Positions 1-64,000 of a stretch of 64,000 nucleotides of DNA are shown piece after piece (position 1 is the first letter of the stretch; the number at the start of each line of letters is the position of its first letter). This DNA comes from Bacteroidales bacterium (GTDB taxonomy: Bacteria; Bacteroidota; Bacteroidia; Bacteroidales; UBA932). The stretch is from assembly GCA_017630155.1 (NCBI GenBank), contig JAGBVU010000031.1, positions 124,001-188,000 on the forward strand. Reading direction: 5' to 3'. The notes under the pieces were generated by a model. It was not told the origin of the DNA and did no database searches. It saw nothing but the letters and a program-made list of their open reading frames with translations. The translations under genes and the position numbers were made by a program.

Positions 1-493
1 GGTCATTCTGAAGACCTTTGGTCACGTTGTACTCAGGATTCACTTTGGAAACCCATTTGTTCTCCACCTGTACTTTGCCCTTTTTCTGTGCTGGGGCTGC
101 AGGAAGCTTTCTTCCTGAGTAGTAAGGTGATGAAAGTTGTTCAAAGGTAGTTTTGCTTGAATAGCCTGTCACCTTATACCCTTCATAGCCTTGTGGCAGA
201 AGTGCCTTTATGATGGAATAGAGATTCTTTACATCCCCATCTCTGAGGGGATAATCGCCAAGAACTCGTGAGAAATGGATATCCATCTGTTTTTCTGGAT
301 AGATATATACATTTTCCACTGTGATGGAGCCACCAACTACAGCAGTAGGTCTGAGGTATGAATGGATAGAATCCGCGATGGCTGCGAACTGCTCCACTGC
401 CACCTCCTGTTTCTTGGGGGCCTTTTTCTGAGCAAACGCATTAGTGATAAGGCAGATAGCCAGTACTAATGCCAAAAAATGTTTGAATTTCAT
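1..493 (-). CDS. Golvesin/xanthan-lyase-like secreted protein, N-terminal part (runs off the window)
   Basis: The reading frame starts with ATG at 491-493 and stays open to base 1, giving 164 residues. It begins with a clear signal peptide (MKFKHFLALVLAICLITNAFAQ), followed by a region with the pattern SYLRPTAVVGG, DIHFSRVLGDYPLRD and, near the window edge, NPEYNVTKGLQ. From memory this matches the N-terminal part of large Bacteroidota proteins annotated as xanthan lyase or golvesin C-terminal-like proteins, in which the GLQ motif leads into an amidase-like region. The catalytic part lies outside the window, so the activity cannot be judged. It is divergent from the PLP enzyme at 581. A TAnnTTTG match for this strand lies at 532-539. 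Confidence 0.6.
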   Translation of the reverse strand, partial: MKFKHFLALVLAICLITNAFAQKKAPKKQEVAVEQFAAIADSIHSYLRPTAVVGGSITVENVYIYPEKQMDIHFSRVLGDYPLRDGDVKNLYSIIKALLPQGYEGYKVTGYSSKTTFEQLSSPYYSGRKLPAAPAQKKGKVQVENKWVSKVNPEYNVTKGLQND

Positions 494-528
494 AGATTTA
501 TTGTTGATTATAATTTCTCTTCTTTATC

Positions 529-556
529 TTGCAAATTTACAAATTTTGTATCTTTG
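529..556 (+). promoter_or_regulatory. Bacteroidota promoter of the PLP enzyme gene
   Basis: TTG at 529-531, 17 bases, then TATCTTTG at 549-556, about 24 bases before the ATG at 581. This fits the TAnnTTTG -7 box; the spacing is slightly short. The minus-strand -7 candidate CAAATTTA (532-539, reading TAAATTTG) lies inside the same interval, so the two divergent genes appear to share an overlapping promoter region. Confidence 0.6.
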
Positions 557-580
557 TATAGTATAATTAAACTGTAAATC

Positions 581-1726
581 ATGAAAAAAATATCTCTTGC
601 AAACCTTCCAACCAAAATTATCAAATTGGAAAGACTGTCTGCACAATTAGGTAAAAATATTTATGTCAAACATGACGATGAGACTGGCTCTGAACTTTCG
701 GGCAATAAAGTGCGCAAACTTGAGTATGCACTCGCTGAGGCCAAGGAACTTGGTTGCGATCTTGTAATCACCACCGGTGGTATCCAGTCAAACCACTGCC
801 GTGCTACTGTGACATCAGCTACACGCCTGGGTATGAAACCTGTAGTTCTACTTCGCATCTCCCCTAAAGATGCCATCACTATGCCATACAAACCAGGCCA
901 TACTGCAGAGACACTTCCTCCTAAACACCCTGAGGACAAATCTTGTACCTCTCAGCCAGCACCTGAATGCCCACGCAAGGATCTTATCAATCCTGAAGTG
1001 GCCGGCAACTATTTTATGGACCGCCTTTTTGGTGCAGACATCCACTTCTGCTCTCCATCAGAGTATAGCAACAGTCGTGATGCCATTATGGCTCAGCTTG
1101 CTGAGGAATACAGCAAACAGGGCTACAAGCCATATATCATCCCTGAGGGAGCATCTAATGCTATCGGTACTCTCGGATACTACGGAGCTATGGAGGAGAT
1201 CGTAGAACAGGAAAAGGAACTTGGTGTGAAATTCGATGCAGTGGCTGTAGCTACAGGATCTGGCGGAACTTGTGCAGGTCTTAACCTTGCAAATAGAGTT
1301 CTCGGTCTTGGAAAGAAAGTGCTTGGTGTATGCGTTTGTGATGACAATCTCTATTTCCAGGAGAGAATCGCCCCTATGGCCCACGATGCTGTAGATTATC
1401 TTGACAAATTTGGCAAACTTCCTGCAGGAAAGACTCTTGCACAGTGGAAAGATTACTGCGATTTCAAGATCGAGGATATCGAGATGGTAGATCAGTATGT
1501 AGGTGTCGGTTATGCACTTTCACGCCCTGAAGAGCTTGAGTTTATTAAAGATGTGGCACGTCTTGAGGGTATCATCTTCGATACTTGCTACACAGGTAAA
1601 GGTTTGTACGGTGTAGTTAATGAGATCAAAGAGGGTGGCAAACTTGCCGATTGTGAGAACATTCTCTTTATCCATACCGGCGGTTTGTTCGGTTTGTTCC
1701 CTAACGCCGATCTGTTTACCTGGTAG
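581..1726 (+). CDS. D-cysteine desulfhydrase / ACC deaminase-like PLP enzyme
   Basis: A cytosolic fold-type II PLP enzyme of the D-cysteine desulfhydrase/ACC deaminase family. Members release pyruvate, ammonia and sulfide from D-cysteine, or act on related amino acids. The motif SGNKVRK at residues 40-46 contains the likely PLP lysine (Lys43). GGIQSNH at 66-72 is the family's substrate-loop motif, and a glycine-rich phosphate-binding loop (GSGGTCAG) follows in the second half. At 381 residues it is some 40-50 longer than typical members; the excess is a segment at about residues 107-150 containing several Pro and Cys residues. It has its own promoter and is followed by a non-coding stretch, so it is probably monocistronic. 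The exact substrate is not decided by sequence. Confidence 0.85.
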   Translation: MKKISLANLPTKIIKLERLSAQLGKNIYVKHDDETGSELSGNKVRKLEYALAEAKELGCDLVITTGGIQSNHCRATVTSATRLGMKPVVLLRISPKDAITMPYKPGHTAETLPPKHPEDKSCTSQPAPECPRKDLINPEVAGNYFMDRLFGADIHFCSPSEYSNSRDAIMAQLAEEYSKQGYKPYIIPEGASNAIGTLGYYGAMEEIVEQEKELGVKFDAVAVATGSGGTCAGLNLANRVLGLGKKVLGVCVCDDNLYFQERIAPMAHDAVDYLDKFGKLPAGKTLAQWKDYCDFKIEDIEMVDQYVGVGYALSRPEELEFIKDVARLEGIIFDTCYTGKGLYGVVNEIKEGGKLADCENILFIHTGGLFGLFPNADLFTW

Positions 1727-2032
1727 GATTGACCGATTCCTCGTGAATCGACTTCATGATATCCTGGAAAAAGTGGCAATCAGTCTTAAACTTTCACTCT
1801 GTTTTGCCCTTTTCTCCTGGATATTGTTGTATTGTCTTGACTGCATGGTAGGTATATCGTGCCCGTTTACTGCTTGTCCGGCAGTTTGGGCATAGATTCG
1901 GCTGTACCGAATATAATGACAGTGAGAGATGTGCAGGGGCGGGGTAATTTTTAATTATCACATTGATTTATATATAGTTTAAGCTAAATATTTTTTAAAT
2001 TTGCCTTGAACTACTTTATATGCATTGTGGAT
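1727..2032. other. Non-coding stretch with hairpins
   Basis: No convincing gene was found here. The clearest structure is a two-part hairpin at 1860-1892 (TGCCC/GGGCA outside, ACTGC/GCAGT inside) followed by a small one at 1896-1912 (ATTCGG/CCGAAT). Neither has a T-run. They may protect the 3' end of the PLP enzyme transcript. The region becomes AT-rich just before the next gene. Confidence 0.4.
1996..2003 (+). promoter_or_regulatory. -7 box (TAAATTTG) upstream of the small peptide gene
   Basis: TAAATTTG matches TAnnTTTG and lies 30 bases before the ATG at 2033. No good -33 TTTG is found at the expected distance, so this is only a candidate. Confidence 0.4.
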
Positions 2033-2161
2033 ATGAATATAGAATATCATGTACGGAAGTACATCGCACCTGAAGTTGATGTTATCGACCTTGTTTTAGA
2101 GGGTGGTCTGTGCCAAAGCGGCACAGAGGGTCTGGATGAGAAATCGGGCAGCTGGGACTAA
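2033..2161 (+). CDS. 42-residue peptide upstream of surface lipoprotein
   Basis: An ATG-started frame of 42 residues beginning MNIEYHVRKYIAPEV and ending DEKSGSWD. It resembles small Bacteroidales peptides with a KKY-x-xP-E-hydrophobic start followed by LEGGLLCxS and an acidic, glycine-rich tail, which are often found next to fimbrillin- or BspA-like genes. That likeness is from memory and the function is unknown. It lies 27 bases before the lipoprotein gene, in the same direction and preceded by a -7 box, so the two are probably co-transcribed. No membrane segment or signal peptide is visible. Confidence 0.6.
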   Translation: MNIEYHVRKYIAPEVDVIDLVLEGGLCQSGTEGLDEKSGSWD

Positions 2162-2188
2162 CAGAATAATCTATTAAGGACAAATACT

Positions 2189-4318
2189 ATGAGAAAATTT
2201 GTTTTTCTAATTCTTCTCCTTGCATTTGCTATGCAGGGGTGTAAGAAAATGGATCCTATGACAGATCTGGAATCCGTCATAGTTTCAGCAGAAGACTTTA
2301 TAGCAGAAGCAGAGGATTTCGGCTCTCTGACCAAAACCTCACTCACTTCATCTCGCAAAGTGGTCTGGAGTGAGGATGACCAGATAGCGATCTTTCAGGG
2401 GAGCAGTCTGGCAGACAGATTTCAGGTCAGCGATGAGAGTGTCGGTAACTCTAACGGTATATTCTCCTTTGTAGGTAATCCCGGCGTAGAAAATGGAGAC
2501 TACAGTGCCGGAACAGAGACCACTCTTGAGACCAATGTGGCCCTCTACCCATATCAGGATGGGATAGAGTGCAGTGCTATAACAGATGAAGAGGATGTTG
2601 TCACTTCTTATACCATAACAGGTATCACCATACCTGCTAACCAGATCTATGCAGAGGACTCTTTTGCAGATGAATCCTTTATTATGGCAGCAGTTACTGA
2701 AGGTGTAGCGGATCATAACCTCAAGTTCAAGAATGTATGTGGTGCCATCAAACTTCAGTTAAAAGGAGAGAGGACCATAAAGAGTATCTCAGTGGCAGGA
2801 AAAGGGGATGAGGTTATCGCGGGAGAGGGAGTTGTCACAGTCTATACAGACGGAGCGGCCCCATCTGTATTGATGGATGAAAGTGGGGAGAAGGTTATCA
2901 CCTTAGACTGCAGTGAGGATGGAGGAGTGGAGCTCAGCCAAGAAGAGGCTACGGTATTTGTTATTGTCGTCTCTCCGACACCATTTGAGAGCGGTTTCAC
3001 AGTGACCATTACAGATGATGAGGACAATGCAGAGACATTTTCAGCCTCAGCAGGTACATCGGTAGAGAGGTCTGTCATCACCGTTATGCCTGAGATCGAT
3101 CTGGATGAAGAGGAGGAGATAACTACATCGGCATATCTCCCCGACGGTGAGACATTCAACAGCACAGTTGATGCCTTTATGAACGGGAAAGGGATCACCG
3201 CCATCAAATTCATAACCAATAGTGCTACCACAAGCGAAAATGCACTTGTGGATGGTAGCATCTACTTGGTACAGAATGGACAAACCCTCGAGATTCACAC
3301 CGCAGCGAGTCAGTTTATGGCGAATGGTGATTGCCGTATAATGTTTCATGCCTTAGAGGGATGGGATAGTAGTACACAACAAGATATTTATAACTCGTTT
3401 GGGCAAATACAGGTCATTGATTTCGGAGATAACTTCAACACTCAGAATGTAACTAATATGGGTGGTATGTTCTATTATTGCACAGGTCTTACCTCGTTGG
3501 ATTTAAGTAACTTTGATACTCAGAATGTTACTGATATGTTGTCTATGTTCAGGGACTGCTCAAGTCTTACGTCATTGGATTTAAGTAATTTCAATACTCA
3601 GAATGTGACTGATATGCATTCGATGTTCCGCGGTTGCACAAGTCTTACTTCGTTGGATGTGAGTAATTTTGAAACACAAAATGTGACTGATATGACTGCT
3701 ATGTTCTCTAATTGTTCAAATCTCACCTCGTTGGATTTAAGTAATTTTTACACCCAGAACGTGACTGTTATGGAAGTTATGTTCAGGGATTGTTCTAGTC
3801 TTACATCGTTGGATTTAAGTAATTTTGATACTCAGAATGTGACTGATATGAGTTATATGTTCTGCAATTGCTCAAGTCTTACATCGTTGGATGTGAGTAA
3901 TTTCAACACACAGAATGTGACTGATATGGGTAGGATGTTCTGGGAATGCAGAAGTCTTACCTCGTTGGATTTGAGTAATTTTGACACACAGAATGTGACT
4001 GATATGTGGTATATGTTCTCTAGTTGCAGAAGTCTTACCTTGTTGGATTTGAGTAATTTTGACACAAAGAATGTGATTGATATGTGGAGTATGTTCTCTA
4101 GTTGCATAAGTCTTACATCGTTGGATTTAAGTAATTTTACCTTTGAGAGCAATCCTGATGTATACAGTATGTTCTCTTCTACTGGCAGTAATGCCACTAA
4201 CAAGCCAATCCCTATCTATGTAAGTGCGGAGGGGAAAAGGTATATAGAGTCCGAGGGTGATAGTAGTATTAATAGCAATTATGCAACTCTTACCATCAAG
4301 GCACCACAGACAGAGTAG
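2189..4318 (+). CDS. Surface lipoprotein: Mfa/fimbrillin-like N-terminus plus BspA-type DUF285 repeats
   Basis: 709 residues. The start is supported by AAGGA eight bases upstream. Residues 1-18 form a lipoprotein signal ending at Cys18 (AMQGC). Residues of about 30-300 look like the Mfa-like/fimbrillin-type fold seen in many Bacteroidales surface lipoproteins (DQIAIF, LYPYQ, FKNVCGAIKL). After an acidic linker (DLDEEEE), about ten units of 26 residues follow, with consensus LTSLDLSNFDTQNVTDMxxMFxxCxS, the DUF285/BspA leucine-rich-like repeat. This type is associated with adhesion and host-surface binding in other bacteria. No type IX secretion tail is seen. A lipid-anchored, probably surface-exposed adhesin is an inference. 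Confidence 0.8.
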   Translation: MRKFVFLILLLAFAMQGCKKMDPMTDLESVIVSAEDFIAEAEDFGSLTKTSLTSSRKVVWSEDDQIAIFQGSSLADRFQVSDESVGNSNGIFSFVGNPGVENGDYSAGTETTLETNVALYPYQDGIECSAITDEEDVVTSYTITGITIPANQIYAEDSFADESFIMAAVTEGVADHNLKFKNVCGAIKLQLKGERTIKSISVAGKGDEVIAGEGVVTVYTDGAAPSVLMDESGEKVITLDCSEDGGVELSQEEATVFVIVVSPTPFESGFTVTITDDEDNAETFSASAGTSVERSVITVMPEIDLDEEEEITTSAYLPDGETFNSTVDAFMNGKGITAIKFITNSATTSENALVDGSIYLVQNGQTLEIHTAASQFMANGDCRIMFHALEGWDSSTQQDIYNSFGQIQVIDFGDNFNTQNVTNMGGMFYYCTGLTSLDLSNFDTQNVTDMLSMFRDCSSLTSLDLSNFNTQNVTDMHSMFRGCTSLTSLDVSNFETQNVTDMTAMFSNCSNLTSLDLSNFYTQNVTVMEVMFRDCSSLTSLDLSNFDTQNVTDMSYMFCNCSSLTSLDVSNFNTQNVTDMGRMFWECRSLTSLDLSNFDTQNVTDMWYMFSSCRSLTLLDLSNFDTKNVIDMWSMFSSCISLTSLDLSNFTFESNPDVYSMFSSTGSNATNKPIPIYVSAEGKRYIESEGDSSINSNYATLTIKAPQTE
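3488..4140 (+). repeat. 78-bp tandem repeat array coding for the 26-residue units
   Basis: Units begin at 3488, 3566, 3644, 3722, 3800, 3878, 3956, 4034 and 4112, exactly 78 bases apart, each starting CTTAC(C/G/T/A)TCGTTGGAT. A degenerate unit precedes 3488. The DNA is strongly conserved as well as the protein, so unit number could change by recombination or slippage. Confidence 0.9.
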
Positions 4319-4341
4319 CCTTCAAAATAAAGTAGTGTAAG

Positions 4342-4373
4342 AATCCCCTCTGAAGTGTTCTTTAGAGGGGATT
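4342..4373 (+). terminator. Terminator of the surface lipoprotein gene
   Basis: Perfect 10-bp stem AATCCCCTCT (4342-4351) and AGAGGGGATT (4364-4373) with a 12-base loop, 23 bases after the stop codon. The following T content is weak. Confidence 0.65.
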
Positions 4374-4379
4374 TGTGTG

Positions 4380-4863
4380 TATACGATATAGACACCTGAA
4401 CGGGGTTTGGTGTGACATGCTCATTCAGATACCCGAACGAGTCTAGTGTAACGGCATCAATCTCATTAGTATAGGAAGCGAGTGCACTTTCATATTGGCT
4501 CTCGCCAAACCAGCGCTCCCGGCCTTGCCGTATTTGCTGTGCAAATACACGGCCTCCGCGGGGCGTCTGATGACGCCTTTTTACATCCCTACATGTAAAC
4601 GGTAAGTCGGTGTGTGGCGAAGCCAATGCCGGACTTTGTTTGATGACGTTAGGCGTGCGTAGCACGACTAAAAGGAAGAGTTGTCCGGCAAGCCGACGTG
4701 AGTGAGATGAGTAGCTCGGAGCAATCGTAGCGAGCGTCTATACTGATGAGATTGCAAAGTGACTATCTTTTTATCTAGGTCCTTTAGAAGTAGCTGGACC
4801 TGGATAGGCAACAAATGAGATATCCAAACCGAATCTGGTGTGACGGGTTGGAAGGGTGGGTGG
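4380..4863. other. Hairpin-rich non-coding region with degenerate repeats
   Basis: No gene was found in about 480 bases. It contains a terminator-like hairpin GGCGTC-TGAT-GACGCC followed by five T (4562-4582), an overlapping stem TTTACAT/ATGTAAA (4580-4599), a stem GTATTTG/CAAATAC (4530-4548), and three degenerate copies of a GATACCCGAAC..TCTGGTGTGAC-like sequence at about 4391-4416, 4428-4454 and 4819-4846. It may be a structured RNA or a decayed repeat cluster. Confidence 0.4.
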
Positions 4864-5472
4864 TTACCAGCGGTAGACTATGTTGACGGCACCTTTGTAG
4901 GCGGGGAGCCATTCACCGGAGTGGTTCCAGCCGACATACATCGAGCCGTCTGAGGTGCGGTGACCTTCGTATGCGGAGATGGAGTAGCCCAGTCCCCAGG
5001 CAATGTCGATAGCCCATCTTTTTGAGAAGCAGAACTGGTAGCCAAAAGTGGCACCCATCATTATATTTGTCCCCACCTGGTAACTGTCGGGATATGTTCC
5101 CCAGTATGCAGGTACCAGCCCTTTGCTCAGACGCCACATGGCCCATCCGACATTTGGACCCATATAAAATCCACGGAATGTCTCTGCAGGGTACCAGTGT
5201 GCCTCTACGAATGTGGCTCCAAGATTAAGAGGGGTCTTTGTTCCCGGAACACCATAGGGATAGAATATACCCATTCCCTCTAATTGAACTGAGAATTCAT
5301 CATGCACCTTCACTTCTATGGCTGGATTGACCACACCCAAAAGTGCCGCTGCATTGAGCTTTACTGCGATTTTCTGTTCAGGATCAATCTTCCTGGAGTC
5401 ATTTTGTCCGTATGCTGTGCCGCAAAATAGCATTGCGGTAGCCAAAAATATAATAAAACGTCTCATAACCAT
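4864..5472 (-). CDS. DUF3575-like outer-membrane protein
   Basis: 202 residues with an N-terminal signal peptide ending around TAYG/Q. The rest alternates aromatic and polar residues as in a small beta-barrel and ends in Trp (VNIVYRW), as outer-membrane proteins often end in an aromatic residue. Patterns such as KLNAAALLGVVNPAIEV and GFYMGPNVGW recall the Bacteroidota DUF3575 family, whose role is unknown. The ATG overlaps the TAA of the VanZ-like gene (TAATG), so translation is probably coupled. An in-frame ATG two codons later (5466) is an alternative start. Confidence 0.7.
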   Translation of the reverse strand: MVMRRFIIFLATAMLFCGTAYGQNDSRKIDPEQKIAVKLNAAALLGVVNPAIEVKVHDEFSVQLEGMGIFYPYGVPGTKTPLNLGATFVEAHWYPAETFRGFYMGPNVGWAMWRLSKGLVPAYWGTYPDSYQVGTNIMMGATFGYQFCFSKRWAIDIAWGLGYSISAYEGHRTSDGSMYVGWNHSGEWLPAYKGAVNIVYRW

Positions 5473-5909
5473 TATTTCTTTTTGTCAAGTACCAATTTTT
5501 CGGTCACGGATATCATCCACTCTCCGATAAACTTCACTATCACAGTACCAACAAGTATGCCGAAAAAGTCTGCTATAAAGTCCTGAAACTCCCCGGATCT
5601 TGCGTCGAGCAGATATTTCTGGGCCAACTCGGTGAACACGGCGAATACAAGCCCGGTTACAAATGTGAGGCTCAGGGCAAACTCCTTGTATTGACCTACG
5701 TGCCTTGAATACCGGTAGGTAAGCCAACCTATAAAGGGGTAGGGGAGGAACATTATGAAGTGAAAATATCTGTCTATTCTTATCCCCAGAAAGTATTGCG
5801 GCAGCTCCAGATCTGGCATGGAGAAATTGAAAAAGCAAAAGAAAAGTACCATTCCCACATAAAGCAGGAACAGTACCTTTACCAATATGCCGGCTCCACG
5901 ACTCAGCAT
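5472..5909 (-). CDS. VanZ-like integral membrane protein
   Basis: 145 residues with four hydrophobic segments (about 9-28, 48-64, 76-96 and 112-130). The pattern HFIMFLPYPFIGW, then ELAQKYLLDARSGEFQDFIADFFGILVG, is that of the VanZ-like family, in which a conserved acidic/Gln motif is followed by the F-D-x-x-A-N/D-x-x-G pattern. In enterococci VanZ contributes to teicoplanin resistance, but most homologues in Bacteroidota have no known function. It lies three bases after the transaldolase gene and overlaps the next gene. Confidence 0.75.
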   Translation of the reverse strand: MLSRGAGILVKVLFLLYVGMVLFFCFFNFSMPDLELPQYFLGIRIDRYFHFIMFLPYPFIGWLTYRYSRHVGQYKEFALSLTFVTGLVFAVFTELAQKYLLDARSGEFQDFIADFFGILVGTVIVKFIGEWMISVTEKLVLDKKK

Positions 5910-5912
5910 AAC

Positions 5913-6566
5913 TTACACCATCTTGGCAGCATCGCTGATGAAGGTTGCAAGACCTTTATCAGTAAGCGGATGGTTGATAAGGCCAAGAATCGCTTTTAGA
6001 GGACAGGTAGCTACATCTGCACCTACCTCAAGGCACTGGATGATGTGCTGGGTGTGGCGGATAGAAGCTGCAAGTACCTGTGTCTGATAGCCGTAGGTGT
6101 TGTATACATCCACGATTTGCGCTACAAGGCCGATACCATCGGTAGAGATGTCATCAAGACGACCTACGAATGGTGATACATAGGTAGCACCTGCTTTAGC
6201 AGCCAAAAGTGCCTGACCTACTGAGAATACAAGTGTACAGTTGGTCTTGATGCCACGTGAAGAGAAGTACTTCACAGCCTTGATACCGTCGATGGTACAA
6301 GGGAGTTTCACGGTGATTTGAGGATTGATGTCAGCAAGCTCCTGACCCTCTTTGATCATCTCTTCGTATGTAGTAGAAAGTACCTCAGCACTTACATCAC
6401 CATCTACGATTTCGCAGATGTCTGCGTAGTGTTTCTTAATGTTCTCGATACCTTTGATGCCCTCTTTGGCCATCAGTGAAGGGTTGGTGGTTACACCGTC
6501 AAGGATACCAAGGCTCTGTGCCTCTTTGATTTGCTCAAGGTTAGCTGTGTCAAGGAAAAATTTCAT
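5913..6566 (-). CDS. fsa: Fructose-6-phosphate aldolase / small transaldolase
   Basis: 217 residues, the usual size for the TalC/FSA-type transaldolases (subfamily 3). The N-terminus [10 protein letters not shown], the TTNPSL motif near residue 26, the Schiff-base lysine in ITVKLPCT (Lys87) and [19 protein letters not shown] are family hallmarks. It acts in the cytosol, either as transaldolase in the non-oxidative pentose phosphate pathway or as an aldolase splitting fructose-6-phosphate; the two activities are not safely separated by sequence alone. It is the second gene of a run starting with the SulP transporter, 20 bases upstream. Confidence 0.88.
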
Positions 6567-6586
6567 GATTCTATATATTCTTATTG

Positions 6587-8281
6587 TTATTCATTTAGCA
6601 GTTCTGAAGCCCTCTTCATGGCAGGTGTGATATGAGGAAGGATGTTCTCTTCACCGATTTCCTGGGCAAATCCAGATTTGCGGAGTGTAGCGTGAACTTT
6701 CTCTGTTACACCTGAAAGGACCATCTGTATACCCTCTTTTTTAGAACGGAGGTAGAGGTTACGCAAGTTGTTGAGACCTGTAGAGTCCATAAATGGAACC
6801 CTTCTCATACGGATAACCCTCACTTTAAGCTTTTCACCTCTGAATCTGTCAAACTCATCGATTTTGGATGCCAGACCGAAGAAGAAAGGACCGTCAATCT
6901 CATATACCTCCACACCCTCAGGAATATCAAGATATTGGGTGTCGGTAGGGTTGATTACCTCTATATTCTCAGTAGCGGCGATAGGATCCTTGCCCATAAC
7001 ATTGATATTGGTGGTCTCGCTAACACGTTTGACAAATAGGATTACTGCCAACAGCATACCCACCTCAATAGCTACAGTAAGGTCGATAATTACAGTGAGG
7101 AAGAAGGTGATCAGGAGCACTGCCACATCGGTCTTCTCACCCTTTAGAAGATATTTGAATGTTCTCCACTCAGACATATTGTATGCTACCATCACCAGGA
7201 TAGCTGCAAGACAAGAGAGTGGAATGTATACTGCGTAAGGCAACAGGAAGAGGAATATGATCAATAACACCACAGCATGGACAATACCTGCGATAGGGGT
7301 GCGTCCTCCGTTGTTGATGTTTGCCATAGTTCTGGCCAATGCACCGGTTGCAGGGATACCTCCGAAGAATGGGGTTACGATGTTGGCAACACCCTGTCCG
7401 ATAAGTTCGGTGTTGGAGTCGTGCTTTTTACCGGTCACACCATCTGCCACCATAGCTGCCATCAAAGACTCGATGGCGCACAAAAGTGCAATGGTAATCG
7501 CTGGTGAGAAGAGCTCTTTTACTGCATCGATCGAGAGTTCAGGAAGTGATGGTTTGGGGAATGTTAACCCACCTGCAAGCTCAGGGAATTTGTCCCCAAT
7601 GGTAAGGAATGTGATGCCGTCAATTTTGGTTGCCACCACTGAGGCAATAATACCGATGATAATGGCAATCAGAGATCCGGGAACCTTCTTGGTAACCTTG
7701 GGCCAGAAGATGCACACTAGAAGGCAGACAAGACCTAAAAGTGTCTCTGACAATGAAATGGTGCCGAAATTCTTGAAATAGCAACCCCATTGTGCCAAGA
7801 ATCCTGATGGGACACTCTCAATCTGAAGGCCGAAGAAGTCCTTAATCTGAGTCGAGAAGATAACCACAGCGATACCTGAAGTGAATCCGACGATGATAGG
7901 ATAGGGGATAAACTTGATAAGGGTTCCGAGTTTGAAAACACCCATCAGCACAAGCATTATACCGGCCATTGCTGTGGCAATGATAAGTCCGTCCATACCA
8001 AATTTGGTGACAATACCGTAAATGATTACGATAAACGCACCTGTAGGACCACCGATAAGCGAGTAAGTTCCACCGAGGAACGACATCAGAAAGCCCGCAA
8101 CTATCGCAGTGATGAGGCCTTGCTGAGGTGAAACACCTGATGAGATACCAAATGCAATTGCGAGGGGCAATGCAATAATTCCGACAATTACTCCGGCAAT
8201 CAAATCTGCACGGAAGTCATCCATAGTGTACTTTCCTTTACGGAAAAGATCAAAAATTTTAGGTCTAAATGAGAAACGCAT
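6587..8281 (-). CDS. SulP-family anion transporter with STAS domain
   Basis: 564 residues from the ATG at 8281; a GTG directly before it is less likely. The first 430 residues are hydrophobic with 12-14 membrane segments. They include the SulP signature region ([23 protein letters not shown], then GPTGAF) and the [18 protein letters not shown] loop. Residues of about 445-560 form a STAS domain with MDSTGLNNL. SulP proteins carry sulfate, bicarbonate or dicarboxylates; the substrate here cannot be told. It heads the run SulP, fsa, VanZ-like, DUF3575-like. Confidence 0.9.
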
Positions 8282-8297
8282 CACTTTTCATAATAAA

Positions 8298-8321
8298 CCC
8301 CACGAACTTGGGCCCGTGGGG
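8298..8321 (-). terminator. Hairpin between carB and the SulP gene
   Basis: CCCCACG (8298-8304) pairs with CGTGGGG (8315-8321), ten bases after the carB stop on the minus strand. The T-run after it on the minus strand is short, so it may only partly stop transcription. Confidence 0.5.
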
Positions 8322-8330
8322 TGAAATTTT

Positions 8331-11300
8331 TTATTTGTATTCGTCCCAGCTCTTGATTTCTATTTCATCCTCGGTCATATTGCAGAACGAGATAATAAAT
8401 GCAGAAGCAAGTCTAGTATTTGTAATAAGCGGAATGTTGAAGTCTACAGCGGCACGTCTGATTCTATAGCCGTTTGTAAGCTCGGTATGGGTCATATTCT
8501 TAGGGATATTGATCACCATATCGATCTGTTTGTTCTGCAGCATTTCGAGAGCTTGTGGTTCATTGCCCTCTTCAGTAGGCCAGTAGGCTCTGATAGAAGG
8601 GATGTTGTTCTCGCTCAAGTATTTGTGAGAACCGCCTGTCGCATAGATGGTGTACCCTTTGTCTGCAAGGAGTCTGCAAGCTTTTAGGAGCTCAGCTTTC
8701 TGTTTGGCATCACCTGAAGAGATAAGGATATTCTTCTTAGGGATAGAGTAACCCACAGAGAGCATAGATTTGAGGATAGCCTCATCGGTGTTGTCACCGA
8801 TACATCCCACCTCACCGGTAGATGCCATATCCACACCAAGGATAGGGTCTGCCTTCTGAAGTCTTGCAAATGAGAACTGAGAGGCTTTGATACCTACATA
8901 ATCGAGGTCAAATGCACTCTTGGCAGGAGGGGTAACCTCTTCACCGATCATTACTTTAGTAGCAAGCTCGATAAAGTTGATCTTAAGTACCTTAGATACA
9001 AATGGGAAGCTTCGTGAAGCTCTGAGGTTACACTCGATAACTTTGATATCGTTCTCTTTGGCAAGGAACTGCATGTTGAAAGGACCTGAAATCTTAAGGG
9101 CCTCAGCTGTCTTGCGGGCAATCTTCTTGATTCTGCGTGCTGTCTCCACATAAAGTTTCTGAGGAGGGAACTGGATGGTAGCGTCACCTGAGTGCACACC
9201 AGCAAACTCGATGTGTTCTGAGATGGCGTAAGCGATAACTTTACCATTTTCAGCTACAGCATCAAACTCGATCTCTTTGGCGTGTCTTACAAATTCGCTT
9301 ACCACTACAGGGTGTTTCTTGGATACGTTTGCTGCAAGTGAAAGGAACTCTTCAAGCTCCTTATCATTTGAGCAGACATTCATAGCTGCACCTGAGAGTA
9401 CATATGAAGGGCGTACCAATACAGGGTAACCCACCTGTTCCACGAATTTGTGGATATCGCTGAGTGAAGTAAGCTCTTTCCATTTTGGCTGGTCGATACC
9501 AAGTTCATCCATCAAAGATGAGAACTTGTGTCTGTCCTCTGCATTGTCGATGCTGCTTGCCGATGTGCCGAGAAGGTTTACACCGTTTGCATCCAGACGG
9601 ATAGCCAGGTTGTTAGGGATCTGACCACCTACAGATACTACCATACCGTGAGGGTTCTCAAGGTCGTGGATATCCATTACCCTTTCGAATGTAAGCTCAT
9701 CGAAGTACAGTCTGTCACACATGTCGTAGTCTGTAGATACGGTCTCAGGGTTGTAGTTGATCATCACACCTCTCCAGCCAGATTTTCTGATGGTCTGAAG
9801 TGCATTTACACTACACCAGTCAAACTCTACTGAACTACCGATACGGTATGCACCCGAACCGAGTACGATAATTGACTTGCGGTCACCCTTGAAATCAACA
9901 TCAGATTTGGTTCCGTTGTATGTGAGGTACAGATAGTTTGCCTGCGCAGGGTACTCTGCTGCCAATGTGTCGATCTGTTTTACCACAGGGGCAAGTCCGA
10001 ACCCTTTTCTGTAGTTTCTTACAGCCATGGCCATCTCCTCACCGTCGATAGAGTCTTTAAGTACAAGGCGACCTACCTGGAAGTCAGAGAAACCTTGACA
10101 CTTAGCCCTCTTGAGGAGCTCAAAATCTACCTCTTCAAGTGTATTGAGGGCACGAAGTTCATCGGCTGTAATCTTTATGTTGTATAGTTTGTCCAGGAAC
10201 CATCTGTCGATCTTGGTAAGTTCGTGGATCTGTTCTACAGTGTATCCTGCGTTGAATGCTTTTGAGATGACAAAGATACGTTTGTCGGTAGGCTGACGGA
10301 GAGCTTTGTCGATATCTTCTACCACGATCTCTTTATTGGCTACAAAACCGTGAGCACCCTGACCGATCATACGGAGACCTTTCTGGATGGTCTCTTCGAA
10401 GGTACGTCCGATAGACATCACCTCGCCGACACTCTTCATGCTGCTGCCGATCTCGCGTGATACGCCGTGGAATTTGCTCAAGTCCCAGCGAGGAATCTTA
10501 CAAACCACATAGTCAAGTGTAGGCTCGAAGAATGCTGGAGTAGTTTTGGTTACCGAGTTTTTGAGATCAAACAGACCATAGCCCAAACCAAGTTTGGCTG
10601 CTACGAATGCCAATGGATAACCGGTTGCTTTGGATGCAAGGGCTGATGAGCGGCTCAGACGGGCGTTAACCTCAATAACTCTATAATCTTCAGAATTTGT
10701 GTCAAATGCGAACTGAACATTACACTCACCCACAATACCCACGTGTTTTACGATGCGGATAGCAAGTTCACGGAGTTTGACTACCTCCTGGTTGGTCAGT
10801 GTCTGGCAAGGTGCCACTACGATACTCTCACCGGTGTGGATACCAAGTGGGTCGAAGTTCTCCATATTGCAGACTGCAATACAGTTGTCAAAGCGGTCAC
10901 GCATCACCTCGAACTCGATCTCTTTCCACCCTTTGAGTGATTTCTCAACAAGAACCTGAGGTGAATAAGAGAATGATTTCTCTGCAAGTTTGCGAAGTTC
11001 CTCCTCGTTGTCGCAGAAACCGCTACCAAGTCCGCCAAGTGCGTATGCAGCACGGATGATGACAGGATAGCCAAGCTCAGCAGCAGATGCTACTGCATCT
11101 TCGATGTTCTCCACCGCGTGGCTCTTGATGGTCTTTACATCGATCTCATCAAGTTTTTTGACGAATAGTTCGCGGTCCTCAGTGTCCATAATGGCCTGTA
11201 CTGGGGTACCGAGTACTTTGAGGTTATATTTTTCAAGGATTCCCTGCTCATAAAGTTTCACACCGCAGTTGAGTGCAGTCTGACCACCGAATGCCAGGAG

Positions 11301-11552
11301 GATACCTTGTGGTTTCTCTTTCTGGATGACTTTCTCTACATAGAATGGGGTTACAGGGAGGAAATAAATCTTGTCTGCAACACCTTCAGATGTCTGAACT
11401 GTAGCGATATTGGGGTTGATAAGGATGGTCTCGATACCCTCTTCTCTCATCGCTTTGATCGCTTGAGAGCCAGAGTAATCGAACTCACCAGCTTCACCAA
11501 TCTTCAGGGCTCCTGAACCAAGGAGAATAACTTTTTTAATGCTTTTGTCCAT
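8331..11552 (-). CDS. carB: Carbamoyl-phosphate synthase large chain
   Basis: 1073 residues, full length for CarB. It forms carbamoyl phosphate from bicarbonate, ATP and glutamine-derived ammonia, for arginine and pyrimidine synthesis. The two homologous halves are visible: the N-terminal carboxyphosphate unit starts KKVILLGSGALKIGEAGEFDYSG and the second starts IIVLGSGAYRIGSSVEFDWC at about residue 555. Each is followed by an ATP-grasp domain. The C-terminal MGS-like allosteric domain (YTIYATGGSHKYLSENNI) is present. carA lies six bases upstream. The pair forms the classical carAB operon. Confidence 0.97.
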   Translation of the reverse strand: MDKSIKKVILLGSGALKIGEAGEFDYSGSQAIKAMREEGIETILINPNIATVQTSEGVADKIYFLPVTPFYVEKVIQKEKPQGILLAFGGQTALNCGVKLYEQGILEKYNLKVLGTPVQAIMDTEDRELFVKKLDEIDVKTIKSHAVENIEDAVASAAELGYPVIIRAAYALGGLGSGFCDNEEELRKLAEKSFSYSPQVLVEKSLKGWKEIEFEVMRDRFDNCIAVCNMENFDPLGIHTGESIVVAPCQTLTNQEVVKLRELAIRIVKHVGIVGECNVQFAFDTNSEDYRVIEVNARLSRSSALASKATGYPLAFVAAKLGLGYGLFDLKNSVTKTTPAFFEPTLDYVVCKIPRWDLSKFHGVSREIGSSMKSVGEVMSIGRTFEETIQKGLRMIGQGAHGFVANKEIVVEDIDKALRQPTDKRIFVISKAFNAGYTVEQIHELTKIDRWFLDKLYNIKITADELRALNTLEEVDFELLKRAKCQGFSDFQVGRLVLKDSIDGEEMAMAVRNYRKGFGLAPVVKQIDTLAAEYPAQANYLYLTYNGTKSDVDFKGDRKSIIVLGSGAYRIGSSVEFDWCSVNALQTIRKSGWRGVMINYNPETVSTDYDMCDRLYFDELTFERVMDIHDLENPHGMVVSVGGQIPNNLAIRLDANGVNLLGTSASSIDNAEDRHKFSSLMDELGIDQPKWKELTSLSDIHKFVEQVGYPVLVRPSYVLSGAAMNVCSNDKELEEFLSLAANVSKKHPVVVSEFVRHAKEIEFDAVAENGKVIAYAISEHIEFAGVHSGDATIQFPPQKLYVETARRIKKIARKTAEALKISGPFNMQFLAKENDIKVIECNLRASRSFPFVSKVLKINFIELATKVMIGEEVTPPAKSAFDLDYVGIKASQFSFARLQKADPILGVDMASTGEVGCIGDNTDEAILKSMLSVGYSIPKKNILISSGDAKQKAELLKACRLLADKGYTIYATGGSHKYLSENNIPSIRAYWPTEEGNEPQALEMLQNKQIDMVINIPKNMTHTELTNGYRIRRAAVDFNIPLITNTRLASAFIISFCNMTEDEIEIKSWDEYK

Positions 11553-11558
11553 AGTGTT

Positions 11559-12605
11559 CTATAGTAGATTTAGGAAGTCGTCAAATAGAGTGTTGTTGTC
11601 CGGATAGAATTGGACACCGAAGAAGCGTCCGTTTTTGTGTCTTATCCCTTCGTTTGAACCATCGTTCATATTGATGAACATAGGCTCCCAGTCTGCGCCA
11701 AGGGAGTTGTTGTCAACAGCATAACTATGATTCTGGGATGTGATGTAGCATTTCTCTGTGCCGGCAAGACGTACCGGTTGGTTGTGGCTTCTGTGACCAT
11801 AAGGGAGTTTGACAGTCTGAGCACCTGCTGCTTTGGCCAGCAACTGGTTACCCATGCAGATACCGAATACAGGTTTGTTTTTCTCCATAGCCACCTGGAT
11901 ATTTTTGATGGTCTCTGTGCAGAACTCAGGATTACCTGGACCATTGGATACGATTACACCATCATATTCAAGTGTATTGAAATCGTAGTCCCATGGAACA
12001 CGTATCAGCTCTACATCCCTGCTTACAAGTTTGCGAAGAATGCTGTTGTTGACACCGCAGTCCACAAGCACTACTTTCTTGCCACCCTCTTTTCCATATT
12101 TTGTCACCTCGGTGCAGCTCACTTTTGCCACCTGGTTCTCAAGGTTGGGGTTATAGAATTTGGATGGGGTATTGAAACCTCTTGGGATAATGGCACCAAG
12201 CTGAGAGCCGTGGTCACGGAGATATTTGGTTAGCTCTCTGGTGTCCACGCCATATATGCCCGGGATTTTGTTCTCCTTGAGCCATTGGTCAAGACTTTTG
12301 ACAGCATTCCAGTGACTGTAGTTGAAGGAGTAGTCAAGGACGATTACACCCTTTACGTGGATCTTGTCAGATTCGTAGTTGAGTGATATTCCATTCTCCT
12401 TATTGTCATCAGGAACACCGTAGTTTCCGATAAGAGGATAGGTTATACATAGGATTTGCCCCTCATAATTAGGGTCGGTTAGAGCTTCCGGATATCCTAC
12501 CATAGAAGTGCTGAATACCACTTCACCTTCGGCAAGGAACTCATAACCAAATGAATAGCCCTGGAATTCAAGGCCATTCTCAAGATGGAGTACTGCTTCT
12601 TTCAT
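11559..12605 (-). CDS. carA: Carbamoyl-phosphate synthase small chain
   Basis: 348 residues from MKEAVLHLENG. An upstream in-frame start (12647) would overlap the dipeptidase gene and add residues unlike CarA. The N-terminal CPSase domain is followed by a class I glutamine amidotransferase: the nucleophile is the Cys of FGICMGNQLLA, and the catalytic His is in the GVQFYPD region. It normally reads GVQFHPE, so here the usual His-Pro-Glu triad region reads Tyr-Pro-Asp, a notable change in a catalytic position. A TACATTTG sequence at 12614-12621 could be a -7 box but lies very close to the ATG. Confidence 0.93.
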   Translation of the reverse strand: MKEAVLHLENGLEFQGYSFGYEFLAEGEVVFSTSMVGYPEALTDPNYEGQILCITYPLIGNYGVPDDNKENGISLNYESDKIHVKGVIVLDYSFNYSHWNAVKSLDQWLKENKIPGIYGVDTRELTKYLRDHGSQLGAIIPRGFNTPSKFYNPNLENQVAKVSCTEVTKYGKEGGKKVVLVDCGVNNSILRKLVSRDVELIRVPWDYDFNTLEYDGVIVSNGPGNPEFCTETIKNIQVAMEKNKPVFGICMGNQLLAKAAGAQTVKLPYGHRSHNQPVRLAGTEKCYITSQNHSYAVDNNSLGADWEPMFINMNDGSNEGIRHKNGRFFGVQFYPDNNTLFDDFLNLL

Positions 12606-12630
12606 ATTGAACACAAATGTAAGAGTTTTT

Positions 12631-14223
12631 TTACATACTTCTGACAAAAATCATCCACAATTTTTCCTTCAATTCCTGCCAGCGCTGCATTGTGAGCGAT
12701 GCAAAGTCATTTGTATGTCTTGTGATGAGTTCTTCTGCTTTTTTATCCTCTCCAGCAGCGATAAGGGCCGCAGCCTCTGCCTCTACCATCGCACCTGTTT
12801 TGAACATCTTTTCCTCAAGTGCCATAATCTCTGTTTCGAGAATCTCTCTGGTCTTGTCCCAGTCTATGGTGGAGATTCTGTTGGTCTCCCTATATGCCCA
12901 TACGGCTGCATCAGATCGGTATTCGTGCTGACCGCAGATCTGGAATGCTGGGTGTATCTGATCGATGCCTGCGTAGATAGGGATGCGTGGTGACTGTGCA
13001 GGGTTGTCATATGAGAAATATGTAACACCGCCAATCTCGTCAGGAAGCCAGTTTCTGGCCTGCATAACAGATGAGTATGAGCATCTTATCACAGCAATGG
13101 TACGGAGGTTTTTCACCACGTCCGGTTTTAGATGGTTAAGGAGAGTCCTTATCTCGTTGGACATAAAAGGGGATACAGGTGTTACCTTCTCGTCGGTGAC
13201 AGTCACTGAGTTGTCGTAAGGATTCCATACCCTTCTTTTGAAATCGACTGACAAGTCCTTCACCATATCGTACTCTGTACCCTCATATGTCGAGCGGAAG
13301 AGGGCTGTAATCATCTCTGGAGATACTTTCTGGTCAGGTTTCACTGAGAATGGAAGCTCCTCAGCATCATATGAGAGGTTCAATGATGGAGCCAATGCAT
13401 TGAGAATGAAGAATTCTCTGATAGAGAACGGTTTGCGGCCATCTATCAATTTGTGGAATACATATTCTGATTTGCCGTCCCAGTATCCAAGCTTCTTCGA
13501 ACGTTCGCGTAGGTCAGAACTGTACATGAAGTAGTCAGGATTGTCCCAATCTATGCGTCCGATGCGGGTAATGTTTGCAGATACACTCACGTGGTCATCG
13601 GGAACCCTCTGTGCAGCCCAAAGGGCACTTGGCTCTCCAGGACCTGAGCCTGCAATCTCAAAGTGCCACACCTCATTTTTGTCAATAATGGTAAGGCACT
13701 CAGCCCAGTCACCATAGCCATATTCCTGAGCCAGCTGCCCCATCAGTTTGATTGCCTCACGTGCAGTAGAGCATCTCTGGAGTGCAATTCTTTGAAGCTC
13801 CTCTATCTGGAACATACCTGCTGGGTTTACAAGTTCAGGTCTCCCCTCCACAGTGGTCTCGCCCATTGCAAGCTGTTTCTCATTCATACATGGGTATGCA
13901 GTATTGAGGAATTTGTATGTCTTTTCAGGTGCAGGAATTTTGCCGGCCTCAGTCACCCTCCTCATATCCCAAGGGAGGTCAGTGTGGAGTTTCCCTTTGT
14001 ACACAGGTTCCATATCTCCCTTTTGATAGGTGATGGATGGTTCCATGGTCAACCAGGTTCTGAAATCGGAGTCACAAGTGTGTGATGTCATGGTGGAGCC
14101 GTCTGTAGAGGCATTCTTGCCTACTGTGATCGATGTACAGCTCCCTGTCTCGATGTCGCTCTGTCCCATAAGCCCGAATGTGAGGGCGAAGAGACAAATG
14201 GTGATAGTTAGGATTCTTTTCAT
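12631..14223 (-). CDS. Secreted C69-family dipeptidase
   Basis: 530 residues, an Ntn-hydrolase-type dipeptidase of family C69 (PepD/acetyl-lysine-type). A signal peptide (about residues 1-20) precedes GSCTSITVGKNASTDGS. The Cys in this motif (Cys29) is the expected nucleophile, exposed by processing before it. The following region contains TSHTCDSDFRTW, which is also typical. It probably hydrolyses dipeptides in the periplasm, fitting a peptide-fermenting lifestyle. It ends 25 bases before carA. Confidence 0.85.
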   Translation of the reverse strand: MKRILTITICLFALTFGLMGQSDIETGSCTSITVGKNASTDGSTMTSHTCDSDFRTWLTMEPSITYQKGDMEPVYKGKLHTDLPWDMRRVTEAGKIPAPEKTYKFLNTAYPCMNEKQLAMGETTVEGRPELVNPAGMFQIEELQRIALQRCSTAREAIKLMGQLAQEYGYGDWAECLTIIDKNEVWHFEIAGSGPGEPSALWAAQRVPDDHVSVSANITRIGRIDWDNPDYFMYSSDLRERSKKLGYWDGKSEYVFHKLIDGRKPFSIREFFILNALAPSLNLSYDAEELPFSVKPDQKVSPEMITALFRSTYEGTEYDMVKDLSVDFKRRVWNPYDNSVTVTDEKVTPVSPFMSNEIRTLLNHLKPDVVKNLRTIAVIRCSYSSVMQARNWLPDEIGGVTYFSYDNPAQSPRIPIYAGIDQIHPAFQICGQHEYRSDAAVWAYRETNRISTIDWDKTREILETEIMALEEKMFKTGAMVEAEAAALIAAGEDKKAEELITRHTNDFASLTMQRWQELKEKLWMIFVRSM

Positions 14224-14226
14224 AGA

Positions 14227-15510
14227 CTATTTGTTTTTTTGATCATTTTCGATTAGTTCCAATAGGGCATCTATCGCCTCTTCCTGTGGGACTGAGCGTC
14301 TTACAGCCTCTTTTCCACGGTATATGGATACTTTCCCTTTCCCTTCCCCCACATAGCCGTAGTCGGCATCAGCCATCTCTCCAGGGCCGTTCACTATGCA
14401 CCCCATTACCGCAATACAATATCCTGACAGGTGCGATGTGCGCCTTTTCACCTCGTTGAATGTCTCCTCAAGGTTATAAAGTGTCCTGCCGCACCCTGGG
14501 CAGGCTACATATTCACATTTGGTGAAGCGGCGGCGGGTGGCTTGAAGGAGATTGTCCTTTATATCCTGAAGCGCCTCTGCCGATACCTTCTCACCTTTGC
14601 AGGTGGCATCAAGGTCAAAGTCATCAATTTTGCGGTCGAGCAAGTCTGGACCATATGTGCAGGCAATGTTTATTATAAGATCTTCCCAACTCTCTGCACC
14701 GGCCTGTTGCTGCTCCTGTTCGCTGAAGAAGCGGACTATCTTCTCAGCCACGGGGAGTTCATTGACGGGTGATTCAGTGAGCGATACGCGGATGGTGTCG
14801 CCGATTCCGTCGCGTAAAAGTGTAGCAATGGCTGCAGCAGATTTGATCCTCCCCATATCGCCGTTTCCAGCCTCTGTGACACCAAGGTGCAGAGGGAATA
14901 TCACCCCTTGCTCCTCCATCCAGCGGTTGAGCAGCCTGTATGCCTCCACCATAACCAATGTATTGCTCGCTTTGAGGGAGAGGACAACATTGTAGAAATC
15001 CTCCGCAATGCACATCTCTACCCATTCGACCATTGCCTCTTTCATCCCTTGAGCGGTATTGCCATAGAGCTCTGTAATCCTCTTTCCGAGGGAGCCGTGG
15101 TTGATCCCGATGCGGACTGCAGTGTTATGCTCTTTGCACACCTCTATAAAGCGTTTGAAATCACGCTGCGCCTTTTCGTGCTCAGTGGCAAAGTTTCCGG
15201 GGTTGATTCTTACTTTATCTGCAACCTCTGCTGCCACAATGGCCACATCTGAAGAGAAATGGACATCGGCTACAAGTGGCACCATATTCCCTTGCTGGCG
15301 CAATATATTCTTGATCTGACGGAGCGATTCCACCTCGCGTACACCCTGGGTAGTAAGGCGGATCAGTTGTGCCCCTGCATCACGCATCGCGTTGCACTGG
15401 GCTACAGCAGCTTCTATGTCATTTGTGTTACAATTGCACATTGTCTGGATGGCAACAGGGAGCCCCCTTCCAATCTCAAGACCTGCTACATTTGCTATTA
15501 TATTTCTCAT
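14227..15510 (-). CDS. ispG: 4-hydroxy-3-methylbut-2-enyl diphosphate synthase
   Basis: 427 residues from ATG 15510; an upstream in-frame start at 15546 would overlap the previous gene. IspG (GcpE) is the [4Fe-4S] enzyme of the penultimate MEP-pathway step of isoprenoid synthesis. The TIM barrel has IQTMCNCNTNDIEA, RLTTQGV and VADVHFSSDVA. The cluster domain has CPGCGRTLYNLEET and GCIVNGPGEMADADYGYVG. The RLTTQGV and ADADYGYVG forms are of the Bacteroidota/plant type, whose members normally carry a large insert between barrel and cluster domain. Here that part is only about 75 residues. Confidence 0.93.
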   Translation of the reverse strand: MRNIIANVAGLEIGRGLPVAIQTMCNCNTNDIEAAVAQCNAMRDAGAQLIRLTTQGVREVESLRQIKNILRQQGNMVPLVADVHFSSDVAIVAAEVADKVRINPGNFATEHEKAQRDFKRFIEVCKEHNTAVRIGINHGSLGKRITELYGNTAQGMKEAMVEWVEMCIAEDFYNVVLSLKASNTLVMVEAYRLLNRWMEEQGVIFPLHLGVTEAGNGDMGRIKSAAAIATLLRDGIGDTIRVSLTESPVNELPVAEKIVRFFSEQEQQQAGAESWEDLIINIACTYGPDLLDRKIDDFDLDATCKGEKVSAEALQDIKDNLLQATRRRFTKCEYVACPGCGRTLYNLEETFNEVKRRTSHLSGYCIAVMGCIVNGPGEMADADYGYVGEGKGKVSIYRGKEAVRRSVPQEEAIDALLELIENDQKNK

Positions 15511-15520
15511 ATTCAGTCTA

Positions 15521-16207
15521 TCAGTCAAAATTAAAGAACAATCCAAAGTTAAAACTTATCCTGTTGGGGTAGGAGTAGAGCCACCAGTCATCAGACAGTT
15601 TGTCCGGCTGATAAAGGAAGGCAAATGAGTACTGGTAGAGCACCTCTATGTGAAATTCAAAGGGGTGGAACCTTATCGCAGTACCCAAGCCACCAAGGGC
15701 TCCGTAGTCCCATCTCTGGTCATATTCATCAAAACCTTTAGGGTTTGTGGTCTCAATCCTGTACCCGGCAAAACCTCCAATGTCCAGGAGGAGCCTCAGG
15801 TGCTTCCCTACATCATATTTGAACTGCGATACCAGTGGAATCTCTATGGCGGTGAGGGTCTGGTCCATATTGTCAATATTGTATTCGGAGGTGAAGCCGT
15901 ACTGGCAATATTTAGCACCCAGCTGGATTCCGAAAAATGACCACAGATCCCAGAGATTATGATAATAGGTGTAGAGCAGGGCAAAATTCTTGTACGTGTG
16001 GACCATTTTTGCCTTCAGGTCGGGGGCAAAGTTTACTCCTGTCATCTCATAGCTGTACCTCACACCCAACAGGTGCTCAGTGGGCTTGACAGTCACTGTT
16101 TTCGAGAATGTCGTGTCAATCTCCACTACACCCTGTCCCCACGAATATGTTGTGGAGAAGAGTGTGAGTAGGGCAGTCAGCAATATATATTTAAACTTTG
16201 GTCTCAT
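15521..16207 (-). CDS. Outer-membrane beta-barrel protein, PorT-like
   Basis: 228 residues with a signal peptide (cleaved near SWG/Q). The body has alternating hydrophobic strands with many Tyr and Phe and ends in the aromatic-rich ISFNFGLFFNFD. It resembles the PorT / outer-membrane beta-barrel family of Bacteroidota, which includes type IX secretion PorT, but it is not clearly PorT itself. Its ATG overlaps the stop of the upstream Ig-like lipoprotein gene by four bases (ATGA), so the two are translationally coupled. Confidence 0.7.
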   Translation of the reverse strand: MRPKFKYILLTALLTLFSTTYSWGQGVVEIDTTFSKTVTVKPTEHLLGVRYSYEMTGVNFAPDLKAKMVHTYKNFALLYTYYHNLWDLWSFFGIQLGAKYCQYGFTSEYNIDNMDQTLTAIEIPLVSQFKYDVGKHLRLLLDIGGFAGYRIETTNPKGFDEYDQRWDYGALGGLGTAIRFHPFEFHIEVLYQYSFAFLYQPDKLSDDWWLYSYPNRISFNFGLFFNFD

Positions 16208-18015
16208 TTGAAAATCTTGCCAATATCAATAGTTTGTTCTATCTCCATCCTTTCAGGAATATCGATAAGATAGTCCTTGTCGGTAGATGTGTTAAGGAAC
16301 TTGTAGAGGAGCACCTTCTCGGGCTGTCTCTTCTCCAGTACCGAACCTGTATCAAGGATACCATTGTTATTTTTATCCTCTGTAATCCTTATCGAGTATT
16401 TGTTCTTCCTTAGGTATGGGAATGTGAGTTTGCAGTCGGAGTCCACCCTGAAACTCCTGAGTATCTTATCCCTCTTTTCAGAGATAAGTTCCACTATGTA
16501 GTGTCCGTCCACCCCTGTCATATCGAGTACCAGAGTGCTCAGTTTGTCGTCGGATGGGAGTTTTATCTTGGAAACCAGACTGTCGCATGGGAGTCCGTTG
16601 ATGTCGTAGAATACCCTGTGTGGGATTTTGAAGACATATTCGTATCCGGCCATAAATTCGCCCTCCTGTTTCAGATGGTACTTGCGTATGTTGGCAGTAT
16701 CCTGAGTTATGGTAAATTTCTCAGGCTGAATCTGTTGCTTGGCTGTGATATGGTAGTACTGTATGGTGTCAAGCGGTGCTTTAAGAAGGGGGTAATCAAA
16801 CTCAATGGTGATACCGTCCTGTTCGATAGTCTCTCCACTTGCAGTTACCTTGTATCTGGCTACAGTATCTATTTTCTCCACATTCTTGCCATACCTGTTC
16901 TTCTCGAACTTTTTGGTGTATGGCATCATCTTGAACTCCTCCCATGTGGGGACAAGTGTCTTGAGTGAGTCGTTGGTCTTATGGTATTTGATTCTGAAAT
17001 TCAATGTATCTTTGATCTCCTCCTGGATGTTGAACCATAAAGAGAGGCTATCCTCCATAACATTGAACTCCCTTATCACTTTGTCATCAGGAATCCCCTC
17101 TATAAGGAGTGTGTCGATTTTTACATATGGGGCATTGAACTTGATGTATGCTGACCTTTTGCTAAGTCGTTTGTTCTCCTTTATGAACTGCTGAGTGGCC
17201 ATCTCCTTGAAAAGGCTGAGATGGATAGCTGATGGTCTTGACATGATACCAGCGGTGTCCTTCTCCTCATATGTAATCAATTCGGGCCTGTCAGCTCTCA
17301 TGACGCTGTTTGCTACGAAAAGTGTATCCAGAAAAGCTACAGTCTCCTCTGCTGGGTCATATTTGTTGTTGTTGTTAAGGTCTTCTATCGCAAATACCCT
17401 ATAGGCACCCGGTTTGATGTTCCTCACGGTGAAATAGCCCCACTTGTCACTTTTGGCCGCAGCCACAGGGAGGAGGTTGAAGATAGCCGAGTCAGATGGG
17501 TCAGTGTGGAAGAGGATTGTTATCTTCTCTTTCGGGAACATTGTGGCGGCATCCACCACTGTGCCCGATGTGTAGATAGAGTCCACATGTTCACCTGTAG
17601 AGAATGCGTATGTCATTCTGGGGAACAGGTTCCCTTCATTGTTGTCCGCAATACCGGCACCGAAATCGATGGAGTAGGTGGTGTTGGCCTGAAGGGTGTC
17701 TTCAAAAGTGATGACAACACTCTTTCCTTTGATTTTGGGCTGTATCCTCTTTTTAAGGGGGGGAGAAAGGTAAAAATTGTTCTGAGGCTCTTTCAGTACC
17801 ACGAACTCGTCAAATGTGAGGATTATGTTGTTCTTTTTGGGGACAACAGATACCATAGTGGCATTGGGTGCAGGTTCACTCTCCACCATCGATGGGGGGA
17901 TAGTATCCTTGGGACCGCCGGAAGGTGGGGTAGTGGTATTGGCACAGGATGGGGCAAAAAGGGCCGCAACCAGCACAATGAATACAACTGTGGCTATATA
18001 TCTCTCTTTTCTCAT
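16204..18015 (-). CDS. Ig-like (Big_5) lipoprotein
   Basis: 603 residues. A lipoprotein signal ends in FAPSC (about residue 24), followed by TTTPPSGGPKDTIPP, the characteristic start of a conserved Bacteroidota family with an N-terminal SbsA/Big_5 Ig-like domain (LTFDEFVVL, NTTYSIDFG, IADNNEGN). The rest is a beta-rich region with several EF-hand-like DLNNNNKYDP and DKNNNGILD motifs (about 195-235 and 560-575). The function is unknown, though it is probably attached to the outer membrane. Its start overlaps the spoT stop codon (TAATG), and its stop overlaps the next start. Confidence 0.75.
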   Translation of the reverse strand: MRKERYIATVVFIVLVAALFAPSCANTTTPPSGGPKDTIPPSMVESEPAPNATMVSVVPKKNNIILTFDEFVVLKEPQNNFYLSPPLKKRIQPKIKGKSVVITFEDTLQANTTYSIDFGAGIADNNEGNLFPRMTYAFSTGEHVDSIYTSGTVVDAATMFPKEKITILFHTDPSDSAIFNLLPVAAAKSDKWGYFTVRNIKPGAYRVFAIEDLNNNNKYDPAEETVAFLDTLFVANSVMRADRPELITYEEKDTAGIMSRPSAIHLSLFKEMATQQFIKENKRLSKRSAYIKFNAPYVKIDTLLIEGIPDDKVIREFNVMEDSLSLWFNIQEEIKDTLNFRIKYHKTNDSLKTLVPTWEEFKMMPYTKKFEKNRYGKNVEKIDTVARYKVTASGETIEQDGITIEFDYPLLKAPLDTIQYYHITAKQQIQPEKFTITQDTANIRKYHLKQEGEFMAGYEYVFKIPHRVFYDINGLPCDSLVSKIKLPSDDKLSTLVLDMTGVDGHYIVELISEKRDKILRSFRVDSDCKLTFPYLRKNKYSIRITEDKNNNGILDTGSVLEKRQPEKVLLYKFLNTSTDKDYLIDIPERMEIEQTIDIGKIFK

Positions 18016-20330
18016 TACTCTTTGATATCTACTCTGGTGACACTTTCTACACCTTTTATCTGTCTCAATACCGACATCATGTTTTCAAGGTCTTCAATAT
18101 GATGGACATAGCAGTCGAGGAACCCTTCAAATACACCGTCGTGTGTCTCCACATTTACCCTCCTGAGGTTTATGCTGAGGTCTTTGGATACCGACTTGGT
18201 CACATCATTGAGGATACCGAGCCTGTCCATACCCCATAGCCTTACGCGGGCCAGATGGGACATCACGGTGTGCTTCGACCATTTGGCGTTAACTATATTT
18301 TCACCCTCTTTGGATGCCCTCTCGATGGCATTCGGACAGCTCTTCTTGTGGACTATAACAGTGCCGTCAGCCTCAATGAAGCCTACCACATTGTCTCCCG
18401 GGATAGGGTGGCAACAGTCTGCAGTGGTGTATGATAAGGTCTTCTCTGCCGCATTCTCCTCGAGGATATACTCCTTGTTTTTCCCCATCTTGGCCTTGAG
18501 TTCGTCTTTTGGAGAGCTGCCGCCAAATGTGAAATCGTCATCATCATCCTCATAAAGTGCCGGATCATCCACCTTCTTCTCCTTATTGCTTCTGAGGAAC
18601 TGGAGTGACCAGTACATAACATTCTTGTTGATGGTGTTTTTCTTGAGGATGGACTCCAGATTGTCAAGCTTGATAATCCCTGCCGATATCTTGGTGTAGA
18701 GCTCATCCTTATTGTTCATATTGTAGGCCTCGATCAGCTTCCTGAGGACTCTGCTCTGAGGTTTTACACCGTATCTTGCAAGCTCTTTTTCGAGAATATC
18801 CTGACCTTTCTTGAGGGTGGCTTCAATGTCGTCCTTGATCCTCTCCACCACTATTGAACGGGCCTTGCCTGTCTTGAGGAAATCGAGCCACTCCCTCTGA
18901 GGCTTTTGCGATTCAGCAGTGATGATCTCTATCTGGTCACCATTCTTGAGCTCATAGGATAGTGGGACAAGTTTCATGTTGACCTTGGCTGCAATGGCGT
19001 GATTGCCCACCTGTGAGTGTATGTAGTAGGCAAAATCGAGTGCAGTAGCCCCTTTTGGAAGTGTCTTGGACTCACCTTTAGGGGTGAAGACATATATCTC
19101 AGAGCCGAGAAGACTCTCGTGGAATTTGTCGAGGAATTTGAGGGCATTGGCATCGGGATTCTCGAGGACGTCACGGACCATATCGAGCCAGTGGTCCATC
19201 TCCTGTTCCACAGTACGTACACCCGAATCTACCCCCTGTTTCTTATATGACCAGTGGGCAGCAATACCCCTTTCAGCTATGGCATCCATCCTCTCCGAAC
19301 GGATCTGTACCTCAATCCAGTTTCCTGTCTGGCTCATCACTGTGCAGTGAAGAGCTTCATAACCATTGGATTTTGGCTGTGATACCCAGTCGCGAATACG
19401 GTCTGTCTTGGAGCGGTATATACCGGTCACAAGGGCATATATATGCCAGGCCTGAGTCCTTTCATCAAAGCCATCGAGGGGCTTGAATATGATACGGACT
19501 GCGTAAAGGTCAAAAATCTGCTCAAACGATACCCCTTTTGTCGCCATCTTTTTCCAGATGGAGTAGGGGGTCTTGGTCCTCTTCATCACAGAGAACTTGA
19601 AACCTTCATCAGATAGGACTTTGACAATAGGGTCCAGGAAGGCATCCATCTGGACATTTTTCCTCCTGATCATATCATCTATCCTGGCCTTAATCTGATT
19701 GTATGCTTCCGGTTCACGGGTCTTCAGCCATATGTTCTCCATTTCGGATTTCATGCTGTAGAGACCCAGCCTGTGTGCCAGTGGTACAAATATATACATC
19801 GTCTCACTGAGGATTTTGTCCTTCTTGTGGTCAGGCATTGAGTCGATAGTCCTGACATTGTGGAGACGGTCGGCGAGTTTGATGAGGACGACGCGAACAT
19901 CCTCATTGAGTGTAAGGAGGATCCTTTTGAAGTTCTCAGCCTGCATATTGGCACCGGGACCGGTATCAAGGGCGGCCTTGATCTTGGTTAGACCATCCAC
20001 GAGTGATGCAATCTTGGTACCGAAGAGCCTTTCGATATCCTGAACTGTGTAGTCTGTATCTTCGACCACATCGTGCAGAAGTGCAGCAGCGATCGATTTG
20101 TAACCCAGACCAATCTCCTGAACCACAATTTTGGCTACTTGTATGGGGTGTATTATATATGGTATGCCTGAACGGCGGCGCACCCCTTTGTGTGCCTCAT
20201 TTGCAAATTCAAAAGCTTTTATGACACCTTGATACTCCTCCTCTGAGGCGCATCTCTTCTTGCTGACCACTCTGAGTTCTTCGAACTCCTGCTGGATAAG
20301 GTCATAATCCTCTTTAGTAAACTCAACCAT
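18015..20330 (-). CDS. Bifunctional (p)ppGpp synthetase/hydrolase, Rel/SpoT family
   Basis: 771 residues from ATG 20330, two bases after the hydG stop. The N-terminal HD hydrolase domain (HPIQVAKIVV, LLHDVVEDTDYT) is followed by the synthetase domain (KTPYSIWKKM, IFDLYAVRIIF, DWVSQPKSNGYEALHCTV), a TGS domain (IYVFTPKGESKTLPKGATALDFA), and at the C-terminus a zinc-finger-like CCHPIPGD region and an ACT domain (ILNDVTKSVSKD). All parts for ppGpp synthesis and breakdown are present. It controls the stringent response. It sits in the chain YihY, HydG, SpoT, Ig-like lipoprotein, beta-barrel protein. Confidence 0.93.
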   Translation of the reverse strand: MVEFTKEDYDLIQQEFEELRVVSKKRCASEEEYQGVIKAFEFANEAHKGVRRRSGIPYIIHPIQVAKIVVQEIGLGYKSIAAALLHDVVEDTDYTVQDIERLFGTKIASLVDGLTKIKAALDTGPGANMQAENFKRILLTLNEDVRVVLIKLADRLHNVRTIDSMPDHKKDKILSETMYIFVPLAHRLGLYSMKSEMENIWLKTREPEAYNQIKARIDDMIRRKNVQMDAFLDPIVKVLSDEGFKFSVMKRTKTPYSIWKKMATKGVSFEQIFDLYAVRIIFKPLDGFDERTQAWHIYALVTGIYRSKTDRIRDWVSQPKSNGYEALHCTVMSQTGNWIEVQIRSERMDAIAERGIAAHWSYKKQGVDSGVRTVEQEMDHWLDMVRDVLENPDANALKFLDKFHESLLGSEIYVFTPKGESKTLPKGATALDFAYYIHSQVGNHAIAAKVNMKLVPLSYELKNGDQIEIITAESQKPQREWLDFLKTGKARSIVVERIKDDIEATLKKGQDILEKELARYGVKPQSRVLRKLIEAYNMNNKDELYTKISAGIIKLDNLESILKKNTINKNVMYWSLQFLRSNKEKKVDDPALYEDDDDDFTFGGSSPKDELKAKMGKNKEYILEENAAEKTLSYTTADCCHPIPGDNVVGFIEADGTVIVHKKSCPNAIERASKEGENIVNAKWSKHTVMSHLARVRLWGMDRLGILNDVTKSVSKDLSINLRRVNVETHDGVFEGFLDCYVHHIEDLENMMSVLRQIKGVESVTRVDIKE

Positions 20331-20332
20331 AA

Positions 20333-21733
20333 TCAATAAAGTATATCGCGTGTACCTTTCTTAATCTTTTCAAGTCTCTCCCTCACATTTATCCTCTGTT
20401 CTATATTTGGAAGCTGCGCTATCTCCCTCTCTATCAGTTCGTATCCCACCTTCTTAGTCTCTTCTGAAGAGTAGTCCTCAAGATACTCTGCCAGTGTGAG
20501 TATTGCATTTCTGGTGCAGAATTTCTTGATGAATCCCGGGATGGCGTACTCCATAAAGTGGGTACCTGTCCTGCCGACACGGTAACATGCTGTGCAGAAG
20601 CTCGGGATGAAATCTCTGCTGAGAAGCCATCTCATCACCTCGTCAAGATTGCGGGTGTCACCTACGGCAAACTGCTCTTTCTTAAGGTCCTGCTCATCCC
20701 CCTTGCGTTCCTGATTGTAACCGCCAATCTCCAGTTTGGTACCTGCATCTATCTGACTTACACCAAATTCCATCACCTCGTCACGAATAGCCTTTGACTC
20801 GCGTGCTGTCATAATGAGACCTGTGTACGGGACAGCTAGTCTGAGGATGGCCACAAGTTTCTTGAAATCTTCATCGCTTACCCTGTATGGGAGATCCAGA
20901 TTGAGACCGTTGGCGGGCTGGATTCTGGGGAAACTGATGGTGTGTGGACCTACTCCGTGAGTAGCTTGTAGGTGGATAGCGTGTGAAACAAGCCCCAGTA
21001 CCTCATATCTCCAGTCATAAAGTCCGAATAGGGCACCGATCCCCATATCATCTATACCACCTTCGAAGGCCCTGTCCATAGCGTGGAGCCTCCAGTGGTA
21101 ATCACCTTTAGGTGTCCCTGCAGGGTGGTATTTGGCATATGTCTCCTCGTGGTATGTCTCCTGGAACACTTGGAATGTCCCGATTCCTGCCTCTTTTACG
21201 ATCCTGTACCCCTCCACATCGAGAGGTGCGGCATTGATATTGACCCTGCGGATCTCACCATTGCCCGATTTGACAGAATATGCAGTTTTGACTGTCTGAG
21301 CTATGAATTCGGGTGTATATCTCGGGTGCTCCCCATAAACCAGAATGAGCCTTTTATGCCCTTCATCCTCAAGGGCCACAATCTCATTTTCAAGCTCCTC
21401 CTGGCTCAGAGTGTGGCGCACTGTGGTATTGAGGGTGCTGCGGAAACCGCAATATTTGCAGTTGTTGATACAATAATTTCCTATGTAAAGTGGAGCGAAG
21501 AGGACAATGCGGTTGCCATAAATGGACCTCTTCAGCTCTCTGGCTGTGGCAAAAAGTTCATCGAGACCCTCTTTTGACTCGATGGCAATAAGTGCTGCCA
21601 CCTCCTCAAGGTTGAGAGCCTGTTTCTCCCTGCTCTTGGCAAAAATCTCCCGGCATTTGTCCATGTCCTCGTGGGTGTCACGGATGAGTGCCTGAAGATG
21701 TGAGTCGTCTATGAAATTTTTATATTTTGTCAT
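20333..21733 (-). CDS. hydG: [FeFe]-hydrogenase maturation radical SAM protein HydG
   Basis: 466 residues, full length. HydG is the radical SAM tyrosine lyase that makes the CO and CN ligands of the [FeFe]-hydrogenase H-cluster. The radical SAM cluster motif reads NYCINNCKYCGF near residue 90 (CxxxCxxC). The C-terminal auxiliary cluster ligands are CTACYRVGRTG, with a further Cys about 22 residues on (FIKKFC), as in HydG and not in ThiH. No hydE, hydF or hydrogenase gene is in the window. Its start overlaps the YihY gene stop by four bases. Confidence 0.93.
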   Translation of the reverse strand: MTKYKNFIDDSHLQALIRDTHEDMDKCREIFAKSREKQALNLEEVAALIAIESKEGLDELFATARELKRSIYGNRIVLFAPLYIGNYCINNCKYCGFRSTLNTTVRHTLSQEELENEIVALEDEGHKRLILVYGEHPRYTPEFIAQTVKTAYSVKSGNGEIRRVNINAAPLDVEGYRIVKEAGIGTFQVFQETYHEETYAKYHPAGTPKGDYHWRLHAMDRAFEGGIDDMGIGALFGLYDWRYEVLGLVSHAIHLQATHGVGPHTISFPRIQPANGLNLDLPYRVSDEDFKKLVAILRLAVPYTGLIMTARESKAIRDEVMEFGVSQIDAGTKLEIGGYNQERKGDEQDLKKEQFAVGDTRNLDEVMRWLLSRDFIPSFCTACYRVGRTGTHFMEYAIPGFIKKFCTRNAILTLAEYLEDYSSEETKKVGYELIEREIAQLPNIEQRINVRERLEKIKKGTRDILY

Positions 21734-22632
21734 TTGCGTCTTCTAAGTAAATTCAATTTTTCTAAATCTGACCAATGGAACTCCCTCGGGTATTGCCCCA
21801 GGTTCTGGATGGAGTAGGAGACCTGTGCCCCGATTATTATTATGAACCATCCGAAGTTAACCCACACCATAAAGAGGGGAATGGCGGCAAACACGCCGTA
21901 AACTGCATTCATTCTGGATACAAACACCTGTGTCTCGATATAGAGACATTGGACAATAGTGAATGCTGCTGATGCAGCAAGTGCCGCTTTGAAGGCATTC
22001 CTGAACTTTACATGGGCATTGGGGATAAACTTGAACATACAGGCAAACAGAAGTGCTGCCACAATGTAGAATATGAGCCACTTGATTATGTCCCTCATAT
22101 TGAAGAACGGGACCTCAATCATCCACATATTCTTCACTCCGTCAGATATCACCAGGGCCATACCCAGGAATATTATCACCATAAAAGGGGAGAGGAAGAG
22201 GATCAGGATGTACGAAAGTGCCCTTTTCCACCATATCCTCGATGTCTCTACAAACCAAATGGTGTTGAATGATCTCTCCACACAGAGAAGAAGCCATACC
22301 ACCAACCAGAGGAATACCCCAAATGAGATTACCCCATATATGTTCTTTTCAGTAGAGACCAGGATGTTGTCAGCAAAACTTAAGAATGTGTTCACTATCT
22401 CCTGGTCAGAGAAATATTTGTGGATCAGATCATTGAGGATGCTGCTCAATCCAAATCCATCAGTGATGCTGAATATCAGTGCAATAAATGGAACTACAGC
22501 CATAGTGGAGAAGAAACTCAAAGCCACAGCCTGCCAGTTGAGCCCCAACTTGCTGTAGTTGTCAAGGGTGAAGGCCACTATCTTCAGCTGCCTTTTTCCC
22601 CACATTATGAATTTCCTCTTTCTGCTCTCCAT
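21730..22632 (-). CDS. YihY/BrkB-family membrane protein
   Basis: 300 residues with about six membrane segments. It has the family pattern ALSFFSTMAVVPFIALIFS, later NTIWFVETSRIWWKRALSYI and AAIPLFMVWVNFGWFIIIIGAQ. YihY/UPF0761 proteins are conserved inner-membrane proteins of uncertain role (once called ribonuclease BN). The gene lies between the flavodiiron protein (six bases upstream) and hydG, with overlapping ends. Confidence 0.88.
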   Translation of the reverse strand: MESRKRKFIMWGKRQLKIVAFTLDNYSKLGLNWQAVALSFFSTMAVVPFIALIFSITDGFGLSSILNDLIHKYFSDQEIVNTFLSFADNILVSTEKNIYGVISFGVFLWLVVWLLLCVERSFNTIWFVETSRIWWKRALSYILILFLSPFMVIIFLGMALVISDGVKNMWMIEVPFFNMRDIIKWLIFYIVAALLFACMFKFIPNAHVKFRNAFKAALAASAAFTIVQCLYIETQVFVSRMNAVYGVFAAIPLFMVWVNFGWFIIIIGAQVSYSIQNLGQYPREFHWSDLEKLNLLRRRK

Positions 22633-22638
22633 AATATC

Positions 22639-23823
22639 CTATTTAAGTGCCTCTGCAAAGGTTTTTGCGAACTCTTTTACACCTGCAAGTTTCTCGTCGG
22701 TAGTTACTCCTGATACCTCAAGGGCATTCTCAAGGAATGGCTGTTTGATGTCGGTAAGGGATTTCTTGAGGGTTCTGACACCTGCTGCGTTCCATGATGA
22801 TGAACCGAATAGGGCGATGGTCTTGTTCTGAGGGTTCGCTACCGAGATCTCGTGCACAAGGTGGTGCATCATAGGGTGCATCTGACCGTTGTAGGCACAG
22901 GTACCAAGGATGAGGCCGCTGTACTCCCAGATTTCGTTGATCAGGTATGAGACATGTGTGGTCGATACATCATATGTGCGGATATTTTTGATACCCTCCT
23001 CAGCCAGAGCACGACCGATAGCGTCAGCCATCTTCTCTGTGTTGCCGTACATTGAAGCGTAGATGATCACTACACCCTTCTCTGCCTGGTGGGTGCTCCA
23101 CTTGTTGTACAGGTCAAGCACTTTGGCAGGATTCTCCCTCCAGATAGGGCCGTGAGAAGGGCAGATGATTTTGATCTCAAGACCTGCAAGCTTTTTGAAT
23201 GCAAGCTGCACCTTGTCGCTCCATTTGCCCACGATATTTGAGTAATATCTCCTCATCTCGGTGAGGTAATTGCGGTCAAAATCGATCTGGTCATCGAAAA
23301 TGCCACCGTCAAGTGAGCCGAATCCGCCGAATGCATCACAAGAGAATAGGATCTTGTCTGTGGTGTCGTATGTAACCATAGTCTCAGGCCAGTGTACCCA
23401 AGGGACCCAGGCAAAAGTGAGGACGTGGTGGCCCAGATTAAGGGTGCTGCCATCCATCACCTCAAGTTTCTGCTCTGCAGGTACTGAGTAATAGTTCTCA
23501 AGGAGTTTGAAAGTGGTGCAATTGCCCACAACTGTCACCTGAGGATACGCCCTGAGGATCTCACCGATCATACTTGAGTGGTCAGGTTCAAGGTGGTTGA
23601 TGATCAAGTATTCAAGTGGACGACCTTCAAGGATGTTGTCTATCCTTTTGAGGTAATCATTGTCTGAACCGTATTCAAGTGTGTCTACAAGTGCAGGGTG
23701 TTCATCGGCGATAAGGTATGTATTGTAAGATACTCCGTATGGAAGTGGCCAATTGTTCTCGAATAGGTGTTTCTTTCTGTCATTAGTTCCTACATAGTGG
23801 ACCTTGTTCGAAATAATCGTCAT
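22639..23823 (-). CDS. Flavodiiron protein (A-type flavoprotein)
   Basis: 394 residues. The N-terminal metallo-beta-lactamase-like domain holds the diiron ligands His77, Glu79, Asp81 and His82 (NHLEPDH). The C-terminal flavodoxin domain starts near residue 255 with the FMN-binding ASMYGNTEKMA. Such cytosolic enzymes reduce O2 to water or NO to N2O in anaerobes, with electrons normally from rubredoxin. No rubredoxin domain or gene is seen here. It begins five bases after ligA and heads towards YihY, hydG and spoT. Confidence 0.93.
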   Translation of the reverse strand: MTIISNKVHYVGTNDRKKHLFENNWPLPYGVSYNTYLIADEHPALVDTLEYGSDNDYLKRIDNILEGRPLEYLIINHLEPDHSSMIGEILRAYPQVTVVGNCTTFKLLENYYSVPAEQKLEVMDGSTLNLGHHVLTFAWVPWVHWPETMVTYDTTDKILFSCDAFGGFGSLDGGIFDDQIDFDRNYLTEMRRYYSNIVGKWSDKVQLAFKKLAGLEIKIICPSHGPIWRENPAKVLDLYNKWSTHQAEKGVVIIYASMYGNTEKMADAIGRALAEEGIKNIRTYDVSTTHVSYLINEIWEYSGLILGTCAYNGQMHPMMHHLVHEISVANPQNKTIALFGSSSWNAAGVRTLKKSLTDIKQPFLENALEVSGVTTDEKLAGVKEFAKTFAEALK

Positions 23824-23828
23824 ATCTA

Positions 23829-25967
<2,139 letters not shown>

Positions 25968-25970
25968 TCA

Positions 25971-25978
25971 CAAATATA
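25971..25978 (-). promoter_or_regulatory. -7 box of ligA
   Basis: CAAATATA on the plus strand, TATATTTG on the minus strand, matches TAnnTTTG and lies 10 bases upstream of the ligA ATG (25961). No clear TTTG is found at the -33 position. Confidence 0.45.
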
Positions 25979-26058
25979 GTAAAAATATACGGATTAATGA
26001 TTAATTAATGGAGGTAAATTTAGTGTCCATAAATTTTTTTTAATTTAAGCAGAAGTAT

Positions 26059-26066
26059 TACTTTTG
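26059..26066 (+). promoter_or_regulatory. -7 box of the phosphofructokinase gene
   Basis: TACTTTTG matches TAnnTTTG and lies 45 bases before the ATG at 26112. The -33 region is only a T-run (26034-26042). Confidence 0.55.
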
Positions 26067-26111
26067 CGCCTTGAAATTTTGAGAGAAAATTAATAAAGAG
26101 AGATTAAGACA

Positions 26112-27359
26112 ATGAAAGATTCAATTGTTATCCTGACCGGTGGCGGTCCAGCTCCCGGAATCAACACAGTAGTTGGTACTATTGCCAAGACTTTCCTTGA
26201 CAAAGGTTACAGAGTAATCGGTCTTCATGGTGGATACTCAGCTATCTTCACCAAAGAGCCAAAATGCACAGAATTCGACTTTTTCCTAGCAGATTCAATC
26301 TTCAATCGTGGTGGTTCTTTCTTGAGAATGAGCCGTTACAAACCAACCCAGGAAGATTTCGAGAACAACTTCAACGAGACATTCTTCAAAGAGAACAATA
26401 TCAAACTTCTTGTGACCGTAGGTGGTGACGATACAGCTTCTACAGCAAACCGTATTGCCAAATTCCTCAAGAGCAAGAACTACCCTATCCAGAATATCCA
26501 CGTTCCAAAAACTATCGACAACGACCTTCCTCTTCCAAACAATGAGCCTACATTCGGTTACAACTCTGCAAAATCAGAGGGTACCAGAGTGGCTACCACA
26601 GTTTACGAGGATGCACGTACCAGCGGTACCTGGTATCTTATCTCTGCAATGGGCCGTTCAGCCGGTCACCTTGCTATGGGTATCGCAGCTTCTTGCCACT
26701 ATCCTATGGTAGTTATCCCTGAGATGTTCAACAAATCTGAGGTTTCTATCGAGAAGATTGTAAATCTTGCCATCTCATCTATCGTCAAGAGGATGATTAT
26801 GGGTGTATGCTACGGTGGTGTAATGATCTCAGAGGGTGTGTTCCACATCCTTAGCGATGAGGACTTGAAGAATTCAGGTGTTACATTCTCATTCGATGCA
26901 CACGGTCACCCAGAGCTTGGTAAAGTTTCTAAAGCTCAGGTATTCAATACTGTACTCGAGAACAAAATGAAAGCTCTTGGCCTTAAAGTGAAGACCCGTC
27001 CAGTAGAGATCGGTTATGATGTAAGATGCCAAACCCCTGTTGCTTACGACTTGACATACTGCTCACAGCTTGCTTACGGTGTATGGAAACTTTTCCACGC
27101 AGGTGAGACCGGCTGTATGGTATACGTAAACGGCAAAGGTGTAGCTTCTCCTCTATACTTGACTGACCTTCAGGATCCTACCACTGGTAAGATTCCACCA
27201 AGGCTCGTTAACATCGATAGTGAAGAGGTACAGAACGTATTCAAATACGAACTTCACTACATCCGTCCAGAGGATTACGAGGCTGCCAAGAAATATCTTG
27301 CAAACCCTGAGGAGTACGACTTCTACAAAATCCTTAACTGGGAGTATCCACAAGAGTAA
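26112..27359 (+). CDS. 6-phosphofructokinase, with PPi-type signature residues
   Basis: 415 residues. It phosphorylates fructose-6-phosphate in glycolysis. The N-terminal nucleotide-binding loop is LTGGGPAPGINTV. The motifs VGGDD (Asp106-Asp107) and PKTIDND (132-138, Lys133) carry the residue pair known to distinguish PPi-dependent enzymes: Asp instead of Gly after GGD, and Lys in the PKTIDND motif. The phosphoryl donor is therefore probably pyrophosphate, which makes the step reversible. Codon usage suggests high expression. It is monocistronic, with its own promoter and terminator. Confidence 0.88.
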   Translation: MKDSIVILTGGGPAPGINTVVGTIAKTFLDKGYRVIGLHGGYSAIFTKEPKCTEFDFFLADSIFNRGGSFLRMSRYKPTQEDFENNFNETFFKENNIKLLVTVGGDDTASTANRIAKFLKSKNYPIQNIHVPKTIDNDLPLPNNEPTFGYNSAKSEGTRVATTVYEDARTSGTWYLISAMGRSAGHLAMGIAASCHYPMVVIPEMFNKSEVSIEKIVNLAISSIVKRMIMGVCYGGVMISEGVFHILSDEDLKNSGVTFSFDAHGHPELGKVSKAQVFNTVLENKMKALGLKVKTRPVEIGYDVRCQTPVAYDLTYCSQLAYGVWKLFHAGETGCMVYVNGKGVASPLYLTDLQDPTTGKIPPRLVNIDSEEVQNVFKYELHYIRPEDYEAAKKYLANPEEYDFYKILNWEYPQE

Positions 27360-27409
27360 ACGTTCTGTAGGTGTAGCCTAGTGCGACACTAAGGAATAAA
27401 ATATCAGAA

Positions 27410-27445
27410 GGGGCTGACTAAAAAGCATTAGTCAAGCCCCTTTTT
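27410..27445 (+). terminator. Terminator of the phosphofructokinase gene
   Basis: GGGGCTGACTAA (27410-27421) pairs with TTAGTCAAGCCCC (27428-27440) with one bulged base, followed by five T. This is a typical intrinsic terminator 50 bases after the stop. Confidence 0.85.
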
Positions 27446-27764
27446 CTTGTCTTCAGTGAGGTCGACTATGTTTCAAAAATCCATTCTCTGGGGGGTGGCT
27501 TGAGTTTGACAGTCAGACTCTTATTTCATATCGGGCTCTCCCGACATATTCTGTGTGGACTACTACCAAATGTCTGTGTGCCGGGCCCCCCGCTCCCCGC
27601 GTCGTCGGGTGGATTACCATCCTTGTTTTTCGGTCTTTCTGTCAGATATCCTTAAGTGTCTTGTCTATCTGGTCTACCGGCGGGCTGTTAGTTAGTTAGT
27701 AGGCAGTCTCTTGCTGTGGTAGCAACCCTTCTTATGATGATGTGATATGTGGTGGGACTCTCAT
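27446..27764. other. Non-coding stretch before palindromic element A
   Basis: About 320 bases without a supported gene. It holds a C-rich run (GGGCCCCCCGCTCCCC at 27582-27597) and a small stem TCGGG/CCCGA near 27538. Nothing further could be recognised. It may be decayed repeat DNA. Confidence 0.3.
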
Positions 27765-27903
27765 GCAAATAACCTTTTCGAGGATGAGGCCTAGATGGTG
27801 TTCTGGTAGGGGGTAATTGAAAAGGTTCACCGAATTTGGTGAACCCTTTCATCAATGTGCCTCAGAAAGCTCTCTGGAGTGGTTTTCTGAAAAGATTATT
27901 TGC
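27765..27903. repeat. Palindromic element, copy A (139 bp)
   Basis: Runs from GCAAATAACC to ATTATTTGC, an imperfect inverted repeat. The central hairpin is TGAAAAGGTTCACC / GGTGAACCCTTTCA (13 of 14 pairs, 6-base loop). A copy of the same length lies at 30444-30582 in the same orientation, and about 105 of 139 positions match by hand. Its right end covers the last codons and stop of the GH13 gene, which is read from the opposite strand. It is probably a REP/BIME-like substrate of the RAYT gene. Confidence 0.8.
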
Positions 27904-29332
27904 AGGAGCCGCTAACGATACTTGTCAGGTTGACTATATTGCCGTTGTACGCCCCGACAGATACAGTTATCTGGCTTGCACCTCCGTTTATCCCCAGGTA
28001 ATCGAATGCCTCCTTTGGAATATTGATCCTGATCTGAGCATCCCATTGGGAAAAGTTTGCTGTGACCAGGTAAATTTCCTTGCCGTCCGATCTTAAGAAA
28101 GCGAAGTGATAACGGGGATCAAAATGACCAGATTGAGGATTTACATACATTAGATCGAAAGTCTTGCCGATGCGGAAGGAGTCTTTTTTCATGGCCATCT
28201 TCATCAGCTCACGATAGATGGAGAGTATTTGTTTCTCATTATCTATCAAATCTTTATAGACATCACCTGCGTCACAACCTTCAAGAAATCGTCTCACTGA
28301 AGAGAGACTCCAGAAGTCATATATGGTGGTGCGTCCGTCCACTCCACTGTACCCCTCTGTCTCCATTCCCTGTTCTCCAAGTTCCTGACCAAAATATATC
28401 ATGAAAGGTGCGGTATTGAAAAAGAGTGATACATAAAGCATGGCGAGTGATCTCTGTGCATTGCCGGCAAAAAAGTTTGAGGCAACCCTCTGCTCATCGT
28501 GATTCTCCAGGAAGTTCAGCATCTTGGGCTGGAAGTCACCCAGACCCTGCCATACGGATGTAAGTGAAGAGGCCCAGGTGTGACCGTCAGATATTGCTCT
28601 GAGTGTATCGTAAAATCCAGACTTGTCATAAAGGTAATCAAACCCTCCCCTTGTGATGTACGGATGGTAGTTGTGCGGCTGATAGATCTCTGCCACGAAT
28701 ATGATTCCTGGATAGGCTTCTTTCAATTGGGGGATACACCATTCCCAAAAATCGACTGTTACCAACTCCACCATATCACATCTGAATCCATCTACCCCTT
28801 TTGCTGCCCAAAACATAAGGATATCCTTCATTTTGGTCCAAGTGTCACGGGATCCGTAATTCAATTTTACAGTGTCTGTCCAGTCCCCGTCGTGAATGCG
28901 TCCCGGGTAGAAATTTTCATCACCGAAAGGGGCGACTGTTGAATTGTATTCCCTTGACAAGTGATTTGGTATGAAGTCTATAATTACCTTAAGACCAGCT
29001 TTATGTGTGCGTGCAACAAGTGATTCGAATTCCTTCATCCTCTTGGATGTGACCTTCGACATATATGGGTTCACATCATAGTAATCCTTGATGGCGTAAG
29101 GTGATCCGGCTTTCCCTTTTGCAGTGGTATCTCCGTCAGTAGCGTGACGGATTATCCCTGTGTACCATACGTGTGTAACAGCCAATTCTTTAAGTTCCTT
29201 AAGGACTTTGGCTGTAATGTCACCAAATTTTCCAGATCCATTTTCAGCAAGTGTTCCATTGAAAACACATTCGGGGTTTCTGTTACCGAAAAGTCTTGGC
29301 AACATCTGATAAATTATGAATTTTTCGTGCAT
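27896..29332 (-). CDS. Cytoplasmic GH13 alpha-amylase-family enzyme
   Basis: 478 residues, no signal peptide. The four GH13 regions are intact: DFIPNH (119-124), GFRCDMVE (182-189, nucleophile Asp186), VAEIYQ (acid/base Glu215) and FLENHD (274-279, Asp279). The family cleaves or rearranges alpha-glucans such as glycogen or imported maltodextrin. The last codons (Ser-Cys-Lys-stop) lie inside palindromic element A. The gene starts 57 bases after the stop of the RAYT gene, on the same strand. Confidence 0.9.
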   Translation of the reverse strand: MHEKFIIYQMLPRLFGNRNPECVFNGTLAENGSGKFGDITAKVLKELKELAVTHVWYTGIIRHATDGDTTAKGKAGSPYAIKDYYDVNPYMSKVTSKRMKEFESLVARTHKAGLKVIIDFIPNHLSREYNSTVAPFGDENFYPGRIHDGDWTDTVKLNYGSRDTWTKMKDILMFWAAKGVDGFRCDMVELVTVDFWEWCIPQLKEAYPGIIFVAEIYQPHNYHPYITRGGFDYLYDKSGFYDTLRAISDGHTWASSLTSVWQGLGDFQPKMLNFLENHDEQRVASNFFAGNAQRSLAMLYVSLFFNTAPFMIYFGQELGEQGMETEGYSGVDGRTTIYDFWSLSSVRRFLEGCDAGDVYKDLIDNEKQILSIYRELMKMAMKKDSFRIGKTFDLMYVNPQSGHFDPRYHFAFLRSDGKEIYLVTANFSQWDAQIRINIPKEAFDYLGINGGASQITVSVGAYNGNIVNLTSIVSGSCK

Positions 29333-29389
29333 AATTCCAGTATTATCTTAATGGCAAAAATAATACTAAAACCCCTTTGCTGCAATATC

Positions 29390-30355
29390 TCACATCAGAC
29401 TTTTTACCTCTTCCGGGATAAGTCCACACACTCTGGCCACCTGTTTTATAGAACTGTGATATCTGCTTTTCAGTATTCTGGCCAGACGAAGACGTTGCTC
29501 CACATTAAGCATACGGATGGTATTTACTTTAAAGACATCTTTACATATTTCATTTCTGTACTGACGCATCTCCTGAATGGGAATAGACAGCCTGGAGATG
29601 GCTCCACCTTTTGACTCAATATCTTCCTCCCGTGATGTGTATATGAAATAGTTGAACCCTTTCGGACTCTTGAATAGTTTTTCCACCAATCTGTACTCTA
29701 CATACTCTCCAGGAAAGATGGTGTTGCCTATTATTTTTATGTTGCTGATATCTAATGTTATATGTACTTTCAGTAGCTCTCTTTTTTTATGGATGGAGAG
29801 ATCTGTTGGCTGTGTATGGACTTCATCGATACAGTGGACTGGTGATGTCCAGTACCCTTTACTTCTGAAATATAACGCTCCACTGGACCAAGGGTAGTCA
29901 ATATGGGTATACCTTAATCCTGCTGCTGGTGGATTTTTTATAGTATAACATATGGCATTTTTCAGATACCAGTCATTGTCTATTGTTTGATAATGAATTG
30001 GGATATTTGCCAGTTTCCTGTATTCGCCGTGTCTGCTGGATATATGCATGGATGTACGTCTTATGTATTCGTGCATAAATCTGTTGCATGCATCAAGTTC
30101 TCCATACAGAATGAAGTGGATATGGGTATCCATCAGACAAAATGCCAGGATAAGTATGTCGTAGTTGTGAATGACGACATATATCCTGTTCATTCCTGCA
30201 ATGAAATCTTCGTCGTCGTCAAAGATTCTGTCAATGGCATTTCCGTCGGTAGTGAAGTGCCAGCATTTTTTGACAGTTATCTTTTGCCCTTTTTGAAATG
30301 GGGTATTCAATCCCAGGTCCGATTCGGCCTGTATGAGCAGGTCAGTGTATTTCAT
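29390..30355 (-). CDS. REP-associated tyrosine transposase (RAYT), Y1/IS200-like
   Basis: 321 residues from ATG 30355; a TTG three codons earlier is weaker. This is a single-strand-DNA nuclease/transposase of the Y1 type. The metal-binding HUH motif is His78-Ile-His80 in LMDTHIHFILYG. The probable catalytic tyrosine is Tyr137 in YTIKNPPAAG, the RAYT-type Y-I-x-x-N-P-x-A-G motif. The C-terminal 50 residues (RLARILKSRYHSSIKQVARVCG) look like a helix-turn-helix. RAYTs are single-copy domesticated relatives of IS200 that handle palindromic REP elements. Element B lies 88 bases upstream and element A 1.5 kb downstream, behind the amylase gene. It has its own promoter at 30393-30423. Confidence 0.85.
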   Translation of the reverse strand: MKYTDLLIQAESDLGLNTPFQKGQKITVKKCWHFTTDGNAIDRIFDDDEDFIAGMNRIYVVIHNYDILILAFCLMDTHIHFILYGELDACNRFMHEYIRRTSMHISSRHGEYRKLANIPIHYQTIDNDWYLKNAICYTIKNPPAAGLRYTHIDYPWSSGALYFRSKGYWTSPVHCIDEVHTQPTDLSIHKKRELLKVHITLDISNIKIIGNTIFPGEYVEYRLVEKLFKSPKGFNYFIYTSREEDIESKGGAISRLSIPIQEMRQYRNEICKDVFKVNTIRMLNVEQRLRLARILKSRYHSSIKQVARVCGLIPEEVKSLM

Positions 30356-30392
30356 CAACTTCAATCTCGCGCCTCCAGTGGCTGCTCAAGGA

Positions 30393-30423
30393 CAAAATTA
30401 GTGCTCTGAATCTGAATATCAAA
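30393..30423 (-). promoter_or_regulatory. Promoter of the RAYT gene
   Basis: On the minus strand: TTTG (plus-strand CAAA, 30420-30423), 19 bases, then TAATTTTG (plus-strand CAAAATTA, 30393-30400). This is an exact match to the Bacteroidota TTTG-N19-TAnnTTTG pattern, 38 bases before the ATG at 30355. Confidence 0.75.
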
Positions 30424-30443
30424 GAGATATTTCAGAAATTGCT

Positions 30444-30582
30444 GCAAATAACCTTTTCGGAGAGCTGGCCCAGAATGTGTTCTGGGAGGGGGGTGATGAA
30501 AAGGTTCGTAAATTTTGGCGAACCTTTTCATTAATGTCCCCCAGATGGGCTTCCGGAAGGGTTTTCCAAAAAGGTTATTTGC
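30444..30582. repeat. Palindromic element, copy B (139 bp)
   Basis: Outer arms: the left end GCAAATAACCTTTTCGGA pairs with the right end of the element with 17 of 18 matches. The central hairpin has a perfect 12-bp stem TGAAAAGGTTCG / CGAACCTTTTCA with a 10-base loop. The left side arm has CCCAGA/TCTGGG, and the right side arm contains the palindrome CTTCCGGAAG. Together these form a cloverleaf-like fold. Both copies are followed by AGGAG. It lies upstream of the RAYT promoter. Confidence 0.8.
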
Positions 30583-30610
30583 AGGAGAGTGAGAGCAGAC
30601 AGTGAGGACC

Positions 30611-30706
30611 CTGGTGATGCAAGTGGCTATGCCAGGTTAGATGCAGATAATCATGCCAATGCCTCTGGTGATGCAAGTGGCTATGTCAGGTTAGATGCCG
30701 ATAACC
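30611..30706. repeat. Two 54-bp-spaced tandem repeats
   Basis: CTGGTGATGCAAGTGGCTAT starts at 30611 and again at 30665. The first 42 bases of each copy differ at only three positions, after which they diverge. The repeat lies between element B and the 3' end of the LysO-like gene (30744). It could encode GDASGYARLDADN-like repeats in an open frame starting at GTG 30589, but that frame has no other support. Confidence 0.7.
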
Positions 30707-30743
30707 GGACCAGTGCAGTGCCTCTCGTGGATAGTCCAATAGA

Positions 30744-31655
30744 CTACAGCGAACAGAAGAGAGCTACCATAAATGGTACAGAGAAGTCTACTAGGAAGCC
30801 GTGGTAGACGGAGATTACAGCCAGGTGGTCGCCACACGATTGGCGGATGACTGGGAGGGTGCTGTCGGCAGTAGTGGCACCGCCTGCAGCGATAGGTGCG
30901 AGGGGACCGGCAATTCTGGGGAGGAACGGTGCCGATATCAAGGTGATTATCTCACGGATGACATTCGCCAAAAGGGCAATGGTCCCGAGCTCCACCCCTT
31001 TGCTTTCGGCGATGAGGACACTTGACAAAGAGTAGTAACCTTGTCCAGAACCGACTGCCAGAAGTTCTGTTAGTGCATATGGCAAAACCATAGAGAGTAG
31101 AGTCACAGCCACTAATGTCCCTCCGATTGTAAAAAGAGGAAGGAGCAACACTTTCCTGTCGTATTGTCTTAAGTTGTTGAAAATATTCTGGTTATGGCCA
31201 ATGCTTATCCCGATAAAAAATATCAGTATGCAAAGTGTCCAGAAGGAGATCCTGTCCGGGATGGGAAGCTTGTCAAGCAATCCAAAATAGCCTGTCAGAA
31301 CTCCTGCTGCGAAAAAACCTAGGATGATAAAGCTCCCTTTAAGTGGCTCCAGAAGTGAAATTTGTTGGCCGGAAGAGTCGCGTGGTGCTTCATATTTGAG
31401 ACGGCACCAGCGTGCAAGAATGGCGGCTGCCAGACAACTACCAGCTGTGGCTGTAATGGCTGTGACCATTGCTGTAAGACCCAGGGTGGGGAGTGCGGCT
31501 ACTATATCCGGATTGCCCCCCATATCGAGACCGAGGAAGAACAGAAGCAACCATACGATGCAGCCCACCAAACGATCTATCCATCCGAGGGTAAGGCGGC
31601 GCAAAAGGATACCTGCACCAATCCCCGAAAGCATCATACCGATAACGGTAAACAT
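30744..31655 (-). CDS. LysO-family (lysine) exporter
   Basis: 303 residues, nearly all hydrophobic with about eight to ten membrane segments. The patterns LFFLGLDMGGN, then IFFIGISIGHNQNIF, GSGQGYYSLSSVLIAESKG and GGATTADSTLPVI match the LysO/YbjE (Lys_export) family, in which E. coli LysO of 299 residues exports lysine. The acidic and polar loops match this family; substrate specificity is inferred. It follows a solute-binding lipoprotein gene by 20 bases on the same strand, so the two are probably one operon. Confidence 0.85.
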   Translation of the reverse strand: MFTVIGMMLSGIGAGILLRRLTLGWIDRLVGCIVWLLLFFLGLDMGGNPDIVAALPTLGLTAMVTAITATAGSCLAAAILARWCRLKYEAPRDSSGQQISLLEPLKGSFIILGFFAAGVLTGYFGLLDKLPIPDRISFWTLCILIFFIGISIGHNQNIFNNLRQYDRKVLLLPLFTIGGTLVAVTLLSMVLPYALTELLAVGSGQGYYSLSSVLIAESKGVELGTIALLANVIREIITLISAPFLPRIAGPLAPIAAGGATTADSTLPVIRQSCGDHLAVISVYHGFLVDFSVPFMVALFCSL

Positions 31656-31675
31656 TGCGTCAGATTATTTGATGG

Positions 31676-32470
31676 TTAGATCCTGTCTGGGTAGTGGGGG
31701 AAATATTTCCTCAAAATGGAGTCATATGTGCCGTCCTCTTCCAGGCGGAGAAGACCGTCATTGAACATCCTTATGAATGAGTAGTTCTCGGTCTTGTTCA
31801 CTGCCACATTGAATGTGAACTGTGTATCCCCTTTGAAAGCAACAGAGAGTCCTGTGGTATTGGATTCAGTATTCCAGTCCTGAGTGTAGTAGTGGATCAG
31901 TGGATATTCCTCAAGAATAACATCGGCTGAACCATTGCGTACTGCGTCAAATGCCTCTGCAACAGCTTTGTATGGTGTTACGGAGTATCCTATGGAATCT
32001 TTGAGAAATTCGGCATATTCGTGGATGGTAGTACCGCTTTTACACACTACTTTTTTCCCTTTGAGATCCTCCATGGAGTTAATGCCTGTGGTGCCGGTCT
32101 TAACAGCGGCAGCAATGCCCGATCTGAAATATGGGTGGGTGAATTCCATTCCATCCCAACGCTCTGTAGTCCAGGTGATGAGCCCTATTGCGCCGTCAAA
32201 TTGGGGAACCCTCTTGTTGAATTGTCTTATGATCTCCTCAAACTCCATTGGGACAAGCTTTACCTTAAATCCCTGATCTACAGCTATTGCCTTTATCAGT
32301 TCGATCTCAAATCCTGTAAGCTCGCCGTCAGCATCGCGGTATGCGAATGGTTCTGCTGAATCGAGGCATGCAATGGTGAGATTTTTTGTCTTGTCGTTGT
32401 TGCAGGATGTGAGGGCAATAGCCGCAAGAAGTATAATTGTAAGGAGTGAAATTTTCTTAAAGTAGTGCAT
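31676..32470 (-). CDS. Solute-binding lipoprotein (SBP_bac_3 type)
   Basis: 264 residues. A lipoprotein signal peptide ends at ALTSC (Cys near residue 23). The mature part starts LTIACLDSAEPFAYRDADGELTGFEIELIKAIA, followed by DGAIGLITWTTERWDGMEFTHPYFRSGIA and a hinge motif LKGKKVVCKSGTT. This is the family 3 binding protein (amino acid or polar solute) fold. No ABC permease or ATPase gene is present. Adjacent is the LysO-like exporter, so it may sense or buffer an amino acid rather than serve an importer; that is an inference. Confidence 0.85.
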   Translation of the reverse strand: MHYFKKISLLTIILLAAIALTSCNNDKTKNLTIACLDSAEPFAYRDADGELTGFEIELIKAIAVDQGFKVKLVPMEFEEIIRQFNKRVPQFDGAIGLITWTTERWDGMEFTHPYFRSGIAAAVKTGTTGINSMEDLKGKKVVCKSGTTIHEYAEFLKDSIGYSVTPYKAVAEAFDAVRNGSADVILEEYPLIHYYTQDWNTESNTTGLSVAFKGDTQFTFNVAVNKTENYSFIRMFNDGLLRLEEDGTYDSILRKYFPHYPDRI

Positions 32471-32527
32471 AATATTTAGAGTTTTCTCTAACCGTTAAAT
32501 TTTCGTGCCAAAAATCGTAAAAATTTG

Positions 32528-32535
32528 TAGATTTG
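32528..32535 (+). promoter_or_regulatory. -7 box of the nitroreductase gene
   Basis: TAGATTTG matches TAnnTTTG, 20 bases before the ATG at 32555. A TTTC at 32501-32504 would be the only -33 candidate and is too distant. Confidence 0.5.
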
Positions 32536-32554
32536 CCAAGAGAATAACACTAAT

Positions 32555-33202
32555 ATGGCAGATAATTATTTGGAAAAACGTTACGAGGAGGTTTTCAATG
32601 GTGCCGGCGCTCCCAAGAAAAGGGTGACAAAAAGGGCAACCCCTTCTCTGGATTCATTGCTCCTGAAAAACAGAAGTTACCGTGGATATGATGAGAGTTA
32701 TGTGGTCACTGAGGGGGAACTGAGGGAGATGGTGAAGGTGGTGACCAAGGTCCCCTCTGCCAAAAATCAGCAGGTCCTAAGATTCAAGCTGGTAACCAGA
32801 GATACAGGTGGTGACATTGTCCTGAAAAATACAAAATACGGCGGTGCGCTCCCTGAACTGCACCTCCCTTTTGAGGGTACTGCACCTTATGCATTCATCA
32901 TAATATGCTCCACTGTTCCCGAGGGGAAATGGGTGGATATTGACCTTGGTATTGCTGCGCAGAGCATCCTTCTGAAGTGTGTGGAGATGGGGCTCAACGG
33001 CATCTGCATCGGGGCATTCAACAAGCAGGAGCTGATCTCTGCTTTTGGACTGAAATATGAGCCGTTGATGGTCCTTGCCATCGGAAAAGGGGCCGAGAAG
33101 ATCCAGTTGCTCTCAATTGGAGAGGATGAAGGGCACAGCTATTTCCGCGACAAAGGGATTCATTACGTTCCCAAGGTACAGTTGGATGATTTGATAATGT
33201 AG
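32555..33202 (+). CDS. Nitroreductase-family FMN oxidoreductase
   Basis: 215 residues. It has the family start LLKNRSYRGYDES, then VVTKVPSAKNQQVLRFKL, and later ILLKCVEMGLNGICIGAFN, the FMN-binding pattern of nitroreductases. It probably uses NAD(P)H to reduce quinones or nitro compounds in the cytosol; the physiological substrate is unknown. An N-terminal extension of about 30 charged residues precedes the core. It is divergent from the solute-binding lipoprotein and followed by tamL. Confidence 0.85.
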   Translation: MADNYLEKRYEEVFNGAGAPKKRVTKRATPSLDSLLLKNRSYRGYDESYVVTEGELREMVKVVTKVPSAKNQQVLRFKLVTRDTGGDIVLKNTKYGGALPELHLPFEGTAPYAFIIICSTVPEGKWVDIDLGIAAQSILLKCVEMGLNGICIGAFNKQELISAFGLKYEPLMVLAIGKGAEKIQLLSIGEDEGHSYFRDKGIHYVPKVQLDDLIM

Positions 33203-33218
33203 TTTCAATTAAATGATG

Positions 33219-33226
33219 TAATTTTG
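33219..33226 (+). promoter_or_regulatory. Candidate -7 box upstream of tamL-like gene
   Basis: TAATTTTG matches TAnnTTTG but lies only 15 bases upstream of the chosen ATG at 33242, so the leader would be very short. It may be a chance match, with tamL read through from the nitroreductase gene. Confidence 0.3.
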
Positions 33227-33241
33227 CATAAAATGAGTTTT

Positions 33242-35494
33242 ATGCGTCCCAAGAGGCTTTTTTTACTTTGCATAATGGTGCTCTCTGCCTGCAGTACTAC
33301 CAAAGTGGTGCCTGAGGGGTCGTATAGACTTGTGGACAATAAGGTGAATATCACCAACTTGGACGAATATCCCAAAAATCACCCTACAGATATCCAGAAT
33401 TATGTGAGGCAGAAGCCCAATTCCTATTTCATAGGGAGATGGAACCCTTTTATCTATGTTTACAACTGGACTTCTGGCAAAGGGAGCGGATGGGACAGGT
33501 TTGTAGAGAAGCTTGGGCAGGCCCCGGTGGTCTTCGAGCCGGAGCAGGTGGAATCGAGCAAGGTCAATATGGAGACACACCTCAATTACCTGGGCTACTA
33601 CCATTCATCAGTAAATGACTCCATCGCGACCCGCAGGAAAAAGGCAACTGTCCATTACAATGTGACCCTGGGTAAACAATATCCCATCTCGCATATAAAA
33701 TACGATATAGCAGATACTACCCTCAGGAGGATATATCTTGCAGATACCACCAATTCAGTGGTCAAGGTGGGGATGCCTGTATCCGAGAAACTCCTGGACC
33801 AGGAGTCGGAGCGTGCAGCATCTCTTTTCAGAGAGAACGGCTATTATGGCTTCTCCAAGAACTATTTTTTCTTTATTGCAGATACTCTGACAGTTAGGGA
33901 TTCTGTCCTGCTGGAGATATCGGTTAAGGATTATACCAGAAATGAGCTTGAAAGGAATGCTTCCCCCCACAGACAATTCCATATAGGTAAAGTAACAATA
34001 TACCCTGTCTCCGATGTTCTCAGGTATAGGGCTGCACTCTCTAAAAAGGTCAATCCCCTTTTGGATACAATTGAGGTGGAGCCTAATGTTTATGTCCTCT
34101 ATGACCAGAAAGTGGAGATACGCCCATCTGTTCTGAACAAACTCAACAGGGTCCATCCCGGCGACCTTTATAAAGAGAGTGTTGTGGACAATACATACAG
34201 GAGGTTTGCAAATCTCAACCTCTACAGCAGTGTCAATGTGGCTCTCGACCGTGTGGCAGACGATACAGTGGACTGTAATATCAGGCTAATCCCCTCGAAG
34301 AGCCAAGGGTACAAACTCAACCTTGAGGCTTCGACCAACTCCACAGGTCTTATCGGTATATCCCCGGCCATATCATATTATAACAGGAATATATTCAATG
34401 GAGGAGAGTGGCTTAACCTCTCATTCTCAGGCAATTTTCAGTTTGGTGTCAAGGATCCTGCCCGCTCGACAGAGTTCAGTGCCTCTGCAAACATAAGCCT
34501 CCCCACATTCTTCCTCTTCCCCGATTCGTTCTTCTCAAATGTGATACCGAGGACAGATTTCACACTTGCCTATAATTATCAGCAGCGCCCTGAGTACACA
34601 AGAAATATGATCACTGCAGAGTATGGATACAGCTGGACCAGCGTATCCAAGAACTGGGTATTCCAGATCAACCCTGCGAGATTGAATATTGTGAAGATGT
34701 CCAACCTTACCCCCACTTTCTATGAGATGATACAGAATCCTTTTGTAAAGGACTCATACATAGACCATTTTGACCTGGGAGGAAGGTACTCTGCATCTTA
34801 TTATTCAGACCCATCCATCAACCCTAAACATACCAACTACAAGTTCAATGTGAGGCTCGATCTTGCAGGTAATCTGCTCAGTGCATTCAATAGACTGATG
34901 CCTACAGACTCTACCGGCAGCAGGACTATCTGGGGCTCCCCATATGCACAATATGTGAGGGGAGAGGCCTCGTATGCATACACCTGGAAGTTCGGAAAAA
35001 AAGAGCGTATGGCTTTGGCTACCAGGGTGCTGGCGGGTGCGGGATTTGCCTACGGCAACTCCAATGCCCTCCCTTTTGAGCAATTGTTCTGGGCCGGAGG
35101 ATCAAACAGCCTGAGAGGTTGGCATACCCGTTCAATTGGTCCCGGCACTAGCCCGATGGATAAAGCGGTCACCATCCCCAACCAAACAGGAGATATGAGA
35201 CTTGAGGCCAATCTTGAATTGAGATTTCCCCTCTTTTGGCTTCTGCACGGAGCCCTCTTCTTCGACGCGGGTAACATTTGGGTAAAAAGGGAGCTGGTGA
35301 CTGAGAAAAATTTCGGGGAGGGGATAGCATTCAATACAGGTCTCGGTGTGAGGCTCGATATACAGTTCGTAGTGGTGAGATTTGACTGGGGTATAAAACT
35401 AAGGGAGCCCTCTGTCGGCAAGTGGTATGGTGCAAACGATTGGTTCAAGACCGGTGGCTATGCATTTCAGTTCGGTATCGGTTATCCATTTTAA
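33242..35494 (+). CDS. TamL-type Omp85 outer-membrane lipoprotein
   Basis: 750 residues from ATG 33242, chosen because a signal peptide with lipobox (VLSAC) follows directly; another ATG three codons earlier is possible. The N-terminal part contains POTRA-like domains (YNVTLGKQYPISHIKYDI). The C-terminal half is a 16-strand Omp85 barrel (GGSNSLRGWHTRSIGPG corresponds to the conserved RGW/VRGY loop) ending in Phe (FGIGYPF), as required for barrel assembly. It is the Bacteroidota lipoprotein form of TamA, involved in outer-membrane protein or lipid transport. No tamB is seen next to it. Confidence 0.85.
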   Translation: MRPKRLFLLCIMVLSACSTTKVVPEGSYRLVDNKVNITNLDEYPKNHPTDIQNYVRQKPNSYFIGRWNPFIYVYNWTSGKGSGWDRFVEKLGQAPVVFEPEQVESSKVNMETHLNYLGYYHSSVNDSIATRRKKATVHYNVTLGKQYPISHIKYDIADTTLRRIYLADTTNSVVKVGMPVSEKLLDQESERAASLFRENGYYGFSKNYFFFIADTLTVRDSVLLEISVKDYTRNELERNASPHRQFHIGKVTIYPVSDVLRYRAALSKKVNPLLDTIEVEPNVYVLYDQKVEIRPSVLNKLNRVHPGDLYKESVVDNTYRRFANLNLYSSVNVALDRVADDTVDCNIRLIPSKSQGYKLNLEASTNSTGLIGISPAISYYNRNIFNGGEWLNLSFSGNFQFGVKDPARSTEFSASANISLPTFFLFPDSFFSNVIPRTDFTLAYNYQQRPEYTRNMITAEYGYSWTSVSKNWVFQINPARLNIVKMSNLTPTFYEMIQNPFVKDSYIDHFDLGGRYSASYYSDPSINPKHTNYKFNVRLDLAGNLLSAFNRLMPTDSTGSRTIWGSPYAQYVRGEASYAYTWKFGKKERMALATRVLAGAGFAYGNSNALPFEQLFWAGGSNSLRGWHTRSIGPGTSPMDKAVTIPNQTGDMRLEANLELRFPLFWLLHGALFFDAGNIWVKRELVTEKNFGEGIAFNTGLGVRLDIQFVVVRFDWGIKLREPSVGKWYGANDWFKTGGYAFQFGIGYPF

Positions 35495-35500
35495 TTATAT

Positions 35501-36334
35501 ATGAGAAAGAGACATACAGTAGCGTTGATTTATGATTTTGACGGGACACTCTCTCCCGGCAATATGCAGGAGTTCGGTTTTATTCAGGCCATAGGGAAAG
35601 ATCCCGAGACCTTCTGGAGAAAAAGTTCGGAGCTTTCACACAGTCAGGATGCAAGTGAGATTCTGAGCTATATGAAGCTTATGCTTGACGAAGCCAAAGC
35701 TTCAAATATCCAGATCCGTAGGGAAGATTTTAAGAAATTTGGTTCAAAAATCCCACTGTATGAAGGTGTTAAAGAGTGGTTTGCAATGGTAAACAGATAT
35801 GGTGAATCAAAAGGGGTTAATATTGAGCACTATATCAATTCTTCAGGTCTCCAGGAGATGATAGAGGGTAGTATCATATATCATGAATTCAAAAAAGTAT
35901 TTGCCTGCTCTTTCCTATATGAGAATGGTGTAGCTACATGGCCGGCTGTTGCTATCGACTATACCGGCAAAACCCAGTTTATTTTTAAGATTAATAAAGG
36001 TGTACACAGTATCCGTGACCATGTACGTGTCAATGAGTATGTCCCTGACAAGGATCGTGCAGTCCCTTTCTCGAGTATGATATACTTTGGTGACGGAGCC
36101 ACAGATATACCCTGTATGAAGCTTGTCAAACAGTTTGGAGGACACTCCATAGCGGTATACGATCCATCCAAAAGGGGGGCACGTGTCAAAGCTGAGAAAC
36201 TCATCTCAGAGAATCGTGTAAATTTTGCCTGTCCTACAGACTATACCCGTTACGGCAAACTGTATCGTGTGGTCACATCCGTTATCGACAAGATAGTTGC
36301 CGACCTACAGCTGGAGGCGATTACAAAGGTTTAA
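35501..36334 (+). CDS. HAD-superfamily phosphatase
   Basis: 277 residues. Motif I is DFDGT (Asp12, Asp14). Motif IV is GDGATDIPCM near residue 200. Between them is an alpha-helical cap of about 100 residues (ILSYMKLMLDEAKASN). It is a cytosolic phosphohydrolase of unknown substrate; its cap is larger than in simple phosphoserine-phosphatase types. It begins six bases after the TamL gene and probably shares its transcript. Confidence 0.85.
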   Translation: MRKRHTVALIYDFDGTLSPGNMQEFGFIQAIGKDPETFWRKSSELSHSQDASEILSYMKLMLDEAKASNIQIRREDFKKFGSKIPLYEGVKEWFAMVNRYGESKGVNIEHYINSSGLQEMIEGSIIYHEFKKVFACSFLYENGVATWPAVAIDYTGKTQFIFKINKGVHSIRDHVRVNEYVPDKDRAVPFSSMIYFGDGATDIPCMKLVKQFGGHSIAVYDPSKRGARVKAEKLISENRVNFACPTDYTRYGKLYRVVTSVIDKIVADLQLEAITKV

Positions 36335-36433
36335 GAGTTTTAGAGGTTATAGGACTCTGATAAGTTGTCTCCTTCAGTAACGGCGCTCTTTTGCCCGGTC
36401 ATTTTGAAGGGGTCAGCTGTCAAACAGTAAATT

Positions 36434-37360
36434 ATGGTTATCAAGGTATTAGTGGACAACAGAACTCTGGAAGAGAGTGATCTCGTGTGTGAGCACGGGT
36501 TGTCTCTTTATGTGGAGTGTGATGGGGCTGCGTTTCTGGTGGATACAGGGGCGACGGGGACCTTTCTGAAGAATGCCTGTGCTATGGGGATAGATCTACC
36601 AGCTGTCGATTTTTGTCTTATTTCACACGGCCACGATGATCATTCAGGTGGTCTGAGAGAGTTTCTGGAACTGGATTCCAGAGCCAAGGTTATCCTCTCT
36701 TCAGATGTTTTTACCCATAAATTTTTCTCTGATAAAGGTGGGGAGATCAAAGATATCGGTACAGATCTCTTGTTGCTAGATGACTATCTGGAGAGGTTCA
36801 ATTGTCTGGATATGGATGAGGCTGTGCAGTCAGGATACATGATGCCTGGGGTGGAGCTCAGGGAGGACAGTAAGTTATATGGTGGCGTGACCGGAGGGTC
36901 TTTTGCCTGGTGGGTGACACCCGATATTGCCATCGTGAAGTGCGGGTGTGACAAATATTCCCGTCCAGGTGGAAATATGACTTTGTACAAGAAGGCTTTG
37001 GATGATGGTGCTGATATGGTGCCCGATGATTTCTCGCATGAGCTTAGTGTGGCTGTGAAGACAGTGGATGGGGTAGTGGTAATCTCATCCTGTTCACATT
37101 GTGGGGCCGCAAATATTATTGAATCTTCTCTGGAGACCACAGGTGAGAGCCGTTTGAAGTCTTTTGTCGGTGGCCTTCACTTTACTGACCGTTCTGATTC
37201 TACAGAGGATGATGTGGCAGAGTTCGTAAATTACATGACATCACATCATCCGGATGCCAAAATCTACACTGGTCACTGCACCGGTGACCGTGCAAAGTCG
37301 CTTCTGTCCACCTATAAAAATATCCATTTTTTCGCGACAGGAGAGGAAATCACCATCTGA
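36434..37360 (+). CDS. Metallo-beta-lactamase-fold hydrolase
   Basis: 308 residues. The zinc motif SHGHDDHSGG is at residues 64-73 (His65, His67, Asp69, His70). Further ligand regions are SSCSHCGAANII and GLH, with a final TGHCTG. The SCSHCG form recalls the family annotated as dihydropteridine / methanopterin-like hydrolase (RFA-P synthase-like), but no function is established. It is cytosolic, since there is no signal peptide. Confidence 0.82.
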   Translation: MVIKVLVDNRTLEESDLVCEHGLSLYVECDGAAFLVDTGATGTFLKNACAMGIDLPAVDFCLISHGHDDHSGGLREFLELDSRAKVILSSDVFTHKFFSDKGGEIKDIGTDLLLLDDYLERFNCLDMDEAVQSGYMMPGVELREDSKLYGGVTGGSFAWWVTPDIAIVKCGCDKYSRPGGNMTLYKKALDDGADMVPDDFSHELSVAVKTVDGVVVISSCSHCGAANIIESSLETTGESRLKSFVGGLHFTDRSDSTEDDVAEFVNYMTSHHPDAKIYTGHCTGDRAKSLLSTYKNIHFFATGEEITI

Positions 37361-37372
37361 TTTTGTGATACT

Positions 37373-37495
37373 CTGGGCCAGGTGGCACAAAAATGCTTCC
37401 ATTTGGCCCATCTTAATTTTATAATTTACACATTTATAAGTTGTTAGCAAAAGTATGCGGGCCCGGTGGAAGATATTTTATTCCACCTGGCCCAG
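37373..37495. repeat. Palindromic element with 13-bp terminal inverted repeats
   Basis: CTGGGCCAGGTGG (37373-37385) is an exact reverse complement of CCACCTGGCCCAG (37483-37495), and between them lie two hairpins: TGGGCCAGGTGG with CCATTTGGCCCA (10 of 12), and GGGCCCGGTGGAA (37459-37471) with TTCCACCTGGCCC (37481-37493, 12 of 13). The 123-bp structure sits in the 275-bp gap between the MBL gene and the transporter. It may be a MITE-like or REP-like element. Confidence 0.65.
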
Positions 37496-37635
37496 TTTTC
37501 GACCACTTCCGCCACACACCCACGACTTTTCGCCGGTTTTCTTGCATGTGTGTCTCCATGTAGCCCATAGTCACTTCCTATTGACCATTTTAGAAATTAT
37601 GTGTATTTTCGCTGATTATTACTGAATTGATCATT

Positions 37636-38985
37636 ATGTTCCAGAAACTTATCAACGCTTGTGTGAAATTGGTTCAGAGGTATCTTCCTGAACCATTTAT
37701 ATTTGCGATAATTCTTACATTGGTGGCATTTTGTGTTGCCATCCCGATTTGCGACCAGAGTGTCGTGGAGGCGGTCGAAAACTGGGGTGACGGTGTGTGG
37801 TCACTGCTCGCATTCTCGATGCAGATGGCTTTGGTCCTTGTTTGCGGATCGACTCTTGCTGCAGCACCAGCGGTGAAGAAGGTGGTAAGTAAACTTGCTT
37901 CGGCTCCAAAGACGCCGGCTGGAGCCATTGCCTTTGTCTCTGCCATCTCATCTGTAGCGTGCTGGCTCAACTGGGGCTTTGGTCTGATTGTAGGGGCTAT
38001 TTTGGCGAAAGAGGTGGCAAGGAAACTGCAGGGGGTAGATTACAGGCTTCTCATTGCGTCAGCGTACAGTGGTTTTGTCGTATGGCACTCTGGAATAAGC
38101 GGTTCAGTACCTCTATCGATGGCTACAGCCGGCGATGCCCTTGTGAAAGCGACAAACGGCATTGTGGCCGAGCCTGTTGTACTGAATGAAACCATTTTCA
38201 GTATTTATAATATCGGTATTGCTCTGGCTGTCATTGTAGCGCTGGTGATAGTGAATGCCCTGATGCACCCTAAGGGGGATGCTGTTTTGTGTGTAGACAG
38301 GTCTTTGCTATGTGAAGAGGGGTGTGATGAGAAGGTCGTGGCCATTACCCCAGCAGACAAGATGGAGAGGAGCCCTGTCCTTACCTGGATTATCTCAATT
38401 CTCGGCCTTGCCTATCTGGTTATCAAACTTTTTGTCAGGGGTGGGGGGCTTGATCTCAATTCGGTGATTATGCTCTTCCTTTTCATTGGCCTTCTGGCCC
38501 ACAAGACACCTATCTGCTATGTGAATGCCTTTACCAAGGCGGCAACAGGGGCAGCGGGTATCCTCCTGCAGTTCCCTTTCTACGCAGGAATTATGGGTAT
38601 CATCACCGGTACAGGTGCTTCCGGGGTATCCCTTGCCGGAGAGATCAGTGACGCATTTATCTCGATTTCCAACGAAACAACATATCCATTGCTCACATTT
38701 CTAAGTGCAGCAATAGTGAATGTATTTGTCCCTTCCGGTGGAGGACAATGGGCTGTGCAGGCTCCGATTATGTTCCCCGCAGGTGCGCAACTCGGTGTGG
38801 ATCCTGCCATTACCGGTATGGCCATTGCCTGGGGTGATGCATGGACCAACCTCATCCAGCCTTTCTGGGCAATCCCGGCCCTTGCCATTGCGAAGCTCAA
38901 TGCAAAGGATATTATGGGCTTCTGTCTCATTGACCTGCTGGTGACAGGGGTTATAATATGTGCAGGGTTCCTTCTTTGGGTGTAA
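37636..38985 (+). CDS. AtoE-like short-chain fatty acid transporter
   Basis: 449 residues from ATG 37636 (TTG at 37627 also possible). It has about 12 membrane segments. MFQKLINACVKLVQRYLPEPFIFAIILT followed by WGDGVWSLLAFSMQMALVLVCG and a SGFVVWHSGISGSVPLSMAT stretch is the AtoE pattern. AtoE moves short-chain fatty acids such as acetate, butyrate or acetoacetate. In an anaerobe, it may export fermentation acids or take up acids made by others. Confidence 0.85.
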   Translation: MFQKLINACVKLVQRYLPEPFIFAIILTLVAFCVAIPICDQSVVEAVENWGDGVWSLLAFSMQMALVLVCGSTLAAAPAVKKVVSKLASAPKTPAGAIAFVSAISSVACWLNWGFGLIVGAILAKEVARKLQGVDYRLLIASAYSGFVVWHSGISGSVPLSMATAGDALVKATNGIVAEPVVLNETIFSIYNIGIALAVIVALVIVNALMHPKGDAVLCVDRSLLCEEGCDEKVVAITPADKMERSPVLTWIISILGLAYLVIKLFVRGGGLDLNSVIMLFLFIGLLAHKTPICYVNAFTKAATGAAGILLQFPFYAGIMGIITGTGASGVSLAGEISDAFISISNETTYPLLTFLSAAIVNVFVPSGGGQWAVQAPIMFPAGAQLGVDPAITGMAIAWGDAWTNLIQPFWAIPALAIAKLNAKDIMGFCLIDLLVTGVIICAGFLLWV

Positions 38986-39014
38986 AATTTTGTTCCAATA
39001 TAAATTTGAAAATT

Positions 39015-40655
39015 ATGAAAAAACTTATTGCCATTCTTTCTTGTGCAGCCCTTCTATGCGGTGCTGCTGTTTCCACTTCGGCACAAACCAACGATCCTGT
39101 TGTAGATAAAGTCCTTGAACTTGCTGCCCAGGATAATCAGACAATGGACCATCTGGATGTCCTTTGCAACACCCTTGGCGGGCGTCTTACCGGTTCCGAC
39201 AATTATAACCACGCTGTGGATTGGGCCTTGTATATGTTCCGCAAATGGGGCCTTGAGGCAGAAAAGGTGCAGGTGGGTGAACTACCTGTAGGTTTTGACC
39301 GCGGTCCATGGTTCGGAAGGATGATCAATGGTGAAGAGACATTGCACTTCACAACACCTTCATATACAGCCGGTACTCATGGTGTGCAGAGGGGTCACGT
39401 GGTTATCGAACCCAAGACCACTGCAGAGTTTGAGAGGATGAAACATACCATCAAAGGTGCGTGGGTCCTTATCGGTGGAAAGAGCAAAGGTTGGCCTATC
39501 GACTATACCCCTGTAGGTGATGAAGCAAGGGCAAAAATTATTGCCAAAAATGACTCTATTGCTGCTGAAAACGGCAAATTGCGCGGTTACAATTATGGCC
39601 TCCGCGCTCAGAGGGCAGAGCTTGAGAAGAAGATAGCTGCCACCACTTCGAAGAAAGAGGTTGCGAAGCTGCGCGCCGAGCTTGATGCCCTTGTGGAGAA
39701 GAAACCTGCAGCTTTGATCGAGGAGCCTGCGTTGTTCTATAAAGAGATGATCGAGGCAGGTGCTTTGGGAATTATCCAGTCTGCAGCTGTTCCTATCACC
39801 ACTCTTTACGACCGCAAAAATGTAGAGACAATGACCTGGGAGACACTTCCAACCCTTCCTGATATCAAACTTGATGAGAGACAATACAAAAAAATATACG
39901 ATAGGGTGGCCCTTCGCGAATATATCGAACTTGAGTTTGATATAAGGAACCATTTCTTTATGGGCCCTGTACCTTATTATAATGTCCTTGCCTATATACG
40001 TGGTACAGAGAAACCTGAAGAGTATATCATCAGCAGCTGCCATCTGGACTGCTTCGATGTGGCTACAGGTGGTGTTGACTGCGGTACAGGTGTGGCTCCT
40101 ACAATGGAGGCTGCACGTCTCCTTGCAGCGGCTGGTGCGAAACCTCGCAGAACTATAGTGTTTGCCCTATGGGCAGCTGAAGAGTTCGGTCTTTGGGGCT
40201 CTAAACATTTTGTTGAGAACAATCCTGACAAACTTCCCCATATTGTCAATGTCTTCAACCGTGATGGTGGTCCAACAGTTGCCAACAGCTGGTCTGTTCC
40301 TACTTCTTGGTATGCTCCACTTAAAGCTGTATGTGCTCCACTTGAAAATCTCAATCCCGATATGCCTTTTGTCCTTAATGAGGCGAAGAATTACCCTGTA
40401 GAGAGACCAAAAACAGCAGGCGGTTCTGATCACGCCTATTTCGTGATGAACGGTGTTCCTGCCCTCTCTTTCGGAACAGGTGATCCTCTTGGATACAACT
40501 TTAGCTACTCTGAAATCTGGCATACAGAGAGAGATCTTTACAATATGAGTATTCCACCTTATATGGAACACACATCTGTGGTCAATGCAGTGGTGTTCTG
40601 GGGACTTGCTAATTTGGAAGAGAGACTTCCTCAGGATGCTGTATATAAAAAATAA
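39015..40655 (+). CDS. Secreted M28-family peptidase
   Basis: 546 residues from ATG 39015. The in-frame codons upstream overlap the transporter gene and lack a signal peptide. A signal peptide (about 1-23, cut near STSAQ) is followed by a long PA-like insert. The M28 zinc ligands are in SSCHLDCFDVATGGVDCGTG, in ALWAAEEFGLWGSKHF (Glu-Glu), in FNRDGG and in GGSDHAYFV. Such aminopeptidases trim peptides in the periplasm. It is longer than usual because of a coiled segment (AELEKKIAATTSKKEVAKLRAELDALVEKK). It is followed closely by a gene of unknown function. Confidence 0.85.
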   Translation: MKKLIAILSCAALLCGAAVSTSAQTNDPVVDKVLELAAQDNQTMDHLDVLCNTLGGRLTGSDNYNHAVDWALYMFRKWGLEAEKVQVGELPVGFDRGPWFGRMINGEETLHFTTPSYTAGTHGVQRGHVVIEPKTTAEFERMKHTIKGAWVLIGGKSKGWPIDYTPVGDEARAKIIAKNDSIAAENGKLRGYNYGLRAQRAELEKKIAATTSKKEVAKLRAELDALVEKKPAALIEEPALFYKEMIEAGALGIIQSAAVPITTLYDRKNVETMTWETLPTLPDIKLDERQYKKIYDRVALREYIELEFDIRNHFFMGPVPYYNVLAYIRGTEKPEEYIISSCHLDCFDVATGGVDCGTGVAPTMEAARLLAAAGAKPRRTIVFALWAAEEFGLWGSKHFVENNPDKLPHIVNVFNRDGGPTVANSWSVPTSWYAPLKAVCAPLENLNPDMPFVLNEAKNYPVERPKTAGGSDHAYFVMNGVPALSFGTGDPLGYNFSYSEIWHTERDLYNMSIPPYMEHTSVVNAVVFWGLANLEERLPQDAVYKK

Positions 40656-40663
40656 ATAACTAT

Positions 40664-41221
40664 ATGGATAAAATAGATAATGAAGGTCTTCTGGACCTCT
40701 TTCAGGGTCGCCTGGAGGATGAACTTCTGAAACTTTGCACCTCTTTGGGTGTTTTGGATGGCGGGTGGCTTATGACCCCTGACCTGGAGGAGAAGTGGCG
40801 TGAAGTGGCTCCTGAGTATATGGCCGATGCTGTAAAGGAGGTCAATTCCTATCCCGAAGTGGCCCTTGCCTGGGCCGGATATCTCGGTATGGGATATGCC
40901 CATCTGTGGGATTCGAACTGGAGAAAACACTCTCGTGACGGGTATTCGAAGATGTTGGGTTCCAGAGGGTTTGATGATATGGATGAACATATCGTCCGTG
41001 ATATTCTGGGATATACTCTTGACTCTTTTGATGCGATAAAGATCTCTGGTGTCCTCAATAGTTGTGCCCAGTGTGCATGGGGGCTTATCCGTAAGGAGTC
41101 GATAGAGGGGCAGAGCGAAAGGGCCTTCTATATCTTGGCGAGGACCATCCAGGTGATGTATTGCGTCGGTGCCTCCATAGAACTGAAGAGACTCGGCTAC
41201 AAATATGAGAGGCTGAATTAA
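40664..41221 (+). CDS. Conserved-looking protein of unknown function (185 aa)
   Basis: I do not recognise this family. 185 residues, no signal peptide or membrane segment; helix-rich and acidic, with Trp clusters (AWAGYLGMGYAHLWDSNWRKH) and Cys residues CAQCAWG and MYCVGA. It starts eight bases after the M28 peptidase gene, on the same strand, and is followed after 72 bases by desulfoferrodoxin. Its codon use resembles that of its neighbours, supporting a real gene. It is probably cytosolic. Confidence 0.7.
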   Translation: MDKIDNEGLLDLFQGRLEDELLKLCTSLGVLDGGWLMTPDLEEKWREVAPEYMADAVKEVNSYPEVALAWAGYLGMGYAHLWDSNWRKHSRDGYSKMLGSRGFDDMDEHIVRDILGYTLDSFDAIKISGVLNSCAQCAWGLIRKESIEGQSERAFYILARTIQVMYCVGASIELKRLGYKYERLN

Positions 41222-41293
41222 TTTTGGCACGATGTTTGAAATAGTTTCCAATAGAAAACGAAAACTATGTATAACAATTAAAGTTTAAAAATT

Positions 41294-41674
41294 ATGGCAA
41301 CTAAAATATTCAGATGCAATCATTGCGGAAACATTATAACTCATCTAACTAACAGTGGTGTACCAGTAGTATGCTGTGGCGAAAAAATGGTAGAACTTGT
41401 ACCCAATACTACCGATGCGGCTACAGAGAAACACGTTCCAGATGTGAAAGTGGATGGTAAGAAGGTGATAGTGACAGTAGGTAGCGTGGAGCACCCAATG
41501 GTAGAGGAGCACTTCATCGAGTGGATCCTTGTAGAGACTAAAGAGGGTGTTCAGGTAAAATGGCTCAAAGCTGGCCAGAAACCTACCCACGAGTTTGTAC
41601 TTTCAGAGGGTGATGAACTTGTAGCTGTATACGAGTATTGTAACCTTCACGGTCTCTGGGTGAAGAATTTCTAA
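41294..41674 (+). CDS. dfx: Desulfoferrodoxin (superoxide reductase)
   Basis: 126 residues. This is a two-iron (class I) superoxide reductase. Center I ligands are Cys8, Cys11, Cys27 and Cys28 (RCNHCG, VVCCG). Center II is formed by His47, His67, His73, Cys116 and His119 (TEKHVPD, SVEHPMVEEH, YCNLHG). The catalytically important Glu45-Lys46 precede His47. It reduces superoxide to peroxide in the cytosol of anaerobes. It has a strong terminator after it. Confidence 0.95.
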   Translation: MATKIFRCNHCGNIITHLTNSGVPVVCCGEKMVELVPNTTDAATEKHVPDVKVDGKKVIVTVGSVEHPMVEEHFIEWILVETKEGVQVKWLKAGQKPTHEFVLSEGDELVAVYEYCNLHGLWVKNF

Positions 41675-41719
41675 AATGATGTTCTGCGGCTACACCGCAA
41701 CTCAGATCTTCAGATGCAT

Positions 41720-41748
41720 AACCGCCACTCTGCCAGTGGCGGTTTTTT
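41720..41748 (+). terminator. Intrinsic terminator of dfx
   Basis: AACCGCCACT (41720-41729) and AGTGGCGGTT (41735-41744) form a perfect 10-bp stem with a five-base loop, followed by TTTTTTCTTTT. Confidence 0.9.
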
Positions 41749-41749
41749 C

Positions 41750-42029
41750 TTTTATGGCCCGGTACGGATTGTTATGCCCGATCCCGTTCGGGTCTCTTTC
41801 TCTATCGTCAGTCAGTCAGTGCGAATGCCTCTGACGTCATGCTGCGCATGACCCCTCCCACGACTGGCGTCGCGGGCCCCTCCCTCTTATGATGCCGAGG
41901 GTGGCATAGTCTCGGCATTCGCACTGACATAGCTGACTCTATTCGGGTATCTGCTTTCGTTACACACTAGCGAGTTTTTATAGTATTTTCTGCGTGACGG
42001 TCGGGATGTTAGCGGTAAGGTGTAAAATA
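41750..42029. other. Non-coding stretch with inverted-repeat element
   Basis: About 280 bases without a gene. The middle part is the 114-bp element at 41815-41928, described separately. Left of it is a small hairpin CCCGA/TCGGG (41778-41793). The sequence around 41935-41960 (TTCGGGTATCTG) resembles, in reverse complement, the degenerate repeats at 4428-4454. Confidence 0.4.
41815..41928. repeat. 114-bp element with 15-bp perfect terminal inverted repeats
   Basis: GTCAGTGCGAATGCC (41815-41829) is the exact reverse complement of GGCATTCGCACTGAC (41914-41928). The inside is GC-rich with ACGTCATGCTGCGCATGA and GGCGTCGCGGGCCCC. No ORF is supported. A MITE-like or REP-like element is a fair interpretation. 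No clear target duplication is seen. Confidence 0.65.
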
Positions 42030-42063
42030 AAACTCGTATGTGAACCGAGTCACATACGAGTTT
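42030..42063 (-). terminator. Terminator of the proline dehydrogenase gene
   Basis: AAACTCGTATGTGA (42030-42043) pairs perfectly with TCACATACGAGTTT (42050-42063), a 14-bp stem with a six-base loop. On the minus strand it is followed by TTTTATTTTA, 23 bases after the stop codon at 42086. Confidence 0.85.
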
Positions 42064-42085
42064 CTGTGTGATTGTGATGTATTGC

Positions 42086-43255
42086 TTATCCTCTCTTGCG
42101 ACGAGCGATTTCGGCACGAATCATAGTGAGTTCACGACCAGTCTGTCCAGCCACAGAGGTATTTTCTTCTGCACGGCGGATGAGGTAAGGAATAACATCT
42201 CTGACAGACGCATAGGGTACGTATTTGGTGACATTGTAACCTGCTGCAGCGAGGTTGAATGAGATATTGTCACTCATGCCGAGGAGCTGGGCAAAGAAGA
42301 TACGTGGATCATTGTGCTGAAGCCCTTTTTCATCCATAAGGCGGGCAAGTTTGTAGTTTGACTCCTCATTGTGAGTACCCATGAACATCTCGAAGCGGTC
42401 GATACGTTCTACAGTATATTGTACTGCGGCATCGTAATTTGCATCAGTAGCGGCCTTGTCAGGGCATATTGGATCTGGATATCCCATCTGTGCAGCACGC
42501 TCGCGTTCTGCCTCCATATATGCACCACGGACAAATTTGACACCGGCGATGTACCCTTTTTCCACTGCGTCATTGTAGATTCTCTCAAGATATGGCATAC
42601 GGTCGTGGCGGTACATCTGAAGTGTGGCAAAAACGATGGCACGTTTCTTATTATACATCCTCATTGCCTCATCTGTGAGTTCGTCAAGTGCGTCCTGGAA
42701 GCAGTAGTCTTCTGCATCTACAAGGATGCGGACATCATTGTCATAAGCTCTCTGGCAAAGGGCGAAGAAACGTTTCTTGAACTCCTCATATTCAGCCTGT
42801 TCAGCTTCGGTAAGGGGCTCGCGTTTTTCGGAAGCTTTGGCCAGAAGATCATCTGTAGTGATGGTAGAGGGTTTGAACACTGTATAGGCAAGATTTTCAT
42901 TGCCACGGGCAAAATCTATCGAGCGGAGAGTCTCTTCAAAAGTAGCCTGAATCCCTTCGGGAGTCTGCTCACTCTCTGCAGAAAAATCGAGGGTAGATTT
43001 GACATTGTATTTTTTCAGATGCTCAATGATAGGAACACAATCCTGAAGAGTTTCACCACCTACAAATTGTTTGTAGAGGGTGGGCTTGACAGCCCATGAG
43101 ACAGGGAAATGTATTTTGAGGGCAAAGTTGGATGCAACTTTTGCACATTTTACCAAAGATGGGTGAGCGATCGCTGTAAACAGGAGCTGGGCATTGCGCA
43201 ATTCACCATTTGATTTGGATGAAAATGCTATTTGTGTATTATTAAAATCTAGCAT
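42086..43255 (-). CDS. Proline dehydrogenase
   Basis: 389 residues, a single-domain flavin-dependent proline dehydrogenase. The first step of proline breakdown to glutamate occurs here: proline is oxidised to pyrroline-5-carboxylate. The TIM-barrel signatures are KSTLDFSAE, ILVDAEDYC, GVKFVRGAYMEAE, GTHNEES and, at the end, YVPYASVRDVIPYLIRRAEENTS, the conserved Arg-Arg-x-x-Glu-Asn substrate site. No P5C dehydrogenase gene is adjacent. It diverges from the capsule locus and ends in its own terminator. Confidence 0.92.
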   Translation of the reverse strand: MLDFNNTQIAFSSKSNGELRNAQLLFTAIAHPSLVKCAKVASNFALKIHFPVSWAVKPTLYKQFVGGETLQDCVPIIEHLKKYNVKSTLDFSAESEQTPEGIQATFEETLRSIDFARGNENLAYTVFKPSTITTDDLLAKASEKREPLTEAEQAEYEEFKKRFFALCQRAYDNDVRILVDAEDYCFQDALDELTDEAMRMYNKKRAIVFATLQMYRHDRMPYLERIYNDAVEKGYIAGVKFVRGAYMEAERERAAQMGYPDPICPDKAATDANYDAAVQYTVERIDRFEMFMGTHNEESNYKLARLMDEKGLQHNDPRIFFAQLLGMSDNISFNLAAAGYNVTKYVPYASVRDVIPYLIRRAEENTSVAGQTGRELTMIRAEIARRKRG

Positions 43256-43352
43256 AGCATATTAGTTTAAATTTGATACAATAATACAAAAATTAGTAAA
43301 AAATTGCAATTATTTTTTTACATCATAAAGTTGTCATAATGTTGGTTTTCTA

Positions 43353-43384
43353 TTGCATTTTTATTGAAAAAAATCGTATCTTTG
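43353..43384 (+). promoter_or_regulatory. Promoter of the capsule locus
   Basis: TTG at 43353-43355, 21 bases, TATCTTTG at 43377-43384. It lies 129 bases before the upxY ATG (43514), leaving a long leader. No inverted repeats flank it, so it does not look like a phase-variable (invertible) capsule promoter. Confidence 0.75.
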
Positions 43385-43438
43385 TCAGTGATGTGTGCAC
43401 TTTTAGGAGTGATGCATCTGAAATATAAGTCAGATTTT

Positions 43439-43500
43439 CCCCGATAGGGGGGGGTAAATGATTGAAAATGAGTGTGTTATCTTGCTTTCAATGACCCCAA
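43439..43500 (+). promoter_or_regulatory. Leader RNA with alternative hairpins before upxY
   Basis: A run of eight G (43447-43454) can pair with CCCC just before it (43439-43442, loop GATA) or with CCCC at 43495-43498. The second pairing is supported by ATTGAAA (43461-43467) with TTTCAAT (43486-43492). The two folds exclude each other, as in attenuator or antiterminator leaders. The first gene encodes a NusG-like antiterminator, which fits such control, but this is inference. Confidence 0.5.
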
Positions 43501-43513
43501 ATTACGCCCTGAT

Positions 43514-44080
43514 ATGAACGAGAGAGCTTATAAACAAAGAGTGGCCTGGTATGTGATGAGGGTGACCTATCAGAGGGAACTGGCAGCCCAGGAACAATTG
43601 GAAGATCAGGGGATAGAGACTTATGTGCCGCTCAAGCGTACCCGCAAAATGGTAAATGGGAGACTTGTATGGAGAAAAGAGGCGGCGCTGCACAACTATA
43701 TTTTCGTACATTCCAGCATCGATAAGATACAGGAAATCAAGACCAGAGACATCCCATTTCTAAGATATCTGATGGGGGTGGATCCAGATGGCGAGAGGAG
43801 ACCGCAGTATGTCAGGGATGAGCATATGGGAAACTTCATTGCTATAACCTCTGATGAGACAGAGAAAATCAAATATCTCGATCCCGATTTCATAGATTTG
43901 AAAGAAGGTGACAAGGTGAGAGTGCTGGAAGGCCCTTTCAAAGGATTGGAAGGTGTATATATGAGGACCTCTGGAAGACACGAAAAGAGGGTGGTGGTCA
44001 AGATTCTTGGTATAGCAGCGGTAGCCACTCCAGCACTGAAGAGTGCAAGTGTAGAGAAAATCACAGATGAATCTGAATAG
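43514..44080 (+). CDS. UpxY-type NusG-like transcription antiterminator
   Basis: 188 residues from MNERAYKQRVAWYVMRVTY; in-frame codons upstream lack a start with support. The N-terminal NGN domain (VAWYVMRVTYQRELAAQEQLEDQGIETYVP) is followed by a linker and a KOW motif (LKEGDKVRVLEGPFKGLEGVY, residues about 130-150). It is the specialised NusG paralogue of Bacteroidota capsule loci, which acts on its own leader to allow RNA polymerase to read through. It is the first gene of the locus. No UpxZ-like partner gene is recognised next to it. Confidence 0.88.
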   Translation: MNERAYKQRVAWYVMRVTYQRELAAQEQLEDQGIETYVPLKRTRKMVNGRLVWRKEAALHNYIFVHSSIDKIQEIKTRDIPFLRYLMGVDPDGERRPQYVRDEHMGNFIAITSDETEKIKYLDPDFIDLKEGDKVRVLEGPFKGLEGVYMRTSGRHEKRVVVKILGIAAVATPALKSASVEKITDESE

Positions 44081-44993
44081 GACAATCAAATCGATATTGA
44101 CAGCTGCGGCACTCCTGATGGCGTTCCACTCTTGCGGAGTCCTTTCGGACGGAGAGTTGGCCAGGATCGAAAATTTGGCACTCAAAGCAGATACAGTGGC
44201 ATCGATCCCAAGTGTCATTTTCGGGACTATGGCTCAGGTGAGGTTGGAGAGGGGATTGTTCTACGCAGCGTCGTTCTCCACACCAGAAGCGAGGTTTGAT
44301 GAGGTCAATGCTTTGGCAAAAGCATCCATAGAAGACAAGAAGAGGGGCGCAAAGGCAGACACATATATCGCAATTCTCAACAGCTATTTCAAAGCACTCA
44401 GAAGTATTGCCGATAAAGAGCGTTGGGAAGGGGCAGGAAGAGAGTTGAGAGGATTGGGCAGGGCAGTGGATTCACTGATAATCGAGCACAACGAGCTATT
44501 CGACACAGAGATACCTGAAGGGGTCAGCAAAACAGCAGGGAAGACATTCGGCTACCTTGCAGAGCATATAAACAAACTCCGCCAGACCAGGTATGTCAAA
44601 GAATTTGTTGCAGTTGGTGATACCTTGGTGGCAGAGTGCACAGACAGCCTGATGGCAATACTCAAGAGCAAATCTCTCAACGAACTTATAGAGAATGAGA
44701 CAGCAGGGCTGGAAGCCAATTATAAAGCTTACCTTTATGCCGTATCGGCAGCTGGCTATCCACCTCAGATCTCACATGACAGGGAATATGTAACCCTGAC
44801 AGAGAAGATCAGCATTGTAAAACAGATAAGAAACAGGGCAGTATCGGCATTGAGGGCTGTGAAGAATGCACATCACAAACTCTATGAGGATTTGGGCGAA
44901 GAAGACTTGGACCAGAATGTTTATGACGAGTTCGTCTCATTGAACAGACTCGCCTTGGAGATAGGGAAACAGATAAAAACACTGGAAAAATAG
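44067..44993 (+). CDS. Helical lipoprotein of unknown function in the capsule locus
   Basis: I do not recognise this family. 308 residues. A lipoprotein signal ends in AFHSC (Cys23). The mature part is predicted to be almost wholly alpha-helical with many Glu/Lys/Ala/Leu (AELNKLRQTRYVKEF-like heptads). Its ATG overlaps the end of upxY by 14 bases, so translation is probably coupled. TAGATG joins it to the next gene. It lies between the antiterminator and the export genes, where it may serve assembly of the export complex; that is a guess. Confidence 0.75.
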   Translation: MNLNRTIKSILTAAALLMAFHSCGVLSDGELARIENLALKADTVASIPSVIFGTMAQVRLERGLFYAASFSTPEARFDEVNALAKASIEDKKRGAKADTYIAILNSYFKALRSIADKERWEGAGRELRGLGRAVDSLIIEHNELFDTEIPEGVSKTAGKTFGYLAEHINKLRQTRYVKEFVAVGDTLVAECTDSLMAILKSKSLNELIENETAGLEANYKAYLYAVSAAGYPPQISHDREYVTLTEKISIVKQIRNRAVSALRAVKNAHHKLYEDLGEEDLDQNVYDEFVSLNRLALEIGKQIKTLEK

Positions 44994-45335
44994 ATGATAC
45001 CGTCGGCAGACAGAGAGTGGACTCTGAAAGAGATTAGGAGGGCACTTGCAGATTTGGATAAGGAGAGATTTGTTAAGAGGAGTTCCTACGAGGATGTGGC
45101 ATACCTCGAAAACGCCATTCACGATCTGAGGGATGCCGAGAGGTCACTCATATCGGAAAAAGAAGAGGAGCTCATATCACAGCTTCGCAACGCAGCTACC
45201 ATTCTCGCCGACCACTCGCGCACCATCAGGGCCAATGTGGCTAAAATGAACAGAGTGGCTAAGGTGGTGGATAACATAGAGGGAGTGGTCAAAAGGGTAG
45301 TGGATGTGATTCAGGAATTCAACAGATGGCATTAG
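44994..45335 (+). CDS. Small coiled-coil protein of unknown function
   Basis: I do not recognise this family. 113 residues, no signal peptide, no membrane segment, highly charged, with heptad-like pattern (LENAIHDLRDAERSLISEKEEELISQLRN) between residues about 38 and 68. The ATG follows the stop of the lipoprotein gene with no gap, and 26 bases separate it from the Wza-like gene. It is probably co-translated with the lipoprotein. Confidence 0.7.
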   Translation: MIPSADREWTLKEIRRALADLDKERFVKRSSYEDVAYLENAIHDLRDAERSLISEKEEELISQLRNAATILADHSRTIRANVAKMNRVAKVVDNIEGVVKRVVDVIQEFNRWH

Positions 45336-45361
45336 AAAATAATAAATAACAAAACTATACA

Positions 45362-47764
45362 ATGAAACTTAAAACATTAGCGATTACCATTGGGGCTATG
45401 CTCCTGGCTTTCAACCTTTCGGCGCAGAGTGCAGCGGAACTGCAGATGGCTAAAAAGATGGCGAAAGCCCAAGGCTACAGCGATGCAGAGATTAATGCCC
45501 TAATCAACCAGCAGATGGGACTAACCGGAGGAAAGGATGGCGTGAAAACTGTAGATCCTACCAAAAAGATTACCCGTACCCCTGCTGAGACTATGACCGA
45601 GGAGCAGTTTACCAAATATCAGGACTCTGTATGGGTAGATGCTCCCAAGGAGATGACATTGGTAGAGAAACTGGCCAAGCTTGAGGAGTATGAGAAGAAA
45701 GAGGAGTCTGACAAGGTTTACGGACACGACATATTCGAATCCCCATATCTTAGCTTTATGCCAAGTTACAACATCCCCACCCCTGCAAACTACAAACTTG
45801 CAGCCGGTGATGAGGTGGTAATTGATTTGTGGGGTGCAGTATATCAGTCTCTCACTCAGGAGATATCACCTGAAGGGAGCATCATCGTTCCGGAGTTGGG
45901 CCCTGTATATCTTATCGGCCAGACCATAGAGCAGGCAGAGAAGACACTCAAGGTGGCACTCGGCAAGATCTTCTCAGGGATTAACAGCGAAGAGCCTACC
46001 ACTTTCTTCCGTATATCTCTCGGCCAGATCCGCTCGTTTGCCATCAACGTCGTGGGTGATGTGAAGAAACCGGGAACATATACACTTCCATCCCTTTCGA
46101 CAGTGTCATCTGCACTTTATCTTGCAGGTGGTCCAAGCAAGACAGGTTCAGTACGTGATATCCGCATCTACCGCAACAATAAACTTGTCGAGAAATTTGA
46201 CCTCTACAAATTTATGCTTGACGGCAACTTCAAGACCAACCTCAGACTTGAGGACAACGACCTGATTAAAGTATCACCATATGTCAATCTTGTAAAAGTA
46301 GACGGCAATGTCAAGCGCCCTATGACCTATGAGATGGTTGATGGTGAGACAGTATCAAAACTTATCGAATATGCAGGTGGGTTTGCAGGTGATGCAAATC
46401 AGGAGAGGATCCACATCACACGCCAAAAAGGTGTTAGAAGCGAGAGCTTCGATGTGACAAGAAAGGATTTTGCATCATTCCAGCTGATGGATGGTGACTC
46501 GATCACAGTTTCGACCAACATAGTGGAGAACAGAAACAGGGTAGTGATAGAGGGTGCTGTATGGCATCAGGGTTCTTATGCTATCTCTGATACACTCAAT
46601 ACACTCCAGCAACTCATCGCTGCAGCTGGTGGCGTGAAAGATGATGTATATAAAGAGCGAGGTTATATCCAGAGATTCAACGAGCGTCGCGATACCATTG
46701 CCCTCCACTTCAATGTGGACAATGTCCTTAACGGCACTGAAGAGGTGATGCTTATGCCTGATGACTCTATCCGCATCTTTGCGCACAGGGAGTTTGAGAA
46801 GAGATCATTTGTGTACACATTTGGAGAGGTTAACAAGCCTGATACTTTTGTATTCAGACCAGGTATGACACTTGGCGATATTATTCTCCTCTCTGACGGC
46901 TTCACACTTGGTGCTGCCAAATCAAATGTGGATGTGGCCCGCAGAAACAGTGAAAATGCCAAAGCAGCAGGCGATACCATCGCCACAGTGTTCAATTTCA
47001 ACCTGGAGGATAATCCTCAGGATCTCAATTTTGAACTTTCACCATTTGATATAGTCTTCGTAAGGGTACTTCCTAACTACAAACAGCAGCAGACCATCAC
47101 AGTAGAGGGACAAGTCAACTTCCCTGGTAAGTATGTGGTGGAGAAAAGTGTTGTAAGGATATCTGACGTTATAAAGAAAGCCGGTGGGGTAAATAAAGAT
47201 GCATACGTCAGAGGTGCTACAGTGGAGAGAAAACTTACCGATGCAGAGTATGAGAGGGCTGTAGCAGCTAGAGAGATGGCGCTCCGTCAGATAGATGCAG
47301 ATCCTGAACTCATACCTGAGATCAATCGTGAAGAGAGATACAAAGTGGGTATCGACCTTCAGGCAGCATTGGACAATCCAGGCTCATTTGCTGATGTAGT
47401 GCTTCAGGAGGATGATATTGTCTCGATCCCTAAGATGAACAATACTGTTAAGATATCGGGTGGTGTCCTCTATACCAACGTGGTAACCTATGATCCATCA
47501 CTCAAACCAAAAGATTATATAGATATGGCGGGTGGCTACACCAAAGGCTCCATCAGGAAAAATACCTATATAGTATATATGAACGGAAAAGTATCTAAAA
47601 AAGGTACATCCAATTATAAAATCGAGCCTGGCTGTGAGATCATAGTCCCTGTGAAGGATGCGGAACAAATAAGAAGGGTAACTGCAGCCGAAATTGTATC
47701 TATTGCTACATCTACAGCTTCTCTTGGTGCAATGGTTATAAGTATTTTTAACTCTTTAAAATAA
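45362..47764 (+). CDS. Wza-like polysaccharide export protein with SLBB domains
   Basis: 800 residues. A signal peptide (1-20, cut after LSA/Q) is followed by a helical segment (MAKKMAKAQGYSDAEINALINQQMG). Next is a Poly_export domain (residues of about 135-230, LAAGDEVVIDLWG) and then several SLBB repeats (such as VVGDVKKPGTYTLPSLSTVSSALYLAGGPSKTGSVRDIRIYRN, VEGQVNFPGKYVVEKSVVRISDVIKKAGGVN). The C-terminus ends in a hydrophobic helix (AEIVSIATSTASLGAMVISIF). It should form the outer-membrane channel for the capsule or exopolysaccharide, and it works with the Wzz-like protein at 47774. Confidence 0.92.
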   Translation: MKLKTLAITIGAMLLAFNLSAQSAAELQMAKKMAKAQGYSDAEINALINQQMGLTGGKDGVKTVDPTKKITRTPAETMTEEQFTKYQDSVWVDAPKEMTLVEKLAKLEEYEKKEESDKVYGHDIFESPYLSFMPSYNIPTPANYKLAAGDEVVIDLWGAVYQSLTQEISPEGSIIVPELGPVYLIGQTIEQAEKTLKVALGKIFSGINSEEPTTFFRISLGQIRSFAINVVGDVKKPGTYTLPSLSTVSSALYLAGGPSKTGSVRDIRIYRNNKLVEKFDLYKFMLDGNFKTNLRLEDNDLIKVSPYVNLVKVDGNVKRPMTYEMVDGETVSKLIEYAGGFAGDANQERIHITRQKGVRSESFDVTRKDFASFQLMDGDSITVSTNIVENRNRVVIEGAVWHQGSYAISDTLNTLQQLIAAAGGVKDDVYKERGYIQRFNERRDTIALHFNVDNVLNGTEEVMLMPDDSIRIFAHREFEKRSFVYTFGEVNKPDTFVFRPGMTLGDIILLSDGFTLGAAKSNVDVARRNSENAKAAGDTIATVFNFNLEDNPQDLNFELSPFDIVFVRVLPNYKQQQTITVEGQVNFPGKYVVEKSVVRISDVIKKAGGVNKDAYVRGATVERKLTDAEYERAVAAREMALRQIDADPELIPEINREERYKVGIDLQAALDNPGSFADVVLQEDDIVSIPKMNNTVKISGGVLYTNVVTYDPSLKPKDYIDMAGGYTKGSIRKNTYIVYMNGKVSKKGTSNYKIEPGCEIIVPVKDAEQIRRVTAAEIVSIATSTASLGAMVISIFNSLK

Positions 47765-47773
47765 ATCTAGACT

Positions 47774-48916
47774 ATGAATTTAGGTAGTAGTGAAATTAGC
47801 ATAGCTGCATTGATATCGAGATTGTGGTCAAAAAAGATATTTATAGGCAAGATTGTTTTGTGCTTTTCTATTATTGGTTTATTGGTGGCAATAACATCAC
47901 CTGTAGAATATACTTCTTCATGTTCATTTATTCCCCAATACTCTAGTTCCTCACAAAGAAGTTCAGCTTCATCTCTTGCTGCATTAGCAGGTATCAATTT
48001 AGGAGGACCCGAAGTCCAATCATTATCTCCAAGCTTATATCCCCAACTTTTTGATAATGTAAAATTCCAAAAGGAACTGATATATTCAAAAGTAATATTT
48101 GAAAATATTGATGAGCCCATAACATTATTAGAGTATTATTCTAATCCTAAATACAGAAAACTTTCTTTTTTTGATTTTATAAAAAAATATACTATTGGTT
48201 TACCAGGACTTATCATATCAAAATTTTCAAAACCTACATCAAACGAATCAAGTGATGTAATTCACATAACACAAGATGATGATTTATACACATATACAAG
48301 AAAAGAGTATAATTGCATAAATACTTTGAAAAGTAAGATAATTATTTCTTCAGATGGAGGAAAAGGGCTTGTAACAATTACAACTAAGTCAGGTGATGCC
48401 CAGTCTTCTGCAGAATTATGTAATATAGTGTTTGAATTATTAGAGAAATTCGTCACTGAATTCAAGATATCTAAAGCATATACGCAGTATGAATTCATAA
48501 AAAGAAGATATAAAGAAACAAGAGAAGATTTTGAACATAAACAAAAGTTGCTTGCTGAGTTCCAAGATGCTAATAGGGTTTTATCATCAGCAAAAGCTAA
48601 GATACAACTTCATAAACTGACAGCGGAATATGATTTAGCAAATTCAATCAATTCTGAAATGGCTAGACAACTTGTTCAAGCAGAACTTCAAGTAAAACAG
48701 GATGCCCCAATATTTACCCAACTAAAGCCAATTACTGTTCCCTTAGATAGATCTAAACCATATAGATTAATGATTTTTATTTTATGGTTACTCATGGGAT
48801 TCTTTATTAGTTGTTCGACAGTTTTATTTTTGGATTTTTTAAAATTTATGGGTTCACCATATCCTTCAAAATGGGATGTAGAAATAAATTTTATAAGAGA
48901 ACAGGCAAATCAATAA
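47774..48916 (+). CDS. Wzz-like chain-length determinant
   Basis: 380 residues. Two membrane segments (about 22-42 and 335-357) flank a large periplasmic part with the start VEYTSSCSFIPQYSSSSQRSSASSLAALAGINLGG, typical of polysaccharide co-polymerases, and a coiled coil near 240-290. The C-terminus lacks a tyrosine kinase domain. It controls polymer length and contacts the Wza-like protein. Base composition becomes visibly AT-rich from here, unlike the preceding gene. Confidence 0.85.
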   Translation: MNLGSSEISIAALISRLWSKKIFIGKIVLCFSIIGLLVAITSPVEYTSSCSFIPQYSSSSQRSSASSLAALAGINLGGPEVQSLSPSLYPQLFDNVKFQKELIYSKVIFENIDEPITLLEYYSNPKYRKLSFFDFIKKYTIGLPGLIISKFSKPTSNESSDVIHITQDDDLYTYTRKEYNCINTLKSKIIISSDGGKGLVTITTKSGDAQSSAELCNIVFELLEKFVTEFKISKAYTQYEFIKRRYKETREDFEHKQKLLAEFQDANRVLSSAKAKIQLHKLTAEYDLANSINSEMARQLVQAELQVKQDAPIFTQLKPITVPLDRSKPYRLMIFILWLLMGFFISCSTVLFLDFLKFMGSPYPSKWDVEINFIREQANQ

Positions 48917-49000
48917 TATAATAAGTAATATCATTATTAAATAAGAACATTTTTATATTAATCATTTTCTAGATAGTGATATTATAGGTTTAATTAATTC

Positions 49001-49915
49001 ATGAAAGGTATAGTACTCGCAGGCGGATCAGGAACACGCCTCTATCCAATTACTAAAGGTATCAGCAAACAGTTAATGCCGATATATGATAAACCAATGG
49101 TTTATTATCCAATAAGTGTACTAATGCTCGCTGGAATAAGAGATATCCTTATCATCTCTACTCCTCATGATCTTCCAGGTTTCAAACGTCTGCTTGGAGA
49201 CGGCTCGGACTATGGTGTGAACTTTACATATGCTGAGCAACCATCTCCAGATGGACTAGCTCAGGCATTTACAATTGGAGCTGAATTCATTGGTGGTGAT
49301 AGTGCTTGTTTAGTACTTGGTGATAACATCTTCTATGGCAGTTACTTCACTCCCATGCTCAAAGAGGCAGTTCGTGCAGCTGACGAGGATGGCAAAGCAA
49401 CTATTTTCGGTTATTGGGTTAATGATCCTGAGCGTTATGGTGTAGCAGAATTCGATAAGAATGGTAACTGTCTCAGTATCGAAGAAAAACCAAAAGAACC
49501 TAAGAGCAACTATGCTGTTCCTGGACTATACTTTTATCCGAACAAAGTTGTAGAAGTAGCAAAGAACATTAAACCATCTGCACGTGGTGAGTATGAGATT
49601 ACCACAGTTAATCAGGTATTCCTCGAAGCAAAAGAACTCAAGGTCCAGACTCTTGGACGCGGTTTCGCATGGCTCGATACAGGCACACATGACTCTCTTT
49701 CAGAGGCTTCAACTTTTGTAGAAGTAATTGAAAAACGTCAAGGACTCAAGATTGCCTGCCTTGAAGCTATCGCATACCGTAGAGGATGGATCACAGAGGA
49801 GCGCATGCAAGAGCTCGCACAACCTATGATAAAGAACCAGTACGGACAGTATCTTCTTCAGGTCATCGAAGAAAGAAAACGCGAAATTAACTCAGACTCA
49901 TTCAGAAAACTCTAA
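49001..49915 (+). CDS. rfbA: Glucose-1-phosphate thymidylyltransferase
   Basis: 304 residues. [37 protein letters not shown] is the nucleotidyltransferase signature. It makes dTDP-glucose from glucose-1-phosphate and dTTP, the first step to dTDP-deoxy and amino sugars. One base separates it from rfbB. rfbC and rfbD, needed for rhamnose, are not found in the window. Its G+C is higher than that of the Wzz gene and the later genes. Confidence 0.95.
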
Positions 49916-49916
49916 C

Positions 49917-51050
49917 ATGAAAAGAAATATAGTAATCACAGGTGGTGCCGGTTTTATCGGCTCTCATGTAGTACGCCTTTTCGTTAATAAATATCCAGAG
50001 TATAATATTATCAATCTTGATAAGCTTACTTATGCAGGCAACTTGGCTAATCTTAAAGATGTTGAAGACAAGCCAAACTATAAGTTCGTTAAGATGGATA
50101 TCTGTGATTTTGATGCGTTCTATCAGCTGATGCAAGATGAGAAAATTGACGGAATAATTCATTTGGCAGCGGAATCACATGTAGATCGCTCAATTAAGGA
50201 TCCTTTCACTTTTGCCAAGACAAATGTAATGGGAACACTTGCTCTTCTTCAAGCGGCGAAACTTTATTGGGAAAGCCTTCCTGATAAGTACGAAGGGAAG
50301 AGATTCTATCATATCTCAACTGATGAAGTTTATGGAACTCTCTCAATGAATCATCCTGAAGGTGTAGAGCCTCCTTTTAAGACAGTTGCTTCATCAGAGG
50401 GTCACAAAGCATATGGTGATAACTTCTTCTATGAAACAACCAAGTATGATCCTCATTCACCATATAGCGCATCTAAGGCTTCGTCAGATCATTTCGTTCG
50501 TGCGTATCATGATACTTATGGTATGCCTACAATTGTTACAAATTGTTCTAACAACTATGGCCCTTATCAGTTCCCTGAGAAGTTAATCCCACTTTTTATT
50601 AACAACATTCGTAATAGAAAACCTCTTCCTGTATACGGAAAGGGCGAAAATGTTCGTGACTGGCTTTTTGTTGAAGACCATGCACGTGCAATTGATATAA
50701 TTTTTCATGAGGGTCAAGTGGCTGAAACATACAATATTGGCGGATTCAACGAGTGGAAGAATATTGATCTTATTAAGGTAATGATTAAGACAGTTGATAA
50801 GATTCTTGGAAATCCTGAGGGACACAGCCTTGATCTCATCACATACGTTACAGACCGTCTTGGTCATGATGCTCGTTATGCAATCGACTCTACAAAACTC
50901 CAAAAAGAATTAGGTTGGGAGCCAAGTCTTCAGTTTGAGGAAGGAATCGAGAAGACTGTACGTTGGTATCTTGATAATCAGGAGTGGATGGATAATGTTA
51001 CTAGTGGGGACTATCTGAAATATTATGAGGATATGTATAAAACTATATAA
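49917..51050 (+). CDS. rfbB: dTDP-glucose 4,6-dehydratase
   Basis: 377 residues. The Rossmann motif GGAGFIGSHV, the HLAAESHVDRS stretch and the SDR catalytic YSASKASSDH (Tyr-x-x-x-Lys) are present. It converts dTDP-glucose to dTDP-4-keto-6-deoxyglucose, the branch point for rhamnose and for 4-amino-4,6-dideoxy sugars. In this locus, the DegT aminotransferase downstream is a likely user of its product. Confidence 0.95.
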   Translation: MKRNIVITGGAGFIGSHVVRLFVNKYPEYNIINLDKLTYAGNLANLKDVEDKPNYKFVKMDICDFDAFYQLMQDEKIDGIIHLAAESHVDRSIKDPFTFAKTNVMGTLALLQAAKLYWESLPDKYEGKRFYHISTDEVYGTLSMNHPEGVEPPFKTVASSEGHKAYGDNFFYETTKYDPHSPYSASKASSDHFVRAYHDTYGMPTIVTNCSNNYGPYQFPEKLIPLFINNIRNRKPLPVYGKGENVRDWLFVEDHARAIDIIFHEGQVAETYNIGGFNEWKNIDLIKVMIKTVDKILGNPEGHSLDLITYVTDRLGHDARYAIDSTKLQKELGWEPSLQFEEGIEKTVRWYLDNQEWMDNVTSGDYLKYYEDMYKTI

Positions 51051-51053
51051 TCA

Positions 51054-52520
51054 ATGACCAAAGAGACATCTCTAAGAAATAAAACTATAAATGGTGTAGG
51101 ATGGAGTTTTATAGATAGTTTTGCTGGTCAGATCGTCTCTTTTATTGTGGGACTTGTATTAGCAAGATTACTTTCACCCGAAGAATATGGTCTTATAGGT
51201 ATAATTACCATATTTATAGTTGTGTTTAACAGTATAATAGATAGTGGGTTTTCAAGTGCATTGATAAGAAAGCCAGATGCCAATAGTACAGATTATAATA
51301 CAGTATTTTTTATAAATCTTCTATTGAGTATCCTTCTTTCTATTCTGATGTTCTTTGGTGCACCTTTGATTGCTCAATTTTTTGATAGAGTGGAACTATT
51401 GTCCCTTACAAGGGTAATGTCCATTATATTAGTGATAAACGCATTGGCAATTATCCCTAATGTAATACTTTCAAAAGATATTAATTTTAAAATCAAAACA
51501 AAAGTTTCCATAATATCTTCTTTGGTCAGTGGTATTGTAGGGATAACAATGGCATTAAGCAATTTAGGTGTTTGGTCTTTAGTAGGGCAACAATTGTCAC
51601 GACAAACTTTATCTTCTATTCTCTTATGGGTTTATACTCAATGGAAACCAAGATTTTCAATTTCGATAAAGAGTTTCAAAGAATTATTCGGATTCAGTTG
51701 GAAATTGCTTATATCCACAATTATAGATAAAGTGTGGAGTCAAATTTATCAAGTAATTATAGGTAAATATTATAGTCCAGCTATATTAGGACATTTTACT
51801 AGATCAATTAATTTTACTTCTTTATTTTCAACTAATCTTGATTCTGTGGTACAAAGGGTTAGTTATCCTGTTTTAAGTTCTATTCAGAATGATAAGTCAA
51901 GATTAAAATATGGTTACAAAAAAATCATTAAAGTATCAATGTTATTAACATTTACTTTAATGTTTGGATTGGCTGCAGTCGCAAAACCTATGATTTTGGT
52001 CTTAATAGGTGAAAGATGGTTACCATGTGTTCCATTTATACAAATATTATGTATAAGCAGTAGCCTATATCCATTACATTCTTTAAATTTAAATATGTTA
52101 CAGATACAGGGAAGGAGTGACCTTTTCTTAAAATTAGAGATAATTAAAAAGTTTATATCTATTGGACCTCTTATAGTTGGTATATTTATAGATATATATT
52201 GGATGTTATTGGGTGGTGTAATAACAGGATTATTTGCCTACTATTTAAATTCATATTATTCTGGAATTTTCTTAAATTATAATATAAAGGAACAGATAAA
52301 AGATATTCTCCCTAGTTTTGTAGTAGCAATAACTATGGCATTGATAGTATTTGCATTTAGTTTTATCCCGATCAATCATTTCATTTTATTTCCTTTGCAG
52401 TTGCTTGTTGGTGCATTAGTAATTATAGGAATCAGTGAAGTTTTAAGATTACCTGAATATCTTGAAATAAAAAGTATAATATTCCCCATCATTACCAGGA
52501 AATTTATAAAACAACGATAA
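51054..52520 (+). CDS. Wzx-like flippase (MOP superfamily)
   Basis: 488 residues with about 14 membrane segments. The start TINGVGWSFIDSFAGQIVSFIVGLVLARLLSPEEYGLIGI is typical of the polysaccharide exporter (Wzx/RfbX) branch of the MATE/MOP superfamily. It moves lipid-linked repeat units across the inner membrane. AT-rich compared to the host genes. No Wzy polymerase is yet recognised in the window, though it might lie further on. Confidence 0.88.
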   Translation: MTKETSLRNKTINGVGWSFIDSFAGQIVSFIVGLVLARLLSPEEYGLIGIITIFIVVFNSIIDSGFSSALIRKPDANSTDYNTVFFINLLLSILLSILMFFGAPLIAQFFDRVELLSLTRVMSIILVINALAIIPNVILSKDINFKIKTKVSIISSLVSGIVGITMALSNLGVWSLVGQQLSRQTLSSILLWVYTQWKPRFSISIKSFKELFGFSWKLLISTIIDKVWSQIYQVIIGKYYSPAILGHFTRSINFTSLFSTNLDSVVQRVSYPVLSSIQNDKSRLKYGYKKIIKVSMLLTFTLMFGLAAVAKPMILVLIGERWLPCVPFIQILCISSSLYPLHSLNLNMLQIQGRSDLFLKLEIIKKFISIGPLIVGIFIDIYWMLLGGVITGLFAYYLNSYYSGIFLNYNIKEQIKDILPSFVVAITMALIVFAFSFIPINHFILFPLQLLVGALVIIGISEVLRLPEYLEIKSIIFPIITRKFIKQR

Positions 52521-52525
52521 AGTAT

Positions 52526-53722
52526 ATGGACAATAAACAAATCACGGTAACTAGTCCGTTACTTCCCAATTTGGATGAGTTTCACGAACTTTTAAAAGAG
52601 ATTTGGGATTCAAAGTGGATTACAAATAACGGTTCTTTTCATCGTCAGTTGGAAGCCGCACTTGCAGAATATCTCAAGGTTCCTTATGTGTCATTATTTA
52701 CAAATGGGACTCTTCCTCTTCTTACAGCCCTTCAAGCTTTGAGAATAACCGGAGAAGTCATAACCACACCATATTCTTTTGTTGCAACAACTCATTCTAT
52801 TTGGTGGAATGGTTGTAAACCTGTCTTTGTGGATGTGGATCCAAAGACAGGTAATATGGATCCTGATAAAATTGAAGCTGCAATTACTCCTAAGACAACA
52901 GCCATTATGCCTGTTCACTGCTATGGTAAACCATGTGATGTGCGTAGAATCAAAGAGATAGCTGATAAGTATGGTTTAAAGGTAATTTATGATGCAGCAC
53001 ATGCCTTCGCTTTGGAGATTCCAAAGAACGAAGCAGACTATAAGCTTGCTTTTGATGAAGCAAACAATGTTTTTAATCCATCACAAGCTTCAAGAAAGAT
53101 TGAGGTAGAGACAGAATCAATCCTTAATTGGGGTGATATGTCAACCTTGAGCTTCCATGCAACTAAGGTGTATAATACCATTGAAGGAGGTGCTATGATT
53201 ATGCACGATGCCGAAACTAAGAAGCGTATTGACTATCTGAAGAATTTTGGCTTTGCTGGTGAGACTACCGTTGTTGGCCCTGGTATCAACTCCAAGGTGG
53301 ATGAGATGCGTGCCGCTTATGGTCTTTTGAACTTGAAACAGGTAGATGCTGCTATCGAAGCTCGCAAGAAGACAGCTGATACATATCGTGAAGCATTGAG
53401 AGGTGTAGATGGCTTGACCTTCTACGAAGATATGCCTGGTGTAAAGCACAATTACTCCTATTTCCCTATATTCATAGATGCTGAGAAATATGGAATGACT
53501 CGTGATGAAATTTACTTCAAGATGAAGGAATCAAATGTTCTTGGTAGACGTTATTTCTATCCTCTAATTAGTGAGTTCTCTACGTATAGAGGCTTGGAGT
53601 CTGCTCGTAGAGAAAATCTTCTTAATGCTCATAAGATGGCGGATACTGTTATCTGCTTGCCTATGCATCACGAGTTGAGTGATGGAGATATGGAAAGAAT
53701 ACTTAAACTGCTAGTAAAGTAA
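52526..53722 (+). CDS. DegT/DnrJ/EryC1 sugar aminotransferase
   Basis: 398 residues. A PLP-dependent enzyme that aminates keto sugars. The PLP lysine is Lys214 in SFHATKVYNTIEGG, and the Asp ligand is in VIYDAAHAFALE (Asp156). The segment of about residues 164-200 (PKNEADYKLAFDEANNVF and following) is an insertion in a place where typical members have about ten residues. A dTDP-4-keto-6-deoxyhexose from RfbAB is the likely substrate. Three bases separate it from the ATP-grasp gene. Confidence 0.9.
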   Translation: MDNKQITVTSPLLPNLDEFHELLKEIWDSKWITNNGSFHRQLEAALAEYLKVPYVSLFTNGTLPLLTALQALRITGEVITTPYSFVATTHSIWWNGCKPVFVDVDPKTGNMDPDKIEAAITPKTTAIMPVHCYGKPCDVRRIKEIADKYGLKVIYDAAHAFALEIPKNEADYKLAFDEANNVFNPSQASRKIEVETESILNWGDMSTLSFHATKVYNTIEGGAMIMHDAETKKRIDYLKNFGFAGETTVVGPGINSKVDEMRAAYGLLNLKQVDAAIEARKKTADTYREALRGVDGLTFYEDMPGVKHNYSYFPIFIDAEKYGMTRDEIYFKMKESNVLGRRYFYPLISEFSTYRGLESARRENLLNAHKMADTVICLPMHHELSDGDMERILKLLVK

Positions 53723-53726
53723 GAAT

Positions 53727-54935
53727 ATGAAGCAAAAAAAACTGATGCTGCTTGGTGGTTTGCGTTACCTTCTACCTGTTATCGAAGAGGCTCACAATTT
53801 GGGTGCATATGTTATAACAGCAGACTATCTACCCGATAATATTGCACATAAGTATAGTGACGAATACTGTAATGTGAGTATTATTGATAAGGAGGCTGTA
53901 TTGGTCAAAGCAAAAGAATTGGAGATAGATGGCATTCTTTCTCATGCCGTAGATCCTGGTGTAGTTTCTGCTGCATTCGTTGCTGAACAGATGGGTCTTC
54001 CATTCCAGACATCATACAAGTCTGCTTGTATTCTACAAGACAAATCACTTTTTCGCCAGTTTTTGATGGATAACGGCTTTAACTGCCCTCATGCAAAAGG
54101 ATATACTAATGTAGAAGATGCTCTTAATGATGTGAACTATTTCAATTGGCCTGTTATTGTAAAACCAGTAGATTCAGCTGGTAGCAAAGGTGTAACAAAA
54201 GTCGTAAACCCAAAAGATTTACCTTTGGCTATTGAATTTGCTTTGAGTTGTTCTATTTCCAAGAATTTTATTGTGGAAGATTTCTTGGACATTGTAGGGT
54301 ATCAGTCCAGTGCAGACATTTTTACTGTGGATGGCAAGTTAGTTTATCCTGCATATTCAGATCAGTTATTCGATAAGGATGCTGCAAACCCATTTACACC
54401 AGCAATTGAGATATGGCCGGCAAGTATGGAACAGCATTTTCAAGATGATTTAACAGAGCAATTGCAGAGACTCTTTACCTTGCTTGAAGTAAAGTCAGGT
54501 ATTTATAATGTTGAATCAAGAGTATGCTCGAATGGCAAAGCTTATATAATGGAAGTTTCTCCAAGAGGTGGAGGAAACCGTATAGCGGAACTCCAAGATA
54601 TGGCTACCAATCAGTCATTGATTCGAGCTGAAATATGTAAAGCATTGTCTTTACCTATGCATGATATTACAGCACCAGAATATGATGGTGTATGGTGCAA
54701 TTTTATCCTTCATTCATCTGTAGAGGGTACTTTAGAGTCTATCGATATCAATCCTGATTTTGAGCAGAAATATATCAAGGACAAGGGGTTTATTGTAGCA
54801 AAGGGGGACCATATTGTTCCATTTACTGGAGCTAATACTTCACTGGGAACCCTATTCCTGCGTGCAGAGACTCGTGATGAACTGGATCGCGTGTTGGAAA
54901 ATATTAACAATAACGTCAGAATCGTGTTGTCATGA
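53727..54935 (+). CDS. ATP-grasp ligase 1 (PurK/biotin-carboxylase-like)
   Basis: 402 residues. The N-terminal Rossmann-like part begins KLMLLGGLRYLLPVIEEAHNLGAYVITADY. The ATP-grasp region contains VIVKPVDSAGSKGV, the ATP-binding lysine and glycine-rich loop, and the Mg-binding MEVSPRGGGNRIAE near residue 275. Such enzymes form amide bonds by activating a carboxyl group with ATP. Its paralogue is at 55903. In this locus it could attach an amino acid to an amino sugar. Its stop overlaps the next ATG by four bases (ATGA). Confidence 0.85.
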   Translation: MKQKKLMLLGGLRYLLPVIEEAHNLGAYVITADYLPDNIAHKYSDEYCNVSIIDKEAVLVKAKELEIDGILSHAVDPGVVSAAFVAEQMGLPFQTSYKSACILQDKSLFRQFLMDNGFNCPHAKGYTNVEDALNDVNYFNWPVIVKPVDSAGSKGVTKVVNPKDLPLAIEFALSCSISKNFIVEDFLDIVGYQSSADIFTVDGKLVYPAYSDQLFDKDAANPFTPAIEIWPASMEQHFQDDLTEQLQRLFTLLEVKSGIYNVESRVCSNGKAYIMEVSPRGGGNRIAELQDMATNQSLIRAEICKALSLPMHDITAPEYDGVWCNFILHSSVEGTLESIDINPDFEQKYIKDKGFIVAKGDHIVPFTGANTSLGTLFLRAETRDELDRVLENINNNVRIVLS

Positions 54936-55900
54936 TAAAACCGATAGGTGGTTACTTTGAGTGGGAGTTTCCTGCAAACACTGGCTCATTTCCCCATTCT
55001 GATGGTGTCTTGCTCAATAGTGGACGTCATTCGTTGGAATACATATTGAAGTCTTTGGGCGTGATAAATCGTCTTTGGCTTCCTTATTATACATGTGATG
55101 TAGTGTTGCAGCCAATCCAGCGTCTGGGTATAACTTATTCATTCTATCATATAAATAAAGATCTTAAACTTGCAGGAGATGTTGTTTTAGCGGAAGGGGA
55201 ATACTTGATTTATACCAATTACTTTGGTATAATGGACGAGTATTGCAACGCATTGGCAGCTCGCTATGGTAATCAGCTTATATTGGACAATGCTCAAGCT
55301 TTTTATGCACCACATATAGAGGGAATCAACACGTTCTATAGCCCTCGCAAATATGTTGGTATTCCAGATGGCGGGATAGCTTATGTTAACAAACCATTAT
55401 ACTTAGAACTTGAGCAAGATTGCTCATACGGCAGATGTAGCCATTTGCTCAAAAGACATGAACTTGCTCCAATGGATGGGTATAACGATTTTAAGGATAC
55501 TTCTAATCAGATTGCAAGAGCGTCCTTATCTAATATGAGTAGTATAACTCAAAAAATTCTTCAATCGTTAGATTATGTAGCTATAAAAGAGAGAAGAATA
55601 GCAAACTTTTTATTCCTCCATGAGCATATCGCAAACTCCAATATGTTTAGTGTTCCAAATATAGATTCTTTTGCGTGTCCGATGGTTTATCCTTATTACA
55701 CAAATGATGGAGAGTTGAGGAAAAGGTTGATTACAAATCAAGTATTTGTAGCAACTTATTGGCCGAATGTATCGGATTGGTGTAAAGTAGGAGAAATAGA
55801 ATATGAATTATGTAAAAATATCATTCCTATCACTATTGATCAAAGATATGGTGAGGATGATATGAAAACAATTGTTAATATTATTAGAAATAGAATATAA
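54932..55900 (+). CDS. Short DegT-like PLP enzyme
   Basis: 322 residues, much shorter than DegT proteins (about 370-400). The PLP fold markers are preserved: Asp119 in LILDNAQAFYAP (position of the Asp in DAAHAFG) and Lys140 in FYSPRKYVGIPDGG. The N-terminal part with LNSGRHSLEYIL matches the start of aminotransferases (normally SGTxAL). The C-terminal part has diverged. It may be an aminotransferase, a decarboxylase or an inactive partner of the flanking ATP-grasp enzymes, with which its start overlaps by four bases. The overlap suggests they act in one process. Confidence 0.75.
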   Translation: MIKPIGGYFEWEFPANTGSFPHSDGVLLNSGRHSLEYILKSLGVINRLWLPYYTCDVVLQPIQRLGITYSFYHINKDLKLAGDVVLAEGEYLIYTNYFGIMDEYCNALAARYGNQLILDNAQAFYAPHIEGINTFYSPRKYVGIPDGGIAYVNKPLYLELEQDCSYGRCSHLLKRHELAPMDGYNDFKDTSNQIARASLSNMSSITQKILQSLDYVAIKERRIANFLFLHEHIANSNMFSVPNIDSFACPMVYPYYTNDGELRKRLITNQVFVATYWPNVSDWCKVGEIEYELCKNIIPITIDQRYGEDDMKTIVNIIRNRI

Positions 55901-55902
55901 GA

Positions 55903-57186
55903 ATGAATTTCAAAGGAAAAAAATTACTTGTTCTTGGTGGAATTAAGTTGTTATGTGATGTTGTAATAAGAGCTAAGGCTTTAGGCGCTTATGTCATTGT
56001 TGCTGACTATAATGAAAATTCTCCTGCCAAGCAAATAGCAGATGAAGGTGTCTTGATAAATGCTTTAGATGTTGATAGTATAGTCTCATATTGCAAAGAG
56101 TATCATGTTGATGGAGTAATAACTGGATTTGTTGATATTTTATTGAAACCTTATTATGAGGTTTGTAAAAGACTTGGACTTCCATGTTATCTCACTTCTC
56201 AAATGATAGAAATTAGTACAAATAAAATTGCATTTAAAGAGACATGTAAACAATTTGATGTCCCTGTACCAGAAACATATATTGTTGGAAGTGAGATCCC
56301 CGAGGAGGAATATAATAAAATAAAATTCCCTGTATTTTTAAAGCCTTTAGACTCGAGTGGTTCTAGAGGTGCATATAAGTGTAATAACAAAGAGGAATTA
56401 CATAAACGTTTTTATGATGCCATTATTTTTTCTCCATCAAGGAAGGTTATTATAGAAGATTATCTTACCGGACGTGAATTTCTAATGAATTTTATAGCAC
56501 AAGATGGTGAATTCCGTATGATTTCAATGTTTGATCGTCATGTTACAGATAATCGAGGTAGTGCAATTAATTATGCTAATTTAAGTTTTGGACCATCAAA
56601 AGCAACCGACTACTATTTAAATCTTGTAAATGATAAAGTTATTAATATGTTCAAATCTTTGAACTTTAAGGATGGTATTTATTTTCTTCAAGGATATTAT
56701 GACAATAATAAAATAACTTTCTATGAAATGGGTTGTAGATTAGGAGGCTCATATTATGATTTAGAAAATGCTGTAATAAAAATTGATCCTATTAACATGT
56801 TGATTAATTATGCTTTTACAGGTGTAATGATAGATAACATACAAGATATTAGAGAAGATATTGGAAAGTATGATAAGATTGCAGTATGTGTGAATTACTT
56901 ACTCGCTGGCAAAGAGGGTACAGTGTATAGGATCAAAGGTATAGATAAAATTAAACAGATGGGCTCTTATGTTCATTGTGAGCAGAGATATGAAGAAGGT
57001 TATCATTATAATGATGGAGACAAAGTGGTTGACAGACCATTGTTATGCGTATATTTAATGGTTCAAAATTTTGAACAGCTTGTTCATGATGTTGATTATA
57101 TGAATAATGTTTTCGATGTATTGGATAAGAATAATAATTCTTTGCTGCAAGAGAAATTTAATCCATTAAAATTAGTGAAATATTAA
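55903..57186 (+). CDS. ATP-grasp ligase 2 (PurK/biotin-carboxylase-like)
   Basis: 427 residues, related to the protein at 53727. It starts KLLVLGGIKLLCDVVIRAKALGAYVIVADY, has VFLKPLDSSGSRGA at about residues 144-157 and a YEMGCRLGGSYYD acidic metal site near residue 275. The two ligases share the same N-terminal layout, but they have diverged enough to have different substrates. Very AT-rich. It is separated from the previous gene by two bases. Confidence 0.85.
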   Translation: MNFKGKKLLVLGGIKLLCDVVIRAKALGAYVIVADYNENSPAKQIADEGVLINALDVDSIVSYCKEYHVDGVITGFVDILLKPYYEVCKRLGLPCYLTSQMIEISTNKIAFKETCKQFDVPVPETYIVGSEIPEEEYNKIKFPVFLKPLDSSGSRGAYKCNNKEELHKRFYDAIIFSPSRKVIIEDYLTGREFLMNFIAQDGEFRMISMFDRHVTDNRGSAINYANLSFGPSKATDYYLNLVNDKVINMFKSLNFKDGIYFLQGYYDNNKITFYEMGCRLGGSYYDLENAVIKIDPINMLINYAFTGVMIDNIQDIREDIGKYDKIAVCVNYLLAGKEGTVYRIKGIDKIKQMGSYVHCEQRYEEGYHYNDGDKVVDRPLLCVYLMVQNFEQLVHDVDYMNNVFDVLDKNNNSLLQEKFNPLKLVKY

Positions 57187-57205
57187 TAACATAGAACTTC
57201 TTATT

Positions 57206-58326
57206 ATGTTGAAAAACGAAAATACACATAGGAATGGGATAATTTCTAGAATTTCACAATTAATACTTGATTTTTTATTTTATAGGATTAGTATATATAA
57301 AGATAAATCATATTGGTATAATCGAATAAAAAATCTTGATAAGTCCTATCTTTCTCTAGTTGATAAGAATTTTAATTTAACAAAAGAGCAGATAAAATCA
57401 ATAGATGTTTATTTTGAACCCTATTGTAAAGTCCGACACAACTCTCACACATTTTATACTGAAAAAACTGGTATCTTTGATAATCGATATATACCAGATT
57501 CTCTTCATCGTTGTATAATTGATCGCTATTATAATTGTTGGTCTGCTGCAACTTACATAGATAATAAATGTTATTATCCAAAATTTTTTGATGATATAAA
57601 TATACCATTGAACTTAGCTTATAGATTGAATGGGATATGGTATGAGAAATGGGGTGTAGTTATTGATTATCATAGGGTGATTGAAATCATCATGAATGAA
57701 TCGGAATGCTTTATAAAAAAGCAACTGATTCTTGGGGGGGAATAGGCGTTACATATTTTACTAACAAAGAGTCAGTTGAGAAATTAGAACAAATAATTAG
57801 TAGTATTCCATGTGATCTAGTTATTCAAAAATCAATCAAGCAATGTTCAACATTATCACTTCTTAATCCAGATTCAGTTAATACTATTAGATGCATGTCA
57901 TTGCTGGGAAAAGATGGTGCAGTAAAGATATATTCTTCAATCCTCAGAATGGGAATTGAAGGAGCTAAAGTAGATAATGCAAGTAGTGGTGGTATATCAA
58001 CTGGAATTATGTTAGATGGTAGATTAAAAAGTGTTGCGTATAGTAATGATGGTGTAAGATATTATTGTCATCCAACATCCAACATAAAGTTTGAAGGTAT
58101 AATGATTCCTAATTTCAATAAAGTAAGAGATATGGTTACTAGGTTGCATCCAAAATTTCCACATTTTAGGCTTATATCATGGGATATTGCTATTGATGAA
58201 AATGAGGAGCCTATTCTTATTGAAGCAAACTTGTGTGATGGAGAACTAGATTTTCACCAATTAAACAATGGCCCCATATTTGGTAATGATACTGAGATGA
58301 TTTTATCTGAGGTTTTTAGTAAATAA
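57206..58326 (+). pseudogene. Frameshifted sugar-transfer-associated ATP-grasp gene
   Basis: Two overlapping frames form one gene. 57206-57745 encodes the N-terminal half, and 57706-58326 the C-terminal half in the +2 frame. The C-terminal part has the ATPgrasp_ST pattern (RLHPKFPHFRLISWDIAIDENEEPILIEANL, GPIFGND). The N-terminal part fits the helical start of the same family. A single extra base in the A6 run at 57715-57720 would restore ECFIKKATDSWGGIGV, giving about 373 residues; an extra G in the G7 run at 57734-57740 would also restore the frame, but with a poorer motif. Either a sequencing error, a decayed gene, or a slippage-controlled one. Confidence 0.75.
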
Positions 58327-58337
58327 ATTACAATTCA

Positions 58338-59540
58338 ATGAAACAATTAGTAGTATGTGGAGGAGGCAATAGTGCCCATACTTTGATTCCTCTTTTGAAT
58401 GATTCAATATTTAATGTTTCTATTTATACTTCAAGACCAGAACAATGGGCAAATACAATAGAATTAGAATGGCAAAATCCCTCAGGTGAGGTTATGGGCA
58501 GATATTCAGGAAAATTATCTAAGGCATCAAGTAATCCCCAGGAATTATTTCCAAACGCAGATTATGTTGTATTTTGTATGCCTGTCCATAAATATAGAGT
58601 CGCTCTTTATGAAATAGCGCCATATCTCAATAGAGATAAGCCGATAGTATTAGGCACTGTTTATGGTCAAGGAGGTTGGAACTGGATGGTGGACGAAGTT
58701 TGTAAAAAGTTTAATCTTAATAATATTATCTCATTTTCATTTGGATTGATACCATGGGTCAGTCGTATGCTTGAGTATGGACACAAGGGATTAACCTATG
58801 GTTGTATGAGTGAGAATTATGCAGCAGTATATCCACATCGATATTTTGAACAAATCAATAATGAGTTTTTTAATCAAATTTGTTATCGTTGGTTTGGAAA
58901 GGGCAAAGTTGATCAAAGTGATAATTTTATATCTCTAACTCTCTCCGTAGATAATCAAATAATACATACAGCCAGATGCTATGCGTTACATAAACAATAT
59001 GGGAGAACTTGGTCAAGATTGGAAGATGTGCCTTTATTTTACCGTACATTTGATGACACTGCTGCACACTTAATGCACGGATTGGATTATGATTACTCTA
59101 AAATAAGAGAAACCATAAAATTACTATATCCAAATAAGAACTTCAAACATATGGTAGATTATTTAACACTTGAATATTTTTCTCATAAGTATTGGAGTAA
59201 AGATATAAAAGATTCAATTCTTTCATCGCAAACATTACATTCGATAAAAACGCCAGTGGTAGCAAATGCACAAGGATCCTGGGAAATTGATGAAAATCAT
59301 AGATTTTTCTTAGATGATATTTATTATGGAAACTGTATTGCAAAGTGGATGGCCGAACAGTTAAATATAGAAACCCCAACATTAGATGAGATTTTACGAT
59401 GGGCTCAAAGTGTTCGAGGGGAGTTGATTATTGATGATAAAAATCATTTAATACTTAATAGTCCAGACTTGGCTACTTCATTTAAACATGGTATACCTAC
59501 TGTTTATGGATTTAAGACAATTTTAGATTGTATAGATTAA
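58338..59540 (+). CDS. Octopine/nopaline-type opine dehydrogenase-like protein
   Basis: 400 residues. The N-terminal NAD(P)-binding motif is VVCGGGNSAHTLIPLL, with PNADYVVFCMPVHKYR following, as in glycerol-3-phosphate/opine dehydrogenases. The C-terminal domain (HGLDYDYSKI, VPLFYRTFDD) resembles the Octopine_DH family. These enzymes reductively join an amino acid to a 2-keto acid such as pyruvate. In a polysaccharide locus this would supply an N-(carboxyethyl) amino acid as a sugar substituent, as known chemically from O-polysaccharides of Providencia and Proteus. This application is inferred. Confidence 0.8.
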   Translation: MKQLVVCGGGNSAHTLIPLLNDSIFNVSIYTSRPEQWANTIELEWQNPSGEVMGRYSGKLSKASSNPQELFPNADYVVFCMPVHKYRVALYEIAPYLNRDKPIVLGTVYGQGGWNWMVDEVCKKFNLNNIISFSFGLIPWVSRMLEYGHKGLTYGCMSENYAAVYPHRYFEQINNEFFNQICYRWFGKGKVDQSDNFISLTLSVDNQIIHTARCYALHKQYGRTWSRLEDVPLFYRTFDDTAAHLMHGLDYDYSKIRETIKLLYPNKNFKHMVDYLTLEYFSHKYWSKDIKDSILSSQTLHSIKTPVVANAQGSWEIDENHRFFLDDIYYGNCIAKWMAEQLNIETPTLDEILRWAQSVRGELIIDDKNHLILNSPDLATSFKHGIPTVYGFKTILDCID

Positions 59541-59551
59541 GCTTATATGAT

Positions 59552-60055
59552 ATGAATATTTTTAAAGTAATTAGAAATCGTATTCTCAAACGACTATGTA
59601 ACATGATTTTTTTCTATAAGTATAGAAAAAAATGGAATAAGATGTTAGGAGTTAAGTACATAGATGGTGGAGGGGATATGGTAAATACAAGGGTTGTTGG
59701 CAATTATTCGAATATCATTTTACATAAAAACTCAGAGATTAACGACGGGTGTTATTTACTTGCTAAAGATAAGATAGAAATCGGAGAAAATTCAACATTA
59801 GCATATCGAGTTACTATATTGACTGGTGCAGATCCGAATGGTCCTCATAATGCTTTATCTAAGTTATATCCTCCATTAAAAGCACCAGTAACAATAGGGA
59901 AGGATGTATGGGTAGGTGCAAATTCAACAATTCTTCCGGGCGTAAAAATTGGGGATTTTGTTGTTGTTGCCGCTGGTTCAGTAGTTACTAAGGATATTCC
60001 GTCAGGGACATTAGTTGCAGGAGTTCCAGCTGAGATTAAAAAAAAGTTAATCTAA
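59552..60055 (+). CDS. Hexapeptide-repeat acyltransferase
   Basis: 167 residues from ATG 59552; the earlier in-frame codons overlap the opine dehydrogenase gene. Left-handed beta-helix hexapeptide repeats fill residues of about 55-150 and end in APVTIGKDVWVGANSTILPGVKIGDFVVVAAGSVVTKDIPSGTLVAGVPAEI, the typical WbbJ/LacA-type tail. It transfers an acetyl or other acyl group, probably to a sugar hydroxyl or amine. Confidence 0.85.
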   Translation: MNIFKVIRNRILKRLCNMIFFYKYRKKWNKMLGVKYIDGGGDMVNTRVVGNYSNIILHKNSEINDGCYLLAKDKIEIGENSTLAYRVTILTGADPNGPHNALSKLYPPLKAPVTIGKDVWVGANSTILPGVKIGDFVVVAAGSVVTKDIPSGTLVAGVPAEIKKKLI

Positions 60056-60070
60056 ACATAGTTGAATATT

Positions 60071-61048
60071 ATGGCTGAGATAACATATAAAGTAGCTATA
60101 CGTTGTTATACATATAATCAATCTATTTATATAAAAGATACAATAGATGGTTTTGTTAAGCAAAAGACAGATTTTCCATATATAATCCTATTAGTTGATG
60201 ATGCATCTACAGATGGAGAACAAGATGTTATTACAGATTATATAAATAACAATTTTAACGACACTACTTTGTCGTATAGCGAAACAGATTATGCCAAGGT
60301 TATATATGCACAACATAAAGTAAATACCAATTGTTATATTGTATCTTTATTGTTGAAATATAATCATTTTAGTAAACAGTTAAGCAAATTGCCTTATTTA
60401 CAGCAATGGAGATCTAATTCTATTTATGAAGCCTTATGTGAAGGTGATGATTATTGGACTGATTCAAATAAATTACAAATACAAGTAGAATTTCTTGAAT
60501 CAAATCCAGATTATTCAATGTGTTTTCATAGTGCATTTTTAAAAAAAGAGATAAAAGATAATTACGATTTAGATTTCAGTAATATAGAAGATAGAGATTA
60601 TAGCGCTGATGAATTATTAGCTAAATGGATAGTCCCTACTGCATCTATGTTGTACAAATTAGAAATATACAATTATCATTTAAATGATCGTTCTAAATTT
60701 TTAAATGGAGATATATTATTAGTCCTACAAAGTGCTTTTTTGGGACGAATACGTGGTATGAGTGATGCTATGTCTGTATATAGGGTACATAGCTGCGGTG
60801 TTACATATAATAATGATATAAAAATAGACAGATTAAAAAAGTATCCGTCTCATTATATTGCTATCAAAAAGAATTTTCCATTTGTTAAAAGGAATATCAT
60901 TAATAAGTTAATATCAAAATCTTTTATTGAGAGAGCTACAATACAAAATACAAATATTCAAAAAATCGCTGATGTATTAGCAGCTTTAAAGTACGCTCCT
61001 ATAACCACAATGAGAATTATTATAAAAGAATATTTAAAAAAATTATAA
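60071..61048 (+). CDS. Family 2 glycosyltransferase
   Basis: 325 residues from ATG 60071; a TTG three codons earlier is less likely. GT-A fold: the N-terminal RCYTYNQSIYIKDTIDGF motif, VDDASTDGEQD (DxD-like nucleotide site) and EALCEGDDYWTDSNKLQIQVEFLESNPDY. It adds one sugar to the lipid-linked repeat unit on the cytosolic side. The acceptor and donor are unknown. Strongly AT-rich. Confidence 0.85.
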   Translation: MAEITYKVAIRCYTYNQSIYIKDTIDGFVKQKTDFPYIILLVDDASTDGEQDVITDYINNNFNDTTLSYSETDYAKVIYAQHKVNTNCYIVSLLLKYNHFSKQLSKLPYLQQWRSNSIYEALCEGDDYWTDSNKLQIQVEFLESNPDYSMCFHSAFLKKEIKDNYDLDFSNIEDRDYSADELLAKWIVPTASMLYKLEIYNYHLNDRSKFLNGDILLVLQSAFLGRIRGMSDAMSVYRVHSCGVTYNNDIKIDRLKKYPSHYIAIKKNFPFVKRNIINKLISKSFIERATIQNTNIQKIADVLAALKYAPITTMRIIIKEYLKKL

Positions 61049-61051
61049 ATA

Positions 61052-62170
61052 ATGAAACAATACGATTATATAATAGTAGGATCTGGATTATATGGGGCAA
61101 CATTTGCTCATTTTGCTAAAAATAATGGATACAAGTGCCTTGTAATAGAAAAGCGTGAACACTTAGGCGGTAATGTCTATTGTGAAAATCTTGAGGGAAT
61201 AAATGTACATAAATATGGAGCCCATATTTTTCACACTAATAATAAAGATGTGTGGGATTTTGTTAATTCCATAGTAGAATTTAACAGATATACAAATTGT
61301 CCTGTTGCTAATTACGAGGGAAAATTGTATAACCTTCCTTTTAATATGAATACTTTCTATCAAATGTGGGGAGTAGTGTCGCCAGAGGAGGCAATAAAGA
61401 AAATTGAGGAACAAAGAGCTGATGCTCTTGCAAGGCTAAATGGTAGAGAACCTCTAAATCTTGAAGAGCAAGCGTTACTACTAGTCGGTGAAGATATATA
61501 TAGAAAGCTAGTTAAAGGTTATACTGAAAAGCAATGGGGTAGATCATGTACAGAATTGCCTTCATTTATTATCAGAAGACTCCCAGTAAGATTGGTTTTT
61601 GATAATAATTATTTTAATGATAGTTATCAAGGAATACCAGTAGGTGGATATAATAAGCTGATTGATGGATTATTAGATGGAATAGAGTGTAAAACAAGTG
61701 TAGATTTCTTCAATAGTGAGTATAGAGATTGGAAAAAGTATGCAGAAAAGTTAGTATACACCGGTCCTATTGATGAGTACTTTAATTATCAATACGGTAA
61801 ATTGCAATGGAGAACAGTGAAATTTGAAAATGAAGTTTTAGATATACCAAACTTTCAAGGTAATGCAGTTGTCAATTATACGGAACGAGAAATACCATAT
61901 ACTAGGATAATAGAACACAAACATTTTGAATCTTTTGGTCAAGATGTTTATGCAAATTCTAAAACTATAATAAGTAAGGAGTATCCTGTGGAATATACAG
62001 AAGGGATGGAACCTTATTATCCAATAAATGACCAAAGAAACGACGAAATTGTAAATAAATATAGAAAGTTGGCAGATAATGAGACTAATGTCATTTTTGG
62101 AGGTAGATTAGCAGAATATAAATATTATGATATGGCTCCAATAATTGAAAAAGTAATGAACTATTTTTAG
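61052..62170 (+). CDS. glf: UDP-galactopyranose mutase
   Basis: 372 residues. The FAD motif GSGLYGATFAHFAKNNGYKCLVIEKREHLGGN is followed by the GAHIFHTNNKDVWDFVN signature and GYTEKQWG. It converts UDP-galactopyranose to UDP-galactofuranose, so galactofuranose is a likely part of the polysaccharide. It lies between two glycosyltransferase genes, one of which may be the galactofuranosyl transferase. Confidence 0.95.
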   Translation: MKQYDYIIVGSGLYGATFAHFAKNNGYKCLVIEKREHLGGNVYCENLEGINVHKYGAHIFHTNNKDVWDFVNSIVEFNRYTNCPVANYEGKLYNLPFNMNTFYQMWGVVSPEEAIKKIEEQRADALARLNGREPLNLEEQALLLVGEDIYRKLVKGYTEKQWGRSCTELPSFIIRRLPVRLVFDNNYFNDSYQGIPVGGYNKLIDGLLDGIECKTSVDFFNSEYRDWKKYAEKLVYTGPIDEYFNYQYGKLQWRTVKFENEVLDIPNFQGNAVVNYTEREIPYTRIIEHKHFESFGQDVYANSKTIISKEYPVEYTEGMEPYYPINDQRNDEIVNKYRKLADNETNVIFGGRLAEYKYYDMAPIIEKVMNYF

Positions 62171-62175
62171 ATATT

Positions 62176-63180
62176 ATGAAAAAGATTTTAAGTATATGTA
62201 TACCATCGTACAACATGGAAAAATATCTAAGCAGATGTTTAGATTCTTTAATGATAAACAGCTTAGATAAATTAGAAACAATTGTAGTAAATGATGGTAG
62301 TAAAGATGATACTTTAAGAATTGCTAACAAGTATAAGGAAAAGTATCCCAACTCTATAGTAGTAATAGATAAGCCAAATGGGCATTATGGTTCTACAATT
62401 AATGCTGCATTAAAAGTTGCTACAGGTAAATATTTTCGTATTTTGGATGCTGATGATTGGTTTGACAAAGAAGCATTGGAAATGTTTGTTTCTAAAGCTG
62501 AAACTATTGAGGTTGATTGTATCTTTACTAGATTTACAACAGTTAACGAGAATAATGAAAATATAAACGTACTTGATTATAATGGTGTGGTATATGATAA
62601 GATTCTAGATCTTGATTCATATGTATTACCGAAAGTTTGCTTTGCTATGCATAGTTTAACATATAGTTTAGATATGTTAAAAAAAATGAGTTATTGTCAG
62701 ACAGAAGGGGTGTGTTATACTGATACAGAGTATGTTTTTTATCCACTTAGATACAGTAAAAATATATTTTGTTTAGATTTATCTTTATATCAATATTTTT
62801 TGGGTCGTGATGATCAGTCAATGGCCCTTAAAAATATTTTTAAAAATCTATCCCATTTTGAAAAAATCTTGAATAGAATGCTACCTTGTTGCGATTATAA
62901 ATCATGCAATACAAATGTTAAGAATATTCAAGATAATTATATTCTATCATTAATGAATCAAATAAGCTTGATAACTATTTTAGGTCCAGGAAATAGTGGT
63001 TTAGATGCATTAAAGAAAAGAATAGATTTAATAAAGCAAATATCAAAAGACTTATATAAAACGATTTTATCAATAAAATATGGTAGTATTCCTTATGTTA
63101 AGATCTGGAATAACTTTGGTAAATTAGGGTTGCTTATCCTCTTACCACTAAAAATTAGAGTATCTAGACATTATAAATAG
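62176..63180 (+). CDS. Family 2 glycosyltransferase
   Basis: 334 residues. N-terminal ICIPSYNMEKYLSRCLDSLM, then IVVNDGSKDDTLRIANKY, NGHYGSTINAALKVATGKYFRILDADDW with the DxD metal site. A typical GT-A inverting transferase of family 2. The C-terminal part is variable. Five bases separate it from glf. Confidence 0.88.
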   Translation: MKKILSICIPSYNMEKYLSRCLDSLMINSLDKLETIVVNDGSKDDTLRIANKYKEKYPNSIVVIDKPNGHYGSTINAALKVATGKYFRILDADDWFDKEALEMFVSKAETIEVDCIFTRFTTVNENNENINVLDYNGVVYDKILDLDSYVLPKVCFAMHSLTYSLDMLKKMSYCQTEGVCYTDTEYVFYPLRYSKNIFCLDLSLYQYFLGRDDQSMALKNIFKNLSHFEKILNRMLPCCDYKSCNTNVKNIQDNYILSLMNQISLITILGPGNSGLDALKKRIDLIKQISKDLYKTILSIKYGSIPYVKIWNNFGKLGLLILLPLKIRVSRHYK

Positions 63181-63186
63181 AATTAA

Positions 63187-64000
63187 ATGAGAAATTCTCT
63201 TATTAAGGTAGCATACTTAATTATAACATTGTCACTTGCTGTTAGTTGTGACAGGTTATTATTTATTGATAACGAAGATTTTTTAGTAGTTACAAAATAT
63301 ATAAAGCCAAATACAGGTGAAGATGTCAGTAAACAAATACAACGTTTAATAGATAATAATCCTAATAGAACATTATATTTTCCAGATGGAGAATATTGCA
63401 TTGCTTCTCCCATTAGAACCTCATCTGATCCACATAAGAGTGTATCATTGAAATTATCCAATTATGCCATAATAAAAGCAATTAATAATTGGCCAATAGG
63501 ATCAGCTATGGTAGCTTTAGGAGCTAAAGATTATACCAATGATATCTTTACTCCAGGAAGTAATTACTTTTTAGAAGGTGGTATTATAGATGGATCTGGC
63601 ATAGCTAAGGGTATATCCATCGATAGTGGAAGAGAAACATCCATCAGAAATGTATCTATTAAAGATGTTAGTGTTGGAATTCATATCCTGAAAGGTATAA
63701 ATAATGGATCCTCAGATTGTGATATAGAGAATGTAAATATTGTTGGAAATGATGATGTTGAAAGTATTGGTATTATTATAGAAGGAAATGATAATACATT
63801 TTCAAATATGAGAATTGCCAGAGTGCATATAGGTGTTAAAGTTTCTTCATCAGGCAACCATCTATGTAAAATTCATCCTTTATATTATGGAAATGGTATT
63901 AAAGATTATGATACTAGTTGTGGATTTATAGATGAAGTTGGAGATAATTGGTATGAGTTCTGTTATAGTGATGAGTTTTCTGTTGGATTCGTAAGTCACG
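63187..64000 (+). CDS. Beta-helix-like lipoprotein, N-terminal part (runs off the window)
   Basis: ATG at 63187 and open to the window end, about 271 residues. A lipoprotein signal ends at LAVSC (Cys21). The mature part contains IQRLIDNNPNRTLYFPDGEYCIASPI, the start of a right-handed parallel beta-helix (pectate-lyase-like) fold, with later turns such as YFLEGGIIDGSG and NVSIKDVSVGIHILKG. Proteins of this type cleave or bind polysaccharides. Catalytic residues cannot be placed, because the gene continues outside. It is the last gene seen of the capsule locus. Confidence 0.75.
   Translation, partial: MRNSLIKVAYLIITLSLAVSCDRLLFIDNEDFLVVTKYIKPNTGEDVSKQIQRLIDNNPNRTLYFPDGEYCIASPIRTSSDPHKSVSLKLSNYAIIKAINNWPIGSAMVALGAKDYTNDIFTPGSNYFLEGGIIDGSGIAKGISIDSGRETSIRNVSIKDVSVGIHILKGINNGSSDCDIENVNIVGNDDVESIGIIIEGNDNTFSNMRIARVHIGVKVSSSGNHLCKIHPLYYGNGIKDYDTSCGFIDEVGDNWYEFCYSDEFSVGFVSH

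Follow-up and report, generated by a model that had tools for sequence, protein, structure and literature searches.

A RAYT gene between paired large palindromes in Bacteroidales: a probable REPtron-like locus with singly dispersed REPIN-like doublets

The window, by which we mean the whole analysed stretch of 64,000 nucleotides from a Bacteroidales contig, contains two copies of a palindrome of about 142 bp that bracket a gene of the GH13 alpha-amylase family and an intact gene for a REP-associated HUH/Y1 transposase (RAYT). The RAYT gene (29390-30364, minus strand) encodes 324 residues when read from a TTG and 321 when read from the ATG at 30355, and the upstream element, U (30443-30584, minus strand; covariance model R1 92.4 bits, E 2.6e-21), is found 78 bp ahead of its start. 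The GH13 gene (27896-29332, minus strand; Pfam Alpha-amylase E 1e-26), which is inverted here as set out below, has the codons of its 3' end and its stop codon inside the left, downstream element, D (27764-27905, minus strand; R1 87.0 bits, E 6.8e-20), and D is not adjacent to the RAYT gene in the window. To the left lie a phosphofructokinase gene, PFK (26112-27359, plus strand), and the DNA ligase gene ligA (23829-25961, minus strand), a conserved left neighbour that serves as synteny anchor, while a LysO-type lysine exporter gene (30744-31655, minus strand) is the right neighbour both in the window genome, G000, and in its congener G012.

U and D are spaced 2679 bp apart in direct orientation and are 77% identical over 145 nt (76% across the 142-bp core), as against a maximum of 42% among 20,000 mononucleotide shuffles, and they have the ends GCAAATAACC/GGTTATTTGC in common. 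Furthermore, when folded as single-stranded DNA both are far more stable than their dinucleotide-shuffled versions (z -5.1 to -9.5, with none of 200 as good). Each contains four copies of a short word, S, which in U are found at about 30567-30575, 30522-30530, 30498-30506 and 30450-30458, and in D at about 27888-27896, 27843-27851, 27819-27827 and 27771-27779.

The catalytic residues of the RAYT are H81-I-H83 and Y140 in TTG numbering, and the HUH histidines and the catalytic tyrosine are invariant in 34/34 aligned relatives, the clade motifs being [TN]HxH (with one GHVH) and Y[TV]x[KR]N[PA]. Profile matches are weak, both to NCBIfam REP_Tyr_transpos (E 1.8e-7, 31 bits, the cut-off being 80) and to Pfam Y1_Tnp (E 0.0043, below cut-off), and a sequence search of the PDB with the RAYT gave no match. 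An AlphaFold model (pTM 0.81) nevertheless has as its top PDB match in Foldseek 4er8, the E. coli RAYT with a REP hairpin (probability 1.00, weak E 9e-3), followed by 2a6o, the ISHp608 TnpA (probability 1.00, weak E 0.03), and the predicted fold, which has an additional C-terminal helical part, thus appears nearest to that of the E. coli RAYT in complex with REP. An earlier, sequence-only reading of this DNA had proposed two equally oriented palindromes with shared ends around the RAYT and GH13 genes, as well as the catalytic residues His78-Ile-His80 and Tyr137; all of this is borne out, the residue numbers being those counted from the ATG at 30355.

Direct repeats of some 140-160 bp flank most related RAYT genes, and their palindromic ends are often perfect. 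An almost gapless alignment of 34 such elements from 17 loci (154 columns) was scanned along all antidiagonals, and exactly four helices were found, at columns 1-21/134-154, 61-70/85-94, 14-22/61-69 and 85-93/134-142. These make up an S-S'-S-S' set, in which a word of 8-10 nt occurs four times per element, and the layout reads foot, S, a loop of about 38 nt, S', the conserved centre GGCRATTTTGCC, S, a loop of about 40 nt, S' and foot'. The feet are conserved as the AACCCGAAATTC type, or as TTTCCTGCAATTC in the genus of the window, and none of the aligned feet carries GT[AG]G. Such an arrangement allows two mutually exclusive folds, a cloverleaf or two hairpins. The cloverleaf is 86.7% paired, as opposed to 58.5% in shuffled and 34-44% in slid structures, and the two-hairpin form 89.2% as opposed to 52.8% when shuffled. 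The S word varies between lineages and yet covaries in all four places, with 327 and 226 cells in the two folds where both sides have changed, as opposed to averages of 121 and 83 upon shuffling, counts which are inflated by common ancestry, an ancestry that the slid controls retain. The sequence-only reading had also set the cloverleaf-like form apart from the usual short REP, and in this it is supported.

The surroundings of the elements vary. At one locus (L059, contig C18 of G172) a minisatellite with units of roughly 44 bp (GGCTTGTGGGGCAGGCGG...) adjoins both U and D on the same side of each, and at another (L041) a flank of 240 bp, consisting of the element and then a second, unrelated palindrome of the AGATTCTTCGCTTCGCTCAG type, is duplicated with 96% identity on either side of the RAYT gene (positions 1069-1308 and 2310-2549). 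A foot-pair at 46393-46474 of the window was considered as a half-element and set aside, since it appears to fall within a coding region.

Relatives of the RAYT were found within this one family of uncultured Bacteroidales, most of them from the rumen, and at 33 related RAYT loci, 17 of which also served to build the covariance model, the model places elements on both sides in 26, on one side in 4 and on neither in 3, the paired flanking elements being recovered by direct-repeat search as well. Among 200 genomes of the family, elements are present in 27/29 that carry the RAYT clade (membership at E <= 1e-60) and in 9/171 that do not (Fisher p 1.8e-23), and under strict filters the model finds them in 0/394 other genomes of the class. 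The proposal that the palindromes go with the RAYT is thus supported. In addition, nearly all RAYT-carrying genomes contain dispersed solo copies, which are intergenic where inspected and make up most of all elements, such that we are dealing with a low-copy family of fixed length (about 150 bp) with some 5-20 members per genome. A DNA similarity search of the 2.0-Mb window genome returned U and D as the only full-length close copies, and the idea that the element is confined to this locus was dropped, since the covariance model reveals about five confident and several weaker, diverged copies dispersed in the same genome.

The words of the solo copies tend to be those of the resident RAYT locus. 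Solo S words differ from the pair at the resident RAYT by a mean of 2.55 mismatches out of 8 and from the pairs of other genomes by 4.90 (permutation p 1e-4), and REPs and their RAYT behave in just this way. Exceptions are G129 and most solo words of G144, which differ from the tested pair; in the latter genome the same word is found in an element next to a second RAYT gene, and this may explain the exception. Genome G005 has no match to the window RAYT at 1e-5 and yet holds several elements (12 strand matches), possibly as remnants of a lost RAYT. In G034 (L131) an unrelated gene for a lipoprotein-like protein of about 430 residues, and no RAYT gene, stands between two elements that carry the resident S word (contig C117, 1672-1825 and 3841-3994), and element-bracketed genes are therefore not always linked to a RAYT. 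A different RAYT gene is found elsewhere in the window genome (L074, contig C19, 233000-246000) between two repeats of 128 bp and unrelated sequence, each with three hairpins and 95% identical to each other (oriented positions 4883-5010 and 6604-6731), which also enclose an Hsp20 gene; this block follows rpsC, and as rplP is not seen beyond it, the S10 ribosomal operon seems to be interrupted.

The history of the amylase gene can be read from gene order. Eight outgroup genomes (G087, G047, G062, G038, G019, G098, G109 and G006) have the order ligA-PFK-amylase, in which the last two genes share a strand and, in several of the genomes, are joined by overlapping stop and start codons (e.g. TAATG), and neither a RAYT match nor an element is found at this locus in any of the eight. 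This is the native order, the amylase, which gives one match per genome, is not cargo, and synteny shows that the RAYT gene together with U has come between the PFK and amylase genes of what is natively one operon. The congener G012 reads PFK-[U]-RAYT-amylase-[D]-lysO, with the amylase in its ancestral place and orientation, whereas the window genome, in which both the amylase and the RAYT gene point the other way, reads PFK-[D]-amylase-RAYT-[U]-lysO. Since PFK and lysO have not moved, and since the sequence at the lysO end is common to both congeners although it lies outside opposite elements, the simplest reading is that the segment between the palindromes was inverted in the window lineage, a call made from two MAGs of one genus as polarised by the eight outgroups, and with a crossover point that is not placeable within the diverged elements. 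Misassembly is unlikely to have produced the inverted order because U and D share only 76% identity. The inversion has taken the amylase gene out of its place downstream of PFK and left it with a stop codon that D provides. A third congener, G032, is without amylase and lysO; it has a ligA-PFK stretch with identical scores at both ends of a contig (C33, 5206-8610 and 178674-182078), which is probably a contig-end overlap.

A second difference between the congeners concerns a sister RAYT unit, RAYT2, which is orthologous in G032 and G012 (L070 and L071). In the window genome both RAYT2 flanks are contiguous (contig C19, 187577-187586), and this empty site, which lacks the RAYT segment between S' repeats, holds a single hairpin of about 80 bp. 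The hairpin is a half-element, made up of a left foot and an S-loop-S' near-identical to the left half of the G012 U, followed by the right foot of D, from which it follows that the RAYT2 difference is bounded by two S' copies. G012 and G032 look slightly more closely related to one another than either is to G000, so that the difference may be a loss in the latter or a gain in the former two. Other rearrangements near elements are anecdotes to which no statistic attaches: the match between the near-identical loci L048 and L049 (96%) breaks off at the outer edge of the U element, to within about 5 bp, and a blaI-blaR segment with an element at its end has changed place in G079 relative to G134 and G193. 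A 2.4-kb difference beside an element between the last two genomes turned out to be an unrelated ABC-permease gene.

Taken together, we consider it probable, at roughly 0.77, that the RAYT gene and its paired palindromes are a REPtron-like locus, and that the palindromes are large REPIN-like doublets which are dispersed singly and also act as points of rearrangement. The sequence-only reading had instead raised the possibility of a composite transposon, in which element, amylase, RAYT and element move as one with the amylase as passenger. In both congeners the amylase and RAYT genes do indeed lie between like elements, other loci likewise enclose an extra gene (YbaK-like, ispE/queH, BlaI/BlaR or lipoprotein), and the sister RAYT unit has an empty site, the kind of junction that was to speak for mobility, found here for RAYT2 and with loss or gain as its direction. 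The idea is however largely refuted by the eight genomes that have the amylase at its ancestral site next to PFK and there lack both RAYT and element, and it is further weakened by the facts that the amylase matches once per genome, that the window genome has no second copy of the unit, and that the G012 amylase keeps its ancestral orientation behind an inserted RAYT. Copies dissociated from the RAYT had been named as evidence against such a unit, and this is largely what is seen, most copies being solo. We therefore regard an amylase-carrying transposon as very unlikely.

It is a less remote, but still unlikely, explanation that element-RAYT-element is an insertion sequence of IS200/IS605 type, the ends of which are palindromic doublets by chance, and that the amylase was enclosed later. 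This would agree with RAYT units adjoining different genes in different species, with the orthologous G000 site that is without the RAYT2 block, and with the presence of the RAYT between PFK and amylase in the genus of the window but not in the outgroups. The same G000 site may nonetheless have lost RAYT2 or never have had it, the window genome holds no near-identical multiple copies of the unit, and most elements are solo. In addition, the supposed right end is missing, since no element is found between RAYT and amylase, where a remnant of an element foot was sought without convincing result. That the palindromes are bidirectional terminators or RNA regulatory structures and only incidentally linked to the RAYT is suggested by their intergenic position, strong hairpins and frequent occurrence just past the 3' ends of genes, but this notion is in very poor agreement with a fixed length of about 150 bp, a four-fold repeated word, lineage-specific words shared with the resident RAYT pair, and elements that strongly co-occur with the RAYT clade and are absent from the rest of the class, and we hold it to be extremely improbable.

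For the REPtron-like reading, we infer a mechanism in which the RAYT acts on the element and movement takes place via single-stranded DNA. The RAYT would recognise the foot and S hairpin on such DNA and would nick and rejoin it there, thereby spreading solo elements at low frequency. The paired palindromes, which are inverted repeats of each other, would furthermore act as recombination sites at which the intervening segment is inverted, as the synteny suggests. The genomes compared are of different species, and among them no insertion of a solo element with a clean empty site was caught. A stronger version, in which the RAYT actively uses the paired palindromes by excising or inserting RAYT segments at the S' foot and inverting between elements, so that a domesticated transposase would switch or uncouple a native operon of sugar metabolism, PFK-amylase, seems quite unlikely to us.

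RAYTs are thought of as domesticated transposases, the REPs of which move while the genes stay put. The present locus offers candidate footprints of element pairs on genomes, namely an element-bounded inversion and an empty site with a half-element, and it does so in common rumen bacteria. The four covarying copies of a lineage-specific word furthermore constitute a clean series of substrates for RAYT-repeat recognition, in a phylum, the Bacteroidetes, the repeats of which have so far been mentioned only as atypical structures.

Among known systems, the IS200/IS605 elements and the haloarchaeal PATEs (PMC3119063) are similar in having a Y1 transposase fold and palindromes near both ends, and PATE deletions between both palindromes leave a terminal-only remnant much like the half-element of the window genome; the element described here is however dispersed on its own rather than as a unit, of which there is one copy in that genome. 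RAYT genes are likewise reported as mostly single-copy in a 2021 study on how REPs are recognised (PMC8266576). The nearest description is that of TnpA-Y1 subclass 2.6, or RAYT group 5, of Bacteroidetes, for which the relevant passages of Quentin et al. 2018 (PMC6006769) report flanking "atypical secondary structures" without GT[AG]G and with copies elsewhere in the genome, characterised as weaker and found by hand, along with the motifs NH[LIV]H and YIH[QN]NP. The motifs of our clade are not an exact match to these, and the architecture found here is strong and defined, a contrast between structures that are compared by description only. The REPtrons of E. coli, Pseudomonas and Stenotrophomonas (TnpA-REP with REP, BIME or REPIN) resemble the present system in the HUH/Y1 protein and its predicted RAYT fold, in a gene flanked by palindromes that have more copies elsewhere in the genome, and in that each RAYT has its own repeat family. 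They differ in having 20-40-nt hairpins rather than elements of about 150 bp with four word copies, in the GT[AG]G of their short REPs, which the aligned feet lack, and in numbering hundreds of copies rather than about 5-20. Since the logic of REP and RAYT is present here and the short GT[AG]G REP is not, we file the locus as REPtron-like, with what is probably a new, large REP/REPIN type belonging to Bacteroidales RAYTs.
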